Assembly: GCA_000403255.2 (NCBI GenBank)
Contig: KE159575.1
Location: 1-61,713 of the forward strand
Source of the DNA: Lachnospiraceae bacterium 3-1
GTDB lineage: Bacteria > Bacillota > Clostridia > Lachnospirales > Lachnospiraceae
Reading direction: 5' to 3'
DNA length: 61,713 nucleotides
This document shows positions 1 through 61,713 of the stretch, piece after piece. Under the pieces are notes generated by a model. It saw only the letters and a list, made by a program, of their open reading frames with translations, did no database searches and had not been told where the DNA came from. The position numbers and the translations under genes are program-made. Positions within the stretch are counted from its first letter, which is position 1, and every line of letters begins with the position of its first letter.

Positions 1-101
1 TCCTGCGCCTTTTGCTCCTGCACAAGCTGTCTGCGCCTGTTTTCAAGCTGTCGGATTTCTTCCTCAATGCTCGTGATTTTTTCGGCTTTGGTCTTTGCCA
101 T
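1..101 (-). CDS. DUF3847 family protein, N-terminal part (runs off the window)
   Basis: The gene starts at an ATG at 99-101 behind a good AAAGGAG site seven bases upstream. It reads MAKTKAEKITSIEEEIRQLE and continues as a charged helical segment. This start and composition are typical of the small DUF3847 proteins of Tn1549/CTn-like elements, which lie near the recombinase. Function is unknown. Only about 33 residues are inside the window; the remainder lies beyond its left edge. Confidence 0.65.
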   Translation of the reverse strand, partial: MAKTKAEKITSIEEEIRQLENRRRQLVQEQKAQ

Positions 102-179
102 GCGTCAATCGCTCCTTTCGATTTTTGTATGGAATGGATAGGATAGGAATGGATTTTTACAGACAATCGGCTTCCCGTT

Positions 180-356
180 TTATTCCTGCTTATCGGCAAG
201 TATCATTTTCAGCAGCTTGTCGCGGAATGTTTCTGTGCCGCTGTGGTTGAAAAACAACTCCGCAACAATGGTCTGCCCGTCCCTGTGTGTCGTGATGATA
301 CCGTCGGGCTTTCGGGGTGGGGCGGGCGTTTCTTTCTTTTCTGTCAATTCTGTCAA
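180..356 (-). CDS. TnpW-like transposon-encoded small protein
   Basis: A 58-residue protein ending in FRDKLLKMILADKQE, with a central segment around DGIITTHRDGQTIVAELFF, resembles the TnpW proteins encoded beside Tn4451-type recombinases. The longer open frame upstream is only a shadow of the recombinase 3' end. I chose a TTG start at 354-356 because GAAAGGAG sits seven bases before it and no in-frame ATG is close. The gene follows the recombinase by about 80 bp, so the two are probably co-transcribed. Its role is not established; it may assist excision or be accessory. Confidence 0.6.
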   Translation of the reverse strand: MTELTEKKETPAPPRKPDGIITTHRDGQTIVAELFFNHSGTETFRDKLLKMILADKQE

Positions 357-435
357 TGGGTCGCTCCTTTCTGTGGGTGCAAAAAAGGAATTTCCCGTAT
401 TTGGAAAATCCCTCTCTGCTGTCGGCTGTTCGGTT

Positions 436-2283
436 TTATTGTGCGGACATGGCGGCGGCTTGCGCCTTTTTCCTTGCCCGGTATTCCCGCGCCTTGATAC
501 GGTCATACTCCCGTTGCTTTTCGCGGTTTCTGGCGCGGTAGGCTCTGGAATATTCACGGTGGTAAGCGCGGCTCTTTTCCTTTTTCGCTTCTTCGATTTC
601 CTCCCGCATTTTTTTGATTTCCTGCTCTGTCGGCTCGGCAAGCTGTGTCAGTTCGTTCTCAAATTTGCCGATATGGTTGAAGTATATCCCGATATGCTGT
701 ATGGCGTATCTCGCCCGTTTCTGGTCGCGCTCATGCACTTCAATCCTGCTGATAAACTCGTTGAGAATGGCGGGGGTGAGTTCGGCAAAGTCGGCGTATC
801 GTTCTGTCAGTTTTACAAACCTCTGCGCCCGCCCTCCTGCGTTCTCAAAAGCGGATAACTGCTCTTTGATTTCCGCAAGTTCCTCTTTCAGCATATAATA
901 TTCTTCCGAATACTTCCGCGACATCTGCTCATAACGGTCTTGCTCAATTACTCCCAGTGCGTTGTCCTCGTACAGCTTATCCAGAACCTTTTCGATTTGT
1001 TCAAGCCGCGTTGTGATTTGCGGTACGCGCTTCTGCTGTTTCTTCGTCCGGTCGGTCTGCTGTACGTCAAGGCTCTTTTTCACTAAGGCTTCAAAGTCTG
1101 CCCGGTTGCTGATGGAGTATTCCGCGATTTTTTTCAGCACGTCCGAAACGGTCTGCATGAGTAAATCCGCGTCCATGATGTGCGGGGAATGGCACTTCGG
1201 GTTTCTGGCTTTTCCCTTGTGGTACTCACTGCAATAGGCGATATGCCGCCTGCCGCCGTTCCTGTAATCTATCCGTATGTGCATTTTTGCGCCGCAGTCC
1301 TTACAGAAAAGCAAGCCCGACAAGGGGTGGATTTCCCCGTCCCCGTTTGGTCGCTTGACGGGGGCATTTTCCAAAATCCGCTGTACGTTCTCAAAATCGG
1401 TGCGGTCAACAATCGGCTCATGCACGTTTTCCGTAATATGCCACTGGCTTCGGTCTACATAGTGGTTTCGTTTGTCGCGGAAATGCTTTGTGGTCTTGAA
1501 GTTGACCACATCTCCGCAATACTCCTGCCGTGTGAGGATACGGGTCAGGGTCGCCTTATTCCATTTGTAGCGGTTTTCCTCGTTCAGCGTCTTGTTTTTA
1601 CAAGTTCCCCGCCCCCGGTCTTTCATGTAGAAAGTGGGCGTTGGAATTTGTTCGTTTTTCAGATATACGGCGATTTGGTTTCGGTTCTTCCCGTCCAGAA
1701 ACAGGCGGAAAATCAAACGGACAACTTTCGCGGCTTCTTCGTCAATCAACCAAAAATCCTTGTTGTCGGGGTCTTTTACATATCCGTATGGGGCTTCGGT
1801 AGCGATTGGCTTGCCGCTTGTCCCCTTTGTGCGGATACCCGTTTTTACTTTCTTGCTGATGTCGCGGGCGTACCACTCCGACATGATATTGATGAACGGC
1901 GCAAACTCCAACGTGTCGGGCTTTTCGCTGTCTATCCCGTTGTTTACCGCGATAAAGCGCACGTTGTTCCGTCTGAAAATCTCCATAGCGTTTCCCACTT
2001 GGAGATAGTCGCGCCCCCAGCGGGTCATGTCTTTCATAATGCAGACACCGATTTTTCCGTTTTCCACGTCCTCAATCATGCGGGAGTAAGCGGAGCGGTC
2101 AAAAAACCTGCCGCTTTCGTCATCGTCAATGTAGTGCCGGATATTGGTCAATTTTAGCTGTCTGGCATAGCTTTCCAGAAATTTCTTCTGGTTCTGTATG
2201 GAGTTGCTTTCGCCGCCGTCCCTGTCCTCGTCCCCCACGGATAAGCGGGAGTAAAGGGCTGTGATTTTGCTGTAATCATTCAT
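436..2283 (-). CDS. Large serine recombinase (TnpX/TndX type)
   Basis: A 615-residue site-specific recombinase that would excise and insert the transposon. The N-terminal resolvase domain shows the YSRLS motif (catalytic Ser about residue 15) and later RWGRDYLQVGNAMEIF. A recombinase domain follows (APYGYVKDP onward), then a zinc ribbon with FCKDCGAKMH and further cysteines around residues 345-375, and a long coiled coil with a basic tail. The start ATG at 2281-2283 has GGAGGG seven bases upstream; the frame extends seven codons further to a TTG that lacks a site. The gene ends the element next to the interrupted virD4 gene. Length and domain order match intact family members. Confidence 0.93.
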   Translation of the reverse strand: MNDYSKITALYSRLSVGDEDRDGGESNSIQNQKKFLESYARQLKLTNIRHYIDDDESGRFFDRSAYSRMIEDVENGKIGVCIMKDMTRWGRDYLQVGNAMEIFRRNNVRFIAVNNGIDSEKPDTLEFAPFINIMSEWYARDISKKVKTGIRTKGTSGKPIATEAPYGYVKDPDNKDFWLIDEEAAKVVRLIFRLFLDGKNRNQIAVYLKNEQIPTPTFYMKDRGRGTCKNKTLNEENRYKWNKATLTRILTRQEYCGDVVNFKTTKHFRDKRNHYVDRSQWHITENVHEPIVDRTDFENVQRILENAPVKRPNGDGEIHPLSGLLFCKDCGAKMHIRIDYRNGGRRHIAYCSEYHKGKARNPKCHSPHIMDADLLMQTVSDVLKKIAEYSISNRADFEALVKKSLDVQQTDRTKKQQKRVPQITTRLEQIEKVLDKLYEDNALGVIEQDRYEQMSRKYSEEYYMLKEELAEIKEQLSAFENAGGRAQRFVKLTERYADFAELTPAILNEFISRIEVHERDQKRARYAIQHIGIYFNHIGKFENELTQLAEPTEQEIKKMREEIEEAKKEKSRAYHREYSRAYRARNREKQREYDRIKAREYRARKKAQAAAMSAQ

Positions 2284-2337
2284 GTGCATACCCTCCTGCG
2301 TCAATATAGGTGTTGCTTACAGTTAAGATTATGCACC

Positions 2338-2703
2338 TCACCGGGCGCTGCCGTATTCCGTTCCATGCCGGAACTTCTTGGCGTTCTTGGCTTTAAAATA
2401 TACCAAAAGCCTTAAAGCGATGCCGCAGCACACTCCGATCAACAGGTCTGCTGGATAAAAACTCGGCAGTGGATTAGCAAACAAACCTTCCATCCCCGCC
2501 ATGACCTCCATCATCTTTGCGGAAGCGTCCTGCCCCGGCGATACCCGCCACAGGCACGCTATCTTGTCACAGAAATATCCGGCAAGCGCATAGGGGAGAT
2601 TCATCAGGACAAGTTTCTTTTTATCTATGTTCCCGGTCTTTGCCTTGAGCTTTTCAGGAATGGATTTTAAGTCTTTGGCTATGCCGTTTATGATATTGCT
2701 CAT
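2338..2703 (-). pseudogene. VirD4/TraG coupling protein, N-terminal fragment interrupted by the transposon
   Basis: About 121 residues remain of the type IV coupling protein that links the relaxosome to the conjugation channel. Two transmembrane segments are visible (LVLMNLPYALAGYFC and LLIGVCCGIALRLLVYF), followed by KFRHGTEYGSAR. In ICE VirD4 proteins EYGSAR is followed by WG and then the Walker A domain. Here a stop follows at once and transposon sequence begins, so the ATPase domain is missing. The ATG overlaps the PcfB stop codon (ATGA). The remainder may survive on the far side of the transposon, outside the window. Confidence 0.8.
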
Positions 2704-3176
2704 AGGCTCTGCCCCCTGTCCTTGTTTTTCTCCCGGCTCCGTTCCCGGTTCTTGTCCTGCGACACTGCGTCCTTGAAATGGTTCAGCTTCTCCCGCAGGG
2801 AAACCCTGCCTTTCTTTTTCTCATTACCATAAACAAATTCTTTGAATGCCTGTGCCACCGCATCGGCATCCCTGCCCTTAAAAAATACCATGTACTTGGG
2901 CGGAACTGTCGTCTTGTCTTTTTTTATGGCAAAATCAACATTGTACTTTTTTGCCACACGCTCAAAAGACTTGATGTTGCCGTCCGTGACTTCGATAGAC
3001 GATGCCCCCACGCCCTCGCCAATGAGCTTTTTCACAGAAGTTTTTCCATGCGTTCTCTGTGCTTTCTGCTTACGGTGGTTCAGGTACATCTTCATCGCCG
3101 CTTTCAGCACGTTGGCGTCCAGTTTTGCAGTTTTAATCACAAGGGCAATCGTTTTCTGTGTTACTTCCTCCTGCAT
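2700..3176 (-). CDS. PcfB/DUF3801 family conjugation protein
   Basis: A 158-residue protein with the DUF3801 (PcfB) signature: repeated helices (ALVIKTAKLDANVLKAAMKM), a central FERVAKKYNVDFAIKKD segment and a PPKYMVFFKGRDADA strand, then a lysine/arginine-rich tail. In pCF10-type systems PcfB acts with the coupling protein in relaxosome docking. It lies directly upstream of virD4 with a 4-bp overlap, which supports translational coupling. The start at 3174-3176 was preferred to the longer frame because AAGGAGG precedes it. Confidence 0.82.
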   Translation of the reverse strand: MQEEVTQKTIALVIKTAKLDANVLKAAMKMYLNHRKQKAQRTHGKTSVKKLIGEGVGASSIEVTDGNIKSFERVAKKYNVDFAIKKDKTTVPPKYMVFFKGRDADAVAQAFKEFVYGNEKKKGRVSLREKLNHFKDAVSQDKNRERSREKNKDRGQSL

Positions 3177-3291
3177 GAAGCACCTCCTTGTTATGTTCCT
3201 GAGAAATCCCATGCACTAAGGGGGAATCCCCCGGCAGATAATGTCATAGACAATCTTCACTTTAAAATACGCCATACTTCCCCTTCCCACC

Positions 3292-3310
3292 TCTGGACAT
3301 CGTGTCCAGA
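3292..3310. repeat. TCTGGACA-N3-TGTCCAGA palindrome, copy 1
   Basis: Perfect 8-bp inverted repeat with a 3-bp loop, placed a few bases after the stop codon of the minus-strand gene 3316-3978. A second copy with identical arms lies in the same position behind repA (5287-5305), and a related GGACATCC dyad lies at 51340-51358. There is no T-run, so it is not a typical terminator. Confidence 0.8.
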
Positions 3311-3315
3311 AGTTA

Positions 3316-3978
3316 TTATTTTTCATTAAAGCAGTAGATTGTGTGCAGGTTAGCAGACAGCTCATTGCCCGTATACCCCACATCATCAAACAATAATGCC
3401 TGGAACAGCACATCCCCCACACCATCAAGCAGCACAATCCTCTGTTCCGGCTCCGTAAGGTGTCCGTATTCCACCCCATCCGAAACAACGGATTTCCTTG
3501 CCGCTTCACAATGGGTAAACAAGCCAAGAATATATTTGTTTGACATGATAAAGGCGTAGGTTTCCTGCCCGTCATGGGTCATGCGGTATTTCCCCGCCTC
3601 CCCCTCCGGGAGCGTAAAAACACACCGCACCGTTTCCAGGCAAAGCCCGCTTTCATAATCTGGCTGCAGCCGCTTTTTGTACCGCTGCACCCTTGCGTAA
3701 ATTCCCTCCCGGTCTATAACGGAATGGGTACGCTTAAACTGCGGCTTTTTGCAGAGCATATCCAAATCCATATATACATTGTTGATAATGGTTTTCTCTG
3801 CGTACTGCCGGAATGACTTGAGCCTTAACAGCCATGCAAGCACTTCGTCCAGCTTTTCCTCCGATGTGATAAACTGAAAAGGCTTGCCGCCAAACTCCAG
3901 CCTGTCAAACATAAGTGGGCAGCTCCCCTTTTTCGCTTCACGCTCCATTACCCTCCTGACATCCCGTAGTGATTCCAT
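3316..3978 (-). CDS. Hypothetical ICE protein
   Basis: A 220-residue soluble protein that I do not recognise. It starts at the ATG at 3976-3978 (GGAAGGAG eight bases upstream) and reads MESLRDVRRVMEREAKKGSC. No signal peptide or membrane segment is visible; a basic stretch (RVQRYKKRLQPDYE) lies mid-protein. It is in the same orientation as the replication and conjugation genes. An intrinsic terminator ends only 44 nt upstream of its start, so expression may depend on readthrough. No function is proposed. Confidence 0.6.
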   Translation of the reverse strand: MESLRDVRRVMEREAKKGSCPLMFDRLEFGGKPFQFITSEEKLDEVLAWLLRLKSFRQYAEKTIINNVYMDLDMLCKKPQFKRTHSVIDREGIYARVQRYKKRLQPDYESGLCLETVRCVFTLPEGEAGKYRMTHDGQETYAFIMSNKYILGLFTHCEAARKSVVSDGVEYGHLTEPEQRIVLLDGVGDVLFQALLFDDVGYTGNELSANLHTIYCFNEK

Positions 3979-4021
3979 ATCTATCTCCTTCCCGTTTCCT
4001 GGTGCACTGGCCGGAAACAAT

Positions 4022-4062
4022 AAAAAAAGGGCAGCTACAAATCTACTGACTTATAACTGCCC
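4022..4062 (-). terminator. Intrinsic terminator just upstream of gene 3316-3978
   Basis: Read on the minus strand, GGGCAG and CTGCCC pair across a loop and are followed by seven T. It would end transcripts coming from 4205-4925. It also lies so close to the next start codon (44 nt) that it could work as an attenuator. Confidence 0.65.
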
Positions 4063-4126
4063 TCACGCTGTTCTCAATTTATCATTTTTTTAACACAGGG
4101 GTCTTCCACCCCCGTACCCCTGGAAA

Positions 4127-4172
4127 CCTTGCCGGAAATGTGATTGAAAAGATAATCACATTTCCAACAAGG
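4127..4172. repeat. Long imperfect inverted repeat
   Basis: CCTTG-2nt-GGAAATGTGATT pairs with its complement across an 8-nt loop: 12 bp plus 5 bp, separated by a 2x2 internal loop. It sits in the untranslated gap between two minus-strand genes. No T-run follows on either strand, so it may be a regulatory or DNA-structure element rather than a terminator. Confidence 0.6.
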
Positions 4173-4204
4173 CTGAAAACGCCACCCGCCACGCTCTGGC
4201 AGGC

Positions 4205-4573
4205 TCATTTTATTTCTATTCCCGCCGCTTCTGCGAAATGCTGCTTCCTGCCCATAAGCTCATTCTGCTTTTCTCCCGGTAACTGCCTGAAAATATCATC
4301 ATAATCAATATCCTCTATCTTCATTTCCCTCGCAAGCATAATGAGCTGTGTATGCAGCCATTCCTCCCACAAATCTTCAAACAGCGCCCTGCTGTCCGTG
4401 AAAGTAAAATCATTTTCAAAGCCTGTTGGCGGCGTGTAATATTGCAGCTTTACAAAGCCATATCTGCCGGCATCAACCACCACAACGTCCACATCTTCCA
4501 GCTCCGCAAAAGCATCCGCCACTCTCCGGCATTTTTTCCGTTCTTCCTCTGTAATGTATGCCTTTTTATCCAT
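4205..4573 (-). CDS. Hypothetical ICE protein (122 aa)
   Basis: Acidic 122-residue protein with a good AAGGAGATG site upstream. It contains a DVDVVVVDAGRYGFVKLQYY strand-rich segment followed by helices. It has no cysteine motif, membrane segment or signal peptide. It lies between another short unknown gene (4602-4925) and a terminator, so the two short genes probably form one transcript. I do not recognise the family. Confidence 0.5.
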   Translation of the reverse strand: MDKKAYITEEERKKCRRVADAFAELEDVDVVVVDAGRYGFVKLQYYTPPTGFENDFTFTDSRALFEDLWEEWLHTQLIMLAREMKIEDIDYDDIFRQLPGEKQNELMGRKQHFAEAAGIEIK

Positions 4574-4601
4574 AAGCCCTTCATCTCCTTACACATATTT
4601 T

Positions 4602-4925
4602 CTACGCCCCTGGCAGAATGTCAAGCCTTGCCATCCTCTCCAAAAGGGTTTCATCCGGCTCAAACCCCCGCAAAAGGGAAGTGTCAGCGAAGATAAACCT
4701 TTCTTTATATTGGTTCATAATATCCATCAGCATCAGGAAACATTCATGATGATAGAGGAAACCGGCAAGGCAGAGCAGTTCACTGTCCTTTAATTCCCCT
4801 GCCCTGAAATAATTTTCAAAATCATAACGGTCTGCAAATTTACAGAAAGCCAGTTTTTCCAGCAGCAATGCTTTTCCCATTCCATCCAGTTCCTCATATC
4901 TTTTCCGTAGTTCATTTTTACCCAT
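4602..4925 (-). CDS. Hypothetical ICE protein (107 aa)
   Basis: A 107-residue, mostly helical protein (KALLLEKLAFCKFADRYD; LAGFLYHHECFLMLMDIM). TAAAGGAG precedes its ATG. It is divergent from the small XRE regulator at 5039, which may control it through the shared 110-bp upstream region. No family recognised. Confidence 0.5.
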   Translation of the reverse strand: MGKNELRKRYEELDGMGKALLLEKLAFCKFADRYDFENYFRAGELKDSELLCLAGFLYHHECFLMLMDIMNQYKERFIFADTSLLRGFEPDETLLERMARLDILPGA

Positions 4926-5038
4926 CCTGTTGTACTCCTTTATCCTTTAATCTCCATTTTTGGTAACTATAACCATCTCCATTATAGGAGCATAATAGAA
5001 CATATTCAAGCAAGGAATGGAGGGAAATATCGCAAATT

Positions 5039-5263
5039 ATGATTAAATTCGACAAACTTTTTCAAACTTTAAAGGAAAATGGGATCAGCCAGTACAGCCT
5101 TTATACCCGCCACGGTGTCAGCCGGTCACAGATCCAGCGGCTGAAAAATAACCAGTCCGTCACCACCCACACACTGAACATGATACTGAATATCTTAGGC
5201 GAGGGCTTTTCCCTGAATGACATCGCTGAATTTACACCGGATACAGAGCAGACGAAAGAATAA
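5039..5263 (+). CDS. Small XRE-family HTH regulator
   Basis: A 74-residue DNA-binding protein consisting of little more than a Cro/CI helix-turn-helix: the turn region GVSRSQIQRLKNN is followed by a LNMILNILGEGFSLNDIAEF helix. It is the only plus-strand gene of this ICE block and stands divergent from 4602-4925, a typical place for an element repressor. A possible promoter TTGGTA-17-TATAGG lies at about 4959-4987. An intrinsic terminator overlaps its 3' end. Confidence 0.75.
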   Translation: MIKFDKLFQTLKENGISQYSLYTRHGVSRSQIQRLKNNQSVTTHTLNMILNILGEGFSLNDIAEFTPDTEQTKE

Positions 5264-5279
5264 ACTGCTCTGTTTTTTT
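5244..5279 (+). terminator. Intrinsic terminator of the XRE gene
   Basis: CAGAGCAG pairs with CTGCTCTG and is followed by seven T. The left arm lies within the last codons of the XRE gene. Confidence 0.85.
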
Positions 5280-5286
5280 CGCCGCC

Positions 5287-5305
5287 TCTGGACATTGTGT
5301 CCAGA
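5287..5305. repeat. TCTGGACA-N3-TGTCCAGA palindrome, copy 2
   Basis: Same arms and spacing as the copy at 3292-3310, seven bases beyond the repA stop codon on the minus strand. Confidence 0.8.
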
Positions 5306-5311
5306 AGTCCG

Positions 5312-6394
5312 CTAAGTGATTCCTTTTTCCGCCCACCCGCCGCCATACATATCGTGCTGAACCTCCTGCTGGTAGTAATGGCTCATGGTTGAGGGCGCAT
5401 TATAAAGGGCGGTGATCAGGTATGCCCTGATGTTGGTAATCTTTGTTGTGGTTTCCTTCATACAGCCCATGACATATTCCACATGGCCGCTGTTCAGCTT
5501 CAGGAAGCGGGATTTCACAAGCTCGTAAGGGTAATCCTCCCCGTTGATGCGGATTGTCCTGCGTTTCACACACACCACATCGCAGACGGTTTCATAGATT
5601 TCCTCGTACATCTCCTTTTCCCCATACTGGCCATACTTTATGTGGTGTTCATATTCCAGATTTTTACGGATCAGCGCCATATATGCGCCTGTTTCATCCA
5701 TCATATCAATCGTATCAGATTTTCCCTGTGTTCCAGCGCTATCCACATTCTCCACGGATTGATTGATGGGATTGGGATAACTCATATCAATATAGTTCTG
5801 GTCAATTTGGTTATAGTCAGTATAATTAGGGTCTGGTTTCCCGACTTCTTGAAGTTGGTTTTCCCGACCTCTTGAAGTCAGCTTTTCCGACCTGCTGAAA
5901 TCGGTTTTTCCGACTTCTTGAAGTCGGCTTTCCTGACTTCTTGAAGTCGGTTTTTCCGACCTCTTGAAGTCGGTTTTCCCGACTTCTGTGGAAACATCAG
6001 CGTTACAAGGCTCTTTTCTGCCCGCATCTATAACAAAATTCTTCACATAAATAATATCCGGTTTGCCAAGCCCCCGGCGTATTTTCTCAACAAGCCCTAT
6101 CCCTTTGGCTGCATCCAGCTCCGCAAGAACCTTTACCGCCTTTTCCTTGCTGCATCCTAAATCTTCCCTGATGTTATCTATTGTGTATATGATATACGCC
6201 CGGTTTTCATCATCCAGCCACCCGTTTTTCATGGAAAGCGACATCCGGTCAAGCATCAATCCATACAGGAGCTTAGCATCGCTGCTAAGCCCCTTGAAAC
6301 GCTCGTCTTTTATCAGCAGGCGGGGAACACGGTAAAAAGAAAACTGCTCTGCTTCAACGCCATAGTAATAATCAAATCTCAATGGCCCGCTCAT
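5312..6394 (-). CDS. repA: RepA_N-type replication initiator with internal iterons
   Basis: A 360-residue protein. The N-terminal domain (about residues 10-125) matches the winged-helix RepA_N initiators: FSFYRVPRLLIKDERFKGLS, LLYGLMLDRMSLS, then LGCSKEKAVKVLAELD. A low-complexity middle (about 130-200) is encoded by 23-bp iterons. The C-terminal part (YELVKSRFLKLNSGHVEYVM, TNIRAYLITALYN) matches the DUF6017-like C-terminus common in these proteins. It lies in a repA-parB-parA order, so the ICE probably replicates transiently as a plasmid. Start at 6394 with AAGGAGG. RepA_N plasmids are known to place the origin inside repA. Confidence 0.88.
   Translation of the reverse strand: MSGPLRFDYYYGVEAEQFSFYRVPRLLIKDERFKGLSSDAKLLYGLMLDRMSLSMKNGWLDDENRAYIIYTIDNIREDLGCSKEKAVKVLAELDAAKGIGLVEKIRRGLGKPDIIYVKNFVIDAGRKEPCNADVSTEVGKTDFKRSEKPTSRSQESRLQEVGKTDFSRSEKLTSRGRENQLQEVGKPDPNYTDYNQIDQNYIDMSYPNPINQSVENVDSAGTQGKSDTIDMMDETGAYMALIRKNLEYEHHIKYGQYGEKEMYEEIYETVCDVVCVKRRTIRINGEDYPYELVKSRFLKLNSGHVEYVMGCMKETTTKITNIRAYLITALYNAPSTMSHYYQQEVQHDMYGGGWAEKGIT
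5841..5988. repeat. Iteron array: six and a half 23-bp palindromic repeats inside repA (candidate origin)
   Basis: Units start at 5841, 5864, 5887, 5910, 5933, 5956 and 5979 (partial), an exact 23-bp period. The core CCGACTTC-TT-GAAGTCGG is itself an 8-bp inverted repeat. Because 23 is not a multiple of three, successive units are read in three frames and generate a 23-residue protein repeat (EVGKTDF...). An array of palindromic units inside an initiator gene is the expected look of an initiator-binding replication origin. Confidence 0.88.
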
Positions 6395-6408
6395 TCTTAC
6401 CGCCTCCT

Positions 6409-7284
6409 TTACTGCTTACTCTGCCATTCCTCCAAAAGCTGGATAATGATACCCTCTATATCGTCATTGGAATAGTCTTCCGAAAAATACCTGCTGATCT
6501 TATCTCCTTTGATCGTTACTTTTCTCTCTTTTGGCTTTTCCTCTGCCAGTATCAGCCTGACCATCGCCAGTGTCAGCTCCCCGTTTTTTCCGTACTCCTT
6601 CAGCTTTGCCGCCTGTGCGCTGGAAACCGATGCGCCCGTTTCCTGAAGAATAACGGTTACATACTGCTGCTGTTCTTCTGAGAGGAAAGAAATGTCAACG
6701 CCCTGCGCTATCCCTATCTTCTTTGTGTCCACCATGCCAAGCAGCTCGTCCGAGAGCCTTGCAAGCCATACATACCTCTGCACAGTCTTTCCGCTCTCCC
6801 CGGCAGCTTCCCCCACTTCGTCAAGGGTACTGCCACCCTTGCTGCCCTGGTGCTTCATCGCTTCGTACTTCATGGCATAAGCCTTTGCCTTCTCACTCGG
6901 TAAAATGTCCTCCCGCTGGATATTGGAATCCACCATGATGATCGTAGCTTCATCGTCCGTATAGTTCCTGACAATGACAGGCATCGTGTCAAGCCCTGCT
7001 TTTTCAGATCCCCGTTTCCTACGGTGTCCGGCTATGATCTCATAGCCGCCTCCCTCCCTCGGCCTTACAATTCCGGGAACAAGCACACCATACTTGCCGA
7101 TACTCTCCGTGGTTTCCTCCATCTTTTCATCATCAAGGACACGGAACGGGTGTCCTCTGAATGTATGTAAATCCGCCAGCTTCGCATGGATAATCTGCTC
7201 CCCCGACGTGTTTTCTGCGCCGCCAAATAAATCATCAAAGCTGTTCAGCCTGACTTTTGATGCGCTCCCTGCCTTACTGCCCAT
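6409..7284 (-). CDS. parB: ParB/Spo0J-family partition protein
   Basis: A 291-residue centromere-binding protein. The N-terminal ParB/sulfiredoxin-like domain (about 35-130) contains GHRRKRGSEKAGLDTMPVIV. A HTH region follows (SGKTVQRYVWLARLSDELL), then a C-terminal helical part. The start at 7282-7284 has AAGGAGGTG upstream; the frame reaches two codons further to a weaker TTG. It overlaps the end of parA by 11 bp, as in coupled parAB operons, and lies just upstream of repA. It segregates the excised or replicating form of the element. Confidence 0.9.
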   Translation of the reverse strand: MGSKAGSASKVRLNSFDDLFGGAENTSGEQIIHAKLADLHTFRGHPFRVLDDEKMEETTESIGKYGVLVPGIVRPREGGGYEIIAGHRRKRGSEKAGLDTMPVIVRNYTDDEATIIMVDSNIQREDILPSEKAKAYAMKYEAMKHQGSKGGSTLDEVGEAAGESGKTVQRYVWLARLSDELLGMVDTKKIGIAQGVDISFLSEEQQQYVTVILQETGASVSSAQAAKLKEYGKNGELTLAMVRLILAEEKPKERKVTIKGDKISRYFSEDYSNDDIEGIIIQLLEEWQSKQ

Positions 7285-8059
7285 TGCCAAGCACCTCCTT
7301 CGTCAAGGACTGGTACGCCCCGGCAACCTTGCCTTTCGGGTCATGCTCATAAATACTGACACCCTCTGCGGACGTCTCCGCCGCCCTCACCGACATCGGT
7401 ATGCTGTTCTCGAATATCCGCACCCTGCTTCCGTAGGTTTCGATAAGCAGCGCCGTAATATCCCTTGCATAATTGGTGCGGTTATCTACCATCGTCAGCA
7501 GAATGCCTTCAATCTCCAGTTTCGGGTTAATCTGCCGCTTTACCTTGCCTATGGTCTTGATAAGCTGTTCCAAGCCTTTCACGGGCAGGTATGCCGCCTG
7601 AACCGGAATGAGTATGCTGTCGGCACAGGCAAAGGCATTTATGGTAATCATCCCCAAAGAGGGCATACAGTCGATTAAAATGTAATCGTACCCGTCCTTT
7701 AACCTCTCCACATAGGAGCGCAGCATAATCTCCCGGCTCATCACATTCACAAGGGAAACCTCCAGACCGGACAGCTCAATGTTCCCCGGCATCAGGTCAA
7801 TGCCTTCCTCATGCTTCAAGATACCGTAATCCGGCTCCATTTCTTCATCGTTGATAACCTTTTCCAATACGTTCGCAAGGGTGACATCCAGCTTGTCCGG
7901 CTCCGTGAAGCCTAAACTTGCGGTCAGACTCCCCTGTGCGTCCGCATCTATTACCAGGACTCCTTTTCCCTGCTTTGCCAGCCCGATCCCTAAGCTGCTC
8001 GTTGTGGTGGTTTTTCCCACTCCGCCTTTCTGGTTTGCTATTGCTATCACTTTACACAT
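7274..8059 (-). CDS. parA: ParA-family partition ATPase
   Basis: A 261-residue ParA/Soj ATPase. The deviant Walker A motif KGGVGKTTTTSSLG is at about residues 10-23, the switch region VIDADAQGSLTASLG at about 38-52, and DYILIDCMPSLGMIT carries the Walker B aspartate. The start ATG at 8057-8059 (CGGAGG upstream) gives MCKVIAIANQKGG, a standard ParA N-terminus; the longer frame has no site. It is followed by parB and repA. It drives ParB-bound DNA partition over the nucleoid. Confidence 0.95.
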   Translation of the reverse strand: MCKVIAIANQKGGVGKTTTTSSLGIGLAKQGKGVLVIDADAQGSLTASLGFTEPDKLDVTLANVLEKVINDEEMEPDYGILKHEEGIDLMPGNIELSGLEVSLVNVMSREIMLRSYVERLKDGYDYILIDCMPSLGMITINAFACADSILIPVQAAYLPVKGLEQLIKTIGKVKRQINPKLEIEGILLTMVDNRTNYARDITALLIETYGSRVRIFENSIPMSVRAAETSAEGVSIYEHDPKGKVAGAYQSLTKEVLGNGQ

Positions 8060-8075
8060 AGTTTTATTCCTCCGT

Positions 8076-8258
8076 TTAGTTAGATTTTTCTTTGATGTTG
8101 GCTTTCTGCACTTCCACATAAGCCCGGTAATACCTGTTTGTACCCTTGTTCCGATACAGCTCGGAAACTTCCGTCACAGCCACTTTGGGCTGTCTTTGCA
8201 GAATCCTCTCGAACCACTTAATATCATTCTTCGTTCCCATCAGTCGAATTTTCAGCAC
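8076..8258 (-). CDS. DUF3970 (YvzF-like) small protein
   Basis: About 60 residues starting VLKIRLMGTKNDIKWFERIL with a C-terminal YYRAYVEVQKANIKEK. This is the DUF3970 pattern found next to parA in many Firmicute elements. The GTG start at 8256-8258 lies behind AGAGG and agrees with family N-termini; the ATG eleven codons earlier lies inside the upstream gene without a better site. It overlaps DUF6075 by about 35 bp. Function unknown, with a possible role in element maintenance. Confidence 0.65.
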   Translation of the reverse strand: MLKIRLMGTKNDIKWFERILQRQPKVAVTEVSELYRNKGTNRYYRAYVEVQKANIKEKSN

Positions 8259-8742
8259 GTTTCCTCTCCATTTCTGCAAGGATTTCCTCAATAGACCTCT
8301 GCTTTTGGCAGTATTCCGGGTAACGGAGTTTAATGCCTTGCCAGAAGTACAGTGCGTAGCCGCAGCAGAAAATATCGCTTACGGAATACCCCCTGCACTC
8401 GCCAATCTGCTCGTCCTTGCGCTTATAGTCATCAACGCTCGGCGTTCCGTCCGTGTAAAGGTTAAAGGCAAGCCTTACCACCTTTACGCTGCCGCTGGTC
8501 TGCCAGCCCTGATGCAGACACTCTGTTTTGACACACCCGGACTTCATATCGTAAATCTGGCTGAAATGGTTCCTCGTGTCCTCAGAAATACCGAGAATGT
8601 AAATCAAAGCCTTGTGATAGCAGTCCTGATACCTCGCCTGTTCCAGTTTTTCATAATAGAATCTCTCATGTTCCTCGTTTGCAAAAACCATGTGTGTGTT
8701 GTTGGCGCTCTGCGCCCCTGCTCTTAACGCTGTGTTGTTCAT
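8224..8742 (-). CDS. DUF6075 family protein
   Basis: A 172-residue soluble protein with the DUF6075 pattern: FANEEHERFYYEKLEQAR, YHKALIYILGISEDTRNHF, CLHQGWQTSGSVKVVRLAF and a cysteine-containing SVSDIFCCGYALYFWQ. Genes of this family usually open the plasmid-maintenance module of Lachnospiraceae ICEs. Start at 8740-8742 with AAGGAGG. An intrinsic terminator ends just 31 nt upstream, leaving no room for a normal promoter, so leader attenuation is likely. Confidence 0.7.
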   Translation of the reverse strand: MNNTALRAGAQSANNTHMVFANEEHERFYYEKLEQARYQDCYHKALIYILGISEDTRNHFSQIYDMKSGCVKTECLHQGWQTSGSVKVVRLAFNLYTDGTPSVDDYKRKDEQIGECRGYSVSDIFCCGYALYFWQGIKLRYPEYCQKQRSIEEILAEMERKRAENSTDGNEE

Positions 8743-8773
8743 ACCTGAACCTCCTTCATTAAAGATATTGAAT

Positions 8774-8811
8774 AAAAAAAGGGAACAAACCCAGAAATAG
8801 GGTCTATTCCC
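8774..8811 (-). terminator. Terminator/attenuator upstream of DUF6075 gene
   Basis: On the minus strand GGGAA...ACCC pairs with GGGT...TTCCC and is followed by seven T at 8774-8780. It stands 31 nt from the DUF6075 start codon. It could stop readthrough from ppdK or act as a leader attenuator. Confidence 0.75.
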
Positions 8812-8821
8812 AAACATCAAA

Positions 8822-8848
8822 CAAGGGAAAGCACTTTGCTTTCCCTTG
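8822..8848. terminator. Second hairpin between ppdK and the ICE
   Basis: A perfect 12-bp stem (CAAGGGAAAGCA and its complement) with a 3-nt loop. On the minus strand it is followed by a T-rich stretch (TTTGATGTTT), so it may end ppdK transcription. It lies directly before the second terminator at 8774-8811. Confidence 0.6.
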
Positions 8849-8990
8849 CAGAACTTATATATAGACTTTTACCACAATATCTTTAAATCTGTTAGCCTTT
8901 GTGTACTCTGGACGTTCAGCCATAAATGCCCTTACATCCTCTCTCGACACCGTTAAGGTACAGAAGTAAATATAGGGTTGTCTAATTCCT

Positions 8991-11615
8991 CTAGTTGTTA
9001 ATAGCCGCCTGCGCTGCTGCCAATCTTGCAATTGGTACACGGAATGGAGAACAGGAAACATAATCCAGGCCAATCTTATGGCAGAACTCTACGGAAGAAG
9101 GATCTCCACCATGCTCGCCACAGATTCCGATATGAAGATTTGGATTTACTGGTTTTCCTAATTTAATTGCTGTCTCCATTAACTTACCAACGCCAGTCTG
9201 GTCAAGTTTTGCAAATGGATCATTCTCAAAAATCTTAGCATCATAGTATGCCTCTAAGAATTTACCAGAGTCATCACGAGAGAAACCAAAGGTCATCTGT
9301 GTCAAGTCGTTGGTACCGAAGCAGAAGAAATCAGCTTCTTTTGCAATTTCATCTGCAGTAAGAGCAGCCCTTGGAATCTCAATCATTGTACCTACTTCAT
9401 ATTCTAATTCAACACCAGCAGCAGCGATTTCTGCATCAGCAGTCTCTACTACTACTTTCTTTACATATTTTAACTCTTTGATATCACCAATCAACGGAAT
9501 CATAATTTCGGGTTTCAAATTCCAGTCTGTATGAGCTTTCTTTACATTGATTGCTGCACGAATCACTGCACTTGTCTGCATTTTTGCAATTTCTGGATAG
9601 GTAACTGCAAGACGGCATCCACGGTGTCCCATCATTGGGTTAAATTCATGTAAAGAATCAATTAAAGCCTTAATATCTTCTACTGATTTACCCTGAGCAT
9701 CTGCCAGTTTCTTAATGTCTTCTTCTTCAGTAGGAACAAACTCATGCAATGGAGGATCCAGGAAACGGATGGTAACAGGGTTGCCTTCCAAAGCTTCGTA
9801 TAATTTTTCAAAGTCTCCCTGCTGATACGGAAGAATCTTATCCAGAGCAGCTTCTCTTTCTTCTACAGTATCTGCACAAATCATTTCACGGAATGCAGCA
9901 ATTCTGTCCTCCTCAAAGAACATATGCTCAGTACGGCAAAGTCCAATACCTTCTGCACCCAACTCACGTGCTTTCTTAGCATCAGCAGGTGTATCTGCAT
10001 TGGTACGAACTTTTAAGGTTCTGTATTTATCAGCCCATGCCATAATTCTTCCGAATTCGCCTGCGATCGTTGCGTCAACAGTAGGAATCAGACCATCATA
10101 AATGTTACCTGTAGTACCATCAATTGAGATCGGATCTCCTTCATGGTATTCTTTGCCTGCTAAGGTGAATTTCTTATTTTCTTCATCCATAGCAATGTCT
10201 CCACATCCAGATACACAACAGGTTCCCATACCACGTGCAACAACGGCTGCATGGCTGGTCATACCTCCACGAACAGTCAGAATACCCTGAGCAGCTTTCA
10301 TTCCTGTGATATCTTCTGGAGAAGTTTCAAGACGTACTAATACAACCTTTTCACCCTTTTCTGCCCATGCCACAGCATCATCAGCAGAGAACACAACTTT
10401 ACCACATGCTGCTCCTGGAGAAGCGCCAAGTCCTTTACCAGCAGGTGTTGCCGCTTTCAATGCAGCAGCATCAAACTGAGGATGCAGTAAAGTATCAAGG
10501 TTACGTGGATCAATCATAGCAACTGCTTCTTCTTCTGTTCTCATACCTTCGTCTACCAAATCGCAGGCAATTTTCAGAGCAGCCTGAGCAGTTCTCTTAC
10601 CATTACGTGTCTGAAGCATATAGAGCTTTTCATTTTCTACAGTAAACTCCATATCCTGCATATCTCTATAGTGATTTTCCAATGTAGCACAAACTTCTGT
10701 AAACTGTTTGTATGCTGCTGGGAATTTTTCTTCCATCTGAGCAATCGGCATTGGAGTACGAACACCTGCAACTACGTCTTCACCTTGTGCATTTGTCAGG
10801 AATTCTCCCATCAGTTTCTTCTCGCCAGTAGCTGGGTCACGAGTAAATGCAACACCTGTACCGCAGTCATCGCCCATATTACCAAATGCCATACTCTGTA
10901 CGTTTACAGCAGTACCCCAGGAATAAGGAATATCATTGTCACGACGGTACACATTTGCACGAGGGTTGTCCCAAGAACGGAATACAGCTTTTACTGCTCC
11001 CATTAACTGTTCCTTCGGATCATCTGGGAAATCTTCACCAATTTTCTCTTTATATTCAGCCTTAAACTGAGATGCAAGCTCTTTCAAATCTTCTGCTGTC
11101 AGGTCAACGTCTTGTGTTACGCCCTTGTCAGCTTTCATTTTATCAATCAGCTCTTCGAAATATTTCTTGCCAACTTCCATAACTACGTCAGAATACATCT
11201 GGATAAATCTTCTGTAGCAATCCCATGCCCAACGAGCATTTCCTGATTTCTCAGCAATTACATTTACAACAGTCTCATTCAGACCCAGATTCAGGATGGT
11301 GTCCATCATACCAGGCATGGAAGCTCTTGCACCGGAACGTACAGATACCAGAAGTGGGTTCTCTTTATCGCCGAATTTCTTTCCTGTGATCTCTTCCATT
11401 TTGCCAATGTACTCATTGATCTGTGACTGAATCTCATCATTAATCTGACGTCCATCTTCATAATACTGAGTACATGCTTCTGTTGTGATAGTAAAACCCT
11501 GTGGTACCGGAAGACCTAAGCTGGTCATTTCAGCAAGGTTCGCGCCTTTTCCTCCAAGAAGTTCACGCATGCTTGCATTTCCCTCTTTGAAGAGATAAAC
11601 CCATTTGTTTGCCAT
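8991..11615 (-). CDS. ppdK: Pyruvate, phosphate dikinase
   Basis: An 874-residue enzyme that interconverts pyruvate + ATP + Pi and PEP + AMP + PPi. The N-terminal nucleotide-binding domain begins MANKWVYLFKEGNASMRELL with GGKGANLAEM. The swivelling phosphohistidine domain has GGMTSHAAVVARGMGTCC (catalytic His in TSHA, about residue 455). The C-terminal TIM barrel has GLCRTEHMFFEEDRI and GICGEHGGDPSSVEFCHK near the end. Length is full and no break is seen. AGGAGG precedes the ATG and a promoter (TTGCTA-16-TAGAAT) is present upstream. It is a resident metabolic gene: codon use is AT-leaning and unlike the GC-richer ICE genes to its left. Confidence 0.98.
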   Translation of the reverse strand: MANKWVYLFKEGNASMRELLGGKGANLAEMTSLGLPVPQGFTITTEACTQYYEDGRQINDEIQSQINEYIGKMEEITGKKFGDKENPLLVSVRSGARASMPGMMDTILNLGLNETVVNVIAEKSGNARWAWDCYRRFIQMYSDVVMEVGKKYFEELIDKMKADKGVTQDVDLTAEDLKELASQFKAEYKEKIGEDFPDDPKEQLMGAVKAVFRSWDNPRANVYRRDNDIPYSWGTAVNVQSMAFGNMGDDCGTGVAFTRDPATGEKKLMGEFLTNAQGEDVVAGVRTPMPIAQMEEKFPAAYKQFTEVCATLENHYRDMQDMEFTVENEKLYMLQTRNGKRTAQAALKIACDLVDEGMRTEEEAVAMIDPRNLDTLLHPQFDAAALKAATPAGKGLGASPGAACGKVVFSADDAVAWAEKGEKVVLVRLETSPEDITGMKAAQGILTVRGGMTSHAAVVARGMGTCCVSGCGDIAMDEENKKFTLAGKEYHEGDPISIDGTTGNIYDGLIPTVDATIAGEFGRIMAWADKYRTLKVRTNADTPADAKKARELGAEGIGLCRTEHMFFEEDRIAAFREMICADTVEEREAALDKILPYQQGDFEKLYEALEGNPVTIRFLDPPLHEFVPTEEEDIKKLADAQGKSVEDIKALIDSLHEFNPMMGHRGCRLAVTYPEIAKMQTSAVIRAAINVKKAHTDWNLKPEIMIPLIGDIKELKYVKKVVVETADAEIAAAGVELEYEVGTMIEIPRAALTADEIAKEADFFCFGTNDLTQMTFGFSRDDSGKFLEAYYDAKIFENDPFAKLDQTGVGKLMETAIKLGKPVNPNLHIGICGEHGGDPSSVEFCHKIGLDYVSCSPFRVPIARLAAAQAAINN

Positions 11616-11748
11616 TTGAATTCCTCCTAAAATTTACTTTAGTTTATTGTTATGCGAATATGGATTACTCAATGGAATTTATCCTATCTATTTCCATATT
11701 CTGCAACTACACAATGAAACAACACGCTACTTCAAAGCGCACATATAT

Positions 11749-11776
11749 ATTCTAACATATTTTGGAATAATAGCAA
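11749..11776 (-). promoter_or_regulatory. Probable ppdK promoter
   Basis: On the minus strand TTGCTA and TAGAAT are separated by 16 bp, leaving an untranslated leader of about 125 nt before ppdK. Confidence 0.5.
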
Positions 11777-11868
11777 GTCTATTTTTTGGTTTTTTTGCTA
11801 CTATAATGAATTCTAACAACCAAACACGCACCCTTCCATGAAAACATTTAAAAATAGGAAGACGACTT

Positions 11869-12081
11869 ATGGAATGTAAAAAATGTGGCACCAATAATTT
11901 CGATGGCACCCAGTATTGTCAAAACTCTGGCAGCAAATTAAAACCCAAAATTTCTGGTGGATTTTCATGGAAAAATGAGAAAACATATGCAGGTCTTGGA
12001 CACAAAGGTTCTTCCCTGACTTCCTTTAATATTCTAGCTCTCATACTGCTGAAGGACGCAGCCGATTGTACCACCATATGA
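11869..12081 (+). pseudogene. Zinc-ribbon protein fragment
   Basis: The first 25 residues (MECKKCGTNNFDGTQYCQNS) begin a zinc-ribbon domain, but the second metal-binding CxxC has become CQNS, so the knuckle is incomplete. The rest has no family signal and the frame ends after 70 codons, whereas such proteins normally continue with a membrane segment and an extracytoplasmic domain. A modest AGGAAG site precedes the ATG. It looks like a decayed 5' end. Confidence 0.4.
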
Positions 12082-12415
12082 TTGATTTTATCCATTAAGA
12101 CATCCCTGTTTTTCGATAATTGTGAAACTTCTAAAGAATCTCTCTATCAAATACTTTCTGCTCTCGATTTTGTCTTCTATAAGATTTCAAACACTTTTGA
12201 TCCACTTTAAAATTATCCTGTAACCGAACAGGACAATTCGAAATACTAATTGGCATACACTTTTTCTCCTTGTATTTTTTTGCCCACCCACAGGTTTCCT
12301 TTTCCAGGCTCCTGACCTGTGGACCAATGAACGAGCCTCTGCTGTCCATCTTTTTTAAAGATATTATATTTTTATTTCCGCCCCTCTACAACGCCACATC
12401 ACAGCGTAGCGAGGT
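12082..12415. other. No recognisable gene
   Basis: AT-rich stretch with only short frames. A 72-codon minus-strand frame (12131-12349) has neither a ribosome binding site nor a recognised motif. The stretch is flanked by decayed genes on both sides and is probably degraded DNA. Confidence 0.5.
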
Positions 12416-12985
12416 TTATGCCACACATCCTGCAAAAATATGGCGAAACCTTCCAAGAGGAAGAGTGGCTTCGCAGCAGTTTGGTACAATCACATCTGAT
12501 TTGTATTCTTCTAATGTCCGCTTTATTCCATAATAAAACACCGTGTCCCCTGCAATGTAGAGCGTCTTATCCTCACCACTCAGGATAAAACCGCTGACAC
12601 ATCCCATCTCCTCTGCGACTGCTGCGGTATCTCCGTGAACCGCAGGCACTTTCGTGACAGTAATAGAGCCGATACTGAACTCATTTCCTTCCAACGCAAT
12701 GACATCGGAAAATCTCATAGTTCGTATTGTCTGCTCATCTTCCTCATTTTGGACAACAATCTTAATTCCTTTCGGTAAATAGTCCTCAGTGAAGTGATCT
12801 GGATGAATGTGTGTCACAAGACAAAAATCAACACCGTCAGGGATTTTTTGCGGCATCATTGGAAGGTCGTTCATTGGGTTACAAATCCCATTCATCTCCA
12901 GTTTAACTTCATCTCCGGTTTAACTACAAGTGCAGAAAAACCGATTCCTTTATCTTGCAGCCACGGGTCAAGGATATTGCTTTTA
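12416..12985 (-). pseudogene. MBL-fold metal-dependent hydrolase, frameshifted and truncated
   Basis: The downstream frame contains VTHIHPDHFTEDYLP (HxHxDH metal site), VPAVHGD and YIAGDTVFYYGIK, typical of UlaG-like MBL hydrolases. The preceding family segment (NILDPWLQDKGIGFSALVV) is present at about 12905-12985 in another frame and ends at a stop before the ATG of the downstream frame, which indicates a frameshift. The true N-terminus is missing, as the homology begins at the AraC remnant. The last residues (GRFRHIFAGCVA) also look abnormal. Non-functional. Confidence 0.65.
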
Positions 12986-13072
12986 CTGAGAAGATCCGCT
13001 AAAAGCATTACAAAGATTGCACGGGCTGTGGGCTATGACAACCAAAGCCGATTTACCGCCGCAGCGCGATAA
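12973..13072 (+). pseudogene. AraC-family regulator C-terminal remnant
   Basis: The translated end SITKIARAVGYDNQSRFTAAAR matches the second helix-turn-helix of AraC/XylS regulators, where GY.NQSRF is characteristic. Only about 30 residues remain and there are stops before them. It abuts the MBL remnant on the opposite strand, suggesting that a deletion fused the two. Confidence 0.6.
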
Positions 13073-13083
13073 GAGCTTTTTTA

Positions 13084-13137
13084 TTCTATAGGAAGGATAC
13101 TTTCACGCATTAGTGTGACAAGGTCTTTCCTATAGAA
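13084..13137. repeat. 11-bp inverted repeat upstream of marR
   Basis: TTCTATAGGAA at 13084-13094 and its exact complement at 13127-13137. There is no T-run on either side. It insulates or structures the region just before the marR promoter. Confidence 0.6.
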
Positions 13138-13152
13138 CAAAAAATTCCCATC

Positions 13153-13208
13153 TTGACAATTAGTACAGTTATGGACTATACTCCAATTAGTACAGGACTG
13201 TACTAATT
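13153..13208 (+). promoter_or_regulatory. marR-MATE promoter with MarR operator
   Basis: TTGACA (13153-13158) and TATACT (13177-13182) are 18 bp apart. Immediately downstream, half-site AATTAGTACAG and its exact inverse, 2 bp apart, form a 24-bp dyad (13185-13208) covering the expected start. A further half-site with the same 11 bases (13158-13168) lies in the spacer. This is a clear autorepression layout. Confidence 0.85.
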
Positions 13209-13233
13209 GCATTCAGATTTGAGGAGACAGACT

Positions 13234-13701
13234 ATGACAAACAACACCATTCTTATGGAACAGCTAAACCAATACTACGATGCATGGCTGCAATATAATA
13301 ATGTGTACGAAGAATGGGCAAAAGCACACGGGCTGTCCGTCAACTGCCTGTTAGTATTGTGCGCAATTTACGATAGCGGGAACGGCTGTACACAGAAAAA
13401 GATCAGCGGGCAGTGGCTCATACCCAAGCAGACAATCAATATGGTTTCCAAAGATTTGCAGCGCAAAGGGTTCGTGGAACTGTCCCCGCTGCCAGAGGAT
13501 AAGAGGAATAAAATAATCCGTTTTACAAAGAAAGGAAAAGAATATGCGGACACCATCGTGAACGCGCTGCGGAAGGTGGAACTCTCTGTCATAGAGGAAA
13601 TTGGCATGGAACGTATGCAGCAGCTAAACGATAGTATGGCTTTATTTGCAAAACTTTTCTACAAAGCAGGAGGCATAAATGACAATGAAACAAACCCATG
13701 A
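13234..13701 (+). CDS. MarR-family transcriptional regulator
   Basis: A 155-residue winged-helix regulator: helices TILMEQLNQYYDAWLQYNNV, the recognition part CTQKKISGQWLIPKQTINMV and the wing FVELSPLPEDKRNKIIRFTK. The DKR..K wing and flanking helices are typical of MarR. The start at 13234 follows GAGGAG; upstream in-frame codons overlap the operator. It overlaps the MATE gene by 23 bp, so it probably represses its own operon, released by an efflux substrate. Confidence 0.88.
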   Translation: MTNNTILMEQLNQYYDAWLQYNNVYEEWAKAHGLSVNCLLVLCAIYDSGNGCTQKKISGQWLIPKQTINMVSKDLQRKGFVELSPLPEDKRNKIIRFTKKGKEYADTIVNALRKVELSVIEEIGMERMQQLNDSMALFAKLFYKAGGINDNETNP

Positions 13702-14989
13702 TATCAGAATTTTCTTTCAATACGTCATCCCGTCCGTATTGTCTTTTGCCCTGTCGGGAGTCTACGCCATTGTGGACGGATTTTTTATCGGGAACAGTAT
13801 AGGTGATCTTGGGCTTTCAGCCGTCAATATCGCTTATCCAATCGTTGGCGTAATCCAGGCGCTCGGCACAGGAATCGGAATGGGCGGTGCGATTTATTAT
13901 TCCATTTATAAGGCAGAGAAAAAAGAAGATCAGGCAAAAAATTTTATAGCTGGCGCGTTGTGGGTGCTGATCATTTCAAGCGTCCTTGCAACAATCCTAG
14001 CTTTCTTTTTGAATGGCACGCTGTTACGATTGTTAGGTGCGGACAGTGAACTGCTTTCATTGGGAGAAGAATATATCGCTGTTATCGCTCTGGGAGCTTC
14101 CACGCAGGTGATTGGCACAGGGCTGGTGCCTTTTATCCGCAATCAGGGCGGCTCCTTCTACGCAATGGTTTCCATGATTGCAGGCTTTGTCACCAATATC
14201 TTTTTGGATTACCTGTTCGTATGGATATTAGGGCAGGGAGTTTCAGGTGCGGCATGGGCTACCGTCATCGGGCAGGGTGTTACCATGCTGACTGCGCTAG
14301 CCTGGCTGCTGCGCAAAAAGCAGTTTACGCTGAGCATTCCTTTTTTCAAATTTGGAAAGGTGGCTGCGTCCATACTGAAAATCGGGATTGCCCCCTTTGG
14401 GCTTACGATGTCCCCTAACATTTCGCTGACTATCATAAACCGTTTCTCCGTGTCCTATGGTGGAGAACAGGCAGTCGCTATTTATGCCTGTATCGCTTAT
14501 GCAATCTGCATTGTTTATCTGATATTACAGGGAATAGGCGATGGAAGCCAGCCCCTGCTCAGCCAGTATTATGGAGAAGGAAATTATGACAAGCTGAAAA
14601 GTACAAGAAAACTGGCGTATGTATTTGCTTTGTTCCTGTCCCTGATTAGCTGTATCATCATGTACCTGACAAAGGGAAGCCTCGGCGCATTATTCGGGGC
14701 ATCGAATGTTGTGAATGCGGAAATTGCCAAAATAATGCCTGTCTTCCTGATTTCCGTTCCCTTTGTTGCGGTTCTCCGTATCACAACCGCAAGTTTTTAT
14801 GCCACAGAAAAAAGTGTGTTCTCCTATGTTTTGACTTTTATGGAACCACTTCTTATGTTCGTGCTTATGCTTGTTCTGCCGCCTTTGTTCGGCGGGCAGG
14901 TCATGATCTGGTGGAGCACGGTTTTTGCACGAATTCTATCAGCAGTGTCAGCATTTATCCTGAAGCGCCATGTAGATAAAAGGGAATAG
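13679..14989 (+). CDS. MATE-family multidrug/metabolite efflux protein
   Basis: A 436-residue membrane protein with about 12 transmembrane segments in two MatE halves. Visible landmarks are SGVYAIVDGFFIGNSIGDLG near the start, FIRNQGGSFYAMVSMIAGF and QGIGDGSQPLLSQYYGEG at the start of the second half. Full family length. AGGAGG precedes the ATG, which overlaps the marR end, so the two are translationally coupled. It exports cationic compounds by H+ or Na+ antiport; the substrate is not predictable. Confidence 0.92.
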   Translation: MTMKQTHDIRIFFQYVIPSVLSFALSGVYAIVDGFFIGNSIGDLGLSAVNIAYPIVGVIQALGTGIGMGGAIYYSIYKAEKKEDQAKNFIAGALWVLIISSVLATILAFFLNGTLLRLLGADSELLSLGEEYIAVIALGASTQVIGTGLVPFIRNQGGSFYAMVSMIAGFVTNIFLDYLFVWILGQGVSGAAWATVIGQGVTMLTALAWLLRKKQFTLSIPFFKFGKVAASILKIGIAPFGLTMSPNISLTIINRFSVSYGGEQAVAIYACIAYAICIVYLILQGIGDGSQPLLSQYYGEGNYDKLKSTRKLAYVFALFLSLISCIIMYLTKGSLGALFGASNVVNAEIAKIMPVFLISVPFVAVLRITTASFYATEKSVFSYVLTFMEPLLMFVLMLVLPPLFGGQVMIWWSTVFARILSAVSAFILKRHVDKRE

Positions 14990-14992
14990 CAA

Positions 14993-15952
14993 TCATCTGT
15001 TTTTCTCAATATCCTGCCAGTTGGAGTTGCTCAGGATTTCTGCATCTTCACCAATAAGCGCTTTACCGGCTTCTTCATCTCCCTGTAACTGGTACAGCAT
15101 CCAGGCCGTCATATATCCGTCGGTCTTCATCTGCATTTCCTCATGCTCTGCTCCTTCAACCCTTGCACGGAGTTTAAATACATTGTCTGGCATGGCATTG
15201 TAATTCTCAATCAGCGATGAAAGCGGAGCGATGCCAAGCCACTCTGTGGCCGCGTCCGTTGCACCGGTATCGTCAGATGTTCCAGCAGCGGCAGTCATAA
15301 ACCACGGAATAGATACTTTTGAGGCATCATATCCACCCCACATCTGTGCAAGATAAGAATGCGCTGCACTGCCTGTAAAAATTGTTTTATACAAACCGCT
15401 GTTCTCAAATTCCGTTACCGCTCTGACCGCACCTACACCGCCTTGTGAATATCCGGCAATTCCAATATTTTGAACATCAATTTTTTCATAAAACAAACTG
15501 TCGGAATTTTGATTCTGCTCCAACATATAATCCAAAGTCAGTGAGGTTGATATTCCTGTTCCCGCCTGTCTGTCATCATTACCGACTACAACAAAGCCCC
15601 AGGAAGCAAGCCTTTCAAAGTATGGTTCGTAGTTTAATGCTGCCGTATTGCTGCCATTCACGACAACAATCAGCGGATACCTGTTCTCCATTTCAGAGGG
15701 ATACCAGATACGGATATTCCCTATCGACTTATCCTTGGATTTTACTGCCATGACGGATACTTCATAATCTCCAAGTCCCGCATACTTTTTCTCTAATTCC
15801 GAATCCGACTGAAACTGCGTGTAGTAATCTTTCGCCAGCCAGGGCTTTTGAGAATCAATATAGTTTTTCATCAGCAGGAAGCCCACTACAAGTACAATTA
15901 AAATGATCATTCCCAAAATCACAATTCCCACTATTTTCAAGACCTTTTTCAT
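14993..15952 (-). CDS. Membrane-anchored alpha/beta hydrolase
   Basis: A 319-residue protein with an N-terminal transmembrane anchor (IVGIVILGMIILIVLVVGFL) and an extracytoplasmic alpha/beta-hydrolase domain. The nucleophile elbow GYSQGG (about residue 168) lies in DVQNIGIAGYSQGGVGAVRA. The fold resembles dienelactone-hydrolase/chlorophyllase-like lipases; a later EGAEHEEM supplies a candidate catalytic His. It is divergent from a TetR regulator, with an operator between the two promoters. The ATG at 15952 (GGAGGG upstream) is preferred to the adjacent TTG. Confidence 0.82.
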   Translation of the reverse strand: MKKVLKIVGIVILGMIILIVLVVGFLLMKNYIDSQKPWLAKDYYTQFQSDSELEKKYAGLGDYEVSVMAVKSKDKSIGNIRIWYPSEMENRYPLIVVVNGSNTAALNYEPYFERLASWGFVVVGNDDRQAGTGISTSLTLDYMLEQNQNSDSLFYEKIDVQNIGIAGYSQGGVGAVRAVTEFENSGLYKTIFTGSAAHSYLAQMWGGYDASKVSIPWFMTAAAGTSDDTGATDAATEWLGIAPLSSLIENYNAMPDNVFKLRARVEGAEHEEMQMKTDGYMTAWMLYQLQGDEEAGKALIGEDAEILSNSNWQDIEKNR

Positions 15953-15970
15953 CAATCAATTTCCCTCCGT

Positions 15971-16079
15971 TTGACAGAATAATTCCCTTTCGCTATAATG
16001 TTTTTTGGAACAAGTGTCACAATAAAATACACTTGTTCCACACAGGCAATATTATAGTAACGGTCAAACTAAGTGTCAC
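15971..16079. promoter_or_regulatory. Divergent promoters flanking a TetR-type operator
   Basis: Plus strand: TTGACA (15971) -17- TATAAT (15994), a perfect consensus for the tetR gene. Minus strand: GTGACA (16074-16079) -17- TATAAT (16051-16056) for the hydrolase. Between the two -10 boxes, GGAACAAGTGT (16007-16017) and its exact inverse (16029-16039) form a dyad covering both expected start points. Confidence 0.85.
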
Positions 16080-16145
16080 TACGCATCGTCCAAAATGGTA
16101 CTGCCATCACGCTATGCGGTACAGAAAGGGGGGCTTTGTTCCATT

Positions 16146-16658
16146 ATGAAGAAAAATCAAACGGCATTTATGAAACTATGCCTTGCAGACGCACTGATCA
16201 AACTGATGAAAACCCAGGATTTTGATACCATCAATGTAAACTCAATTTGCAGGGAAGCCGACATCGGCAGGACTACTTTTTACAGGTATTTTGAAAACAA
16301 AAACAGCAAAGAGGAAATGCTTCTTTTTAAGATAAAATACGAGTGGGAACAGTATTCTGACAGGCACGAAAATGACGGGCAGGGAAAGAAGCCTGATTTG
16401 ACAGAATTTATATATGATAGCAGGAAGCTGTTTTCGATACTCTATCAGAATAATCTCATTTCTGTCATTATGCGTGCGCTTGAGGATTTGATACCGTCAG
16501 GGGAAACATACGATAAACAGGCTTCATATCTTATGTCCTTTTTTATTTATGGATATTTCGGAATCATCTATCAGTGGATCAAATATGACTTTGATGAAAC
16601 GCCTGAACAGATACAAAAACATATTAATGATACTATCGCCTTAGCTCAAAACTCATAA
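16146..16658 (+). CDS. TetR-family transcriptional regulator
   Basis: A 170-residue regulator. The N-terminal HTH is DALIKLMKTQDFDTINVNSI followed by CREADIGRTTFYRYFENK, a classic TetR signature. The C-terminal ligand domain is helical (IYDSRKLFSILYQNNLISVI). Start at 16146; a purine-rich GGGGGG lies further upstream than ideal. It should repress itself and the divergent hydrolase through the dyad at 16007-16039. Confidence 0.88.
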   Translation: MKKNQTAFMKLCLADALIKLMKTQDFDTINVNSICREADIGRTTFYRYFENKNSKEEMLLFKIKYEWEQYSDRHENDGQGKKPDLTEFIYDSRKLFSILYQNNLISVIMRALEDLIPSGETYDKQASYLMSFFIYGYFGIIYQWIKYDFDETPEQIQKHINDTIALAQNS

Positions 16659-16839
16659 AAACAGGCAAGGCATATTCATTTCCACGATGAAAATATGATC
16701 CCATAGTCATTCATTTGTTTGCGGCATAAGTATAACCAATCAGTATTTCTTTTGGAATCCCCTGCTGCAGGGAATAATCCCCCAAAGAAAATTTGATGAC
16801 CGTCCGTTCTGTGTGTTTATGCAAAAGAAAAGTCAAATA

Positions 16840-16859
16840 CCCCGCAGCAAGCTACGGGG
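16840..16859. repeat. CCCCGCAGC/GCTACGGGG inverted repeat
   Basis: Near-perfect 9-bp palindrome with one mismatch and a 2-nt loop, lying directly against the truncated start of the IS66 remnant. The preceding 180 bp (16659-16839) hold no gene. Confidence 0.55.
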
Positions 16860-16865
16860 CATGGC

Positions 16866-17440
16866 ATGGCCCAGTCATTCATATGGCTGTTCCAAAGCGG
16901 TGAGGATGGACTTCTGGTGATCATCCTGTATGGTTATTCTCCGACCAGGAGCGGCAGCCATGCAAAAGAGTTTCTGGAAGGCTACAGCGGATATCTGGAA
17001 ACGGACGGCTATCAGGGCTATAACAATCTGCCGGGAATCTGGCGCTGCTCCTGCTGGGCACATATCCGCCGATACTTTATTGATGCTGTTCCCAAAGGCA
17101 GGCAGTATGATTACAGCCAGCCGGCAGTGCAGGGAGTCCAGTACTGCAACCGGTTATTCGCCATTGAGGACTCCATAAACAAAAAGTATCCCAGTGATTA
17201 TGAAAAGGGGAGCCAGTTGCGTCCCGAGAAGAAAAAACCTGTTCTGGAGGCCTTCTGGCCGTGGCTCGAGCAGCAGAAGCCAGTCCGGAACACCCGGATG
17301 GATAAAGCGGTTAATTATGTTCTCAATTGGCGAGATACAGCGGAGACCTATCTGGAAGACGGGCGGTGCAGCTTTACCAATAATCTCAGCGAGAATGCGA
17401 TCCGTCCATTCGCTCCTTCTACGGAACTGGCGCCTTGGAG
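16866..17440 (+). pseudogene. IS66-family transposase C-terminal remnant
   Basis: Retained DDE-transposase blocks are YSPTRSGSHAKEFLEGYSGY, DGYQGYNNLPGIWRCSCWAH and RRYFIDAVPKG, then GRCSFTNNLSENAIRPF. The last is the conserved IS66 glutamate region, after which the frame degenerates into APSTELAPW. The N-terminal half and the accessory TnpA/TnpB genes are absent. It is a dead fragment. Confidence 0.8.
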
Positions 17441-17605
17441 TGAAAAACTTCAATCTATTAAAAATCGCATGTGAATTATAGTGAATTACTCCAACTCACA
17501 AAGGGCTGGGGTAATTTTGTATCTGACCGCATTAATATTTGGCGCTTACCATGAAAGGATCAATTTCCACAATTTTGTATAAGTCAATAAAACTTAGATT
17601 TTATC

Positions 17606-18211
17606 CTACAATTCTTCTGCCTTAAAGGTATTATATCCTTCATAATAATAGCTTACATCAATACCTTTCATATATACTTCCCTATCATCTATCTGATCTG
17701 TTAATGCGTTCTTCAGTAAAACCTTAATTTCAACATCCTTAATCGGACTTCTTTCCATAGCAAGCAAATAGTCTTCTTTATCGACTCGGTTCCAGTCTAT
17801 AACTAATTTTAATTCTTTTTTTAAAATCAAGTCCAGCCATATGCGTGTGCTTCTCCCATTCCCTTCCCTAAAAGGATGTGCAACATTCATTTCCACATAT
17901 TTTTCAATTATTTCATCAAAATTAGATTGTGGCATATCATCAATATGTTTTAGTGCAACGTCCAAATACATTACAGGAGCAAACCTAAAATTACCTTTTG
18001 CAATATTTACTGTCCTAACTTTTCCCGCAAAATCATATATTTTTTCAAACAAAAATTTATGAATTTTGGCAAGCCCAGAAAATTTTCCAATTTCGCAATT
18101 TTCAACAATGTTACTTTCATATAATTTAATGGCTTTAGTTTTACTTATTCTCTCTTCTACTCTTGCGAGTTCTGTCGAATCATTGATACCTAATTTATTT
18201 TCCAGAGCCAT
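17606..18211 (-). CDS. fic: Fic-domain AMP-transferase (class III, self-inhibited)
   Basis: A 201-residue Fic protein with the complete active-site motif HPFREGNGRSTR (about residues 109-120), for transfer of AMP to target proteins. The C-terminus contains SYYYEGY, matching the inhibitory [S/T]xxxE[G/N] helix; a C-terminal location is the class III arrangement known from NmFic, which is regulated by oligomer state. The start at 18209-18211 has GGAGG six bases upstream. It is the last gene of a minus-strand operon whose preceding gene is split by an IS, so expression may be polar-affected. Possible toxin or phage-defence role. Confidence 0.88.
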   Translation of the reverse strand: MALENKLGINDSTELARVEERISKTKAIKLYESNIVENCEIGKFSGLAKIHKFLFEKIYDFAGKVRTVNIAKGNFRFAPVMYLDVALKHIDDMPQSNFDEIIEKYVEMNVAHPFREGNGRSTRIWLDLILKKELKLVIDWNRVDKEDYLLAMERSPIKDVEIKVLLKNALTDQIDDREVYMKGIDVSYYYEGYNTFKAEEL

Positions 18212-18309
18212 ACTACCCTCCATAAATCTATTATTCTATTGGCATATCGCCATCAAAGTTCCCTTTTGCACTATAAACTAATATGATTGTACTTCCATCC
18301 TTGATATAA

Positions 18310-19334
18310 ACTATAAATGAGCAAATTTAAAAAATTACACAATACGCCTATGCTACTAAAGCCATGACTTCCTCAAAAAGGACGTGCCTTGCACCGCATT
18401 GGTAAATGAATCGGAGTCGTTCCTCCTGGATATGGCTATAAATATAAGCATAACCATCTTCAAAAGACATGGTTTCGCCGCATCCAGTACAGGCGATCAA
18501 ATGTGCCAGCGACATCAGTAGCCAGTACCTCTGGATCCCCTTCGATGAACGAATCTGATACCTCCACTGGCCACCGCTCCACATATCTGTCCAGTATCTT
18601 GATGAAAGCGTCCATGATATCGCCGCATGTATACCAGCTGTCGCAAAGGAAATAGGAGACCACTGGCAGTACGGGCAGTTTACTGGCGATCTCCTGCACG
18701 ATTTTCACCTTTGATTTGGACTTGTCGTACATGACGATAGCATAGTTGAGTACAATACCGTTGCAGGACAGCATGACAGCCACAGCCTGATGTCCATAGT
18801 CCTGCTTTCCCTTGAGATGGGACTGGTGGAAATACGCATCTTCAATCGGGTGCAGAGCCCGTGACGAAGGCTTTGTTTTAGATGAGATGGTATCGTCTAC
18901 AATGCAGAACACGGGGTTTCCAGACCGCTGGGCTTCCTTATATATGAACTGGATGACGGTGCTTTTAAGTATGTCTTCCAGCCTGGCATCGTCCCACTTT
19001 CCTTTATTGAGGAAATGGGCAACTGTGGTACAGTGGCAGGGGCTGTATTTTCCAAAATCAATGGTCTTCCCATGATATCCAAGAGAAAAGACGGATATCA
19101 GTATGGCCATTATATGTTTCATGGCCGTCTGTGGAAAAACCCGGCACAGACTTAATTTTTTAAAGCAGTTGTAAAGCAGCTCTGAATGGTATATACTGTT
19201 TTCTATAAGACATCATCCTTTGTAGGTTATTGTATTTCTTAGCAGAAACAGTATACACCCACAGAGGCGTGATGTCTTTAGTTTTAAGCCATTTTTAGTA
19301 ACTTTGGTAAAATTTCATATTTGCTCATTTATAG
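18310..19334. mobile_element. IS element (DDE, IS701/IS4-like) with intact ends and 6-bp target duplication
   Basis: Terminal inverted repeats CTATAAATGAGCAAAT at 18311-18326 and its complement at 19319-19334. The direct repeat ATATAA flanks both ends (18304-18309 and 19335-19340). The transposase inside is defective, so the copy is probably immobile on its own. Confidence 0.82.
18348..19122 (-). pseudogene. DDE transposase of the 18.3-kb IS, deleted and frameshifted
   Basis: The upstream frame contains FCIVDDTISSKTKPSSRALH and VSYFLCDSWYTCGDIM, consistent with a DDE transposase of the IS701/IS4 type. After RYVERWPVEV the family sequence jumps frame and resumes as YQIRSSKGIQRYWLLMSLAH in another frame. 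A short deletion therefore removed the segment containing the last catalytic glutamate. The N-terminal coding region seems to extend upstream of the ATG at 19122 without an obvious start codon. Confidence 0.75.
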
Positions 19335-19566
19335 ATATAATATCTTATTTGTTCTATTCCTAAATGTTTTGCTATTTTTTCTTTCACTTCCTTTTCGTCC
19401 ATGATTTCTTCTATAATAATACAAAATCTAATAGCATCTTCCCAATTTTCATCTCCGTATGGTTCCAATTGTCCACTATCTGTTAAAGTCTGAAGAATCT
19501 GAATAAATTCGTTTCTATTCATTTCTATGGCTTGCATTTTTTCATAATAAATTCCTCCGTTTTAAT

Positions 19567-19899
19567 TTATCCAACCATATTTCCAATAGCTTCCTCGACA
19601 GCAGCGTTCAAACTTTTTCCGTGTTCAATCGCATACACAGCAATATTCCGATGAAGTTCTGGACTGATCCTGACATTAAATGTTCCTTTGTATGGCTGCT
19701 CAGGCTCCACATTCCGCTCTTTACAATCCGCTAAATATTCATCAATCACATTCTGAAAATCCTGCTCTAGCTCTTGTACAGAGTCACCTTCATAAGATAA
19801 TAAAGATTTTATTCCGACTACCTTTCCAAAAAGACAGCTATCTTCTTTAGAATATTCTACTGTTCCATTATATTTCTTATATGATAACAAATCACTCAT
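19567..19899 (-). CDS. HicB-like antitoxin with ribbon-helix-helix C-terminus
   Basis: A 110-residue protein. The N-terminal HicB-type domain has YNGTVEYSKEDSCLFGKVVG and a SVQELEQDFQNVIDEYLADC helix. The C-terminal ribbon-helix-helix has GTFNVRISPELHRNIAVYAI followed by LNAAVEEAI. The start at 19897-19899 overlaps the DUF2442 stop by 8 bp, so the longer upstream frame is a shadow. There is no HicA toxin gene beside it; the neighbours are DUF2442 upstream and the split gene and Fic downstream. It could neutralise a partner or autoregulate the operon. Confidence 0.78.
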   Translation of the reverse strand: MSDLLSYKKYNGTVEYSKEDSCLFGKVVGIKSLLSYEGDSVQELEQDFQNVIDEYLADCKERNVEPEQPYKGTFNVRISPELHRNIAVYAIEHGKSLNAAVEEAIGNMVG

Positions 19900-20155
19900 A
19901 TGATTCCGCTTTTCCCTTTCCATATTCATATATAGCATCACTTGGAAGATCAATAAAATCGTTCCAGAAAACACAAGTCCGGCTTTCGTCAAGCTGCACT
20001 TGTTCAAAAAGTCCATGAATGATTTTTAAATCTTCATATCCTTTTATATTTTCTATATCTTCTCCAACGTCATATAAGCAATCCCGCCCATCATCAAAAG
20101 TAACATGTAGCATATATTTTTCTAATGGTTTTACACTTTTAATTCTCGGAATCAT
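19892..20155 (-). CDS. DUF2442 family protein
   Basis: An 87-residue protein with the DUF2442 pattern IPRIKSVKPLEKYMLHVTFD and VFWNDFIDLPSDAIYEYG. DUF2442 genes are often paired with DUF4160 genes, as here (20172-20422), and the pair is suspected to be a toxin-antitoxin-like module. GGGGAGGG precedes the ATG. It overlaps the following HicB-like gene, so it is in the same operon. Confidence 0.82.
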   Translation of the reverse strand: MIPRIKSVKPLEKYMLHVTFDDGRDCLYDVGEDIENIKGYEDLKIIHGLFEQVQLDESRTCVFWNDFIDLPSDAIYEYGKGKAESYE

Positions 20156-20171
20156 ATAAAACCCTCCCCTC

Positions 20172-20422
20172 TTATAAAGGCGGTAATTTCCTTAAATTTT
20201 GACTATCCCACATTTCAAGTAATTCTTTTTGATTGCTACTCATCCACTCTTTTACCAGTTCTTGTGCTTTTTTAGGGAGATCACCTTCTGTCATTTCCAT
20301 AGTTCGCAAATCAAAAATCCCTATATGCTCACCATACAAAGCATGTATATGACTTGGTTCATGCTCTTTAGGTTTGAAAAACATTTTAATGACTATTCCA
20401 TAAAATCTACCATTTCTGGCAT
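20172..20422 (-). pseudogene. DUF4160 family protein, frameshifted near its start
   Basis: The C-terminal 70 residues MFFKPKEHEPSHIHALYGEH onward match DUF4160. The family N-terminus (MPEMVDF, then YGIVIK) is present from the ATG at 20420-20422, behind AGAAGGAG, but a T-run is one base short and the frame ends at a TAG. Restoring one T joins both parts. This may be a real mutation, phase variation in a homopolymer, or a sequencing error. It heads the DUF4160-DUF2442-HicB-x-Fic operon. Confidence 0.7.
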
Positions 20423-20544
20423 TTTATATTTCTCCTTCTTTTATCTCTATTATATTATATCATTTGTAGGGATAATATGCAACTATTTCTAGTTGCTATC
20501 AGCACTGACGCTTAAAAATTTTTCGTAAAAAAACCTCCCATTTT

Positions 20545-20868
20545 ATGGGAAGATACGAGATAATAGAAGTAGCAACCAAACTATTTTTTCGCACACCCAT
20601 AAAAGAGAGGATGTCTTACCATGAAGCGAGAATAAAAATCACAAGAAGAGAGACGAGGGAACGCCTGGGACAGTTTAAACTTGCCTGTGAATTAGCCAGG
20701 CTGATCCGGCACTTTTTTTCCAGACCTTGTGCCGCTGCTGAAACAGATTCCTGATCCGAGGAACCAGAGTTATATTACATACCCTGGCGTGATCCTTCTT
20801 ATGACCCGTATCCTTTCCTCTTTATTTTACATAGGCGTTTGCGAAACGTCAGAATCCGCATAAATACG
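20545..20868 (+). pseudogene. Transposase N-terminal remnant (frameshifted)
   Basis: Two frames give MSYHEARIKITRRETRERLG, then LVPLLKQIPDPRNQSYITYP and GVILLMTRILSSLFYIGV. The continuous sense across a frameshift at about 20720 resembles the N-terminus of DDE transposases common in Lachnospiraceae. It ends at an intrinsic terminator. No catalytic domain remains. Confidence 0.5.
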
Positions 20869-20879
20869 GGATTCTTTTT
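20851..20879 (+). terminator. Intrinsic terminator
   Basis: AGAATCC pairs with GGATTCT across an 11-nt loop and runs into five T. Confidence 0.7.
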
Positions 20880-20973
20880 GTTACAAAATAAAACAACTCC
20901 TCACTGGTTTATGGTATAATTGAAATGTCCAATAACAATTATCTATATCCACCAGTAAAGGAGTCGTATCTAT

Positions 20974-22360
20974 ATGATAACACATAAACAGCTCTCTTTG
21001 GCAGATATTTTTACCGATTGCCAAAATAAATTTGATTATGATAAATATCAGTTCCTTGAACTTCTCGAAAATACCATTAACCTTGATGAACTTCTCGAAA
21101 ATACCATTAACCTTGATGAAATTGTCCCGGCGTCTTTTGTTTCTCATTTCCATGCCGCCACCGGCAGGCCACGTAAGCATCTTCTCTATCCGATGCTCAG
21201 GGCTCTGTTATTACAGCTTATTTTCTCGGTCCCAACAACGTCCCTTCTGATTGTTTTTCTCAAATACTCCCAGAAACTGCGGGACTTCTGCGGGTTTGAT
21301 GTTGTCCCGGATGCCTCTAAATTCACCCGCTTCAAACAGGATTTTTTATCGGACTTACAATCCATGTTCGATCATCTTGTTGACTTAACCGAACCGGTCT
21401 GCCATTGTATTGATACACAAAAGGCCTCCATGCTTCTCTTTGACACATCCAGTATTGAGGCATGGGTAACAGAAAACAATCCCAAATATGCAAACCGTAT
21501 CATCAAACAACTGAAAGCCTTCAAAAAAGCAAAAGGAATGGACGGTTCCTTTGAGCCTTATAAAGCCGCTTACGGCTCCATGCCTTCCCATGCCGCCGCC
21601 AATCCAGCCATTCAGCAGATGTGCATTAACGGGCATTTCTGTTATGCTTATAAATTCGGCATTATGACCAACGGACTCGGCATTGTCCGGGATATTTCCT
21701 TTTATAACAAGGACTTTCTTGAGGCTCATCCTGACATCATTGCTGGAAAAAAATCTGATTCCCCGGATGAAGATAAGAGTCTTGCCGATTCCAAGGCATT
21801 GATTCCCACTTTAAAGGATTTCTTTCGGAAGCATCCCCTTATCAATCCGAAAACTTTTCTGGGAGACGCCGCATTTGATTCCATTGAACTCTACAAATGC
21901 CTGTTACAGGAAGCTTCCTTTGAGCAGGCTTACATTCCCCTCAACGACAGAATCTCCCTTCCAAAATCCGACTGCCCGCTGAATAAGGACGGCGTCCCCT
22001 GCTGCCCCAAAGACCCATCCCTTCCAATGAAACGGGAAGGAAGCAAATCCCATCTCCGCTGCGGGCTGCCAACCATGAAGTTTGTATGCCCGAAAATGAA
22101 ATGGGAGTGGAACAAACTTACAAAGAAATCAAAACGCGTCTGCCACTGTGAAAATCCCTGTACGGAATCCCCCTGAGGCAGGATGTTTCCTATTTATCCC
22201 GAGAAAAACCTGCGCGCCTATCCCGGTACACTCCGGGGTACGGCCGGATGGGATTCCACCTATAAGATCAGGGGAAATGTGGAAAAATCCATCAACCATT
22301 TCAAGGACAGTTTCTGTGCTGCCGGGCGTAAAACGCAGAATGAAAAAACGCTTCATGCGG
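20974..22360 (+). pseudogene. IS1182-family transposase: nonsense mutation and 3' truncation
   Basis: The first 400 codons read as an IS1182 DDE transposase: LLYPMLRALLLQLIFSVPTT, LLFDTSSIEAWVTENNPKYA, YAYKFGIMTNGLGIV and FLGDAAFDSIELYKCL. An in-frame TGA (22174-22176), where the family has a cysteine codon, is followed in the same frame by RMFPIYPEKNLRAYPGTLRG and YKIRGNVEKSINHFKDSF, which includes the final catalytic glutamate. Homology stops at about 22360, at the edge of the CpG-free island. A 30-bp exact tandem duplication (21058-21087 and 21088-21117) doubles LLENTINLDE. Confidence 0.85.
21058..21117. repeat. 30-bp exact tandem duplication inside the IS1182 transposase
   Basis: Two identical 30-bp copies, in frame, add ten residues to the transposase N-terminus. 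This is probably a replication-slippage product. Confidence 0.9.
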
Positions 22361-22989
22361 AAACTCTGTGCATTTTCTTCAAATTGGGGCAGGAAGTCTT
22401 CCCCAGTGTCATAATGGAGATACAGCCCCTTAAAACATGCCTGCCATGCAAGCTGCATTACATGGGGGCTGGCTTTCATTTCTAATCTTCTGTAAGCCAT
22501 GCTTGTTTCCACAATAATTTTCTGCCACATAATGAAAAATTCATCTTGTAAGGGAATCCCAAAAACCCCCAGCCATCCCCTTACAGTGTGCCTTTCTGTG
22601 GCATCCCCACATCCTGGTGTGCTGAAAATGTATTGCACATCATCCACAGAAACATCCCTGATGTTCCCCTCTGTGTCACCCACTTGCAGGATCCTGCCTA
22701 TGGGGAACAGGGCACAGACAGATGGCTTGGATTTGTGGACTGAGCATTTCCTGTCTTTCAGCAGGGGGCATCTTTTCACATGACCCTTGGGTTTGACCCT
22801 CACAATGGGGACCCTTGAGTCTTCCCCTGCATAAACCTCACAATACTTTTTTACCAACTTTTCTGGGGACATGCCCAGTTCCCTGGACATATTGTAGACA
22901 TCCTTGGGGTTCAATAAAATGTCTTCCCTATGGGTGCAGCATTTTCCACAGCATGTACAATGGAATTTAAACTCTTCATCAATGCCAAT
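22129..22989 (-). pseudogene. YkgJ-family cysteine-cluster protein, 3' end replaced by IS DNA
   Basis: The protein carries the metal-binding clusters HCTCCGKCCTHREDI near the N-terminus and RCPLLKDRKCSVHKSKPSVC later, typical of YkgJ Zn/Fe-chelating proteins. The N-terminal cluster is encoded upstream of the first TTG (22914). Between the preceding stop (23005) and HCTCC there is no ATG, GTG or TTG, only ATT codons at 22987-22989 and 22981-22983, the first seven bases after AAGGTGG. From about 22360 (after NAQSF) the frame runs into antisense IS1182 sequence, so the last 75 residues are foreign. The entire authentic part lacks CpG. Confidence 0.6.
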
Positions 22990-23004
22990 CTGCCTGCCAC
23001 CTTT

Positions 23005-23412
23005 TTATCCCCCACAGTTTTTGGGTTTTCCCCATTGCCCACACTTACAGGCTCCAGGTCTTTTTTCTCCACTGCCACCTCCATCAAGCCTTTCTATTGA
23101 GAGCATCCTTATGATCTGGTCTGCATAAGGGAACAGGCTGTCATAGCACTTCAACTGTTCCTTTTTTGGAAATTTGCCATTCCTAATGCCATCCACATGG
23201 AAAATTCCCTCCAAAACCAGCTTAAGGCAGAATTTACTGGGACCCTTCATCCCCAAATATTGTTCCAGCACTGCCACTGCCATGTCTTCTCCTGGTTCAA
23301 AACTGACAGAAAATTCCATATGGTCTGACAGCCTGACCTCCCCAGACTCTTCCAGTTCATTCAGCAGCTCCAGCCTGCTTACCTTGTAGCCTAACAGTTC
23401 TACTTTGCCCAT
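23005..23412 (-). CDS. SecB-like/unknown protein
   Basis: A 135-residue protein. The central part (FCLKLVLEGIFHVDGI followed by KKEQLKCYDSLFPYADQI) resembles the beta-sheet plus helix core of SecB-like chaperones, in which F.L.L.LEG.F and a later LFPY are conserved. The C-terminus (GACKCGQWGKPKNCGG) is unusual and could bind metal. It ends just 16 bases before the presumed YkgJ start, so the two are co-transcribed. The assignment is tentative. The gene lies entirely in the CpG-free island. Confidence 0.45.
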   Translation of the reverse strand: MGKVELLGYKVSRLELLNELEESGEVRLSDHMEFSVSFEPGEDMAVAVLEQYLGMKGPSKFCLKLVLEGIFHVDGIRNGKFPKKEQLKCYDSLFPYADQIIRMLSIERLDGGGSGEKRPGACKCGQWGKPKNCGG

Positions 23413-23617
23413 CTTCCTCCTTTTCCCAGTCTAATCCTTGCATTTCATTGCTGCCCTGCAAGCATACCATAAGAAATCTCCCTATAAACCCTGCAAAAAC
23501 CAGTCCTTGCCCTTTAAAAATCCACAAAAAAGGCAGGACAGCACATTTCTGTGAATCCTGCTTCTCTCATACTTTTATGAAAATTTCTCACATATAAATA
23601 ATAGAACCTGTCAAAAT

Positions 23618-24458
23618 CTATGTTGCCATTTGTAACTTTTCTTTCTGGAGTTCCAATACAATTTCTCTGGATAACCCTGAATACCTAATAATCTTATCCA
23701 ATGGCTCATTCCCATGTATCATTTCCCTTGCCATCTGTATCTTTGTTGCATTTTCAGCCTCATACCTCTCACTTTCCACATAGGACCTCATCACTTCTTC
23801 CTGGTCATACAGTTCCATCAACATGTCCAGCACCTCCTGCTCTTTTCTTTCCAGATACTCCCTCAATACATTCCTGTCTTTACAAATCCTGATAGTTTCT
23901 TTAATAGCCTTCCTTGTCCTGCCATAAACCTTCACCTGCTCATTACACACTTTTGTGAATACTACATACTGGTTTATTATATCCCCCCTCTTTGCCATCA
24001 TATGTCATCTTAACATTCAAATCCAAACAAACTTCTTCCCCACCAAAAAATTCTGTTGACAGGGAAATCTGTTCTGGCCTTGTCTTCCTGTCTCCAGTAT
24101 AGATAACATAAACCTCTGGCTTTGGCATCCTTAGTTTTTTACTGTTATATATGTTCTGCCTGGTTTCACTGAAATATTCCCTGTATGTCTGCACCAGATA
24201 CATCAATGCCCTGAAAATAATATTCACAGTCCATGTGGACTGGCTTTCTATCAAAATCAATAAAGTTGAGCCTACCCTGAAGCCTATATCATTATAAATG
24301 TCATTTACAAGGACATTGCTGACTGTCACATCTTGCAGGTCATCTTCTGTAACACCCCTGTCCTCTGGGTGCAAAGCCTGATACAGTTGCATCAAATACT
24401 TTTTTCTTTGAATAATGAAGTAAAGACACTATCTTTCAGGGTGTGCTTTACTATCAAT
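23618..24458 (-). pseudogene. Rpn-family (PD-(D/E)XK) recombination-promoting nuclease, frameshifted in a G run
   Basis: The upstream frame gives KHTLKDSVFTSLLFKEKKYL, YQALHPEDRGVTEDDLQD, LLILIESQSTWTVNIIFRAL and PEVYVIYTGDR. The downstream frame continues with GDIINQYVVFTKVCNEQVKV and EYLERKEQEVLDMLMELYD. They meet at GAGGGGGGAT (G6, about 23985); with five G the frame would be continuous (DGKEGDIINQY), as in homologues. The probable start is a TTG at 24456-24458 without a clear ribosome site. These proteins promote RecA-independent recombination. The G-run could be phase-variable. Confidence 0.72.
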
Positions 24459-24520
24459 TGTTTTTATTTTCAATTTCAAAATCTGCCTGCCCACGACAAA
24501 CGCATGAATGTTTCTACCAT

Positions 24521-24950
24521 TCAAATTTTTCCAACTGTAATTTTTTTAAAGTCCAGCGCTTCCTCTAAATATTTGATTGGTGACAGACTTATTACAAACC
24601 TTTTTTTCTTCATTGATAATTTCTTTTTTGTAAGTTCTATCAGCTTTAGTATGCTTAAGCTCCATTTCCTGATTATATTCAGATTCTGCGCTGACATTTT
24701 ATCCAGTGTTGCGTTTACGTCTTCTCGAAATGTTACATTCAGATGCCAGTGCATGCTCTCTATGCTCCAATGCCCTCTTACTGCCCGGCTTATGGTTTCT
24801 ATGTCCCCTTTTAGGCTGCTGATAAAATAGCGGCATTCCGTTTTCTTTCTCCCATTCTTTTCTATTCTTTTTCTTTCGTTTTCTTATAATTTCCTGATTT
24901 TTCTATCTCTCTGGTTCGTTCTTTATCTGCAAAATACTCTTTTGGATCTA
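24521..24950 (-). pseudogene. ISAs1-family transposase C-terminal remnant
   Basis: The translated segments RYFISSLKGDIETISRAVRG and HWSIESMHWHLNVTFREDVN, followed by NLNIIRKWSLSIL, are the conserved C-terminal DDE region of ISAs1 transposases. The upstream part is missing or broken by stops. It forms the right border of the CpG-free island. Confidence 0.75.
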
Positions 24951-24982
24951 TGTCAATACTTTAGACAAAAAAAGTCGAAAGG

Positions 24983-25849
24983 TTATGCTGCTTTTTTAAG
25001 TTCCTCATCCTCCTTTTGTTGGGGTGTCATATAACCAATAGCACTGTGTATTCTTTTACGGTTATACCAGCCCTCTATGTATTCAAAGATTGCTCTGCGG
25101 GCTTCCGCTGAATCCTAATAGGTATGGAGATAGATTTCTTCCTTTTTCAGCACGGAATGGAATGACTCCATACAGGCATTGTCATATGGATTTCCCTTAC
25201 GGCTGAAAGAATGCAGGATTCCCCTGCTGGCCAAGTAGTTTTCAAATACCTGGCCTGTGTACTGGCTTCCAAGGTCGCTGTGCAAGATAATCCCCTCTGT
25301 ATCCGCGACATTCAGGCACGCATTCTTTACTGCCTGAACTGCCAGTTCCGCCGTCATAGATGTTCCATAGGCATACCCGATGATCTTGCGACTGCATAGA
25401 TCCATAACAGACGCCAGATAGGTCCATCCTTCTTTCTGAACATGGATGTAAGTAATGTCCGTACACCATTTTGGGTTGATGGTCTCCGTTTCAAAATCAC
25501 GCTTCAAAATATTTACCTTATTATCTGGGACGCTGCCATGATTGGCGCGGTGGTTGTGCTTCCTTACTACAACAGAGCGCAGCCCCTGCTCTGCCATATG
25601 CCTCTGCACCCGCTTGACACTGCAAGGTGTACCATTATCATTCAGTATGCGGCATATTTTGACAGCCCCATATCTCCGTTTTGAGTCCTCATATGCCTGT
25701 TTCACTTTCCGGCCGAATTCTTCAAACTCCTTTTGCTTATTTGAAGGTACACGAACCAGTGCCTTGTAATAAGTACTCCTTGGGAATTTCAAGGCGCTGC
25801 AAAGCTGGGATACAGAGTAATCGGTCAGGTTGTTCTGGATAAAAGTCAC
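24983..25849 (-). pseudogene. IS3-family transposase OrfB, premature TAG
   Basis: The integrase core is well preserved: NPKWCTDITYIHVQKEGWTY, SVMDLCSRKIIGYAYG, ILHSDLGSQYTG and GNPYDNACMESFHSVLKKEE (DDE residues D, D, E). After EIYLHTY a TAG (25115-25117) interrupts the frame, and the family C-terminus (RRAIFEYIEGWYNRKRIHSA) continues in the same frame to a stop at 24983. Loss of the last 43 residues probably inactivates it. Confidence 0.88.
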
Positions 25850-26002
25850 AATTTCGGCTGTTGTTCTTTTGCGAATATGGCGGTCGCTTTTTTTAATATT
25901 TCATTCTCAGTCTTAAGACGCTGGTTCTCTTTCTGGAGAGCCTTATACTCCCTGAGGGTAACCGTTTCCTCCTCTGATACTTTATAACTTCTCGGAATCT
26001 TC
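25846..26002 (-). pseudogene. IS3-family OrfA C-terminal remnant
   Basis: The leucine-zipper end of OrfA remains: LREYKALQKENQRLKTENEI and LKKATAIFAKEQQPKL-stop. An ATTAAAAAAAGC slippery run (25888-25894) is where OrfAB frameshifting normally occurs. The HTH half is lost. Confidence 0.7.
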
Positions 26003-26147
26003 AGCCCTTATTTCATGGGGCTTTCAGAACCTATTTTTCAAAAATCACCCACTTTTTTCTCAAAACCACTTGACAAACCAATCAAAAAATGCGGCGCTTC
26101 GCGCCCTTGATCAAAAAGTACATTTTTTTGATTGGAGGCCATTTTTG

Positions 26148-26486
26148 ATGTTACCTTATAACTCTGGCGGTCATGCCGCCTTTCAGTATACTTTCGTATC
26201 CCAGTTCCATAAATTTTACCCGGACCCCTTTGTGCTTCCCAAAAGCACTTGGGATTATATCGTGCAGTTCTGGTATCTTGATCTTTCCAAGACGGATTCT
26301 ATCATGCAGGAATGTTACTCTGTTTTTGGCCCGGAACCAAGGCTCCCTTCCTGCATGCTGCGCTCCTATCTGCTTGCTTTGAAACTGAAAGTTACTTCCA
26401 TCACTGTCTGGTGCCGCATGCTTAAGGAAACTCCGCTTTATGCCATCCTCAGCGGTTTCTCTTTCGGGAATGCCCTGTATCCTTGA
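26148..26486 (+). pseudogene. Transposase N-terminal fragment
   Basis: A 112-residue frame (FPYDPF-like N-terminus: QFHKFYPDPFVLPKSTWDYI, then RLPSCMLRSYLLALKLKV and LKETPLYAILSGFSFG) looks like the N-terminal domain of a DDE transposase. A stop follows and no catalytic part is found downstream. It sits between the IS3 remnant and a hairpin. Confidence 0.5.
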
Positions 26487-26641
26487 CGCTCCCACCTAAA
26501 GCACCTCCCCATAACGAAAAAAGGAAGCCCAAAGGCTCCCTGAAAAAATGCAAAAAAATAGACACCTGCTGTCATGGCAAGTGCCTATGTAAAAAATCTA
26601 TTCTATTTTTCTGCTGTTGTATCAGCCCTGCAAATGAGAAG

Positions 26642-27214
26642 TTATCTTTTTCTATCGCTTAAAATTTTTTCATTGAATCTATCAAGAAATTCTTTGGAAT
26701 TGACCCATGTAAGACTCCCATCCTCATTTGTGAAATCATAACCAGACAATTCATATAATGCAGTTGCACAAATATATTCATACATTCCCGCATTCGGACT
26801 TTTGTAGATAATCCAATATAACGGCTTCATAGCCAACTCACCCATATTCAGCACTTCATTATATTGTTCACTGTCAAATACCCTTGTCCAACCTTCAGTT
26901 ATCACTATTTCTGGATTTTCCCGCTCTGCTTCGACTTCTTCTTCAACTAATGCTCGAAGTTTCGTAGCAACTGCTTCTAATACTTCTGCATCTAAATTTT
27001 CCAAATAAAGTTCCTCATTAACTCCATCCTCTGTAATTTCAAGCCAACTCAAAGAATCTGTTTCAATAATTTCTTGCGATTCAATATGTTGATTTTTAGT
27101 TTCTTCTACCTGCTGAGTTGTATCAGCAGAAATATCTTCAACATCTTTATGGTTACATGATGTTATAAGGAATAAAAAAATTATAATACCAATCATTGAA
27201 GTAATCTTTTTCAT
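26642..27214 (-). CDS. Putative lipoprotein
   Basis: A 190-residue protein starting MKKITSMIGIIIFLFLITSC; the FLITSC lipobox at residues 15-20 marks it for lipidation and anchoring outside the membrane. The mature part is acidic with a glutamate-rich linker and an EGWTRVFDSEQYNEVLNMGE segment. It starts at 27212-27214 behind GGAGG; the longer frame is spurious. I do not recognise the domain. It stands alone between IS debris and phage remnants. Confidence 0.72.
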   Translation of the reverse strand: MKKITSMIGIIIFLFLITSCNHKDVEDISADTTQQVEETKNQHIESQEIIETDSLSWLEITEDGVNEELYLENLDAEVLEAVATKLRALVEEEVEAERENPEIVITEGWTRVFDSEQYNEVLNMGELAMKPLYWIIYKSPNAGMYEYICATALYELSGYDFTNEDGSLTWVNSKEFLDRFNEKILSDRKR

Positions 27215-27257
27215 GAATGTTTTCCTCCGATAAATTGCGACTTGTAAGTCATACTTA

Positions 27258-27302
27258 CAGCCTTTTTCCACTACCAATCATAGCAGAAAAAGGCTGTTTT
27301 TT
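27258..27302 (+). terminator. Hairpin with T-run
   Basis: CAGCCTTTTT pairs with AAAAAGGCTG and is followed by six T on the plus strand. No plus-strand gene precedes it, so it may be a remnant or act bidirectionally at the phage fragment's end. Confidence 0.6.
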
Positions 27303-27305
27303 CAA

Positions 27306-27470
27306 TCAAAATGCGTCCATTGCGGCCTGATCGCCAAGTACAGCGTAGGAAAATGAGTCATTCCTGCTCTCGCAGTACATATCATTGATAAGCCCGATGG
27401 AGAGCAGTTCCAAGTCCGCCATCGAAAGCCCTAGCTGCACACACCGCAGAAGGAACAGCGGCGTGGTCAT
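27306..27470 (-). CDS. Phage tail assembly chaperone, -1 frameshift extension (GpT-like)
   Basis: A 54-residue frame, MTTPLFLLRCVQLGLSMADL, then LLSIGLINDMYCESRND. It matches the second, frameshift-expressed part of tail assembly chaperones of Firmicute siphophages. Its ATG overlaps the stop of the preceding frame (ATGA). The A_AAA_AAC slippery site upstream puts the two in one -1 fused product. Together with its partner it is a two-gene phage island with no other tail gene nearby. Confidence 0.65.
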   Translation of the reverse strand: MTTPLFLLRCVQLGLSMADLELLSIGLINDMYCESRNDSFSYAVLGDQAAMDAF

Positions 27471-27757
27471 TTCCCGCTCAGTTGGGCGAAGTTTTTTTTA
27501 GCTTCAACATCCGTCTGCACGTTCAGCCCCCACAGTTCTATCAATTGCGGCAGTACTTGGTATATTGAAAATGTGTTGAAACCGTCCAGCCACTCGTCCA
27601 CTTCATTGGGAATCTGCGGGTCGGCGTGCTTTTCCATTGTATAGGCGATATTCTCGAACATCTCCAATGAGAATAAATCGAGGTTGGAATTCTCCTCATC
27701 ACCCTCTCCTATCCTGCATAAAATGTCCCATCGGTGGAAATTTCCATAAATTTCCAT
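27467..27757 (-). CDS. Phage tail assembly chaperone (GpG-like), possibly 5'-truncated
   Basis: A 96-residue frame with EMFENIAYTMEKHADPQIPN and STYQVLPQ-type helices (FNTFSIYQVLPQLIELWGL), as in tail chaperones encoded before the tape-measure gene. Near its 3' end lies A_AAA_AAC (27497-27491), in phase for a -1 shift into the next frame. No ribosome binding site is visible before the ATG at 27757, so the true 5' end may have been lost. Confidence 0.6.
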   Translation of the reverse strand: MEIYGNFHRWDILCRIGEGDEENSNLDLFSLEMFENIAYTMEKHADPQIPNEVDEWLDGFNTFSIYQVLPQLIELWGLNVQTDVEAKKNFAQLSGK

Positions 27758-27823
27758 TGCCTGTTACCAGTATGGCCCGGAAAGCGCTGCCTTAATCATT
27801 TATGCATAAAAAAAACAGCAGAA

Positions 27824-28006
27824 TCACCTCCGCCGTTTTTTCCTCCCGTATATACCCGCTTCAATCCCGTCCGGCCCGCAATACAGCCTTACCAGTTTTC
27901 CGCAGTGCTGGCATTTGATCTCCAGGACAGTCCACTCCGTCTCCATCCCCTCATCGTCCAAAATGCGCCGCCTGCATTTGGGGTTGGGGCATTTGATCAC
28001 TTCCAT
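27824..28006 (-). CDS. Small zinc-ribbon (Com-like) protein
   Basis: A 60-residue protein with two cysteine pairs, IKCPNPKCRRR and IKCQHCGKLVR, forming a probable zinc knuckle, and a very basic C-terminus (YGRKKRRR). It resembles the Com-type small zinc-finger proteins of phages and the zinc ribbons found next to phage tail genes. AGGAGGAGG precedes the ATG at 28006. It may bind nucleic acid. It probably belongs to the same phage remnant. Confidence 0.6.
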   Translation of the reverse strand: MEVIKCPNPKCRRRILDDEGMETEWTVLEIKCQHCGKLVRLYCGPDGIEAGIYGRKKRRR

Positions 28007-28092
28007 CTGCCGCCTCCTCCTTTGCTCAACTCCGGCCAATAGCCGGACTTATTTTCTGGTTTCCACCACCGCCTCCCTGCACTGATATGGAA

Positions 28093-28137
28093 CAAGGGAA
28101 CCAGACAGAACGTGAAGTGTTCCTGTTTGGTTCCCTT
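28093..28137. terminator. Strong bidirectional hairpin
   Basis: AAGGGAACCA with further pairing of ACAG/CTGT and TGGTTCCCTT forms a long stem. It lies 27 bp beyond the stop of the minus-strand gene 28164-28730 and before the zinc-ribbon gene. Confidence 0.7.
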
Positions 28138-28163
28138 TTATCATTTGTGCTTTGTTTGTAATC

Positions 28164-28730
28164 CTACTTATCCAGAAAATCCCAGAACTGCTTATAATCC
28201 AGATATCCTTTCAGATTCCCGGCATCATACTGCGTCTGCATGGCATCCTTTAAAACGCTGATCCAGTCTTTCATCCCGAACAGGTCATCATGTGTCCTGT
28301 TGTCAGCGCCATGCTGATTTGCCCCTGCCCTGATAAAAGCGGACTGTGCGCCCGGACATTCCCCGCTTGCCGATAAGTGGCTGGAATATGTAAACATATC
28401 AATATAATCACTGCCCATTGTATCAACTTTTGACACATCCACCATGCGTTCTGTCACATTTCCGTCTTTATCCCATACCTTCACCTTATATACCGGATTC
28501 GCAGGGTCAAAGTCCTTTGGCTGGTAGACCGTAAGGGAATAATCCGCCCCGCACATTGAGCCGATTGACTTTCCATCCTTATCGTTTGAAATATGTAACT
28601 CAAATGTTCCGCCGGATGACTGTGCTGCCGGAACCATGTTGCACATCTGGTCAGCATAATTCCTTCTTGCCCTTCTTGTCTCATACCCTGCTGCCGGGTA
28701 TCCTGCTGCTCCTATTCCATTAACATTCAT
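28164..28730 (-). CDS. Unknown MNVNGIG-type protein 1
   Basis: A 188-residue protein beginning MNVNGIGAAGYPAAGYETRR. It shares this N-terminus with the next gene (28982-29527), while the rest diverges. It has no signal peptide or membrane segment; the middle is strand-rich (TFELHISNDKDGKSIG) and the end helical (LKGYLDYKQFWDFLDK, matching YWDFMNKK of the paralogue). GAGGGTGAAAGG precedes the ATG. It lies downstream of the AgrC/AgrA-type genes in the same orientation. Function is unknown; a conserved Gly-rich start with an intact helical end suggests a recognition or export role for the N-terminus (inference). Confidence 0.65.
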   Translation of the reverse strand: MNVNGIGAAGYPAAGYETRRARRNYADQMCNMVPAAQSSGGTFELHISNDKDGKSIGSMCGADYSLTVYQPKDFDPANPVYKVKVWDKDGNVTERMVDVSKVDTMGSDYIDMFTYSSHLSASGECPGAQSAFIRAGANQHGADNRTHDDLFGMKDWISVLKDAMQTQYDAGNLKGYLDYKQFWDFLDK

Positions 28731-28981
28731 TTCCTTTCACCCTCCATTATTTTTAATATTGCGGCTCCTCTGTCGGTCAGAGCCGCCCCTGCTCTCTTGA
28801 TCTAAGTCCGAGCAGTTTATTGCTCCATGCAAATGTGCTTTATTTATGTTCCTCGGTCAAATTCCATACCGACTTTCACCTCCGTTCACTGCTCCCCGAT
28901 TCCCCAATCTGCCGGAACGCCGGGGATGCCTGCCCTGCCTTGTCAGACTGTGGCTTATCGGGGATATACGTCTATTGGATT

Positions 28982-29527
28982 CTATTTCTTGTTCATAAAA
29001 TCCCAATATGCCTGCATACTGTACTGATAGTATGCCGCCGCTTTTTTCTGGCTCAACAGTTTCATATCGCTAATCTGCTTTTGGAACATATCCATGAAAT
29101 TGGTCCTATCGTTCAATCCCATCATTCCCGTTTCAGGCGGTAATGATGTAAGCCCTCCATTCTTATCTACACCCATATAGGATTCCAATGCTGTCATTTC
29201 CACTAATGAAGCATTCCGGGGATTTATCTTGTTGATATGTATGGTCTGCTCAAATTCATTCCCATTCTCATCAACACCTTTTGCAATCACAGTCGGATCA
29301 TCCTCTGTTGAGCCTTCCGCATATTTGATGTAGAAAGACAGCCCTGTCCCGTTACCGCCAGAGTACAGCATATCATCCGTTTTCATATAGACAATAGATG
29401 TATGTGGCTTTGCGCCTGCCACATTGTTTACCTGCTCCGCAAAACTCCTTCCTGCCGCATTCTGCTGTGCCTTTCTTGCTCCCTGCCATGCCGGATATCC
29501 TGTTGTTCCTATTCCATTTACGTTCAT
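28982..29527 (-). CDS. Unknown MNVNGIG-type protein 2
   Basis: A 181-residue paralogue of the preceding entry: MNVNGIGTTGYPAWQGARKA with a following SFAEQVNNV motif, a beta-rich middle and a C-terminal QYSMQAYWDFMNKK. It lies 55 bp after the histidine kinase gene with its own GGAGG site. A 7-bp stem (GCGGCTC/GAGCCGC, 28761-28786) lies between the paralogues; otherwise the 250-bp gap holds nothing. The pair is the likely output of the neighbouring two-component system. Confidence 0.65.
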   Translation of the reverse strand: MNVNGIGTTGYPAWQGARKAQQNAAGRSFAEQVNNVAGAKPHTSIVYMKTDDMLYSGGNGTGLSFYIKYAEGSTEDDPTVIAKGVDENGNEFEQTIHINKINPRNASLVEMTALESYMGVDKNGGLTSLPPETGMMGLNDRTNFMDMFQKQISDMKLLSQKKAAAYYQYSMQAYWDFMNKK

Positions 29528-29581
29528 TTTTCAAATCCTCCACTTTAATCTATTTTCGAGTTTCATTTAATACACGGTCAT

Positions 29582-30994
29582 TTACTTACCTTCTCCCACC
29601 TCCCCCTGCTGTAGCATTACCGTCACATGGAACACATCGCCTTTCACTTTTATGTTTACACCGCCGAAATACCTCTCTGCCACATCACGCACGTTCTCCA
29701 ACCCAATCCCATGTTCCGTGATAATCCCCGGCAGGGTACTCTGTTTCGTTGTCGGAAGAGCCAGACCTCCGTCCGTCTGCACAGGTACAGTCCCGTCAAA
29801 GCTATTCTCAACCTCCAACAATAGAAACTGCTTTTTCCGTTTCAGCATAAGACGTATGAAACCTTTCCCCGATTCCAGCTTCTCACAGGCTTCTATGGCA
29901 TTATCCAGAAGATTGTTCAGGATAATCCCTAAATCAAATACCGGGATTTCCCCTCCGTACCGGAAATCTGCATCAAATCGGATTCCCACTTTTTCAGCCC
30001 TGCGGCATTTGTCATTGATGATGACATCTGTGACTGCATTTCCCGTCACATACTTATATTCCAGTTCCTGCATGGTCTCATCCATCCGCCGTACATAATC
30101 TTCTATCTCCCCATACTCCCCGGCTCCTGCCAGTCCTTTGATATTCGCCATATGATTCTTCATCTCGTGCCGCACCTTTCGGATGCTTCCATAGAAATTC
30201 TCCGCTTCTTCCAGACGCTTCTTCATGGCCTTGACCTGCTGTTCCTCCACGAAATGTTTCTGCCTCTCGGCAAGCAGGACACGGTATTTCTGCCAGAAAT
30301 AAATCAATGCGGCTTCCCCCGCAAATATAAAAACAGCTATCATGGGAATCTTCCAAAGCAAATCCGGCTTCTCGTCAAACAACATAAAAAATCCTGTATC
30401 TATTTTTACAGTCAGCAGCCCATTCACTGCCCCTGCGATCATGCTCCCCACAAAATTCAATACGGAAAGCAGGCAGACATCCTGCCATGCCATGATATCC
30501 ACCCCTTTGATGCTCCTACTCAGAATAATCGTCATTGCCACCAATAATGCCGAGTAGGAAAATACTAAGCAGAACATTCCGACCGCCATGCAGTGATACA
30601 TTTCCTGCAAATAACTATCCTGCATCATATCCAGGCTTTTCAGCATTTCATCTACTATTTTTCTGTAAATACTGCTCGCCATCAAATAGCCAAGGCAATG
30701 GAGGTTATAAAAAGCGAGCATCACAAATACTGCTTTTCCAATCTGCTTTTTATAACATATCCCGGTAAAGCCCATTATTGCGAAAGCTGAAACGCCATAC
30801 CGCACCCAAGCGGCACACGGAAGGAATCCTATCCCTATATTTGCAAGGATAAACAGCACTGCCGCAATGCCATCCCTTTTTCCTTTTTTCCCTCTGAAAG
30901 CCGCCGTCCACAAAACAAGGAACATGATGGCTTGTACGGCAATCTTCCATATATCCAAGATGCTATTCACTATTTCAAACGCTGGCTGGCTCAT
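29582..30994 (-). CDS. AgrC-type sensor histidine kinase (GHKL)
   Basis: A 470-residue membrane sensor. About seven transmembrane helices fill the first 230 residues. A linker coiled coil (VKAMKKRLEEAENFYGSIRK) leads to the H-box VRHEMKNHMANIKGL (phospho-acceptor His), the N-box GIILNNLLDNAIEACE and GIGLENVRD. This is the AgrC/VirS/ComD class, usually sensing peptides. It overlaps the response-regulator stop by 4 bp (ATGA). No AgrB/AgrD gene is seen nearby, so the signal is unknown. Confidence 0.9.
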   Translation of the reverse strand: MSQPAFEIVNSILDIWKIAVQAIMFLVLWTAAFRGKKGKRDGIAAVLFILANIGIGFLPCAAWVRYGVSAFAIMGFTGICYKKQIGKAVFVMLAFYNLHCLGYLMASSIYRKIVDEMLKSLDMMQDSYLQEMYHCMAVGMFCLVFSYSALLVAMTIILSRSIKGVDIMAWQDVCLLSVLNFVGSMIAGAVNGLLTVKIDTGFFMLFDEKPDLLWKIPMIAVFIFAGEAALIYFWQKYRVLLAERQKHFVEEQQVKAMKKRLEEAENFYGSIRKVRHEMKNHMANIKGLAGAGEYGEIEDYVRRMDETMQELEYKYVTGNAVTDVIINDKCRRAEKVGIRFDADFRYGGEIPVFDLGIILNNLLDNAIEACEKLESGKGFIRLMLKRKKQFLLLEVENSFDGTVPVQTDGGLALPTTKQSTLPGIITEHGIGLENVRDVAERYFGGVNIKVKGDVFHVTVMLQQGEVGEGK

Positions 30995-31721
30995 AGGCTT
31001 TCCTCCGAAATGTAATCCATGTACGCCTGCACAAAGCCGTCATATTTATACCTTGAAAGAAGCAGCTTATCCCCGTTCGCCATCCTTACCTCCGTCTTAT
31101 CGTAACCCTCCACATGGAAAAGGTTGATAAGGTATCCCCGGTGGATGCGGTAGAACTGCCCCGCCAGCTCCTCCTCCAAATCCCCGATTTTCGCATAGTA
31201 TTCCATACTTCCGTCTTTCAGGTACAGGATGATATTGTGGTTCCGGCTTTCCATGTAATAAATGTCATTCAGCGGTATTGCCTTTCCTCGCCGCCATACT
31301 GGATCACAAGTTTTTTCTTCCGCTGCTCCGCCTCGGATAAAACCTGCCCCGCCGCCCGTCCGAACACCTCTGCGAATTTCTGTTCGTCCACGGGCTTTAC
31401 CAGATACTGGAACGCCCCTACGTCAAATGCGTCATACACATATTTTTCATACCCTGTCACAAAAATGATGATAGGCTGTTTCTGCGCCTCCATGCCCCGG
31501 ATATGCCTTGCCAGTCCCATGCCGTCCAGACCTGCGCCGGAGCCGCCCATCTCTATGTCCAGAAAAATAATGTCATGCTCCTTACCGTCCGAGAGGTACG
31601 CATCGGCAGAGGCATATTCCGTGATGCCGCACTCCCCTCCCTGCTTTTTGATGAGCGAAACAAGGTAAGACCTTATATTTTTTTCATCATCACACACCGC
31701 AATTTTTATCGTTTCTGCCAC
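30991..31721 (-). pseudogene. AgrA-type response regulator (REC-LytTR), frameshifted
   Basis: The first frame (31721-31269) holds a receiver domain: IAVCDDEKNIRSYL, DIIFLDIEMGG (phospho-Asp) and YLVKP. The second (to 30991) holds a LytTR DNA-binding domain: SRNHNIILYLKDGSMEYYAK and FYRIHRGYLINL. At GAGGAAAGGCAATACC (about 31277) one base is missing; an added G would join REC and LytTR in frame. The start is a GTG. The defect may be real, which would leave the kinase without its partner, or it may be a sequencing error. Confidence 0.78.
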
Positions 31722-31774
31722 CTCCAGTCCTCAACTAACTTATCGGAAAAATAAGGGCGATTTCTAACGTCTAC

Positions 31775-31804
31775 TTCGTGAATGGTTAATCTGGCTACGT
31801 GAAT
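31775..31804. promoter_or_regulatory. Direct repeats, candidate LytTR-domain binding site
   Basis: TTCGTGAAT (31775-31783) and TACGTGAAT (31796-31804) repeat with a 21-bp period, the spacing used by AgrA/VirR-type LytTR regulators, about 55-85 bp upstream of the response-regulator start. The consensus match is inferred from spacing and position. Confidence 0.5.
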
Positions 31805-31970
31805 CGCAGATTTTTTGTTTTTGAAAGCCCAAATCAGCCCTAAAGTTTTTCGCCATTCGTCCGATATAGGGGAAACGCAAACCGCCGTGTAAGCATATTA
31901 CCTCTTATTCCCCCACTTTCCAAGTGATTTCCCTTATCAGGCCGCCCGGCCTGCCTGCGGAAACGGCAGA

Positions 31971-32007
31971 CCGCCGCATATGGCGGATGATGGCCATAGT
32001 GCGGCGG
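31971..32007. terminator. Strong hairpin downstream of the SDR gene
   Basis: CCGCCGCA...ATGGC pairs with GCCAT...TGCGGCGG. On the plus strand it is followed by TTTATCTTTT. The minus-strand SDR gene ends 34 bp away. No gene was found in 31805-32040. Confidence 0.6.
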
Positions 32008-32040
32008 TTTATCTTTTGTAGAATTCATAAATACCTATTT

Positions 32041-32832
32041 TCACATACGTTGCTGATTATGAGCTGAATTTCCTGCATAGGGAAACAACGGGTCAGACAA
32101 CCGGAAACTGAAACTCTCCCTGTCTACCAGCCCCACCACCTTTTCACTGTCATACAGTTTAAGCAGGAATCCGGCCATCTCTTTGCTTGTGTGATATGTT
32201 CCGAAAGATTTATCATAGTCGTATTCACTGACATTATTTGCCACCATGCCGAACTCCGTCTTTGTCGCCGCAGGCGCCAGCACCTTTGCTTTCATTTTCG
32301 CTCCTGCCTCTTTCAGTTCCCATGCCAGCCCCTCCGTGAAAGTGCTGACATAAAACTTCGCCGCACAGTATGCCACAGCCGTAGGCACAATGGTATAGCC
32401 TCCACATGAAGATACATTGATAAGCTGTGTCCCCTCTGCGTCCTTATAGTTGCGGACAAACAGTGAGGACAATATTGTCAGTGCCTCTATATTCAGATGC
32501 AGCATTGTCTCAATTTTTTTCAAGTCCTGATCTGCCACGCTACTATAATTTCCAAAACCTGCATTGTTCACCCATGTCTCTATCCCATAATCTTTCAGCT
32601 CCTCATAAAACTGGTACGCATTTTCCGGGACGGATAAATCCGTACTTCGGATAACGATATCCAAATCCTGGTATTCGTCCAGTATCTCCTTTTTCAGCAT
32701 CTTAAGATTATCCATGCGCCTTGCTACTATGACCAGATTTTTTCCCCGCCTTGCAAACGCCTTTGTCGTCTCACGCCCAATGCCGGAGCTTGCCCCGGTG
32801 ATGACTGTATATTTTCCTTTTTCCTGAACCAT
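32041..32832 (-). CDS. Short-chain dehydrogenase/reductase
   Basis: A 263-residue classical SDR with an N-terminal NAD(P)-binding motif TGASSGIG (about residues 12-19), basic residues after strand 2 (VARRMDNLKML) suggesting NADP, the structural NNAG motif, and the catalytic S-Y-K set (INVSSCGGYTIV, then AYCAAKF). The start at 32830-32832 follows AAGGAGG. It is divergent from a MerR regulator whose operator lies in its promoter, so it is a probable stress- or electrophile-induced reductase. The substrate is not predictable. Confidence 0.88.
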   Translation of the reverse strand: MVQEKGKYTVITGASSGIGRETTKAFARRGKNLVIVARRMDNLKMLKKEILDEYQDLDIVIRSTDLSVPENAYQFYEELKDYGIETWVNNAGFGNYSSVADQDLKKIETMLHLNIEALTILSSLFVRNYKDAEGTQLINVSSCGGYTIVPTAVAYCAAKFYVSTFTEGLAWELKEAGAKMKAKVLAPAATKTEFGMVANNVSEYDYDKSFGTYHTSKEMAGFLLKLYDSEKVVGLVDRESFSFRLSDPLFPYAGNSAHNQQRM

Positions 32833-32864
32833 TTGATAATCCTCCTTCGATTTGGTATAATCCA

Positions 32865-32895
32865 ACCATACAATGTAGAGTGAACTCTATGTCAA
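32865..32895 (-). promoter_or_regulatory. MerR-type promoter of the SDR gene
   Basis: On the minus strand TTGACA and TATGGT are separated by 19 bp, too long for unaided RNA polymerase. The spacer contains the dyad TAGAGT-tc-ACTCTA. This is the classical MerR operator, activated by DNA untwisting. Confidence 0.88.
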
Positions 32896-32915
32896 TAGGA
32901 TTGGAGTGATTTTTT

Positions 32916-33296
32916 ATGGAATATTCCATCGGGGAATTTTCAAAGCTGACGGGGCTTGGCATCCATACCCTGCGCTACTATGAGCAGGAAGGGCTGATTG
33001 CCCCGGAGCGCAATTCCGGCAACCGCCGCTGCTATTCCGATAAAGACCTCACATGGATTGCATTTATCAAACGCCTGAAAGATACGGGGATGCCTATCAA
33101 AGAAATCAGGCACTATGCAGAACTCCGGGCAACAGGTGATCCCACCCTTTCTGACAGGATGGAAATGCTGGTGCAGCACCGACAGGCGCTCAATGAGCAG
33201 ATTGCACGGCTGCAGGAGCATAAGATAAAACTGGATGAAAAAATTGAGTTTTACAGAAATGAGATTAAGCGAACACAGAAGATTGTTTCTTCCTAA
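32916..33296 (+). CDS. MerR-family transcriptional regulator
   Basis: A 126-residue protein: MEYSIGEFSKLTGLGIHTLR with RYYEQEGLIAPERNSGNRRC is the MerR winged HTH, followed by MPIKEIRHYAELRATGD and a C-terminal coiled coil (RLQEHKIKLDEKIEFYRNEI). It lacks the cysteine cluster of metal sensors, so it is closer to the AdhR/YyaN group that senses aldehydes or thiol stress. It is divergent from the SDR gene, whose promoter has a 19-bp spacer. Confidence 0.9.
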   Translation: MEYSIGEFSKLTGLGIHTLRYYEQEGLIAPERNSGNRRCYSDKDLTWIAFIKRLKDTGMPIKEIRHYAELRATGDPTLSDRMEMLVQHRQALNEQIARLQEHKIKLDEKIEFYRNEIKRTQKIVSS

Positions 33297-33467
33297 GCAT
33301 TACTCTGCCGGAAAAGGCAACAGTTCCTTTTCCGGCTTATCCTTTATTCCATCTCCCTGAACGTGCCAGCCATTCCCCCGACAAGGTTCCACTGGCGCCG
33401 CATATAGGATTTCAGATTTTCCGTGCTTTGCCGATAATCCACGCAAGCCATTTTCGGATTATTAAAA

Positions 33468-34346
33468 CTACACCCTCTGCCAGAGCAGCATATTGTCCTG
33501 AAATTCAGCCGTCATCTTCCCGGTATCTTTCAGCCATGAAAGGTAAGACCGCACCGTGCTTCCCACCAATACATACTGCCCAAAATTCATGGAAAGACCA
33601 TAGCCTTTGAAAACTTCCTGCAAAATACACTCAAAGCACATCGGCTCCCCACAGATGGACAGAATCCTGTCCGCCACCCCATGCACCTTATCCCTGTTAT
33701 AACGGACATGTCCCTTCACATCGGCAGAGGCATCCGCATGGGCGGGGACGAACATGGCCGCCTCCATCTGTTCCACCTTATCCAGCGTTTCCAGATATGC
33801 GCCCACGTCATAAATGAAGGAAACCGCATATTTATCCAGCGTCTCCCTGCTGCTGATGCAGTCCGCAAGGAACACCACATTGTCCGGCATACGGAACCCC
33901 ACCATGTCAAAGAAATGCCCCGGCAGCGATATCACTTCAATCTCCTTCGGAAAACTCTCATTTGAAAAATCCGTCACACCGCTCTCCTGCGCCATCAGGA
34001 ACTTGTGCCGCAAATCCTTACAGGGATAACCGCCATAAAGGAAGGACGGCTCCAGTACCGGGTACTTCGTGAAAGCCGTCTCTATGCCGCCGGAATAAAC
34101 CTTACATCCCGTCTGCCCCTGCAAGTATTTATTCCCGCCGATATGATCTGCATTGGAATGGGTATTCAGTATAGCCGTCAGATGCCAGCCGTTCTTATCC
34201 AGTATCTGCCTGACCTTCCGCCCCGCATCTTTGTCATTCCCGCTGTCAACCAGATAGACATTACCCTTGTCCGCCACATAGACGCCTATCTTCGCCGGGC
34301 AGTTTATGTAATAGCATTTCTCACTGACCTGTACCAATTCATACAT
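33468..34346 (-). CDS. MBL-fold metallo-hydrolase
   Basis: A 292-residue hydrolase: VADKGNVYLVDSGNDKDAGR, the metal site THSNADHIGG (HxNxDH variant of HxHxDH), VISLPGHFFDMVGF and MFVPAHADASADV. Start at 34344-34346 with AAGGAGG; the 63 upstream codons of the frame are spurious. It is probably a glyoxalase II-like or persulfide-type enzyme; the first metal ligand set has N instead of the second H, so activity may differ. It stands near the SDR/MerR pair without an obvious operon. Confidence 0.82.
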   Translation of the reverse strand: MYELVQVSEKCYYINCPAKIGVYVADKGNVYLVDSGNDKDAGRKVRQILDKNGWHLTAILNTHSNADHIGGNKYLQGQTGCKVYSGGIETAFTKYPVLEPSFLYGGYPCKDLRHKFLMAQESGVTDFSNESFPKEIEVISLPGHFFDMVGFRMPDNVVFLADCISSRETLDKYAVSFIYDVGAYLETLDKVEQMEAAMFVPAHADASADVKGHVRYNRDKVHGVADRILSICGEPMCFECILQEVFKGYGLSMNFGQYVLVGSTVRSYLSWLKDTGKMTAEFQDNMLLWQRV

Positions 34347-34603
34347 TTTTCGCTTCCTCCTTGTTCTGCTGCTTCCTAAATTACTTCGGCAGAAAGCCGT
34401 TCTTGCTAAAGCAAAAGCGTTCACTAAATTATACCATAGAACTTTTCTATTTTTTACCCGATGGCACGAAACGACTATTTTCCGGGAATGAAAAGCATAA
34501 AATTCCCAAAGGTAAGCAATTGAACGTATCGCCAACCCGTGGAATTATTCCCGTACCTATGGTATAATCCAAATTACCACTACGAAATTTGGGGGAAATA
34601 ATT

Positions 34604-35176
34604 ATGGAATTTACAAATCTGCTCGATGCGAAAAACCGCCATGAACTGAGGGAATGGCTCATAAATAACCATGATAAGGAAAAGGAATGCTGGGTAATCG
34701 TGAAGCGTGGCCGCCCGGTTGACGATGGCACTTTCTGGTACATAGATTCCGTTGAGGAGGCCATGTGCTTTGGCTGGATAGACAGCACCACAAAAAAGAT
34801 GGATAACGGCGTGACTGCCCAAAGGCTTGCTCCCCGGAGAAAAGGAAGTTTATGGTCTGAGTTAAATAAAGAACGCTGCCGGAGGATGGAGCGCCTAGGT
34901 CTGATGACCGATGCCGGGAGAGCCGTACTGCCTGATATGTCACCAAAGGGATTTGTCATTGACGGGGATATCGAAAAAGCCTTAAAAGCAGATTCGGAGG
35001 TATGGAGCAATTTTCAGAAATTCCCTCCCCTATACCAGCGGGTGCGGATTGATACCATACAGATCAAAAAGAAACAGCCAGAACTGTTTCAGAGCAGGCT
35101 GCAGAAGCTGATTGAAAATACCAAAAAAGGTGTTATATATGGGGAATGGAATGATAACGGAAGATTGATAGAATGA
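34604..35176 (+). CDS. YdeI/OmpD-associated family protein
   Basis: A 190-residue cytosolic protein with LREWLINNHDKEKECWVIVK, EAMCFGWIDSTTKKMDNG and QRLAPRRKGSLWSELNKERC, as in YdeI-like proteins (a bacteriocin- or peptide-resistance related family). A consensus -10 (TATAAT, about 34561-34566) with an upstream TGG precedes it; the start at 34604 has GGGGGAAA. No companion genes. Confidence 0.82.
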   Translation: MEFTNLLDAKNRHELREWLINNHDKEKECWVIVKRGRPVDDGTFWYIDSVEEAMCFGWIDSTTKKMDNGVTAQRLAPRRKGSLWSELNKERCRRMERLGLMTDAGRAVLPDMSPKGFVIDGDIEKALKADSEVWSNFQKFPPLYQRVRIDTIQIKKKQPELFQSRLQKLIENTKKGVIYGEWNDNGRLIE

Positions 35177-35554
35177 GGGATTATTTAGACGTATCTATTT
35201 TCCATTAATTTTTACTGTTTTACTCATATACAAACAGGCAAAACTCCATATTATCACGGAAACTCCGAGCAGTTTCCGTGCTTGTATCATATATCCCGTT
35301 TTCCGACAGCATTTTCCGTCAAGCTAATCCATCTTTCACCCAAAACCAACAATATCCTACACCCTTTTACATCTCCGTTTTATACTATCACGGAAACCCC
35401 GGACTTTTGCGTGAAAGTATACTTTTGCCTGATAGTACGATTTTTTCGCCAATCGCCCCACTATCAGCGGCATCCAAAACACCAAAAAATGGGGTCCACC
35501 ACCCACCGTGATGAACCCCACTAAACCTCAAAATCCCTTGATTTTAAGCCATTC
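35177..35554. other. Non-coding stretch with hairpins
   Basis: No supported gene. It contains a perfect 10-bp inverted repeat CACGGAAACT / AGTTTCCGTG (35255-35264 and 35271-35280), a second ATCACGGAAAC copy at about 35387, and a GGGGT/ACCCC hairpin near 35490-35520. GC-richer DNA starts just after it, so it marks the left edge of the 35.5-47 kb mobile segment. Confidence 0.5.
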
Positions 35555-36616
35555 TTAAACACTTTCGCCTGCGAGTACCAAAAATCCTATGGCATCATTT
35601 CTGAATAGCCGCCTGAGCAGCGGCGAAGCAAACCACAGGATTGCCATAGCAAGTGTGGTAAACACCGCCGCGATCTTGAAGCTGTCTTTTAGGCCCTGTC
35701 GGGTGCGGTCATATTCCCCGGCCCCTACATTCTGTCCGATATAGACACTTAACGCCACGCCTAAATTGACGGCGGGGATTGTTAAGATACTTTCAATTTT
35801 ATAGGCCGATGTATAGGCCGATATTTCATTTACACCAAAGGTATTGATAATGCCCTGTATGAAAAACATGCTGATGGCGGAAGCCCCGTTCTGGACAATC
35901 CCCGTGATACTAAGCTGCAAGATCGGGACAATCAGCCCGGCACTTGGGGCTGTCCTTATTACCGGGTGTTCCTGCCGGTATAAGTGCAGGCCAACCAATA
36001 CAGCCGCCAGAGCTTGTGAAAGAACCGTGGCGGACGCAGCCCCGGCAATCCCCCAGCCAAAACAGGCCACAAATAAGTAGTCCAACAGAATATTGAGGAC
36101 ACAGGACAGGCAGATACACCTAATCGGTGTTCGGGAATCCCCTTTTGCCTTAATCAGCGCAGAATAAAAGTTGTAGATTGCCAAAAACGGAATCCCAGCC
36201 GCTACAATCCGAAGATAAAGGGCCGCAGGGCTTGTGATTTCCTCCGGTATCTGCATAGCCTTAAAAATCCACCCAGCAAGAGCAAAGAACAGCACAGCCA
36301 GCCCGAAGCCCACGGCTACTATCAACGTCTGCACGGAACCATAACATTTACAAATCTGTCCTTTATCCTTGGAGCCGTATAGCTGCGCCACAAGGATAGA
36401 TATGCCGGAAGCAATCCCTAAAACAATGCTGTTGATGATAAGCGTCGGCACATAGGAGTTACCCACAGCCGCCAGTGCATATTTACCCAGCACATGCCCC
36501 ATAATGGCCGTGTCGAAGATGTTATAAAGGTTTTGTATCACGCTCCCCGCCAGCAGCGGCAGGGAGAATTTTAACAATGTGTTCAGGGGCTTCCCCGAAG
36601 TCATATCCAGTTCCAT
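35555..36616 (-). pseudogene. MATE-family exporter, C-terminally truncated
   Basis: A 353-residue frame with MATE features (SGKPLNTLLKFSLPLLAGSV, NLYNIFDTAIMGHVLG, GDSRTPIRCICLSCVLNILL), but about 90 residues short of the usual 440-450. Family sequence fades after LLRRLFRNDA and the frame ends GFLVLAGESV next to the composition boundary. The last two or three transmembrane helices are missing, so it is probably inactive. It is the last gene of the cargo operon, four bases after the ECF gene. Confidence 0.7.
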
Positions 36617-36620
36617 AGGC

Positions 36621-37175
36621 TTACTGCAAATATCTTCTTACGGCAGGCCGCAGGGCGATCCCCAGCGGAACAGCCACGATAATAGATACAACGGCGTTGA
36701 CGCTGGACACAACGGCTTTCTGTGACAGGGTAATCATAACGACCTCCAACGGCAGGCCCAAAACGAAGCGGTGTTCGATGTAGCTCTTTGAAAGATAAAG
36801 AAGCACATAGGCAAATGCACCCAATGCCGAACCGATAATATACCGCTTGTGTGAGCTTATCCCGGAATTTTTGTGAAATGCGAACATGCCGCAAATCCAC
36901 GCCATAAGAAACTTAAAAACAAAGGTGAACGGCGCGGACGTGATGTAGGCCGGATTCGTCAGGTCAAAGAACATGGAGCCGATCCCCGCCGCAAGCCCAC
37001 CCTGTACCGGCCCTAAGAGCAGGCCGGAAAGCAGGCACATAACATTTCCCATGTGCAGGCGGGTGTTGTCTATGGCCGTGGGGATTGGTATTTGCAGAAA
37101 CGCGGAAGCCACATAGACCGCCGCAGCCATAACGCCAACCATAGCAATTTGTTTCAGTGTGATTTTCTTTTCCAT
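36621..37175 (-). CDS. ECF transporter S component
   Basis: A 184-residue membrane protein with about six helices and the signature TRLHMGNVMCLLSGLLLGPV followed by GGLAAGIGSMFFDL, typical of the PF07155-like substrate-binding S components of ECF vitamin transporters. N-terminal EKKITLKQIAMVGVMAAAVY fits the docking helix. It has no ATPase genes here and must use the cell's shared EcfAAT. Next to a MocR regulator, a B6-type vitamer is a reasonable guess but not shown. Confidence 0.75.
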   Translation of the reverse strand: MEKKITLKQIAMVGVMAAAVYVASAFLQIPIPTAIDNTRLHMGNVMCLLSGLLLGPVQGGLAAGIGSMFFDLTNPAYITSAPFTFVFKFLMAWICGMFAFHKNSGISSHKRYIIGSALGAFAYVLLYLSKSYIEHRFVLGLPLEVVMITLSQKAVVSSVNAVVSIIVAVPLGIALRPAVRRYLQ

Positions 37176-37200
37176 CTTGGAACCTCCTTGTGTGTAAAAT

Positions 37201-38538
37201 TTATGCCTCCTTTAGAGCTGCCTGTTTCCTTGCAATATGCCGGAAATACAGGAAGCGGATCAGCAGACCACCCAGCCAGCCCACGGGTGCGGCAATCCAG
37301 ATACCGCGATAAGCCAATTCGGTTCCAGACAGCAGGATTGCCGTGGGAACCTGTAAAAGACAGAGGGAACCGATTGACGCAATCATGGGAACCAGTGCTT
37401 TCCCATATCCCAGCAGCAGACCGTTCAAAATCTGCATAGCTGCAAAAATCAGATAGAATACCGATACCGTCCTCAGGTAGCCGTTCCCGATCTGGACAAC
37501 GCCGGGATCACGGTTGAACAGGGAAATAAAGAGGGACGGGAACAGGCATATGACAATGGATATGAGGATTGAGATACCCACCCCCATAGCCAGCGCCGAT
37601 TTGCCGCCCCTGATTACCCGGTCAATTTTCCCGGCCCCGTAGTTCTGCGCGGTAAAGTTCGTCATGGCCTGCCCCAAATTCAGGACGGGCATTTCCGCAA
37701 AGGAATCCACCTTGGAGGCCGCAGCATACGCAGCCATACAATCGGTTCCAAAGCCATTGATTAGAAACTGTATGGACATAAAACCAACGCTTACAAATAC
37801 CTGTTGCAGCATGGCGGGCGTTCCGATCACCAGACTTTTCTTCAACTCGTGGCGGTCAAGCTGTAAATCCCAAAGTCGGATAAACAGGTCGGGGTAACGC
37901 CGCCGCATGTAAAGCATACAGGTAATGAATGAAAAAGCCTGCGCGGTCACGGTCGCAACCGCAGCCCCGGCCACACCCCATTTCAGGGCGGTAATGAAGA
38001 AAATATCCAGCACGATATTGATAAGCGTTGTCGCAATCAGAATATAAGTCGGTGTCTTGGAATCCCCGACGCCTCTAAGGATATTCGTCAGGGAATTGTA
38101 TGCGAATGTGGGGATCACACCAATAAATATAATCTTCAAGTAAGTATCTGCTATCGTCAGCAGATTTTCAGGCACCCGGAACAGCACTAAAATCTGATAG
38201 GAAAAGCAGGCACCGGCTGCCGCTATGACAAGGGAAAGAACCGCTGAAAACAGAAAGCCGGTATCAACCACCTTTTTCACCTGCCGCATATCTCTGGCTC
38301 CAAAGTAACGGGAGGTCAGGACGCTTGCGCCCAGAGAAATCCCCGTGGACAGCGCAATCAGCAGGAAATTGATCTGATAGCTGAATCCCACCGCCGCAAG
38401 GCTTTCTTTCCCCAAAAAGTTTCCGACAATCACGCTGTCGGCCACGTTATAAAGCTGCTGAAATAAGTTTCCTACCAGAATCGGCAGGGAAAAGTAAAAG
38501 ATCGTTTTCAGCTCGCTTCCCTGTGTTAAATCTTTCAT
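37201..38538 (-). CDS. MATE-family efflux protein
   Basis: A 445-residue, 12-helix MATE protein: KDLTQGSELKTIFYFSLPIL, QQLYNVADSVIVGNFLGKES, NILRGVGDSKTPTYILIATT and GQAMTNFTAQNYGAGK. Complete length. The start at 38536-38538 lies seven bases after AGGAGA and overlaps the hisC-like stop (ATGA), showing coupling. Its place between aminotransferases and an S component suggests export of an amino-acid-derived product. Confidence 0.9.
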   Translation of the reverse strand: MKDLTQGSELKTIFYFSLPILVGNLFQQLYNVADSVIVGNFLGKESLAAVGFSYQINFLLIALSTGISLGASVLTSRYFGARDMRQVKKVVDTGFLFSAVLSLVIAAAGACFSYQILVLFRVPENLLTIADTYLKIIFIGVIPTFAYNSLTNILRGVGDSKTPTYILIATTLINIVLDIFFITALKWGVAGAAVATVTAQAFSFITCMLYMRRRYPDLFIRLWDLQLDRHELKKSLVIGTPAMLQQVFVSVGFMSIQFLINGFGTDCMAAYAAASKVDSFAEMPVLNLGQAMTNFTAQNYGAGKIDRVIRGGKSALAMGVGISILISIVICLFPSLFISLFNRDPGVVQIGNGYLRTVSVFYLIFAAMQILNGLLLGYGKALVPMIASIGSLCLLQVPTAILLSGTELAYRGIWIAAPVGWLGGLLIRFLYFRHIARKQAALKEA

Positions 38539-39632
38539 TGACATTCTCCTGTGTTTCCGTGCAAGTCACCATGTTGTTGTAATATCTCTTTTAGCTTTAT
38601 CAGCAGACAGTCCATTTCCTGATCCGTTCCCACCGCAATACGGAGGTAATCGGAAATGCGCTCCGGCTTGGAAAAATGGCGCACATAAATCCCAGCGGCC
38701 CGCAGGCTTTCGTAAATCACACCGGCCTTTACAGACGGGTGCGTAACGAACAGAAAATTGCTTTTGGAATCCTGAAAGGAAAAGCCTAACTGCTTCAATT
38801 CCCGCTTTATACGCTCTCTGGTTGCGATAATCAGGGCGTTTGTTCGCTCAAAGTATTCCCTGTCCCGGACTGCCGCCGCGCCCAGTGTTTGCGTCAGGCG
38901 GTTCATGGTATAAGAGTTAAAGGAGTTCCTGACATCGTTTAAGTAGCTGATAAGCTGCGGGCTTCCAAACGCATAGCCGACACGCAGGCCGGCAAGGGCG
39001 CGGGATTTTGAAACGGTCTGGATAATCAGCAGGTTATCGTATTTATCCAGCAGCGGGAACGCGGATATGCCGCCGAAATCAATATAAGCCTCGTCCACGA
39101 TCACCACCACGTCCTGATTGTGGCTGATAATATCCTCTATCTCCGGTAAGCCCATCAATATCCCTGTGGGGGCGTTGGGGTTAGGAAAGACTACGCCTCC
39201 GTTCTCCCGGAAATAATCACTTTTCCTGATCTGAAATTCACCGTCTAAGGGAATCTGCTCAAACGGTATCTGAAACAGCCGCGCCCACACGTCATAAAAG
39301 GAATAGGTAATATCCGGGAACAGCACAGGTTTCCCGGAATTAAAAAAGGTCAGAAATGATACGGCCAGCACATCGTCAGAGCCGACACCTACAAATATCC
39401 GGCTACGGTCAATCTGGTAGAAATCCGCAAGGGCCTCCACCAGAATATTAGAATCCGGGTCGGGATATAGCCGGAGTTCCCCTGTCTGGAATTGTTCCAG
39501 TGTTTCGGCCACACGGGGAGAGGGCGGGTAGGGATTCTCATTCGTATTCAGTTTGATGATGTCCGCCTGTTTGGGCTGTTCGCCCGGTATGTAGGGAAGC
39601 ACTTGGCGGATATTCTTTTCCCACGTTTTCAT
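38535..39632 (-). CDS. Histidinol-phosphate aminotransferase-like enzyme
   Basis: A 365-residue fold-type I PLP aminotransferase of the HisC group: KLNTNENPYPPSPRV, VGSDDVLAVSFLTFF, FPNPNAPTGILMG, VDEAYIDFGG and the PLP lysine in QTVSKSRALAGLRVGYA. No other his genes are nearby, so it may act on another aromatic or phosphorylated substrate, as HisC-like enzymes in biosynthetic clusters do. GAAAGGGG precedes the ATG. It is 13 bp downstream of a second aminotransferase gene. Confidence 0.88.
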   Translation of the reverse strand: MKTWEKNIRQVLPYIPGEQPKQADIIKLNTNENPYPPSPRVAETLEQFQTGELRLYPDPDSNILVEALADFYQIDRSRIFVGVGSDDVLAVSFLTFFNSGKPVLFPDITYSFYDVWARLFQIPFEQIPLDGEFQIRKSDYFRENGGVVFPNPNAPTGILMGLPEIEDIISHNQDVVVIVDEAYIDFGGISAFPLLDKYDNLLIIQTVSKSRALAGLRVGYAFGSPQLISYLNDVRNSFNSYTMNRLTQTLGAAAVRDREYFERTNALIIATRERIKRELKQLGFSFQDSKSNFLFVTHPSVKAGVIYESLRAAGIYVRHFSKPERISDYLRIAVGTDQEMDCLLIKLKEILQQHGDLHGNTGECQ

Positions 39633-39645
39633 AAGCAGCCCCTTT

Positions 39646-40809
39646 CTAAGTCCGGTACCGGGACAGGAACCGGAAAATCCGGTTGACGGCTTCTTTCAGG
39701 TTTTGCAGGGAAGCCGCATAGGAAATCCGTACAAAGCCCTCCCCACACTCACCAAAGGAATCGCCGGGGACAACCGCCACCTTTTCCTCTTTCAGCAGCT
39801 TCAACGCAAATTCGCCGCTGGATAAACCAAACTCCCGGATATTGGGGAACATATAAAATGCTCCCTGCGGTTCAAAACAGGGCAGGCCCAGCCTTTGCAG
39901 CTCATGGTAGAGGAATTTTCTTCTCTGGTCGTAGGATTCACGCATGGCTTCTATATCCCCGTCCCCCTGTTCCATCGCTTCGATGGCCGCATACTGGCTG
40001 ATGGTAGGTGCACACATTACCGCAAACTGATGGATTTTTACCATCTGTTCGATAATCTCATGGTTTCCCAGCGCGTACCCCAGCCGCCAGCCGGTCATGG
40101 CAAAGCTCTTGGAAAAACCGTTGATAATTATGGTTCGTTGTTCCATGCCGGGCAATCCGGCGATACTACAATGCTTCACGCCATAGGTAAGCTCCCCGTA
40201 TATTTCATCGGATATAACAATCAAATCGTGTTTCTGAATGACAGGTAACAGGGCTTCCAAATCCTCCTTTTCCATCACGGCCCCGGTCGGATTGTTGGGG
40301 TATGACAGGATCAGCACCTTGCTTTTGGGTGTAACCGCCGCCTCCAACTGCTCCGGCTTCAGACGGAACCGGTTTTCCTCTGTCAAGCGGATTGGGACGG
40401 GAACGCCGTCAGCCAGCTTAATACAGGGGTAATAGGAAACAAAGCCCGGTTCCAGATAGATCACTTCGTCCCCTGCATTAAGCAGCGCCCGCAGCGCAAG
40501 GTCAATGGCCTCGCTGCCGCCAACCGTGACAATGATCTGGTTTTCAGGATTGTAAGTAAGCCCGGTTTTCCGTTTGGTGTAGCTGCTGATTGCAGCCCGA
40601 AGTTCTTGCAGCCCCGCATTGGACGTATAAAAGGTTTTGCCGGACTGCAACGCCTGTATGCCTGCCTCCCGGATATGCCACGGGGTATCAAAATCCGGTT
40701 CCCCGACGCCGAGGGAAATCACGTCGGGAATTTCGTTCGCCATATCAAAAAAGGCCCGTATGCCGGAAGATTTTAGGTTCAATACTTTTTGTGACAGCTT
40801 TTCCCTCAT
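39646..40809 (-). CDS. Class I/II PLP-dependent aminotransferase
   Basis: A 387-residue aspartate/aromatic-type aminotransferase: VISLGVGEPDFDTPWHIREA, YTSNAGLQELRAAISSYTKR, SYPNNPTGAVM, VISDEIYGELTYG and the Schiff-base lysine in NGFSKSFAMTGWRLGYA. Full length. Its ATG overlaps the AsnC-type stop (ATGA). It probably transaminates an amino acid in the same pathway as the HisC-like enzyme; the substrate is unknown. Confidence 0.9.
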   Translation of the reverse strand: MREKLSQKVLNLKSSGIRAFFDMANEIPDVISLGVGEPDFDTPWHIREAGIQALQSGKTFYTSNAGLQELRAAISSYTKRKTGLTYNPENQIIVTVGGSEAIDLALRALLNAGDEVIYLEPGFVSYYPCIKLADGVPVPIRLTEENRFRLKPEQLEAAVTPKSKVLILSYPNNPTGAVMEKEDLEALLPVIQKHDLIVISDEIYGELTYGVKHCSIAGLPGMEQRTIIINGFSKSFAMTGWRLGYALGNHEIIEQMVKIHQFAVMCAPTISQYAAIEAMEQGDGDIEAMRESYDQRRKFLYHELQRLGLPCFEPQGAFYMFPNIREFGLSSGEFALKLLKEEKVAVVPGDSFGECGEGFVRISYAASLQNLKEAVNRIFRFLSRYRT

Positions 40810-41300
40810 GGCGTCACCACCATTCTTTCGTCCGCCTGCTTTGCCTCAAAGCTCACGCCCAGCTCCTTATATTTTGTCAGCGTGAAATGGGTAGTGGTAC
40901 TCTGGACTTCCTCAATGGAGGCCAGCTTTCCCGACACGAAAAGGGATATTTCTTTCAGTGTTTTCCCCTTTACCATGACAAGAAAATCGTAAGCCCCGGA
41001 CATTAAGTACAGCGTCACTACCTGCGGATAGGCATTGATTTTCTCTGCCAGCTTTTGATAGCCCTCGCCGCCCTGCGGCGTAACACGCAGCTCTACCAAA
41101 GCGGTCACATCATCATCATTGACTTTGTTCCAGTCAATCAATGTATGGTAGCCACAGATCACATGCGCTTTTTCCAGACCGGCTATTTCCCTTTGGACTT
41201 CTTCTTCCGAAATCCCCAGCATAATTGCAATTTCATGTTCTGTCAGTTTACTATTGTTCTCCAACATGTGAAGAAGCTGCTCCCTGATTACTTGTTCCAT
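40806..41300 (-). CDS. Lrp/AsnC-family regulator
   Basis: A 164-residue protein with an N-terminal HTH (LTEHEIAIMLGISEEEVQRE) and a C-terminal AsnC/RAM ligand domain (VVTLYLMSGAYDFLVMVKGK). It starts at 41298-41300 behind AGGAGGT. The thirteen codons upstream of the ATG are IS110 end sequence: the IS left end touches the Shine-Dalgarno, so the native promoter is about 1.8 kb away. It probably senses an amino acid and controls the operon it heads. Confidence 0.87.
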   Translation of the reverse strand: MEQVIREQLLHMLENNSKLTEHEIAIMLGISEEEVQREIAGLEKAHVICGYHTLIDWNKVNDDDVTALVELRVTPQGGEGYQKLAEKINAYPQVVTLYLMSGAYDFLVMVKGKTLKEISLFVSGKLASIEEVQSTTTHFTLTKYKELGVSFEAKQADERMVVTP

Positions 41301-41454
41301 GTTCTTACCTCCTAGTATAATAATGGTGTAGTCAATCAAGACTACTTGTTTAATAAGTTTCTATAAATCAGATAACAGAAGAAGGTGTTCTTCCTTCATC
41401 AGATGTTATCCAAAAATAATTATCATGTCTGACGGTTCCTGATAGACACCAGAT

Positions 41455-41655
41455 GAAACATAAGGTATTATCCCTTAGGATAGGATAAAGAATGTTCACC
41501 TCCTTGGGAAGCTGATTTTCATCAGCCTATACCTACAAGTGAGTCAATTAGTCCATTCGACAGGGTTTTATGTTTTAGCTGGTTGGGAACCGGAAGGCGA
41601 TACCCGTATAACACGCTAGGTTGTGTACCTGCCAGATTGGAAATGGATTCCTATC
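41455..41655 (+). ncRNA. Candidate IS110 bridge RNA region
   Basis: The non-coding left end contains several hairpins: GCTGAT-TTTC-ATCAGC (about 41509-41524) and GGTTGGGAACC (about 41582-41592). Left of the first hairpin stands CACCTCCT, the same as the chromosomal sequence abutting both IS copies (ACCTCCT, and TCACCTCCT at copy 2). IS110 elements are known to encode a bridge RNA here whose loops pair with target and donor. Boundaries and strand are inferred. Confidence 0.45.
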
Positions 41656-41673
41656 AGAAAGGAGCTTTCACCC

Positions 41674-42990
41674 ATGCCAAACAAAGTTATTTTTAATCCT
41701 GAGGATCTATTCATCTCTGTTGGTATTGATGTCGGTGCTGACTTCTCATGGATGTCTATCGCACTTCCAAACCAACAGTTTGTAGGAAAACCTTATAAAA
41801 TCCTACACAACAAAATGAGTTCCCTTACAACCGCTGTTTCTAAAATAAAAGAAGCAGAAGAGCTGTATTCTTTGGAAAGTCGCATTTTCCTGGAATCCAC
41901 GGGAATTTATCATTACCCACTCTTCTGCTATCTTCGTGATAAGGGTTTTAACTGCTCAGTTATCAATCCTATCATCACTAAGAATAGCACAAATATCAAC
42001 ATACGAAAAGTACATAATGACCGTTTTGATTCTAAAAAAGCGGCTTTGGTTGGTTTGAAACCTGATTTAAAGGTTTCTCTCATGCCTTCTGACCTTGCTT
42101 TGAACTGTCGTAATCTATGTCGTGAATACTATGACTTAATGGATAACCGCAGCGCTTACGTGAACAAACTCCAAGGTGAACTTCGCATGGCATTTCCACA
42201 ATATCTTGGCATTTTCTCCAAGGTTACAATTAATACATCCCTTACCTTATTGGAAACTTATTCCTCTCCATCTGCTTTTATTGAAGCAGACAAACAAGAG
42301 ATTATTGGTATCATCAAGTCAACTGCCCGTTTTGGGCTTACATATGCTCAAAACAAGTATAATGCCATTATCCAGGCTGCTCATGAAGCAAATGAGTTCG
42401 GTTACATCATTGACAGCAACATCAAGCGGATTCGGCTCTATATCAGCTTCATCCGCAAATATGATGAAGAAATCGGCAGCATTCTAGAAGCAATGCACGA
42501 ACTCGTAAATGCTAATGAAGATACCGATTTTGTGAAACAGATTCACTTGATCGAAACATTCAAAGGTGCCGGTTTCTTATCTGCCATATCCCTCATGGGA
42601 GAGATTGGTGATTTTTCTGCATTTTCAAAACCAAAACAACTTTTTGCTTACTTTGGTCTTGATCCGTCAGTAAAACAATCCGGCAAATTTGAAGGTACCA
42701 AAATCCAAATGTCCAAAAGAGGCTCTGCCATAGCCAGGCGCGTTGTTCATACACTAACTTTACAAAGCATCAGTGTATCCCGTACAGGTGAAGCTAAAAA
42801 TCCAGTACTCCGGGATTACTATCTCAAAAAATGTGGAGCAAAACCCAAGCTTGTGGCAATGGGTGCTGTTTCACACAAGGTATGCAACATAATATTTGCA
42901 ATGCTCAGAGATAACAAGCCTTTTGAAATCATTACTCCGCAGGAACATATCAAACAATACAATGCTGCTAAATGCGACATAGCTGCATAA
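41674..42990 (+). CDS. IS110-family transposase/recombinase
   Basis: A 438-residue IS110 recombinase. The N-terminal RuvC-like DEDD domain has VGIDVGADFSWMSIA (first Asp), FLESTGIYHYPLFCY (Glu) and NDRFDSKKAALVGL (Asp-Asp). The C-terminal transposase_20 domain has HLIETFKGAGFLSAISLMGE, PKQLFAYFGLDPSVKQSGK and the catalytic serine region MSKRGSAIARRVVH. The start at 41674 has AAAGGAG. Length is complete, so the copy could be active. Confidence 0.93.
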   Translation: MPNKVIFNPEDLFISVGIDVGADFSWMSIALPNQQFVGKPYKILHNKMSSLTTAVSKIKEAEELYSLESRIFLESTGIYHYPLFCYLRDKGFNCSVINPIITKNSTNINIRKVHNDRFDSKKAALVGLKPDLKVSLMPSDLALNCRNLCREYYDLMDNRSAYVNKLQGELRMAFPQYLGIFSKVTINTSLTLLETYSSPSAFIEADKQEIIGIIKSTARFGLTYAQNKYNAIIQAAHEANEFGYIIDSNIKRIRLYISFIRKYDEEIGSILEAMHELVNANEDTDFVKQIHLIETFKGAGFLSAISLMGEIGDFSAFSKPKQLFAYFGLDPSVKQSGKFEGTKIQMSKRGSAIARRVVHTLTLQSISVSRTGEAKNPVLRDYYLKKCGAKPKLVAMGAVSHKVCNIIFAMLRDNKPFEIITPQEHIKQYNAAKCDIAA

Positions 42991-43150
42991 AACACTGCAA
43001 ATCCAACGAATCAATATCTTTTTAAAAAATGATATTTTCACCAAGGGGAAAGTCTGCCCTTTTTTAGAAGAAAAATATTTTTCATTTACCTATTGACATT
43101 TATTAGCTGGACTTGCGCTGCATATAATCATAACAATTATAACAGTAGCA

Positions 43151-43179
43151 TTGACTTTATACGGTTTCAACAGTAGAAT
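43151..43179 (+). promoter_or_regulatory. MocR gene promoter
   Basis: TTGACT (43151-43156) and TAGAAT (43174-43179) are 17 bp apart, 35 bp before the MocR start. AT-rich DNA to its left (43085-43140) would have held the divergent operon's promoter before the IS110 insertion. Confidence 0.7.
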
Positions 43180-43213
43180 TGTATGCAAGACAATGTTTTT
43201 AAGGAGGTGCGCT

Positions 43214-44623
43214 ATGCCTGTAAACTCGTTTGAAGATTATCCGCTTACATGGAAGCCGAGCAAGGCCCTGTTAAAATTCCCGATGTATATATCCCTTTCA
43301 GAGCTTTTGGAAGAGGACATTTTAAGCGGGAGGCTTCCGCCCAAAACAAAGCTGCCGCCGCAGCGGGAATTAGCGGACTTTCTGGACGTGAATTTAAGTA
43401 CCATCACCCGCGCCTTTAAGCTGTGCGAAACAAAAGGCTTAATCTATGCGGCGGTGGGAAGCGGGACGTATGTTTCCCCCAATGCGGCCCTGCCGAATCC
43501 AGACACGCAGGAGGAAGCGGAGTACATAGACCTTGGCCCCATCAAGCCCTACTATCAGTTCAATTCCATTGTGGCCGATACCGCACGAGCAATCCTGCAA
43601 GGCCCGAAGTCGGAAAAGCTATTTGAGTTCAGCTTTACCTTGGGGACAGCCCACCATAAACAGGTCGCGCAGAAATGGCTTGCCGAGTTCCAGATCAACG
43701 CCGCTATGGAGGATATTATTTTAACGTCCGGTACACAAAACGCGCTGGCGATTGCGCTTCTTTCCCTGTTTCGGGCCGGAGATAAGATTGCCACTGATAC
43801 CTATACTTATTCCAATTTCATCACTCTTGCAAAGCAGCTTAATATCCAGTTGATACCGATAGAGGCCGACGGACAGGGTATGATGCCGGACGCGCTGGAA
43901 AAGCAGAGGAAGCTGCATGAAATAAAGGGGATTTATTTAATGCCCTCCTGCACAAATCCCACGGGGATCACCATGCCGTCAGAGCGCCGGAAAGCAATCA
44001 GCCAGATTATCAGCAGTCAGGACATGGTTCTGATTGAAGATGATACCTACGGCTTTATCGCGGACGATAAAATCCCGCCGATGGCAACCATGATCCCCGT
44101 GCACACCATTTACCTGCACGGAATTTCAAAATCCCTGTCTGCCGGGCTGCGGATCGCTTATCTGGTGTTTCCGCACCGCTTCCAGAAAACCTTTTTGAAT
44201 ACGGCCAATAACATTAACCTGAAAATCCCGCTGCTCAACGCGGAGATTGCAAGTGAGCTGATTGCAGGCGGGGCCGCGCGGGAGATCATCGACAAGAAGT
44301 GTATGCTGTCAGAGGAACGGGGCCGCCTGTATACCAGATACTTTCCAGAACAGCCGCCAACGAATCCGTACAGCTTCTTTAGGTGGCTTCCGCTCCCCGC
44401 AGGCTGCAACGGCTACAACTTTGAAGTGCAGGCAAAAAATCACGGCGTAAAGGTATTGTGTTCAGACCGTTTTGCGGTGGGGAATACCGCCCAATTCGCC
44501 GCGATCCGGCTGGCTACCTGCTCCCCCCGGACAATGGCCGATCTGGAAAACGGTTTGCAGATTATTCAAACGCTTATAAAGGAAAATCAGACGGTGATCC
44601 AGCGGGAGGAATTTATCATTTGA
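43214..44623 (+). CDS. MocR-type regulator (GntR HTH fused to aminotransferase domain)
   Basis: A 469-residue regulator. The N-terminal winged HTH of the GntR type has GRLPPKTKLPPQRELADFLD followed by STITRAFKLCETKGLIYA. A fold-type I aminotransferase domain follows, with ILTSGTQNALAIALL, MPSCTNPTGITMP, LIEDDTYGFIADD and the PLP-binding HGISKSLSAGLRIAY. MocR proteins use PLP as effector and usually control amino-acid or vitamin B6 genes. It is divergent from the aminotransferase/MATE/ECF operon, its likely target. AAGGAGG precedes the ATG. Confidence 0.92.
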   Translation: MPVNSFEDYPLTWKPSKALLKFPMYISLSELLEEDILSGRLPPKTKLPPQRELADFLDVNLSTITRAFKLCETKGLIYAAVGSGTYVSPNAALPNPDTQEEAEYIDLGPIKPYYQFNSIVADTARAILQGPKSEKLFEFSFTLGTAHHKQVAQKWLAEFQINAAMEDIILTSGTQNALAIALLSLFRAGDKIATDTYTYSNFITLAKQLNIQLIPIEADGQGMMPDALEKQRKLHEIKGIYLMPSCTNPTGITMPSERRKAISQIISSQDMVLIEDDTYGFIADDKIPPMATMIPVHTIYLHGISKSLSAGLRIAYLVFPHRFQKTFLNTANNINLKIPLLNAEIASELIAGGAAREIIDKKCMLSEERGRLYTRYFPEQPPTNPYSFFRWLPLPAGCNGYNFEVQAKNHGVKVLCSDRFAVGNTAQFAAIRLATCSPRTMADLENGLQIIQTLIKENQTVIQREEFII

Positions 44624-44722
44624 GTTGACACGACAACAGGAATTATAAACTGTAATAAAAGTGCATATTACGTCATTCCCCGCGCATAGTATGAACTATA
44701 CAATGTAAAGGGGTGAAATGAT

Positions 44723-45047
44723 ATGGCGAAAGGAACAGAATATCCCGGTTTTGAAACGCTTGGAGCGGACATCAAAGAAGCGCGGAAAGCATTGGGATTG
44801 TCCCGCAGGGCATTGGCTGAACAAGTCAGTATTGATCCCCGGTATCTTGCAAATATAGAAAACAGCGGCGATCTTCCCAGCGTCCCGGTACTTTATGAGC
44901 TGGCGAGGATATGCAAGCTCCCCATTGAACGCTACTTCCACCCGGAAGCAGAGCCAGAGGGTCGGCCACAAATTAAAGCTGTGTCCCGAACCGTATTTGC
45001 CGATTATCGAGGGAGCCATTGACGGAGCTATCAAAATCAAAGAGTAG
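44723..45047 (+). pseudogene. XRE-family regulator of the mobilisation module, C-terminally frameshifted
   Basis: The HTH is intact: KEARKALGLSRRALAEQVSI, DPRYLANIENSGDLPSVPVL. The original frame ends at 45022 after a non-family tail. The family C-terminus (LKLCPEPYLPIIEGAIDGAI then KIKE) is present in another frame ending at 45047, so bases were lost near 44960. The DNA-binding domain may still work. An ATAGT-atga-ACTAT dyad in the promoter region (about 44687-44700) is a possible operator. Confidence 0.65.
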
Positions 45048-45093
45048 AGGACGTGAAAAGCGTTCTCTATTTTTTGTGCTTTTATCGCTTCCA

Positions 45094-45118
45094 GCCCGCA
45101 TTTGGCGGGCATTTTTTT
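45094..45118 (+). terminator. Intrinsic terminator before oriT
   Basis: GCCCGC pairs with GCGGGC across a 5-nt loop, followed by seven T. It separates the XRE gene from the mobilisation genes. Confidence 0.88.
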
Positions 45119-45149
45119 GTGGCGGAAACGCCTTATAGACGTAGAAACG

Positions 45150-45240
45150 GTAACGTAGCAAGCATAGGGAGTGTAGCCACACTCCCGGTAAACGGCCCCG
45201 TCCGTTTCTGCTTGTTGGGGAAATCCCCACACCCCTGTGA
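45150..45240. other. oriT: Candidate origin of transfer (oriT)
   Basis: A perfect dyad GGGAGTGT-AGCC-ACACTCCC (45167-45186) is followed by GGTAAACGGCCCCG, directly upstream of mobC and the relaxase gene. An inverted repeat next to a conserved nick-like stretch, beside MOBP genes, is the usual oriT layout. The nick position is not known. Confidence 0.65.
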
Positions 45241-45261
45241 AAGAAAGGACGGTGAAACATC

Positions 45262-45591
45262 GTGGCAAACCGGAAACGGCCTATTGTGCTGCGCGTCCCA
45301 GTGACAACAGAAGAACGGGAATTGATTGAAAAGAAGATGGCACAGCTCCACACGAAAAACTTTTCGGCCTACGCCCGGAAAATGCTGATTGACGGTTACA
45401 TCATCAACGTAGACCACAGTGACATTCGGACACAGACCGCAGAGCTGCAAAAGATTGGCGTCAACGTCAACCAGATTGCGAAGCGGATCAACTCCACGGG
45501 TACGGTATACGCGCAGGACGTGGAGGACATAAAGGGGGCGCTGGCGGAAATATGGCAATTACAAAGATATGGCCTATTAAAAGCACGTTGA
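45262..45591 (+). CDS. mobC: MobC-like relaxosome accessory protein
   Basis: A 109-residue protein with a ribbon-helix-helix-like N-terminus (KRPIVLRVPVTTEERELIEK) and the MobC pattern GVNVNQIAKRINSTGTVYAQ. It assists the relaxase in opening oriT. The GTG start has a GGACGGTG purine stretch upstream. Its 3' end overlaps the relaxase start by 40 bp, so translation is coupled. Confidence 0.87.
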   Translation: MANRKRPIVLRVPVTTEERELIEKKMAQLHTKNFSAYARKMLIDGYIINVDHSDIRTQTAELQKIGVNVNQIAKRINSTGTVYAQDVEDIKGALAEIWQLQRYGLLKAR

Positions 45592-46880
45592 AAAAGGCCC
45601 TCGACTACATTGAGAACCCGGACAAGACGGACGACAAGCTGCTGGTGTCCTCTTTCGCCTGTGCTTACGAAACAGCGGATATTGAATTTGAAATGCTGCT
45701 GTCACAGGCCATTCAAAAAGGCAACAATCTGGCCCACCATCTTGTGCAGGCATTTGAGCCGGGGGAAACCACGCCGGAACAGGCCCATGAGATTGGGCGG
45801 CAGCTTGCCGATGAAGTGCTGCAAGGGAAATACCCCTATGTCCTGACAACGCATATTGACAAGGGACATATTCACAATCACATTGTTTTCTGCGCTGTGG
45901 ATATGGTGAACCAGCGGAAATATATTTCCAACAAACAGAGCTATGCCTTTATCCGGCGAACCAATGACAGGCTGTGCAAGGAAAACGGCTTGTCCGTTGT
46001 GAAGCCGGGCCGGGATAAGGGCAAGACTTACGCCGAGTGGGACGCCCAGCGCAAAGGAACGAGCTGGAAAGCAAAGTTGAAAGCTGTCATGGATTCCGTC
46101 ATTCCGCTGTCCTCTGATTTTGACGACTTCCTGCGGCGCATGGAGGCGCAGGGCTATGAGATTAAGCGCGGAAAATATATCTCATTCCGGGCGCAGGGAC
46201 AGGAACGGTTTACCCGCTGCAAAACCTTGGGGGAAGCCTACACCGAGGATGCCATAACCGAGCGGATCAAAGGCAGGCCCGTACTTCATAAGCCGAAGCA
46301 GGCGCAGGGCATTTCTCTCCTGATTGACATTCAGAACAGTATTAAGGCCCAGCAGTCGGCAGGCTATGAACGGTGGGCGAAGCTCCACAATCTCAAACAG
46401 GCCGCTAAGACATTGAACTTTATCACGGAACACAAGATTGATACTTACGCCGATCTGGAAAGCAGGGTTTCCGAGATTGCCGCCGCGAATGAAAAAGCTG
46501 CCGCCGCACTGAAAACCGTGGAACAACGCCTTGCGGATATGGCGGTGTTGATTAAGAACGTCACCACCTACAAACAGACGCGGCCTATTGCAGCGCAGTA
46601 CCGCAGGGCAAAGGATAAGGACAGTTTCCGTCAGGAACACGAAAGCAGCCTGATTTTGTATGAAGCGGCGGTGCAGGCCTTAAAGGAAACCGGTGTGACG
46701 AAGCTCCCCAATCTGGCGGCGCTCAAAACCGAATACACACGGTTGTCCGGGGAAAAAGAACGGCTATATGAGAAGTACGGCGAAGTGAAAAAGGAGCTGA
46801 AAGAATACGGGATCATCAAGCAGAATGTGGACGGCATTTTGCGGGTGACGCCAGAAAAGGAAAGGACGCAAGAACTATGA
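45552..46880 (+). CDS. MOBP-type relaxase/mobilisation nuclease
   Basis: A 442-residue relaxase. The N-terminal VirD2-like domain has MAITKIWPIKSTLKKALDYI, NLAHHLVQAFEPGETTPEQA and the metal-binding histidine triad HIDKGHIHNHIVF; a tyrosine near the start (LDYIENPDKT) is the nicking candidate. The C-terminal half is helical and coiled (AAANEKAAAALKTVEQRLAD). It nicks oriT and pilots the strand to the coupling protein. It ends in ATGA overlap with a truncated cysteine-rich gene. Confidence 0.92.
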   Translation: MAITKIWPIKSTLKKALDYIENPDKTDDKLLVSSFACAYETADIEFEMLLSQAIQKGNNLAHHLVQAFEPGETTPEQAHEIGRQLADEVLQGKYPYVLTTHIDKGHIHNHIVFCAVDMVNQRKYISNKQSYAFIRRTNDRLCKENGLSVVKPGRDKGKTYAEWDAQRKGTSWKAKLKAVMDSVIPLSSDFDDFLRRMEAQGYEIKRGKYISFRAQGQERFTRCKTLGEAYTEDAITERIKGRPVLHKPKQAQGISLLIDIQNSIKAQQSAGYERWAKLHNLKQAAKTLNFITEHKIDTYADLESRVSEIAAANEKAAAALKTVEQRLADMAVLIKNVTTYKQTRPIAAQYRRAKDKDSFRQEHESSLILYEAAVQALKETGVTKLPNLAALKTEYTRLSGEKERLYEKYGEVKKELKEYGIIKQNVDGILRVTPEKERTQEL

Positions 46881-46938
46881 GTATTCCGAAAATGAATTAC
46901 CCGCAGTACCGCAAGGCCCGAAAGCTGGTGCGGAAGTG
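46877..46938 (+). pseudogene. Cysteine-rich VLP protein, 5' fragment
   Basis: MSIPKMNYPQYRKARKLVRK matches the start of the small cysteine-rich VLP proteins that follow relaxase genes in Tn1549-like elements. After KLVRKW the sequence becomes the reverse complement of a DUF6674-type gene. The breakpoint is at about 46938. Confidence 0.6.
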
Positions 46939-47217
46939 GCCTAACTGTTCCTTTGCCTGCTCCACCTTGTTCTGTATGGCCGCGACGCCCTTTTTGAGCG
47001 CCGCCCGGATTCCCTTATCCTGAATCCGGTCAAGCTGCCCCTGCACGGTTTTCAGCTCGGACAGCACCGCCGCATACTGTTTTTCCATCTGGTTTAATTG
47101 AGCCACAAGGGAGGAAAAGTCGGCGGCTTCCTGTTTCTGGCCGTTTTCGTTCAGCGCCCGGAAAAACTCTTTCAAATGTTCCTGTTCCCCGATGGGGACG
47201 GTAAGCGTTTCGTTCAT
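46938..47217 (-). pseudogene. DUF6674-like protein, 3' truncated
   Basis: MNETLTVPIGEQEHLKEFFR, EAADFSSLVAQLNQMEKQYA and a coiled coil (VAAIQNKVEQAKEQLGHF) resemble the N-terminal part of DUF6674 proteins of ICEs. After GHFRT the frame reads antisense into the truncated VLP gene and ends at 46897. AAAGGAGG precedes the ATG. The orientation is opposite to the relaxase, so an inversion or deletion joined two ICE parts. Confidence 0.55.
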
Positions 47218-47361
47218 CAATCAGCCTCCTTTCGCTTATGCGCCGGTGACTGTCAATGACGGTGTTAAAATGTAAGAAAAAGGCGTTTAAATTTTGTAGG
47301 TTTTTGGATGTATTGTAAAATATGATACACTCTTATAAAAACATTATAGGAGTAAATAAAG

Positions 47362-48594
47362 ATGAAAGGAAACTTATGGATGGAAATTAGAAATGAACGA
47401 AAGAAAGGACTTAGTTATACTGAAATAGCCAGAAAACATCACATTGATCCAAGAACAGCTAAGAAATATGCTGAATCAGATACCAAACCAGTATATACGC
47501 TTACTGCTCCCAAACCTTCAAAGCTTGATCCATACAAGCATTTAATAGATATGTGGATGGAAGAAGCTCCCTACAGCGCAGTACGCATTCATGAAAAACT
47601 AATGGAACAGGGATGTGACTGTAAATATACAATTGTACGGCAGTATGTTGCAACAAGAAAAGCGGACTTAAATGAGAAGGCTACAGTAAGATTTGAAACC
47701 ATGCCTGGTTTGCAGGGGCAGGTTGACTGGGGATTCTTTGAAAATTACAAGGTGCTGGAGAATGGAGAATATAAGAAATTATACTGCTTTCTTATGATAC
47801 TTGGATACTCTCGGATGAGATATATAGAGTTTGTCACGGACATGAGTGCAACAACACTTATTAAATGCCACATTAATGCATTCAGATACTTTGGTGGATA
47901 TCCTGAAGAAATTCTGTATGACAACATGAAGCAGGTTGTTGTAAAAAGGATGATGAAACAATCTGAAAGTGAATTAAATAAACAGTTTGAAGATTTTGCC
48001 GGATTTTACGGTTATAAACCTATATTGTGTCGCCCATACAGAGGTCAGACAAAAGGTAAAGTTGAACGAACCGTAAGATATGTAAGAGAAAACTTTATGG
48101 TGGGAGTTAAATATAACTCATTGGAACATTTAAACAGTCAGGCACATGCATGGTGTAATAAAATAAATGCCAAAGTCCATGGCACTACAAATGAACGTCC
48201 TATTGATAGGCTGCCAGTGGAAAATCTTCAGCCATTAAAAAGGGAATACATTATGGATAAGATAAATTTAAGAAGAGTTGAAAAAGACTGCCTCATCAGC
48301 TATGCCGACAACAAATATTCTGTTCCAGCAGAATGCGTTGGCAGGGATGTGACAGTCATTGTCCTCGACCATATGTTAGCAGCATACTTCGAGGGTAAAC
48401 AAATAGCTTTACATAAGTTATCTTATAGCAAAAACACCTTCAATGTCAACAAAGAACACTATAAATCCATGATTGTTAAATCAGGTTTTGATGTTGAAAA
48501 CACGCTGCTTAATAATCCTGATTTGATGGATTTAAGTATACCTGATCATTCCCTAAAAAAATATGATGAGCTGATGGGAGGTGCAACACTATGA
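47362..48594 (+). CDS. istA: IS21 transposase
   Basis: A 410-residue transposase with an N-terminal HTH (LSYTEIARKHHIDPRTAKKY) and rve integrase core: GLQGQVDWGFFENYKVL (first Asp), EILYDNMKQVVVKRMM (second Asp) and CRPYRGQTKGKVERTVRYVR (Glu). GGAG lies seven to ten bases before the ATG at 47362. The stop overlaps the istB start (ATGA). Complete length. Confidence 0.95.
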   Translation: MKGNLWMEIRNERKKGLSYTEIARKHHIDPRTAKKYAESDTKPVYTLTAPKPSKLDPYKHLIDMWMEEAPYSAVRIHEKLMEQGCDCKYTIVRQYVATRKADLNEKATVRFETMPGLQGQVDWGFFENYKVLENGEYKKLYCFLMILGYSRMRYIEFVTDMSATTLIKCHINAFRYFGGYPEEILYDNMKQVVVKRMMKQSESELNKQFEDFAGFYGYKPILCRPYRGQTKGKVERTVRYVRENFMVGVKYNSLEHLNSQAHAWCNKINAKVHGTTNERPIDRLPVENLQPLKREYIMDKINLRRVEKDCLISYADNKYSVPAECVGRDVTVIVLDHMLAAYFEGKQIALHKLSYSKNTFNVNKEHYKSMIVKSGFDVENTLLNNPDLMDLSIPDHSLKKYDELMGGATL

Positions 48595-49385
48595 GTGAAA
48601 CTGTATATGAAAGAATAAAGAAGAACCTTGAAATATTAAATATGAAAAACACTTCCCTGATTCTTGATAATTATCTTGAAAAAGCTATCCGCGATAAGAA
48701 AAACATTGTTGAAATTTTGGATTATTTACTGGCCGAGGAAGCAAAGACAAAGAAAAACAGGGCAGTTGAAAATCAGATTAAAATGTCAGGTTTTCCTTAC
48801 AGAAAAACTTTGGAACAGTTTGATTTTGATTTCCAGCCAAGCATAAACAGGGAACAAATCATGGAACTAGCCACAATGCGTTTTGTTGAAAATAAAGAAA
48901 ATGTAGTGTTCTTAGGAACGCCTGGAGTTGGCAAGACACACTTAGCTGTTGCAATAGGAATGATAGCTGCCCAGCATAGATATTCAACATATTATATCAA
49001 CTGTCATAATCTCATAGCGCAGTTAAATAAGGCCCATTATGAAAACCGGCTTCAGGAAAGATTGAAAAACTATGCCAAGTATAAGGTTTTGATTATTGAT
49101 GAAATTGGGTATCTGCCAATGGATATACAGGGAGCAAATCTGTTTTTTCAGTTAATAGCTAAAAGATATGAAAAAAATTCGACTGTCTTTACATCAAACA
49201 AGGCTTTTTCCTCATGGAATGAGGTGTTTTCTGATATAACAATAGCCTCTGCAATCTTAGACAGGATACTTCACCATTGTCAGGTGATTAGTATAAAGGG
49301 TGAAAGCTATCGACTAAAAGAACGGAAGGAGATGATGTCTAATACAAACACTGTTGTAAATACATTGTTTGAATCTGGCAGTTAA
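48591..49385 (+). CDS. istB: IS21 transposition helper ATPase
   Basis: A 264-residue AAA+ helper: Walker A FLGTPGVGKTHLAVAIG (about residues 104-120), Walker B VLIIDEIGYLPMD, sensor region NSTVFTSNKAFSSWNEVF. It regulates target choice by IstA. Complete and in frame, so the IS may be active. Confidence 0.95.
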   Translation: MSETVYERIKKNLEILNMKNTSLILDNYLEKAIRDKKNIVEILDYLLAEEAKTKKNRAVENQIKMSGFPYRKTLEQFDFDFQPSINREQIMELATMRFVENKENVVFLGTPGVGKTHLAVAIGMIAAQHRYSTYYINCHNLIAQLNKAHYENRLQERLKNYAKYKVLIIDEIGYLPMDIQGANLFFQLIAKRYEKNSTVFTSNKAFSSWNEVFSDITIASAILDRILHHCQVISIKGESYRLKERKEMMSNTNTVVNTLFESGS

Positions 49386-49449
49386 TTTTTTGCCTAAAAA
49401 ATGCAAAATTTAAACGCCAAAAAATTACAAAATCAGAATGTCATTGACA

Positions 49450-49567
49450 GCACAATCCCGCCGCCTGCGGCCACGGATAAGACAGAGTACACAAGCTGCC
49501 TTGCCGATAACCCCAGCACCACCGACTCCTTGTAGTTGTCAATGTTTTTGTTGATTTCGATTACCAC
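49450..49567 (-). pseudogene. PrgI-family T4SS protein, 5' fragment cut by IS21
   Basis: Starting at a GTG (49565-49567) behind GGAGGGGGAG, the frame gives VVIEINKNIDNYKESVVLGL and SARQLVYSVLSVAAGGGIV, the N-terminus and first membrane segment of PrgI proteins. The sequence then runs into the IS21 end. PrgI normally precedes virB4, which is missing on the other side. Confidence 0.75.
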
Positions 49568-49569
49568 TG

Positions 49570-50172
49570 CTATCTCCCCCTCCCGTTTTTCTCCGGCTCC
49601 TGCCGTCCGGTTTTCTGCTCCTTTTCCATATCTGCAAATTTCATTTCATCCCCGGATGTGATATTGACATACTCCCCGATAATACAGAGCGCCTCCCCAT
49701 AACTGTGCGAGGAACAGACACGCTCTTTCATTTCCTCCGCCTGTTCTTTCATCCCATGCTCCCTTAAAGTGCCTGCGGCAATCCCCGCCAGGTTGAAGAT
49801 GTTGCCATTCTCTCCAATCAGGGCACAGTCCGGCTTTTCCACGGATTCTTTCCTAAAGCCTCCCAGACGGTTCGGCACATAGTCAGACAGCCATGTGCCG
49901 CCAAAGGTGTCATGTGTCTGTAACCGCCATATGGCAAGTTTGCCCATAGCCAGCTTTACATCCTCAAAAGGATATAAAATACAGGCCAGCCCGTCATGCT
50001 CAAAGACGGATACCTCCGTAAACTCCGTCCCCTCCAGTAAAATCCCATCCTCCGTAAGCATCTGGTTGATACCGTCCACCCACTCTTTCGGATCGCCCCC
50101 GCATCCCTGCAGGATAAGCCCCTCTTTATCCTCCATCCTGCGTAAATCTTCCGCTGTAATGTTTTTGATATT
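49570..50172 (-). CDS. Conserved ICE protein, function unknown
   Basis: A 200-residue soluble protein (LNIKNITAEDLRRMEDKEGL, LILQGCGGDPKEWVDGINQM, WRLQTHDTFGGTWLSDYVPN). The TTG start at 50170-50172 has AAAGGGG eight bases upstream; an ATG eight codons earlier has a weaker site. It lies between PrgI and other T4SS-linked genes and is probably co-transcribed. It ends two bases before the PrgI start. No domain recognised. Confidence 0.6.
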   Translation of the reverse strand, partial: NIKNITAEDLRRMEDKEGLILQGCGGDPKEWVDGINQMLTEDGILLEGTEFTEVSVFEHDGLACILYPFEDVKLAMGKLAIWRLQTHDTFGGTWLSDYVPNRLGGFRKESVEKPDCALIGENGNIFNLAGIAAGTLREHGMKEQAEEMKERVCSSHSYGEALCIIGEYVNITSGDEMKFADMEKEQKTGRQEPEKNGRGR

Positions 50173-50210
50173 CAATGAAATTTCCCCTTTCTCCATGTTT
50201 ATACTACCTG

Positions 50211-50903
50211 TTACCTTGCCTTATCCGGCTGCTCCCTGCCTTTTTCCGGCACCGGCCCATAGGAATTACCGCACCGCTGCATGATTTCGGCAAACTCACA
50301 GATATGGTATAGATGGTTTCCTACCTCTGTATGGTATTCCTCCACAAACCGACAGGCCTGCTCCCTCTTTTTCCCGCCCGGCTCCGTGATTACAATCTTC
50401 CCGCCGTCCGGAATACGGAACAGTTCTTTATAGTGCGAGTCAATAAAACGGATTCCCTTTCTGGCATCTGCCATGTGCCTGTCCAGATATTCCGAAACAT
50501 AGCAGTAACAGTAAAAGTTATAATCCCCCTGCACCGGGTTACAGCGTATCAAAAATGCGTGTTCTTCCGTATCCACACGGAAACCGGCCACGGTGCCTCT
50601 GTCTGTTCCAAAAAGGCTGTCCGGGTGTTCCCTCATATAGCCTGTCATGGCGGTGCGGTCCTGCAAAAGCCCATGCTCCCCGGAACGCAGGGTATTTACC
50701 ACCCCGTCCAGTTCTGCGCCGAACGAGTCTGTCCTGTAGCGTTTCCATCGGTCCGTCCATGTGGAAAAAAACTGTTTCCCACTGCTGCCAAAATCCCCCC
50801 GCAGATACCCGATATTCCCTGTCTGCCCGTCAAGCTGCATGCTCTGGGCATAGGTGTATTTCCTTTCTTCCTCCGTAAGCGACCTTATTTTTATTTCATT
50901 CAT
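50211..50903 (-). CDS. Conserved ICE protein (230 aa), function unknown
   Basis: A 230-residue protein, MNEIKIRSLTEEERKYTYAQ at the start, with a Cys/Tyr-rich stretch (CNPVQGDYNFYCYCYVSEYL) and a terminal CEFAEIMQRCGNSYGPVPEK. Similar genes accompany DUF4313 genes in Lachnospiraceae ICEs. Its ATG overlaps the DUF4313 stop by 4 bp. No membrane segment. Possibly an antirestriction or host-takeover factor, but this is unproven. Confidence 0.55.
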   Translation of the reverse strand: MNEIKIRSLTEEERKYTYAQSMQLDGQTGNIGYLRGDFGSSGKQFFSTWTDRWKRYRTDSFGAELDGVVNTLRSGEHGLLQDRTAMTGYMREHPDSLFGTDRGTVAGFRVDTEEHAFLIRCNPVQGDYNFYCYCYVSEYLDRHMADARKGIRFIDSHYKELFRIPDGGKIVITEPGGKKREQACRFVEEYHTEVGNHLYHICEFAEIMQRCGNSYGPVPEKGREQPDKAR

Positions 50904-51307
50904 AATGCCCTCCTTTCCTCCGGCACCCTGTCCGGCGTTATCCCCATCACTGTCCGTTCAAACAGTGCCATATCCTCCGGGGCTATTTCACGCAGTTTTT
51001 CCGGGTTAAACAGATACAGCGGATAAGAACAGAAACCGCTGCCGCCCATCAGCCCCGTAAACTCCCCAAGCCCATGTTTCTCAATGAAACCCTCCAGTTC
51101 TGGGCAATTATTGGTGTCCACATACCCGCAGTAGTCCGGGCATGGCGCACTGATATTGACCGTCAAATCCGCAAAGTGTTCCGGGTATTCCCCATCCACC
51201 TGAACCAGACCGATATACATCCTGTCATTATCCCTGTAAGCATTGATTTCCAGTTCCAGCTTAACCTTCCCCGAAAAACGGCTCTCCATTTCCAACTGTT
51301 TATTCAT
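50900..51307 (-). CDS. DUF4313 family protein
   Basis: A 135-residue protein: GKVKLELEINAYRDNDRMYI, VDTNNCPELEGFIEKHGLGE and YPLYLFNPEKLREIAPED. This fits DUF4313, found between VirB6 and PrgI genes of Tn1549-like elements. GAGAGAGATG lies upstream. A GGACATCC dyad (51340-51358) lies in the gap before it. Confidence 0.7.
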   Translation of the reverse strand: MNKQLEMESRFSGKVKLELEINAYRDNDRMYIGLVQVDGEYPEHFADLTVNISAPCPDYCGYVDTNNCPELEGFIEKHGLGEFTGLMGGSGFCSYPLYLFNPEKLREIAPEDMALFERTVMGITPDRVPEERRAL

Positions 51308-51339
51308 CTCTCTCCACTCCGTTCCGGTCCGTGCTAAAC

Positions 51340-51358
51340 GGACATCCCCCGGATGTCC
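51340..51358. repeat. GGACATCC-N3-GGATGTCC palindrome
   Basis: Perfect 8-bp dyad, 14 bp after the stop of the VirB6-like gene on the minus strand. Its core resembles the TCTGGACA dyads at 3292 and 5287, which also follow stop codons of ICE genes. Confidence 0.7.
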
Positions 51359-51372
51359 AGCACCCCCTCACT

Positions 51373-52215
51373 TTACAACCCTAATGCCTTACTGGTAAGG
51401 CTCTGGGCTCCTTTGACACTCCCTACCGTCAGTGCAATCGTAAACGTCATCTCACACAGATAAATCAATGTTTTTGCCCAATCCGAATAATCCCCCGTAA
51501 AGGACGGAAGCCCCGCATTGATAAACGCATTGCAGACGATAATCGCCAGTGCCATCGTGACCGCCTCAAATGCCACCGACAGAAAATATTTGCTGTAAGT
51601 GACCGCCGTGTGTGCCACCATCCGGTTCCCGCTCATGGTAGAGTAGGCAATCGAACCAATCGGCACAATGATGAGCAGTTTCAGAAAGCGGAAATATACC
51701 GTGTAGAGCAGGAAAAAACCGCAGATAATGACAATCAGTGACAATAATGCCGCCAGTATCAGCATAATCAGGCTCTCCCCAAACCCTAAATCCTTGATAA
51801 TATCCGCCTGCTCCTTTGCGATTTTCAGTTCCGTCCGGTTCCCTGCACTGAGCAGCCCCACCAGATTTCCAATGGAAGTAAAAAAGGCTTTCATAATCGT
51901 GACATTGTTTGCCACCATATACTCTGCCAGCCCCAGCCGGATTAAAATCCGCAGGATTACCTCAAACCGCATTTCCTCCCGGATGTCAATGCTCTCCGAA
52001 CAGAACCCGATCACAAAAAACAGCACCACAAGGGAAGAACCCACGGCCACAAATATGGGTTCAATGCCCGCTATGACATTCCACGGCCCGCCTCCCTTAA
52101 ACGCATCGGGGGACTGCCCCAGCAGGTCGAAGATAAGGGAAATCTGGTTATTCCAGAACCCGAACACCGTCTCCAGCAGGGCAAGGATTTTATCCCCCAG
52201 CTTAAAAATATCCAT
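51373..52215 (-). CDS. VirB6/TrbL-like T4SS membrane protein
   Basis: A 280-residue polytopic protein with about six helices (IFVAVGSSLVVLFFVIGF; LIMLILAALLSLIVIICGFF; IALTVGSVKGAQSLTSKALG at the end). This pattern and the position between the pilin-like and DUF4313 genes match the CD0411/VirB6-like channel component of Tn1549-type ICEs. GGAGGAATGAG precedes the ATG. It forms the inner-membrane part of the conjugation channel. Confidence 0.82.
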   Translation of the reverse strand: MDIFKLGDKILALLETVFGFWNNQISLIFDLLGQSPDAFKGGGPWNVIAGIEPIFVAVGSSLVVLFFVIGFCSESIDIREEMRFEVILRILIRLGLAEYMVANNVTIMKAFFTSIGNLVGLLSAGNRTELKIAKEQADIIKDLGFGESLIMLILAALLSLIVIICGFFLLYTVYFRFLKLLIIVPIGSIAYSTMSGNRMVAHTAVTYSKYFLSVAFEAVTMALAIIVCNAFINAGLPSFTGDYSDWAKTLIYLCEMTFTIALTVGSVKGAQSLTSKALGL

Positions 52216-52361
52216 CTCATTCCTCCTTCCGCAAAGCCGGTTATTCCGGCTTTTGCCTCATTCCATAGAAAACACTGTCTTTGCGTTCTTCCATGAAATG
52301 ACTTAGATTTTGTTGGCACGTTTCTTTCGTGCCTTAGATAATCTTCATTTCCTGCATACTG

Positions 52362-52709
52362 TTAAAATCCTAAAAACGTCAACACGGAGGAAATCCCCGC
52401 CATGATGGCACCTGCCACAATCCCTTTCAATGCCGAGTTCATGGTGGAGGAATCCTGCTGCTGGTACGCCTGTGCAAACTCCATCACGTTCTTTGCAAGG
52501 ATAATGACGCCCACCGCACCGATTACGGCAATGACTAACGTCTTTAAGTTGTCAAGCGGCTTTGTGACGGCGCTGGTATCCCCTGCCGCAAAAGCTGTTA
52601 CCGTCATCTGCGACATGGCATACACAGCCCCAGCAAAGGACGGAACCAAAACTTTTTTGCAGAAACTGACAATCCTGTTTTCTTTCTTCTTACCTGTGTT
52701 AATTCTCAT
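52362..52709 (-). CDS. VirB2-like pilin/Maff2 family protein
   Basis: A 115-residue protein with an N-terminal signal-like segment ending in TVTAFAAGD, then two membrane helices (TLVIAVIGAVGVIILAKN; IVAGAIMAGISSVLTFLGF) joined by EFAQAYQQQDSSTMNSALKG. This is the Maff2/TrbC-like arrangement of small T4SS proteins. It lies 150 bp upstream of virB6. Confidence 0.83.
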   Translation of the reverse strand: MRINTGKKKENRIVSFCKKVLVPSFAGAVYAMSQMTVTAFAAGDTSAVTKPLDNLKTLVIAVIGAVGVIILAKNVMEFAQAYQQQDSSTMNSALKGIVAGAIMAGISSVLTFLGF

Positions 52710-52829
52710 CTTTGCAATCTCCTTTTCATAAAATATGGAGATAAAATATGTGGACAGACTTCATCCATCCACGGCTTTTATCCCCGTTTGATGAAATAAA
52801 TCCATCCACATCTGCTTCCCTATATTTTC

Positions 52830-52849
52830 CGGGAATATGAATATTCCCG
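52830..52849. repeat. 20-bp perfect palindrome in the Maff2 leader
   Basis: CGGGAATAT and its inverse with a 2-bp centre, about 120 bp upstream of the Maff2-type gene. It is a possible regulator-binding site or RNA hairpin. The remainder of 52710-52969 has direct repeats (ATAAAATATG twice near 52730; CATCCATCCAC near 52765 and 52801) but no gene. Confidence 0.6.
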
Positions 52850-52919
52850 CTGCCGAGTAAGACCGGGCTTTCCCCGGTGCGTTAATGCTTTAACCACCCC
52901 CTTTCCTGTCCGGAAACAA

Positions 52920-52957
52920 AAAAGACACCAACCCCAAATGGCTGATGTCATGTTTTT
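52920..52957 (-). terminator. Intrinsic terminator of the zinc-ribbon gene
   Basis: On the minus strand GACATCAGCC pairs (with G-U pairs) with GGTTGGTGTC and is followed by six T. Confidence 0.7.
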
Positions 52958-52969
52958 TAATCCATTATT

Positions 52970-53161
52970 TTATTTGTGCCGGATCACCGGTTTCTGTCTG
53001 CCTTCAGCATTTTTCTCCAATGCAAAGACCATACCGGAATCCCTCTCAAAAAATCCGGAACCTTTCTTCCAGCTTATCCTGCATTTACAGTGCTGCAAGC
53101 CGATGAATTGCTGCCGCATCTTTCTTCCGCAGTTTGGGCATATTTTATTACTTTTTCCCAT
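52970..53161 (-). CDS. Small zinc-ribbon protein
   Basis: A 63-residue protein with KICPNCGRKMRQQFIGLQHC and KCRISWKKGSGF; CPNC and CKC form a likely zinc knuckle. Such short zinc ribbons are frequent in Clostridia elements. AGGGAG precedes the ATG by eight bases. It ends a run of minus-strand cargo genes and is followed by a terminator. Confidence 0.6.
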   Translation of the reverse strand: MGKSNKICPNCGRKMRQQFIGLQHCKCRISWKKGSGFFERDSGMVFALEKNAEGRQKPVIRHK

Positions 53162-53216
53162 TGGCAGACTCCCTATAAAATATTATTTTACAATATCCAA
53201 TATTTATAAATAATCC

Positions 53217-53828
53217 CTATAATACTTTTGAATAAAGCAGGCATACCAATGGCACTTTCTTTTTCCCAAAATCGAGCAGCACCTCTCTTTCAGCCGCTTT
53301 CTGAAATCCACGGTGTTCATAAAACGGATAAGAGCAGGCATTATCCGTATACAGATATACCATCTTCCCCCTCTCCCTTTTTTCCAGTTCAGATAACAGC
53401 AGTGTCCCGATTCCTTTTATTTTTACATCCGGATTGGCGGCAAGAAAAATAATCTCCCCATCCGGCTTATTCATCTTTGCGTATTCCGCAAACATTTCCC
53501 GGTTTGTTTCATCATACGTTCCTGCGCTGTCCTTAAAAAAAGCCTGCTGCAGAAAATCAAAAATCCTGACATAGCATGCTTTCCAAAAAGAACGATACCT
53601 GCGTTTTTCTCCCCTTATATCGGCGAGCAGCACCCCGGCCAGCGTGTCTCCCGCATAAGCGGCAATCATCTGTGTTGCCCGGTTTGTTTCAGTGTACCAA
53701 AAATACCTTCCATACAGGCCCAGCAGGAATTTACTGCCCATATACCAGTCAAAGTGCATCCCCCGGATGGCAAAGCTGATTGCACCATTAAAATCTTTTC
53801 TCTGCAGTTCCCTGATTTCTATCTCCAT
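53217..53828 (-). CDS. GNAT-family N-acetyltransferase
   Basis: A 203-residue protein. The acetyl-CoA binding motif lies in IFLAANPDVKIKGIGTLLLS (motif A variant), followed by YLYTDNACSYPFYEHRGFQK (motif B with the YE.RGF pattern). The N-terminus carries IEIRELQRKDFNGAISFAIR. Ligand unknown. It lies 36 bp downstream of the EFR1-type gene and is probably co-transcribed with it. Confidence 0.83.
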   Translation of the reverse strand: MEIEIRELQRKDFNGAISFAIRGMHFDWYMGSKFLLGLYGRYFWYTETNRATQMIAAYAGDTLAGVLLADIRGEKRRYRSFWKACYVRIFDFLQQAFFKDSAGTYDETNREMFAEYAKMNKPDGEIIFLAANPDVKIKGIGTLLLSELEKRERGKMVYLYTDNACSYPFYEHRGFQKAAEREVLLDFGKKKVPLVCLLYSKVL

Positions 53829-53864
53829 TCTGCCCCTTCTTTCTACATAGGATTACAACTAAAT

Positions 53865-54686
53865 TTAATTAAAAAAGAAGTTATCCGCCCTCTGCTTATA
53901 ATTTTTTTCCAGCATTTTTACATGGGAAAGAAATTGTTCATCCGTAAATGACTTTGCATCTGCCGGGCATTTTCTTATACAGGCATGGCATTTGATACAA
54001 ATTCCGGATACCCGTGAGTAATCCGCCTGGTCAATGCTGCTCACCGGACACACTTGTGCACAGATTCCACAACCGGTACACTTATCCGTATCTGTTATCG
54101 GCTTTGCCGGAAGAAATTTTGCCGGAGTTCCATCTTCCTTCAAAGGGGTGTAATATTTTCCAACCGGATTATTCCCTGCGACATACAGCTCTGGAAAATT
54201 GCTGCCATTTTTCAGTTTTTCTGCCAACCGTAGGACAAATCCGGCAATCTCTTTCCGGTCATCTGAATCCGGCCTGCCTGTTCCCAGCAATGGAGTAAAA
54301 GCATGCCGGCTGACTACTGCCGCTGCCGCAAGCGCCTGAAATCCCCTCATTCCCAATACTGTCTGTAATTCCACAAGTGCATCGCCAAAACTGCGGTTGC
54401 CATATGCCACAATCGGTATCAATCCTGTATTTTCTCCCTGAAAGCCATTCTCTATATCAGGAAGAATTTTATTGGGAATCCGGCCTGCATATACCGGCAT
54501 CCCAAAAACAACCAAGTCACTGCTTTCAAAGCAATGAACCTCTTGCCTTTGTTCCCGCTTAGTGAAATCAATTTCACAGACATTTTTATCAAATATTTCC
54601 CCAAGCTGTGCCGCCACAGACATAGTTATATCCTTTGTTCCTCCTGTCGGGCTGAAATACACAGCCCATATTCGATTGATATCCAT
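53865..54686 (-). CDS. EFR1-type ferredoxin/flavodoxin fusion protein
   Basis: A 273-residue redox protein with an N-terminal flavodoxin-like domain (VYFSPTGGTKDITMSVAAQL, FMN loop SPTGGT) and a C-terminal 2x[4Fe-4S] ferredoxin: KCTGCGICAQVCPVSSID and ICIKCHACIRKCP. It starts at the ATG at 54684-54686 with GGGAGG; the longer frame is spurious. It probably carries electrons to a partner reductase. It follows an FMN reductase gene. Confidence 0.88.
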   Translation of the reverse strand: MDINRIWAVYFSPTGGTKDITMSVAAQLGEIFDKNVCEIDFTKREQRQEVHCFESSDLVVFGMPVYAGRIPNKILPDIENGFQGENTGLIPIVAYGNRSFGDALVELQTVLGMRGFQALAAAAVVSRHAFTPLLGTGRPDSDDRKEIAGFVLRLAEKLKNGSNFPELYVAGNNPVGKYYTPLKEDGTPAKFLPAKPITDTDKCTGCGICAQVCPVSSIDQADYSRVSGICIKCHACIRKCPADAKSFTDEQFLSHVKMLEKNYKQRADNFFFN

Positions 54687-54755
54687 ATCATTCCTCCCTT
54701 GTATTGGAACCATTGTAACACGCACATACACGAATCATAACTGATAGTAAAAACA

Positions 54756-55340
54756 TCACTCTGAATAAATATTCTTCCCAAATTCATACGCTGCCTGCAA
54801 ATGACTTGTCTTATCTATCCGCGGTTTCCCGTTCGTGTCCCCGCATCCCCCGGCAAGCACCATTCCCCTGTCCTTAAATCCGATGTAATTTACTAATGCA
54901 AACTGGTAATAGGAAACCGCCTGCTCAAACGTCCAAAAGAAATCGTCTGCCGAAGTCATCAGCAGGGCACAGTCCTTAACCAGATATTTTTCATACCTGC
55001 CAAGCGGCGGGTTAGAATCTTCCTCCGCAATACAATAAAACCTTTCAATAAATGCCTTTATCCGGGATGATACCGTCCAGAAATACAGCGGCGAGGCAAA
55101 TACAATACAGTCCGCCTCCTTTATCTTCGGAACCATGCCGTTAAATGCGTCTTTCTGCACGCACGGTTTCCCATAGCGGCAGGCATTACAGCCAAGACAC
55201 CCCTTAACCTCATTCTTTATGAGTGAAATAACTTCCACGGAATGTCCGCTTTCCTCCGCCCCTTGTACGAAATGGCTGACAAGCTGTGCTGTATTTCCGT
55301 TAGCCCTGCCGCCGCCCTGTACCACAAGAATTTTTTTCAT
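54756..55340 (-). CDS. Flavodoxin-family/NADPH-dependent FMN reductase
   Basis: A 194-residue flavoprotein: KKILVVQGGGRANGNTAQLV (FMN phosphate loop), NACRYGKPCVQKDAFNGMVP and DCIVFASPLYFWTVSSRIKA, typical of multimeric flavodoxin WrbA-like/iron-sulfur flavoproteins. The start at 55338-55340 follows AGGAG; the 46 upstream codons belong to other frames' genes. It is near the EFR1 gene, suggesting a redox pair. Confidence 0.85.
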   Translation of the reverse strand: MKKILVVQGGGRANGNTAQLVSHFVQGAEESGHSVEVISLIKNEVKGCLGCNACRYGKPCVQKDAFNGMVPKIKEADCIVFASPLYFWTVSSRIKAFIERFYCIAEEDSNPPLGRYEKYLVKDCALLMTSADDFFWTFEQAVSYYQFALVNYIGFKDRGMVLAGGCGDTNGKPRIDKTSHLQAAYEFGKNIYSE

Positions 55341-55383
55341 TGCACTTAGCTCCTGTCCTGAATCACAAAACTCCATTCCCTGT

Positions 55384-55632
55384 TTATTCATATATCTTTC
55401 CCATATACAATATTTTCGCGAATGTTTTGTAATCCACCTTTTCCCAATCCACCGTATCATCAAAAACAGAACAGTCATCCACCCAGCTTGCCATCTGCCC
55501 CAGATAATCGGTAATCGTGGTATTTGCCCATTCTTCAGGATGTTCTTTTGAATCCATTGCTAACCGTACAACAAAATTCAAAAAATCATCCATATTAGCG
55601 ATATTGTTTATCTGCTCTACCGGATTTTCCAT
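55384..55632 (-). CDS. DUF7660 family protein
   Basis: An 82-residue acidic protein: NMDDFLNFVVRLAMDSKEHP, then WANTTITDYLGQMASWVDDC. This fits DUF7660, small proteins of unknown role common in bacterial polymorphic-toxin and accessory loci as immunity-like genes. AAAAGGGG lies upstream. It follows another small acidic gene and a CtkA-like kinase gene. Confidence 0.65.
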   Translation of the reverse strand: MENPVEQINNIANMDDFLNFVVRLAMDSKEHPEEWANTTITDYLGQMASWVDDCSVFDDTVDWEKVDYKTFAKILYMGKIYE

Positions 55633-55668
55633 AGATAATCCCCTTTTCCATTTCCTGACAGATTCCTT

Positions 55669-55884
55669 TTACAAAATCCCATACTTCCGAAAAATACAGT
55701 CCAAGTCTGCCCGGCTGATTTTCCCTGCCAGATAATATCCCTTGACGGTTGCCTCAACCCCCTCAAAGAAAATATCAAAATTGAACCAGTCGCCCGCATC
55801 ATAATATTTCCGCAATTCCGCAAAGTCACGCTGTAGCCTCTCTGGCAAATCTTCCCGCAAATCTACCGCCTCGTCAATAAACAT
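55669..55884 (-). CDS. Hypothetical 71-aa protein
   Basis: A small acidic helical protein (LPERLQRDFAELRKYYDAGD; FEGVEATVKGYYLAGKISRA). AGAAGG precedes the ATG. It directly adjoins the stop of the CtkA-like gene (55885), so it is in the same operon and may be its cognate small partner. No family recognised. Confidence 0.55.
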   Translation of the reverse strand: MFIDEAVDLREDLPERLQRDFAELRKYYDAGDWFNFDIFFEGVEATVKGYYLAGKISRADLDCIFRKYGIL

Positions 55885-56850
55885 CTACCTGCACCTTCTT
55901 TCCTGTCCAACTTCCGTCTGCCTTTCCTCTGCCATCTGCTGCCCCATGATCTTCCGGCACGCCGGCTGAAAGACTTTCTCATACCGTTCTTCCATAACCG
56001 CCAGATAAAATTTCTTTTGTATGTCAGTCAGCACCGGAATCCCGGAAACCATTTTTTCTATCTCCGGCAATGCACGTGCCATTTTCGGTGTAATATTTCT
56101 CACTGCCTCATTACAGCCCTCATATTCCATCCTCTCTATCAGATGGTACGGATTCAGCCTGTCTCCGCCCAGTTCAAAAATACATCTTCTCGCTGAGAAA
56201 GACTCTGCCGTCAGGCGTTTTTCATCCGATAAAACCGCCTGCATTTTTTCATCATCCCATTTCGAGTTCAGGCAGTTCCCATTATCATAAACGGGTGCCA
56301 GTTCCTTTGTGCCATCCTCCCTGACGATAACACCCCAGTTACTGTTATTACGGTCCGTATTCCCAATCAGTGCATCCACCACAAACATATTCCAGAAATG
56401 TTCCTGCACGCCATCCACGCCTTTTAGGAATGGATGTTCCTGTATTGTCATCAGTATTTCATACAAATCCAGTCCGGTACCGTTTGTTTCATTCCCTTTG
56501 GAATCTAAAAACGGCGGATCGAATGTTACCTTTATCTTGTCAAACTCATACAGCCTGTCGCCATCCTCCAAAAAATCCCCACATGCCACAACCGTCTTTT
56601 TATTCCTGAAACCTAACACCGTATCATGCACCGAAAAGCCCAGAAGCCTATATATTTGTGAACCAATATATTCACAGACCGGGCTGTTGGAATAGCTGAG
56701 CTGTATATTTTTCATCTGCTGCTCTTTCAAATTTCCCGGAAATTTCAAAATATAGTTCTTTCCCTCATAAACAATACCCATCTTTCTTCCTGCTGTACCG
56801 CCATACATTCTCTGGTTCTGCCCATAACGGTTAAAATCAACCATCTGCAT
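55885..56850 (-). CDS. CtkA/HipA-like kinase family protein
   Basis: A 321-residue protein with a HipA-like kinase core: GIVYEGKNYILKFPGNLK (nucleotide-binding lysine), DALIGNTDRNNSNWGVI (catalytic loop D..NN.N) and ELAPVYDNGNCLNS (metal-binding DNG). This fits CtkA-type Ser/Thr kinases, relatives of the HipA toxin. It starts at the ATG at 56850 with GAGGTGG. The usual HipB antitoxin is absent; two small acidic genes follow. It may be a toxin or signalling cargo of the ICE. Confidence 0.78.
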   Translation of the reverse strand: MQMVDFNRYGQNQRMYGGTAGRKMGIVYEGKNYILKFPGNLKEQQMKNIQLSYSNSPVCEYIGSQIYRLLGFSVHDTVLGFRNKKTVVACGDFLEDGDRLYEFDKIKVTFDPPFLDSKGNETNGTGLDLYEILMTIQEHPFLKGVDGVQEHFWNMFVVDALIGNTDRNNSNWGVIVREDGTKELAPVYDNGNCLNSKWDDEKMQAVLSDEKRLTAESFSARRCIFELGGDRLNPYHLIERMEYEGCNEAVRNITPKMARALPEIEKMVSGIPVLTDIQKKFYLAVMEERYEKVFQPACRKIMGQQMAEERQTEVGQERRCR

Positions 56851-56962
56851 TATTACCACCTCATATTTCCAGCAGGAATGGGACAGCACCCATTCCCACA
56901 TGAACTTTACTTTTTCTACTTCTCATTATAACTATTTTTGCCGGAAAGCACAACAAAGTATT

Positions 56963-57778
56963 TTATTCATACCGCCTGCGTATCTCCATCATCCGTACCA
57001 CTGAAGTTTCCGGGTAGAAATACGACAGTATGACTTCCTTTGGAACACGGACAGCCATTGCCCGCTTTATTTCCTCTTTCTGCTCCACGCTGAATTTCCA
57101 GTGGAATAACCGGTAAGAAATAGAATCGGTTGTCCTGTCATTTCTGCCCGCTGACTGCTTTCCTTTATCCGGTAAAGTTTCCATCTGTCCGGTTCCTCCC
57201 GGCACAGGTGTTTTCTGCACTCCTGTTTTCTCTGCCGGCTGCGTTTTTCCTGCTCCGCCGGAATCCCCGATTACAAATCCCTCCTGCAGTCCATCACTTC
57301 CCAGCAGCCCACTGTTATCTGCTGCCTGGTTTCCTGACGGTTCTGCCTGCCCTGCCGCAAAGCCTCCGGCTGCCCCATCTTCCGTATCAAAGGCATACTC
57401 CAGTTCCAGTGCTGCGTCCTCATTCATACGTTCCCGCTGCTCCTGTTCATCCAAATCCATAAACCGTTTCTCCATGTCCACTTGGCCTAACAGCATGAAA
57501 TCCTCATAAGGGATTGTGTCAATATAAACCGGCTCCCCTTTCTCTTTCATCCCCTCATAATAGGCAAGGGATTTCTCATTCAGGATGGTAAAGCCCGGTT
57601 CCGCATTCTCCCCCGCCGCTGCCGGTTCATGCTCATAAGGCAGGCCCTCCCCATCCGCGGTCTGGGAAAATACCGGGTGTCCGAATGGGTTATACTTGCT
57701 GTCCAGTATCGGATCAAACCCACGGATAAAGATAAGGCATTTCTTGTTGTCCATCTTCCTGACTTCATCCGGTGTCAT
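56963..57778 (-). pseudogene. VirD4/TraG coupling protein, C-terminal fragment
   Basis: MTPDEVRKMDNKKCLIFIRG, then FDPILDSKYNPFGHPVFSQT and NEKSLAYYEGMKEKGEPVYI are the C-terminal part of ICE VirD4 proteins, ending in a long variable tail. The family segment upstream (KAKGMNSSLDNVAKR) is still readable at about 57785-57830 in another frame, indicating a frameshift before a deletion. The ATPase core and N-terminus are absent; GNAT-type cargo begins at 57.9 kb instead. It complements the N-terminal fragment at 2338-2703 but is a different copy. Confidence 0.75.
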
Positions 57779-57900
57779 AATCTCTTTGCCACATTGTCAA
57801 GTGAAGAATTCATTCCTTTTGCTTTTTCATACACGGAATCTTGTAGATGTTCTATAAATGTGCTAAACTATAGCAAATCAGAATATAAGGAGAAATATAT

Positions 57901-58143
57901 ATGCGTATTTGGAAAATAGTATTTTCGGTTCTGACAGTTGTTTTTGGTTCTATTGGATTGATGAAATTACTGCCTTATGATATAACGTTACCTATTATGT
58001 TTGTGTTTATGGGATTAGTTATGTCATTAAATGCGAAAGAATGCTATGATAAAAAATCGAAAACAGATGCTGCTATTTTTGGCGGAGTAGCAATTTTTGT
58101 TTATGCAGTCACAGCATTTAATTTGGTTAGCCGATTGCTATAA
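57901..58143 (+). CDS. DUF3953 (YczI-like) membrane protein
   Basis: An 80-residue protein with two or three transmembrane helices (KIVFSVLTVVFGSIGLMKLL; LPIMFVFMGLVMSLNAKECY; FGGVAIFVYAVTAFNLVSRL), as in DUF3953/YczI. ATAAGGAG precedes the ATG. It is the first of a plus-strand run of AT-rich cargo genes. Confidence 0.75.
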   Translation: MRIWKIVFSVLTVVFGSIGLMKLLPYDITLPIMFVFMGLVMSLNAKECYDKKSKTDAAIFGGVAIFVYAVTAFNLVSRLL

Positions 58144-58158
58144 TTCAAATTTGCGAGG
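58142..58158 (+). repeat. AATTCAAATTTGCGAGG spacer repeat, copy 1
   Basis: A 17-bp sequence between the DUF3953 stop and the first GNAT gene, including its ribosome site. It recurs with one mismatch at 59182-59198 before another GNAT gene. Confidence 0.75.
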
Positions 58159-58166
58159 GAAAATAT

Positions 58167-58641
58167 ATGATTAGAATAAGACCATATAAAGCTTCGGATG
58201 TAGATACGATATTATCGTGGTGTCAAGATGAAAAAGCATTTTATCAATGGACAGCAGGTGTACTTGGTAATTACCCAATAACACAAAATGAATTTTGCTT
58301 TGTTGAATCTCTAATGCCGTTTACTGCATTTGATGAAACTGGAATTGTTGGTTTTTTTACACTAAGGAATCCTGATGAATCTTTGGATGAATTACGCTTT
58401 GGATTTGTTATTATAAATCCTCACAAGAGAGGAAAAGGCTATGCTCCAGTTAGGTCTAAAATTTGCATTTGAAATATATGGAGCAAAAAAAGTATCATTG
58501 GGTGTTTTTGAGAATAATCTTCCAGCTTATTACTGTTATAAGGCAGTCGGTTTTAGCGACGTAGTTCTTGATACAACAGAAAGATATTGTATTCTGGGTG
58601 AGGAATGGAAGTGCAAAGAATTGATTATGGAAAATAGATAG
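58167..58641 (+). pseudogene. GNAT acetyltransferase with internal deletion
   Basis: The first frame has MIRIRPYKASDVDTILSWCQ and INPHKRGKGY, the start of acetyl-CoA motif A. The family sequence continues in another frame from about 58441 as MLQLGLKFAFEIYGAKKVSL and NNLPAYYCYKAVGF. About ten bases coding for the motif A loop seem deleted at 58440, shifting the frame and removing the pyrophosphate-binding loop. Confidence 0.75.
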
Positions 58642-58689
58642 ATTCCAGTTTATAGATTTGAACAAATCGGTATTTAAGGAGTTGTTGAA

Positions 58690-59178
58690 ATGGAGATTAG
58701 ATACATCACCAAAGATGATAATCCTCTTGAAATAAGCAAAATATATGAAAGTAGTTGGAAATACGCATATAAAAACATTATTCCTCAAAACTATCTTAAT
58801 AGTATTCCAACGGGGCAATGGGCTAATAGTATCAATAAAATTGGTATGAATAACCTTGTTCTGATAGAACATGGGCGTCTTATAGGTACTGCAAGTTTCT
58901 GTAAATCAAGATGGGAAAAATACAGCGAATATGGAGAAATCGTTTCCATATATTTTTTGCCTGATTACATTGGAAAAGGATACGGTAGGTTATTGCTTAA
59001 CAAGTGTATTAAAGAATTAAAACAATGCGGATTTAGTAAAGTGCTTTTATGGGTTTTGGAGGATAATCATAGAGCAAGAAAATTTTATGAAAAAAACGGA
59101 TTTATTTATTCAGAAGTATTTCGGGATGATAATATCGGTGGGAAAGATATAAGAGAGGTATTGTATTTCCTTGTATAG
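58690..59178 (+). CDS. GNAT-family N-acetyltransferase
   Basis: A 162-residue protein: EIRYITKDDNPLEISKIYES at the start, motif A in VSIYFLPDYIGKGYGRLLLN (Q/RxxGxG/A as IGKGYG) and motif B in LWVLEDNHRARKFYEKNGF. Complete. AAGGAG precedes the ATG. It is part of an AT-rich plus-strand cargo run; substrate unknown. Confidence 0.85.
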   Translation: MEIRYITKDDNPLEISKIYESSWKYAYKNIIPQNYLNSIPTGQWANSINKIGMNNLVLIEHGRLIGTASFCKSRWEKYSEYGEIVSIYFLPDYIGKGYGRLLLNKCIKELKQCGFSKVLLWVLEDNHRARKFYEKNGFIYSEVFRDDNIGGKDIREVLYFLV

Positions 59179-59181
59179 ATA

Positions 59182-59198
59182 AATTCAAATTTGTGAGG
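59182..59198 (+). repeat. AATTCAAATTTGTGAGG spacer repeat, copy 2
   Basis: One mismatch to 58142-58158. It sits just after a GNAT stop and supplies the ribosome site of the next GNAT gene. Confidence 0.75.
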
Positions 59199-59207
59199 AT
59201 GAATGTG

Positions 59208-59738
59208 ATGCGTGAATTGATGTTGGTTAGGCCATCTAAACTATATGCAAAACAAGTCATGTCATATAAAGAAGAAATGTTACAATGTGGAGATAGTTTT
59301 GATGGTTGTGCAGGTCTTGAAGATGTCCAATCATTTGATGAGTGGATTGACTTTGAGAGAAGATTAAGAGAAAAATATAAAAGCGGATATGTTCCATCAG
59401 AAGTGTTTTTAGCGGTAAGGCGAAAAGACGATTTTGTTGTTGGTATGATTGATTTTCGACACCCATTATCGGATTTTCTCAAAAATTTTGGGGGTAATAT
59501 TGGATATAGTGTTCGTCCGTCAGAAAGACGAAAAGGTTATGCGTCTGAAATGCTGGGATTAGTTTTACCTTTTTGCCGTGCGTTTGGAGAAAGCAAGGTT
59601 TTAGTAACCTGCGATAAGCGAAATGTAGCTTCGCAAAGGACGATTATTAAAAACGGTGGAGTGATGGAAAATGAAATTGTTGATACAGTGGGATTAAGTA
59701 AAAGTGGCATTATTCAAAGATTTTGGATTTCAATATAG
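59208..59738 (+). CDS. GNAT-family N-acetyltransferase
   Basis: A 176-residue protein: RELMLVRPSKLYAKQVMSYK, motif A in IGYSVRPSERRKGYASEMLG, then VLVTCDKRNVASQRTIIKNG, typical of acetyltransferases acting on small molecules or resembling RimJ-type enzymes. The start at 59208 was chosen because GAGGATG lies eight bases before it. Complete. Confidence 0.85.
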   Translation: MRELMLVRPSKLYAKQVMSYKEEMLQCGDSFDGCAGLEDVQSFDEWIDFERRLREKYKSGYVPSEVFLAVRRKDDFVVGMIDFRHPLSDFLKNFGGNIGYSVRPSERRKGYASEMLGLVLPFCRAFGESKVLVTCDKRNVASQRTIIKNGGVMENEIVDTVGLSKSGIIQRFWISI

Positions 59739-59799
59739 TGTCTTTCTCAACCATTTCCAGTTTGACATACTGGGAAATCGCAATTTAAAGGAGAAAATT

Positions 59800-60168
59800 A
59801 TGAATATAGAACAATTTTGGAAAGCCGTTCTTGCCCAAGATGAAAGAGAAATTAGAAAATACTTTCATGCAGAAGCCTATGTAAATTGGCATTGCACCAA
59901 CGAGCATTTTACGGTGGATGAATATATTGTTGCGAATTGTGAGTACCCCGGAGAATGGGACGGACTCGTTGAAAGAGTAGAAATTGTGAATGATTTAATT
60001 ATTACAGTTGTTCGTATCTATCCCAAAGATAGAAGTATTTCTTTTCATGTGACTTCGTTTATTCAAACAAAAAACGATAAAATTACAGCAATGGACGAAT
60101 ATTATGCCGATGATGGAATGGCACCACAATGGAGATTGGATAAACGCATTGGGACACCTATCAAATAA
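59800..60168 (+). CDS. NTF2/SnoaL-like protein
   Basis: A 122-residue protein (MNIEQFWKAVLAQDEREIRK, FHAEAYVNWHCTNEHFTVDE, TKNDKITAMDEYYADDGMAP) that fits the cone-shaped NTF2-like fold of small enzymes or binding proteins. AAGGAG precedes the ATG at 59800; the upstream frame overlaps the GNAT gene. It is followed by a strong terminator. Confidence 0.75.
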   Translation: MNIEQFWKAVLAQDEREIRKYFHAEAYVNWHCTNEHFTVDEYIVANCEYPGEWDGLVERVEIVNDLIITVVRIYPKDRSISFHVTSFIQTKNDKITAMDEYYADDGMAPQWRLDKRIGTPIK

Positions 60169-60184
60169 ATCCCAGTTTTTTCTG

Positions 60185-60217
60185 GAAGCCGGAGAATAGG
60201 GAACCCGGCTTCTTTTT
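60185..60217 (+). terminator. Intrinsic terminator of the GNAT/NTF2 run
   Basis: GAAGCCGG pairs with CCGGCTTC, followed by five T. A second hairpin on the minus strand (CCCTTC/GAAGGG at about 60226-60266, followed by T) ends the opposing DUF6033-type gene. Confidence 0.87.
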
Positions 60218-60279
60218 CGTGTACGGGCAAAAAGAAAACCCTTCCCCCAAAAAGAGAGAAGGGCATTGCCATTATTCTG

Positions 60280-61038
60280 TTACCGCCGGTATCTCCCCGA
60301 CAAAGTCTCCATACCGCTTTCCTTGGAACCGGAAGTCTTGTAGGCATCCCTCCATTCCTGTGCCAGCCTTTTCATTTTCTGCCCGGCTGTTTCCGGGGCA
60401 TCCCCATCTGTCCCCTGCGGCTTTTTAGAGGCATTCGTGGAAAGCCCTTTTCCTCCTTCAGTTCTGAGCCTCTTAAACTCGCCCTCAATCAGTTCCTTGG
60501 CATCCGCTCTGTCCGCCATCTTCTGGAATGCCCGGTCAAGTCCGCTTAATTCTTCCTCCATTGTCATTTTGCGGAAACCCGTCTCTGAATTTTCATCCTC
60601 CACATAACGCTCCCTTGTTCCGTTCCGGTAGCCCTGCACGATTTCATCATAAAGGTTGCCATACGCCCTGACGGAATCCTCCATCTCGTCCACAATGCCG
60701 TATGCGCTTCCTGTCCTCTCCCCTTTCAGCTTTTCCATTTCCCCGGCCAGTTCACCGCCATAGGCGTTTGCAGTCAGTGCGCTTGTGGCCTGTTTTGCCT
60801 GCCTTATAACGCTCTCCTTGTTCCCTTTTGCAACAACCCTGCCCGATATCCCTTTTTCACGGGTCTGTTTCCGATAGCTCTCAATTCCCTCCTGCGAAAT
60901 GGAAACCTTCACCGCATTGTCTGCCTTCGGCTGCGGTGCATCTTTTTCCTTTTCCTGTGTGCTGACCGCCCTGCCATTCTGATACCAGCCGCTTGCCATA
61001 CTCGTCTGGCCCACATTTCCTTCAATATTTACTGACAT
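60280..61038 (-). CDS. DUF6033 family protein
   Basis: A 252-residue protein, MSVNIEGNVGQTSMASGWYQ at the start, with a VKVSISQEGIESYRKQTREK segment and a long charged helical body. This pattern is that of DUF6033 proteins, which are abundant in Lachnospiraceae and unknown in function. GGAGG precedes the ATG. It follows the next gene by 23 bp. It resembles the MNVNGIG proteins at 28-29.5 kb in having a short Asn/Gly-rich start and no signal peptide. Confidence 0.7.
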   Translation of the reverse strand: MSVNIEGNVGQTSMASGWYQNGRAVSTQEKEKDAPQPKADNAVKVSISQEGIESYRKQTREKGISGRVVAKGNKESVIRQAKQATSALTANAYGGELAGEMEKLKGERTGSAYGIVDEMEDSVRAYGNLYDEIVQGYRNGTRERYVEDENSETGFRKMTMEEELSGLDRAFQKMADRADAKELIEGEFKRLRTEGGKGLSTNASKKPQGTDGDAPETAGQKMKRLAQEWRDAYKTSGSKESGMETLSGRYRR

Positions 61039-61061
61039 ACCAAATCCTCCATTTCCAAATT

Positions 61062-61607
61062 TTATGCCCTGAAATCCACCCCGCCGAGCGTCCCGTCAAG
61101 CTGGTCTAAAATGCTCGTGTCAAAGGCGTCTCCCGGTTTCCAGCCCGGATTGTTTTCCCTCACCAGCTTCTCCATCCTTGTGGCATAATCCCCTGCCATT
61201 TTAATCAATGTCCATGAAGCGGATGCACATTCTTTTGCAGAAATGGTACTCAAATACTTATTAACTACATCATGCCTTTTGCTTCCCTCTGGTATCCCTT
61301 TTCCATTGGTGCTAATGAAATCCTGCTTCACTACTTCTGCCAAATCTGCTTTTACCTGTTCCGACACAGGCACGATTTTTTTGTAATCACTTCTTCCTTT
61401 AAGGCATCTCTCAGCGTGTTCTTTGGAAAAGCATGGAACGCCTTCCTCGTTATAATACAAATAACTGTGCTTATACTTCACCCCTCCACTGACATTCGCA
61501 CCCGCCTGCTTGGAAACGCCAGAATTATTTCCATTTTTCTGCGAAAACAGTTTATTCAAAAGGGAATACTGCGAAAGTCCTCTCATATTGTTACTGCTGA
61601 TATTCAT
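61062..61607 (-). CDS. Unknown Lachnospiraceae-type protein
   Basis: A 181-residue protein starting MNISSNNMRGLSQYSLLNKL, with KYKHSYLYYNEEGVPCFSKE and a C-terminal DAFDTSILDQLDGTLGGVDF. No signal peptide or membrane segment. AGGAGGTGAGG precedes the ATG at 61605-61607, and the IS110 left end abuts this ribosome site, so its native promoter is displaced. It is paired with DUF6033, perhaps as a two-gene unit like the paralogue pair at 28.2-29.5 kb. Confidence 0.65.
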   Translation of the reverse strand: MNISSNNMRGLSQYSLLNKLFSQKNGNNSGVSKQAGANVSGGVKYKHSYLYYNEEGVPCFSKEHAERCLKGRSDYKKIVPVSEQVKADLAEVVKQDFISTNGKGIPEGSKRHDVVNKYLSTISAKECASASWTLIKMAGDYATRMEKLVRENNPGWKPGDAFDTSILDQLDGTLGGVDFRA

Positions 61608-61620
61608 ATCCTCACCTCCT

Positions 61621-61713
61621 AGTATAATAATGGTGTAGTCAATCAAGACTACTTGTTTAATAAGTTTCTATAAATCAGATAACAGAAGAAGGTGTTCTTC
61701 CTTCATCAGATGT
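61621..61713. mobile_element. Left end of a second IS110 copy
   Basis: The final bases repeat the IS110 left end at 41314-41406 without mismatch; the identity begins in ACCTCCT at 61614. The recombinase gene must lie beyond the window. Confidence 0.92.

Follow-up and report, generated by a model that had tools for sequence, protein, structure and literature searches.

Tn7 and Tn7-like elements, characterised by TnsABC together with TniQ/TnsD, are the closest described relatives of the element considered here, which carries homologues of TnsB, TnsC and TniQ in the same order and has repeated sites at one end. Copies lie after a guaA-like gene in one host (G131) and after an aldolase-like gene in another (G099), both genes being named by eye. 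The element differs from described Tn7-like elements in a TnsA candidate of just about 130-145 aa that has no PDB sequence match, in the replication-type genes of several copies and, in the focal genus, in a near-total loss of CpG. Vertebrate CpG depletion results from methylation and deamination, and CpG methyltransferases such as M.SssI are known. The loss described here is likewise CpG-specific, with a partial gain of TG/CA, but at 80 CpG against 6,253 expected over 137,615 bp of pooled CpG-poor stretches (observed/expected ratio, O/E, 0.013) it is far below vertebrate values, and no methyltransferase was found in the element. The avoidance of Type II restriction sites, as described by Shaw et al. 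2023 (PMC10359461), is similar in that short sites are lost in a lineage-specific manner from mobile DNA and not from the host; here, however, a dinucleotide has been removed from at least 35 kb. According to that paper, plasmids show no increased avoidance of 4-bp sites, and adaptation of large plasmids proceeds through gene carriage. CpG-depleted Clostridium difficile ribotypes (PMC6141142) also belong to the Clostridia, but, to judge by the title, these are ribotypes and not a mobile element within a CpG-normal host. No comparable near-CpG-free mobile element was found in the literature searched.

The window, the whole stretch of 61,713 nucleotides from Lachnospiraceae bacterium 3-1 (contig KE159575.1) that was analysed, has no CpG between 22360 and 24493, where 87.6 are expected from the C and G content. 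The flanking CpGs lie at 22358 and 24494, and elsewhere in the 61.7-kb window CpG-free gaps reach 225 bp at most. Simulated CpG counts never fell below 55 under a first-order Markov model of the flanks (2,000 runs) or below 65 under mononucleotide shuffling (2,000 runs). The sequence-only reading, which had described CG as absent from this island and present throughout its flanks, is thus confirmed, and the AGR-only arginine codons and missing NCG codons that it listed follow directly from zero CpG, which leaves neither CGN nor NCG codons. The three genes that it counted correspond to a YkgJ-like gene that is truncated, a SecB-like ORF, and an Rpn-like gene broken into two frames (Table 1).

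Table 1. Features of the CpG-free fragment and its borders in the window.
Feature	Position	Strand	Remarks
Left IS remnant, DUF772 transposase	20974..22361	+	PF05598, E 4.3e-11; ends at left border
CpG-free fragment of Tn7-like element	22362..24491		Zero CpG; between two IS remnants
YkgJ-like CxxCxxCC protein gene	22371..23001	-	C-terminus removed by IS end
Internal deletion junction	23002..23041		About 1.1 kb extra (240-aa ORF) in other copies
SecB-like ORF, 135 aa	23005..23412	-	Named via longer homologue
Rpn-family nuclease-like gene	23618..24395	-	Split: overlapping ORFs 23618-24001 and 23943-24395
Right IS remnant	24492..24755	-	Match to G000:C2:89281-89344 begins at 24492

Element copies matching the fragment are found at L033, L034, L035, L037, L039 and L040, with 80-91% identity in the long matches and 97% in a short match of 38 bp. 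The aligning segments of the window are 22359-23001, about 22992/23042-24455 and 24453-24490, and at the deletion junction the alignment skips from 829 to 1969 in L035 and from 872 to 1991 in L033. The YkgJ-like gene matches PF03692 slightly under the curated cut-off (E 0.00028; 21.9 against 23 bits), and its homologues, with 78-89% protein identity, are located in CpG-free DNA. Neither the SecB-like ORF nor the Rpn-like ORFs of the window match Pfam; the longer SecB-like homologue (L033:1967-2413) matches PF02556 (E 5.7e-05) and the intact Rpn-like homologue (L033:2748-3653) matches TIGR01784 (E 2.8e-10), both below cut-off. Pfam scanning and alignment to the element copies revealed no tns genes in 22362-24490, which is cargo only, and the fragment is assigned to the Tn7-like element through cargo homology to a tns-bearing contig (G013:C33). 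Insertion sequence remnants do lie at both borders, as had been proposed: the match of the left remnant to another place in the same genome (G000:C2:79722-79955) stops at base 22361, and the right remnant starts at 24492. The right remnant, whose ORF 24521-24754 has no Pfam match, was assigned to the ISAs1 family in the sequence-only reading. IS-mediated transfer, proposed from these borders, is less favoured; homology breaks off right where the IS sequences begin, so that the remnants look like later truncation of the fragment, and mobility is probably better explained by Tns transposition.

The element TnsB aligns with Tn7 TnsB (7pik; E 7.7e-41, residues 144-601) and the element TnsC with Tn7 TnsC (7mbw; E 1.2e-22) as well as with PF05621, while TniQ matches PF06527 (E 6.8e-18). 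Sites of the type TGCCAAAAA are clustered at one element end in four contigs. The TnsA candidate is a short conserved protein near tnsB in five aligned copies; its best PDB match (E 0.46) is an unrelated protein and its predicted model is of low confidence (pLDDT 57). Replication genes include an AAA_25 protein in L054 (E 5.6e-23) and DnaB and primase domains in G243. Eighteen element proteins were counted first in the Pfam scan, and two identified separately are an HTH protein and an adhesin. These data identify the island as a decayed piece of a Tn7-like element that is nearly CpG-free in all copies examined in the genus; the element encodes TnsB, TnsC, TniQ, a probable short TnsA, a replication-type helicase and varied cargo. 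Rfam at gathering thresholds gave no matches on L035/L036. TnsC matched three stretches of viral contigs, with no relative among them, and 376 of 72,556 records of a plasmid collection, all at less than 60% identity (26.7% at the best place listed).

In relatives of the element in other Lachnospiraceae, CpG is nearly absent across whole contigs. The foreign origin suggested for the island is upheld, and near-identical copies in ordinary genomes were not encountered: the six other close homologous places, at 78-89% protein identity, all lie within CpG-free DNA. The pattern does recur in the genome of the window, which formally agrees with the first refuting condition of the sequence-only reading, but the nearly CpG-free region concerned (G000:C2:5242-8838) is a second fragment of the same element. 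The source does practise extreme CpG avoidance, as had been predicted, but it is a Tn7-like element in CpG-normal hosts; a CpG-free donor genome was rejected, given the normal CpG of sampled host DNA. In G013, the seven element windows are the seven lowest in CpG O/E among 87 sampled 5-kb windows (0.00-0.07; next 0.48; median 0.94). Purifying selection acts on the element genes over synonymous distances that reach and exceed 1 (dN/dS 0.07-0.35, dS up to 2.3 and often near 1; 42 pairs, seven genes). An IS within the A2 element copy is a young insert that keeps its CpG; it is 100% identical to three further copies in A2.

Related Tn7-like elements in three of six genera examined show strong loss of particular CG-core or GATC sites that spares the host DNA, so that specific sites are missing from an element yet present in its host, as in restriction-site avoidance. 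In the G131 element, CCGG occurs once (55 expected) and GCGC never (29 expected); the two sites together occur once in four 5-kb element windows, compared with a median O/E of 1.38 across the 82 windows. In the G243 element, VCGB occurs 7 times (232 expected) while TCG/CGA contexts remain at 0.7 or more overall, ACGA (0.32) and GCGA (0.44) also being low in its C44 copy. The G099 element has one GATC (42.5 expected) and has lost most CG too, and the site set missing from the G190 element includes GATC. Most of the missing sites are palindromes, and the sets are specific to lineages. No tetramer is below 0.3 of expected in the G133 element, and just three are in that of G315.

We give about even chances to the reading that CpG loss is a sequence-level evasion of site-specific defence, such as restriction, during transfer. 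The element would enter cells whose defences cut CG-core sites, and selection would keep CpG out; the chromosome, being protected inside its own cell, would never come under that selection. The site sets imposed would vary by host lineage and, in the focal genus, would have grown to every CG. A whole exposed replicon is plausible given the replication genes in element copies, whereas, if it travelled on an ordinary vector, selection on the element would be relaxed by cleavage of that vector. Replacement of CG in the focal element is spread over TG/CA (x1.27), GG/CC (x1.33) and AG/CT (x1.17). PF00145 matches in the six carriers (22, 1, 11, 15, 7 and 13) exceed those in 23 other genomes of the genus (Mann-Whitney p 0.006; per Mb 0.017). 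Nevertheless, PF00145-type enzymes, McrBC and the scanned element proteins yielded no enzyme that reads bare CG; McrBC is present in 9 of 29 genomes of the genus and in just one of the six carriers. Nor do PF00145 counts in seven hosts separate the depleted (G099 4, G243 3) from the less depleted (G133 5, G119 2, G315 3, G131 2, G190 8). A prophage-like region in G013, of the same genus, avoids GCGC (16 against 105 expected), a site kept in the element, so that ordinary host restriction-modification would not account for the pattern as a simple sum, a version weakened by this residual GCGC. Since plasmids show no extra 4-bp avoidance according to PMC10359461, the strength of the element's loss is unexplained. 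A more specific form of the evasion reading, put forward tentatively, is that a Tn7-like replicon lineage evolved to be CG-blank as a passport past enzymes cutting unmodified or methylated CG-core sites.

A serious though less likely rival is methylation followed by deamination. Over long periods a C5 methyltransferase, encoded by the element or by a usual companion host, would methylate CG-core sites of the element, and conversion of 5-methylcytosine to T would erase them, each host chromosome being exposed only briefly. In G131, CTGG/CCAG, the product of inner-C deamination of CCGG, is the only single-change neighbour in excess (188 against 82 expected), although this excess of 106 is twice the CCGG deficit of 54, so that not all CTGG/CCAG can derive from lost CCGG. 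Codon boxes show lost NCG as NCA (proline A 0.58 against host A 0.25 plus G 0.35) and C lost before G as T, but this is confounded by tRNA sharing. Between copies, CpG and its single-change alternatives differ by 31 transitions and 7 transversions (9 double changes dropped), beyond the general ratio of about 1.6:1. Intergenic TG/CA is raised (1.39 against 1.08 in the host), but so is CC/GG (1.48 against 1.22), and in the focal element GG/CC replaces CG as much as TG/CA does. The GATC loss in G099 is mainly of a non-cytosine type, the top gain among its neighbours being A-to-G/T-to-C (+34; cytosine-type changes gained +19), which cytosine deamination cannot produce. Moreover, the Pfam scan of the 18 element proteins yielded no methyltransferase, none of ten listed PF00145 matches (of 11) in G013 lies on the element contig C33, and no CpG-free locus is among the 30 methyltransferase loci retrieved from the listed matches, which number well over 100. 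A CpG methyltransferase was thus found neither in the element nor across all hosts among PF00145-type enzymes and the proteins scanned. A C5 methyltransferase of the host that acts throughout the cell was rejected, because the chromosome would show CpG loss and is CpG-normal; G004, with CpG-free DNA on four contigs, has only one weak, partial C-terminal PF00145 match.

The occurrence of the trait in one Tn7-like family in several genera would also fit a CG-directed agent of the family itself (a nuclease, a deaminase or a target-complex preference), with CpG loss as self-immunity. The Rpn-like nuclease gene accompanies focal element copies, and the residual CpGs strongly favour certain flanks, with 20 of 65 in GCGC (2.0 expected from gains) and none in CCGG. 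Such an agent is nonetheless quite unlikely, in that the missing sites differ between lineages, with GATC among those of G099 and G190, the G133 element shows no such set, and PADLOC matched no known defence protein among ten focal proteins. Selection by CpG sensing in an animal host or at the RNA level is very improbable: five of six records bear titles of MGBC, which we take to be a gut isolate and bin catalogue, and a PemK-type toxin gene is among the cargo, but depletion is confined to the element, sampled host DNA being spared, missing sites are mostly palindromic and lineage-specific, and CpG is as scarce in 20.5 kb of untranslated element DNA, chosen by hand, as it is in the genes (3 CpG sites), which disfavours RNA-level avoidance. 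An assembly or sampling artefact is barely conceivable, for although many source assemblies are fragmented, the pattern is present in several genomes and CpG-free DNA is joined to CpG-bearing DNA within single contigs (the window, the 3.2-Mb scaffold of A2 and the 306-kb G023:C3).

What stands out is that a dinucleotide is avoided. With one of the sixteen dinucleotides almost missing over at least 35 kb, this bacterial mobile element amounts to a natural experiment in recoding, and its long-term persistence in hosts that use CG freely points to a strong CG-reading pressure, which the graded series across genera makes traceable. The sites missing from each element may record what its hosts attack or modify. 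If the passport form of evasion is true, the element would be a natural dinucleotide-recoded mobile genome, maintained by a CG-reading defence common in gut Lachnospiraceae.

The window contains a stretch of just over 2.1 kb with no CG dinucleotide, against 87.6 expected by composition, as the sequence-only reading had claimed. The second-longest CpG-free gap of the window is 225 bp, and the lowest CpG count was 55 in Markov simulations from the flanks (n=2,000) and 65 in shuffles (n=2,000). The feature is real as well as striking, and the stretch is almost certainly a piece of a Tn7-like element that lacks CpG. Its edges are sharp because they coincide with the ends of two IS remnants, both located from matches elsewhere within the same genome (G000); the names IS1182 and ISAs1 given to these remnants are that reading's own, the left transposase being DUF772 by Pfam and the right fragment having no Pfam match. 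The DNA enclosed by the two remnants aligns with other Lachnospiraceae contigs, mostly at 80-91%. It carries a YkgJ-like gene that has lost its C-terminal end, a SecB-like ORF and an Rpn-like gene divided between two frames. The YkgJ-like protein matched 6 loci in the genome collection, 6/6 inside CpG-free DNA. Matches were present in 14 of 61 genomes (G000 counted), at 19 places: all seven at 78-99% identity (window counted) lie in CpG-free DNA, and the 12 at ≤55% identity are in loci with a CpG observed/expected ratio (O/E) of 0.51-1.13.

CpG-free DNA of the element is present in six genomes (G000, G004, G013, G014, G023 and G027), and TnsC homologues in 4 of 29 genus genomes. Contigs G004:C37, G004:C38, G027:C133, G013:C33 and G004:C28 are CpG-free or nearly so along their length, as is G027:C57 except for its last 1.8 kb. 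Pooled stretches chosen as CpG-poor (137,615 bp, homologous copies counted side by side) hold 80 CpG against 6,253 expected; the pool excludes the window, loci L040 and L112, and two CpG-bearing segments, an IS in Lachnospiraceae bacterium A2 and a block of cargo in G004:C30. The element contigs encode TnsB (E 7.7e-41 to Tn7 TnsB), TnsC (E 1.2e-22) and TniQ (E 6.8e-18); all five aligned copies also share a short candidate TnsA, which gained no support from a PDB sequence search or from a model with pLDDT 57. In four contigs, TGCCAAAAA sites are clustered at one end. Among the cargo are an adhesin with T-Q ester domains, signal peptidases, a PemK-type toxin, a serine resolvase and HTH proteins; a replication-type AAA_25 helicase is also present. 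In the CpG-free contigs, GGG/CCC trinucleotides occur at 1.94 times the host frequency and CCWGG is about twice as dense, neither of which is explained by CpG loss alone.

Coordinates of the CpG-free stretch and other features (L, fetched locus)
Feature	Coordinates	Observation
CpG-free stretch	window 22360-24493	
Bordering IS	left end 22361; right start 24492	
DNA of other copies absent from fragment	window 23001/23042	about 1.1 kb
Second CpG-poor fragment of element in G000	G000:C2:5242-8838 (L045)	MobV-like relaxase ORF (NCBIfam, below cut-off) about 3 kb away
Fic-like ORF; two adjacent small proteins	window 17606-18223 and 28164-29527	HPFREGNGR motif by eye; both small proteins begin MNVNGIG
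Non-coding CpG-free DNA between tniQ and cargo	L035:12162-15250	about 3 kb; many direct and inverted repeats; no Rfam match; possibly an origin region with iterons
Adhesin-like protein, 2.4 kaa	L036:2979-10250; L052:4438-11757	Pfam matches to T-Q ester domains, seven in the L036 copy; gene holds more CpGs than remainder of element, as if acquired later
CpG common to five copies	L033 10080; L034 9375; L035 9628; L037 5067; L054 18114	
Prophage-like region	G013:C36 (L258:1-20000)	GCGC, CGCG and GATC at 0.15-0.24 of expected; reverse-transcriptase ORF adjoins possible variable protein (by eye), looks like a diversity-generating retroelement
C5 methyltransferase in G131 Tn7-like element	L271:288-1913; G131:C4 about 29.8-31.4 kb	permuted motif order, behind specificity-like domain (motifs by eye)

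Among 87 sampled 5-kb windows of G013, the seven element windows were the seven lowest in CpG O/E (0.00-0.07); the next lowest was 0.48 and the median 0.94. Non-coding element DNA is as empty as the genes: hand-chosen stretches totalling 20.5 kb contain 3 CpG sites (6 when both strands are counted). The IS within the A2 copy, by contrast with the element around it, shows normal CpG; it is 100% identical to three other A2 copies, and is therefore a newcomer. DNA identity among copies of the element is mostly 74-95%. Across 42 pairs for seven genes, dS is 0.13-2.26, often ~1, and dN/dS 0.07-0.35; the genes have therefore been in use, with CpG excluded throughout. In L033, the single CpG common to five copies falls where two ORFs overlap, which we read as reflecting dual-coding constraint.

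TnsC matches were found in 13 of 397 family genomes. Sequence contexts were tested at seven places in six of these (G099, G243 twice, G315, G131, G190 and G133), the host sample for G315, G190 and G133 being a single flank in each case; the remaining seven, with loci of only ~3-4 kb, had O/E 0.78-1.02. The G131 element has CCGG 1 versus 55 expected, GCGC 0 versus 29 and CGCG 2 versus 18; most remaining CG contexts are ≥0.6 relative to a 378-kb host sample, and CCGA and ACGG are ~0.3 against 8 kb of flank. In G243, CG contexts without a preceding T or following A are nearly absent (7 versus 232 expected), and for TCG or CGA contexts the ratio to expected is about 1 or higher in the C137 copy, against 0.3-0.95 in the C44 copy. 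Of 94 3-kb G243 windows, the eight lowest for the depleted contexts all come from the pair of element contigs, and two of the eight extend beyond the assumed element edge. A single T before or A after the CG is enough to spare a G243 site, which fits double-stranded symmetric site recognition rather than a single-strand deaminase. GATC is scarce in G099 (1 versus 42.5 expected), where CG is also low apart from GCGC and GCGG, and in G190 (20 versus 83). Three tetramers are low in G315, and none in G133.

There is an even chance that restriction-type selection keeps the element CpG-free. Only mobile DNA is affected, and the lost sites are short, mostly palindromic, specific to lineage and include GATC, whose neighbours in G099 gained most by A-to-G/T-to-C (+34) versus cytosine-type changes (+19). 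Moreover, the focal element uses every replacement of CG. With fragments included in the count, C5 methyltransferase-type (PF00145) matches are more numerous in carriers than in the 23 non-carriers (p 0.006); the exception is G004, with a single weak and partial match. McrBC is present in only 1/6 carriers. Simple restriction is hard to reconcile with leftover CpGs that are mainly GCGC (20/65), whereas the G013 prophage-like region avoids GCGC, CGCG and GATC.

Removal of CpG by methylation and deamination is a less likely, though credible, rival explanation. In G131, CTGG/CCAG alone among the neighbour classes of the lost CCGG is over-represented, but its surplus of 106 is not a clean match to the deficit of 54. 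Within codon boxes, NCG has shifted to NCA, and C preceding G to T, as would equally be expected from codons with common tRNA. CpG differences between copies comprise 31 transitions versus 7 transversions (9 double changes dropped), although this bias could also arise by CpG gain from TG/CA. No methyltransferase was found among the element proteins scanned, and 0/10 of the G013 PF00145 matches listed are on element contig C33.

A literature search, covering well-populated topics in part, found no report of a CpG-free bacterial mobile element. According to Shaw et al. (2023, PMC10359461), plasmid genes avoid 6-bp but not 4-bp targets, and large plasmids respond mainly by gene carriage. The CpG-free element is far outside the range of avoidance described there for plasmids.
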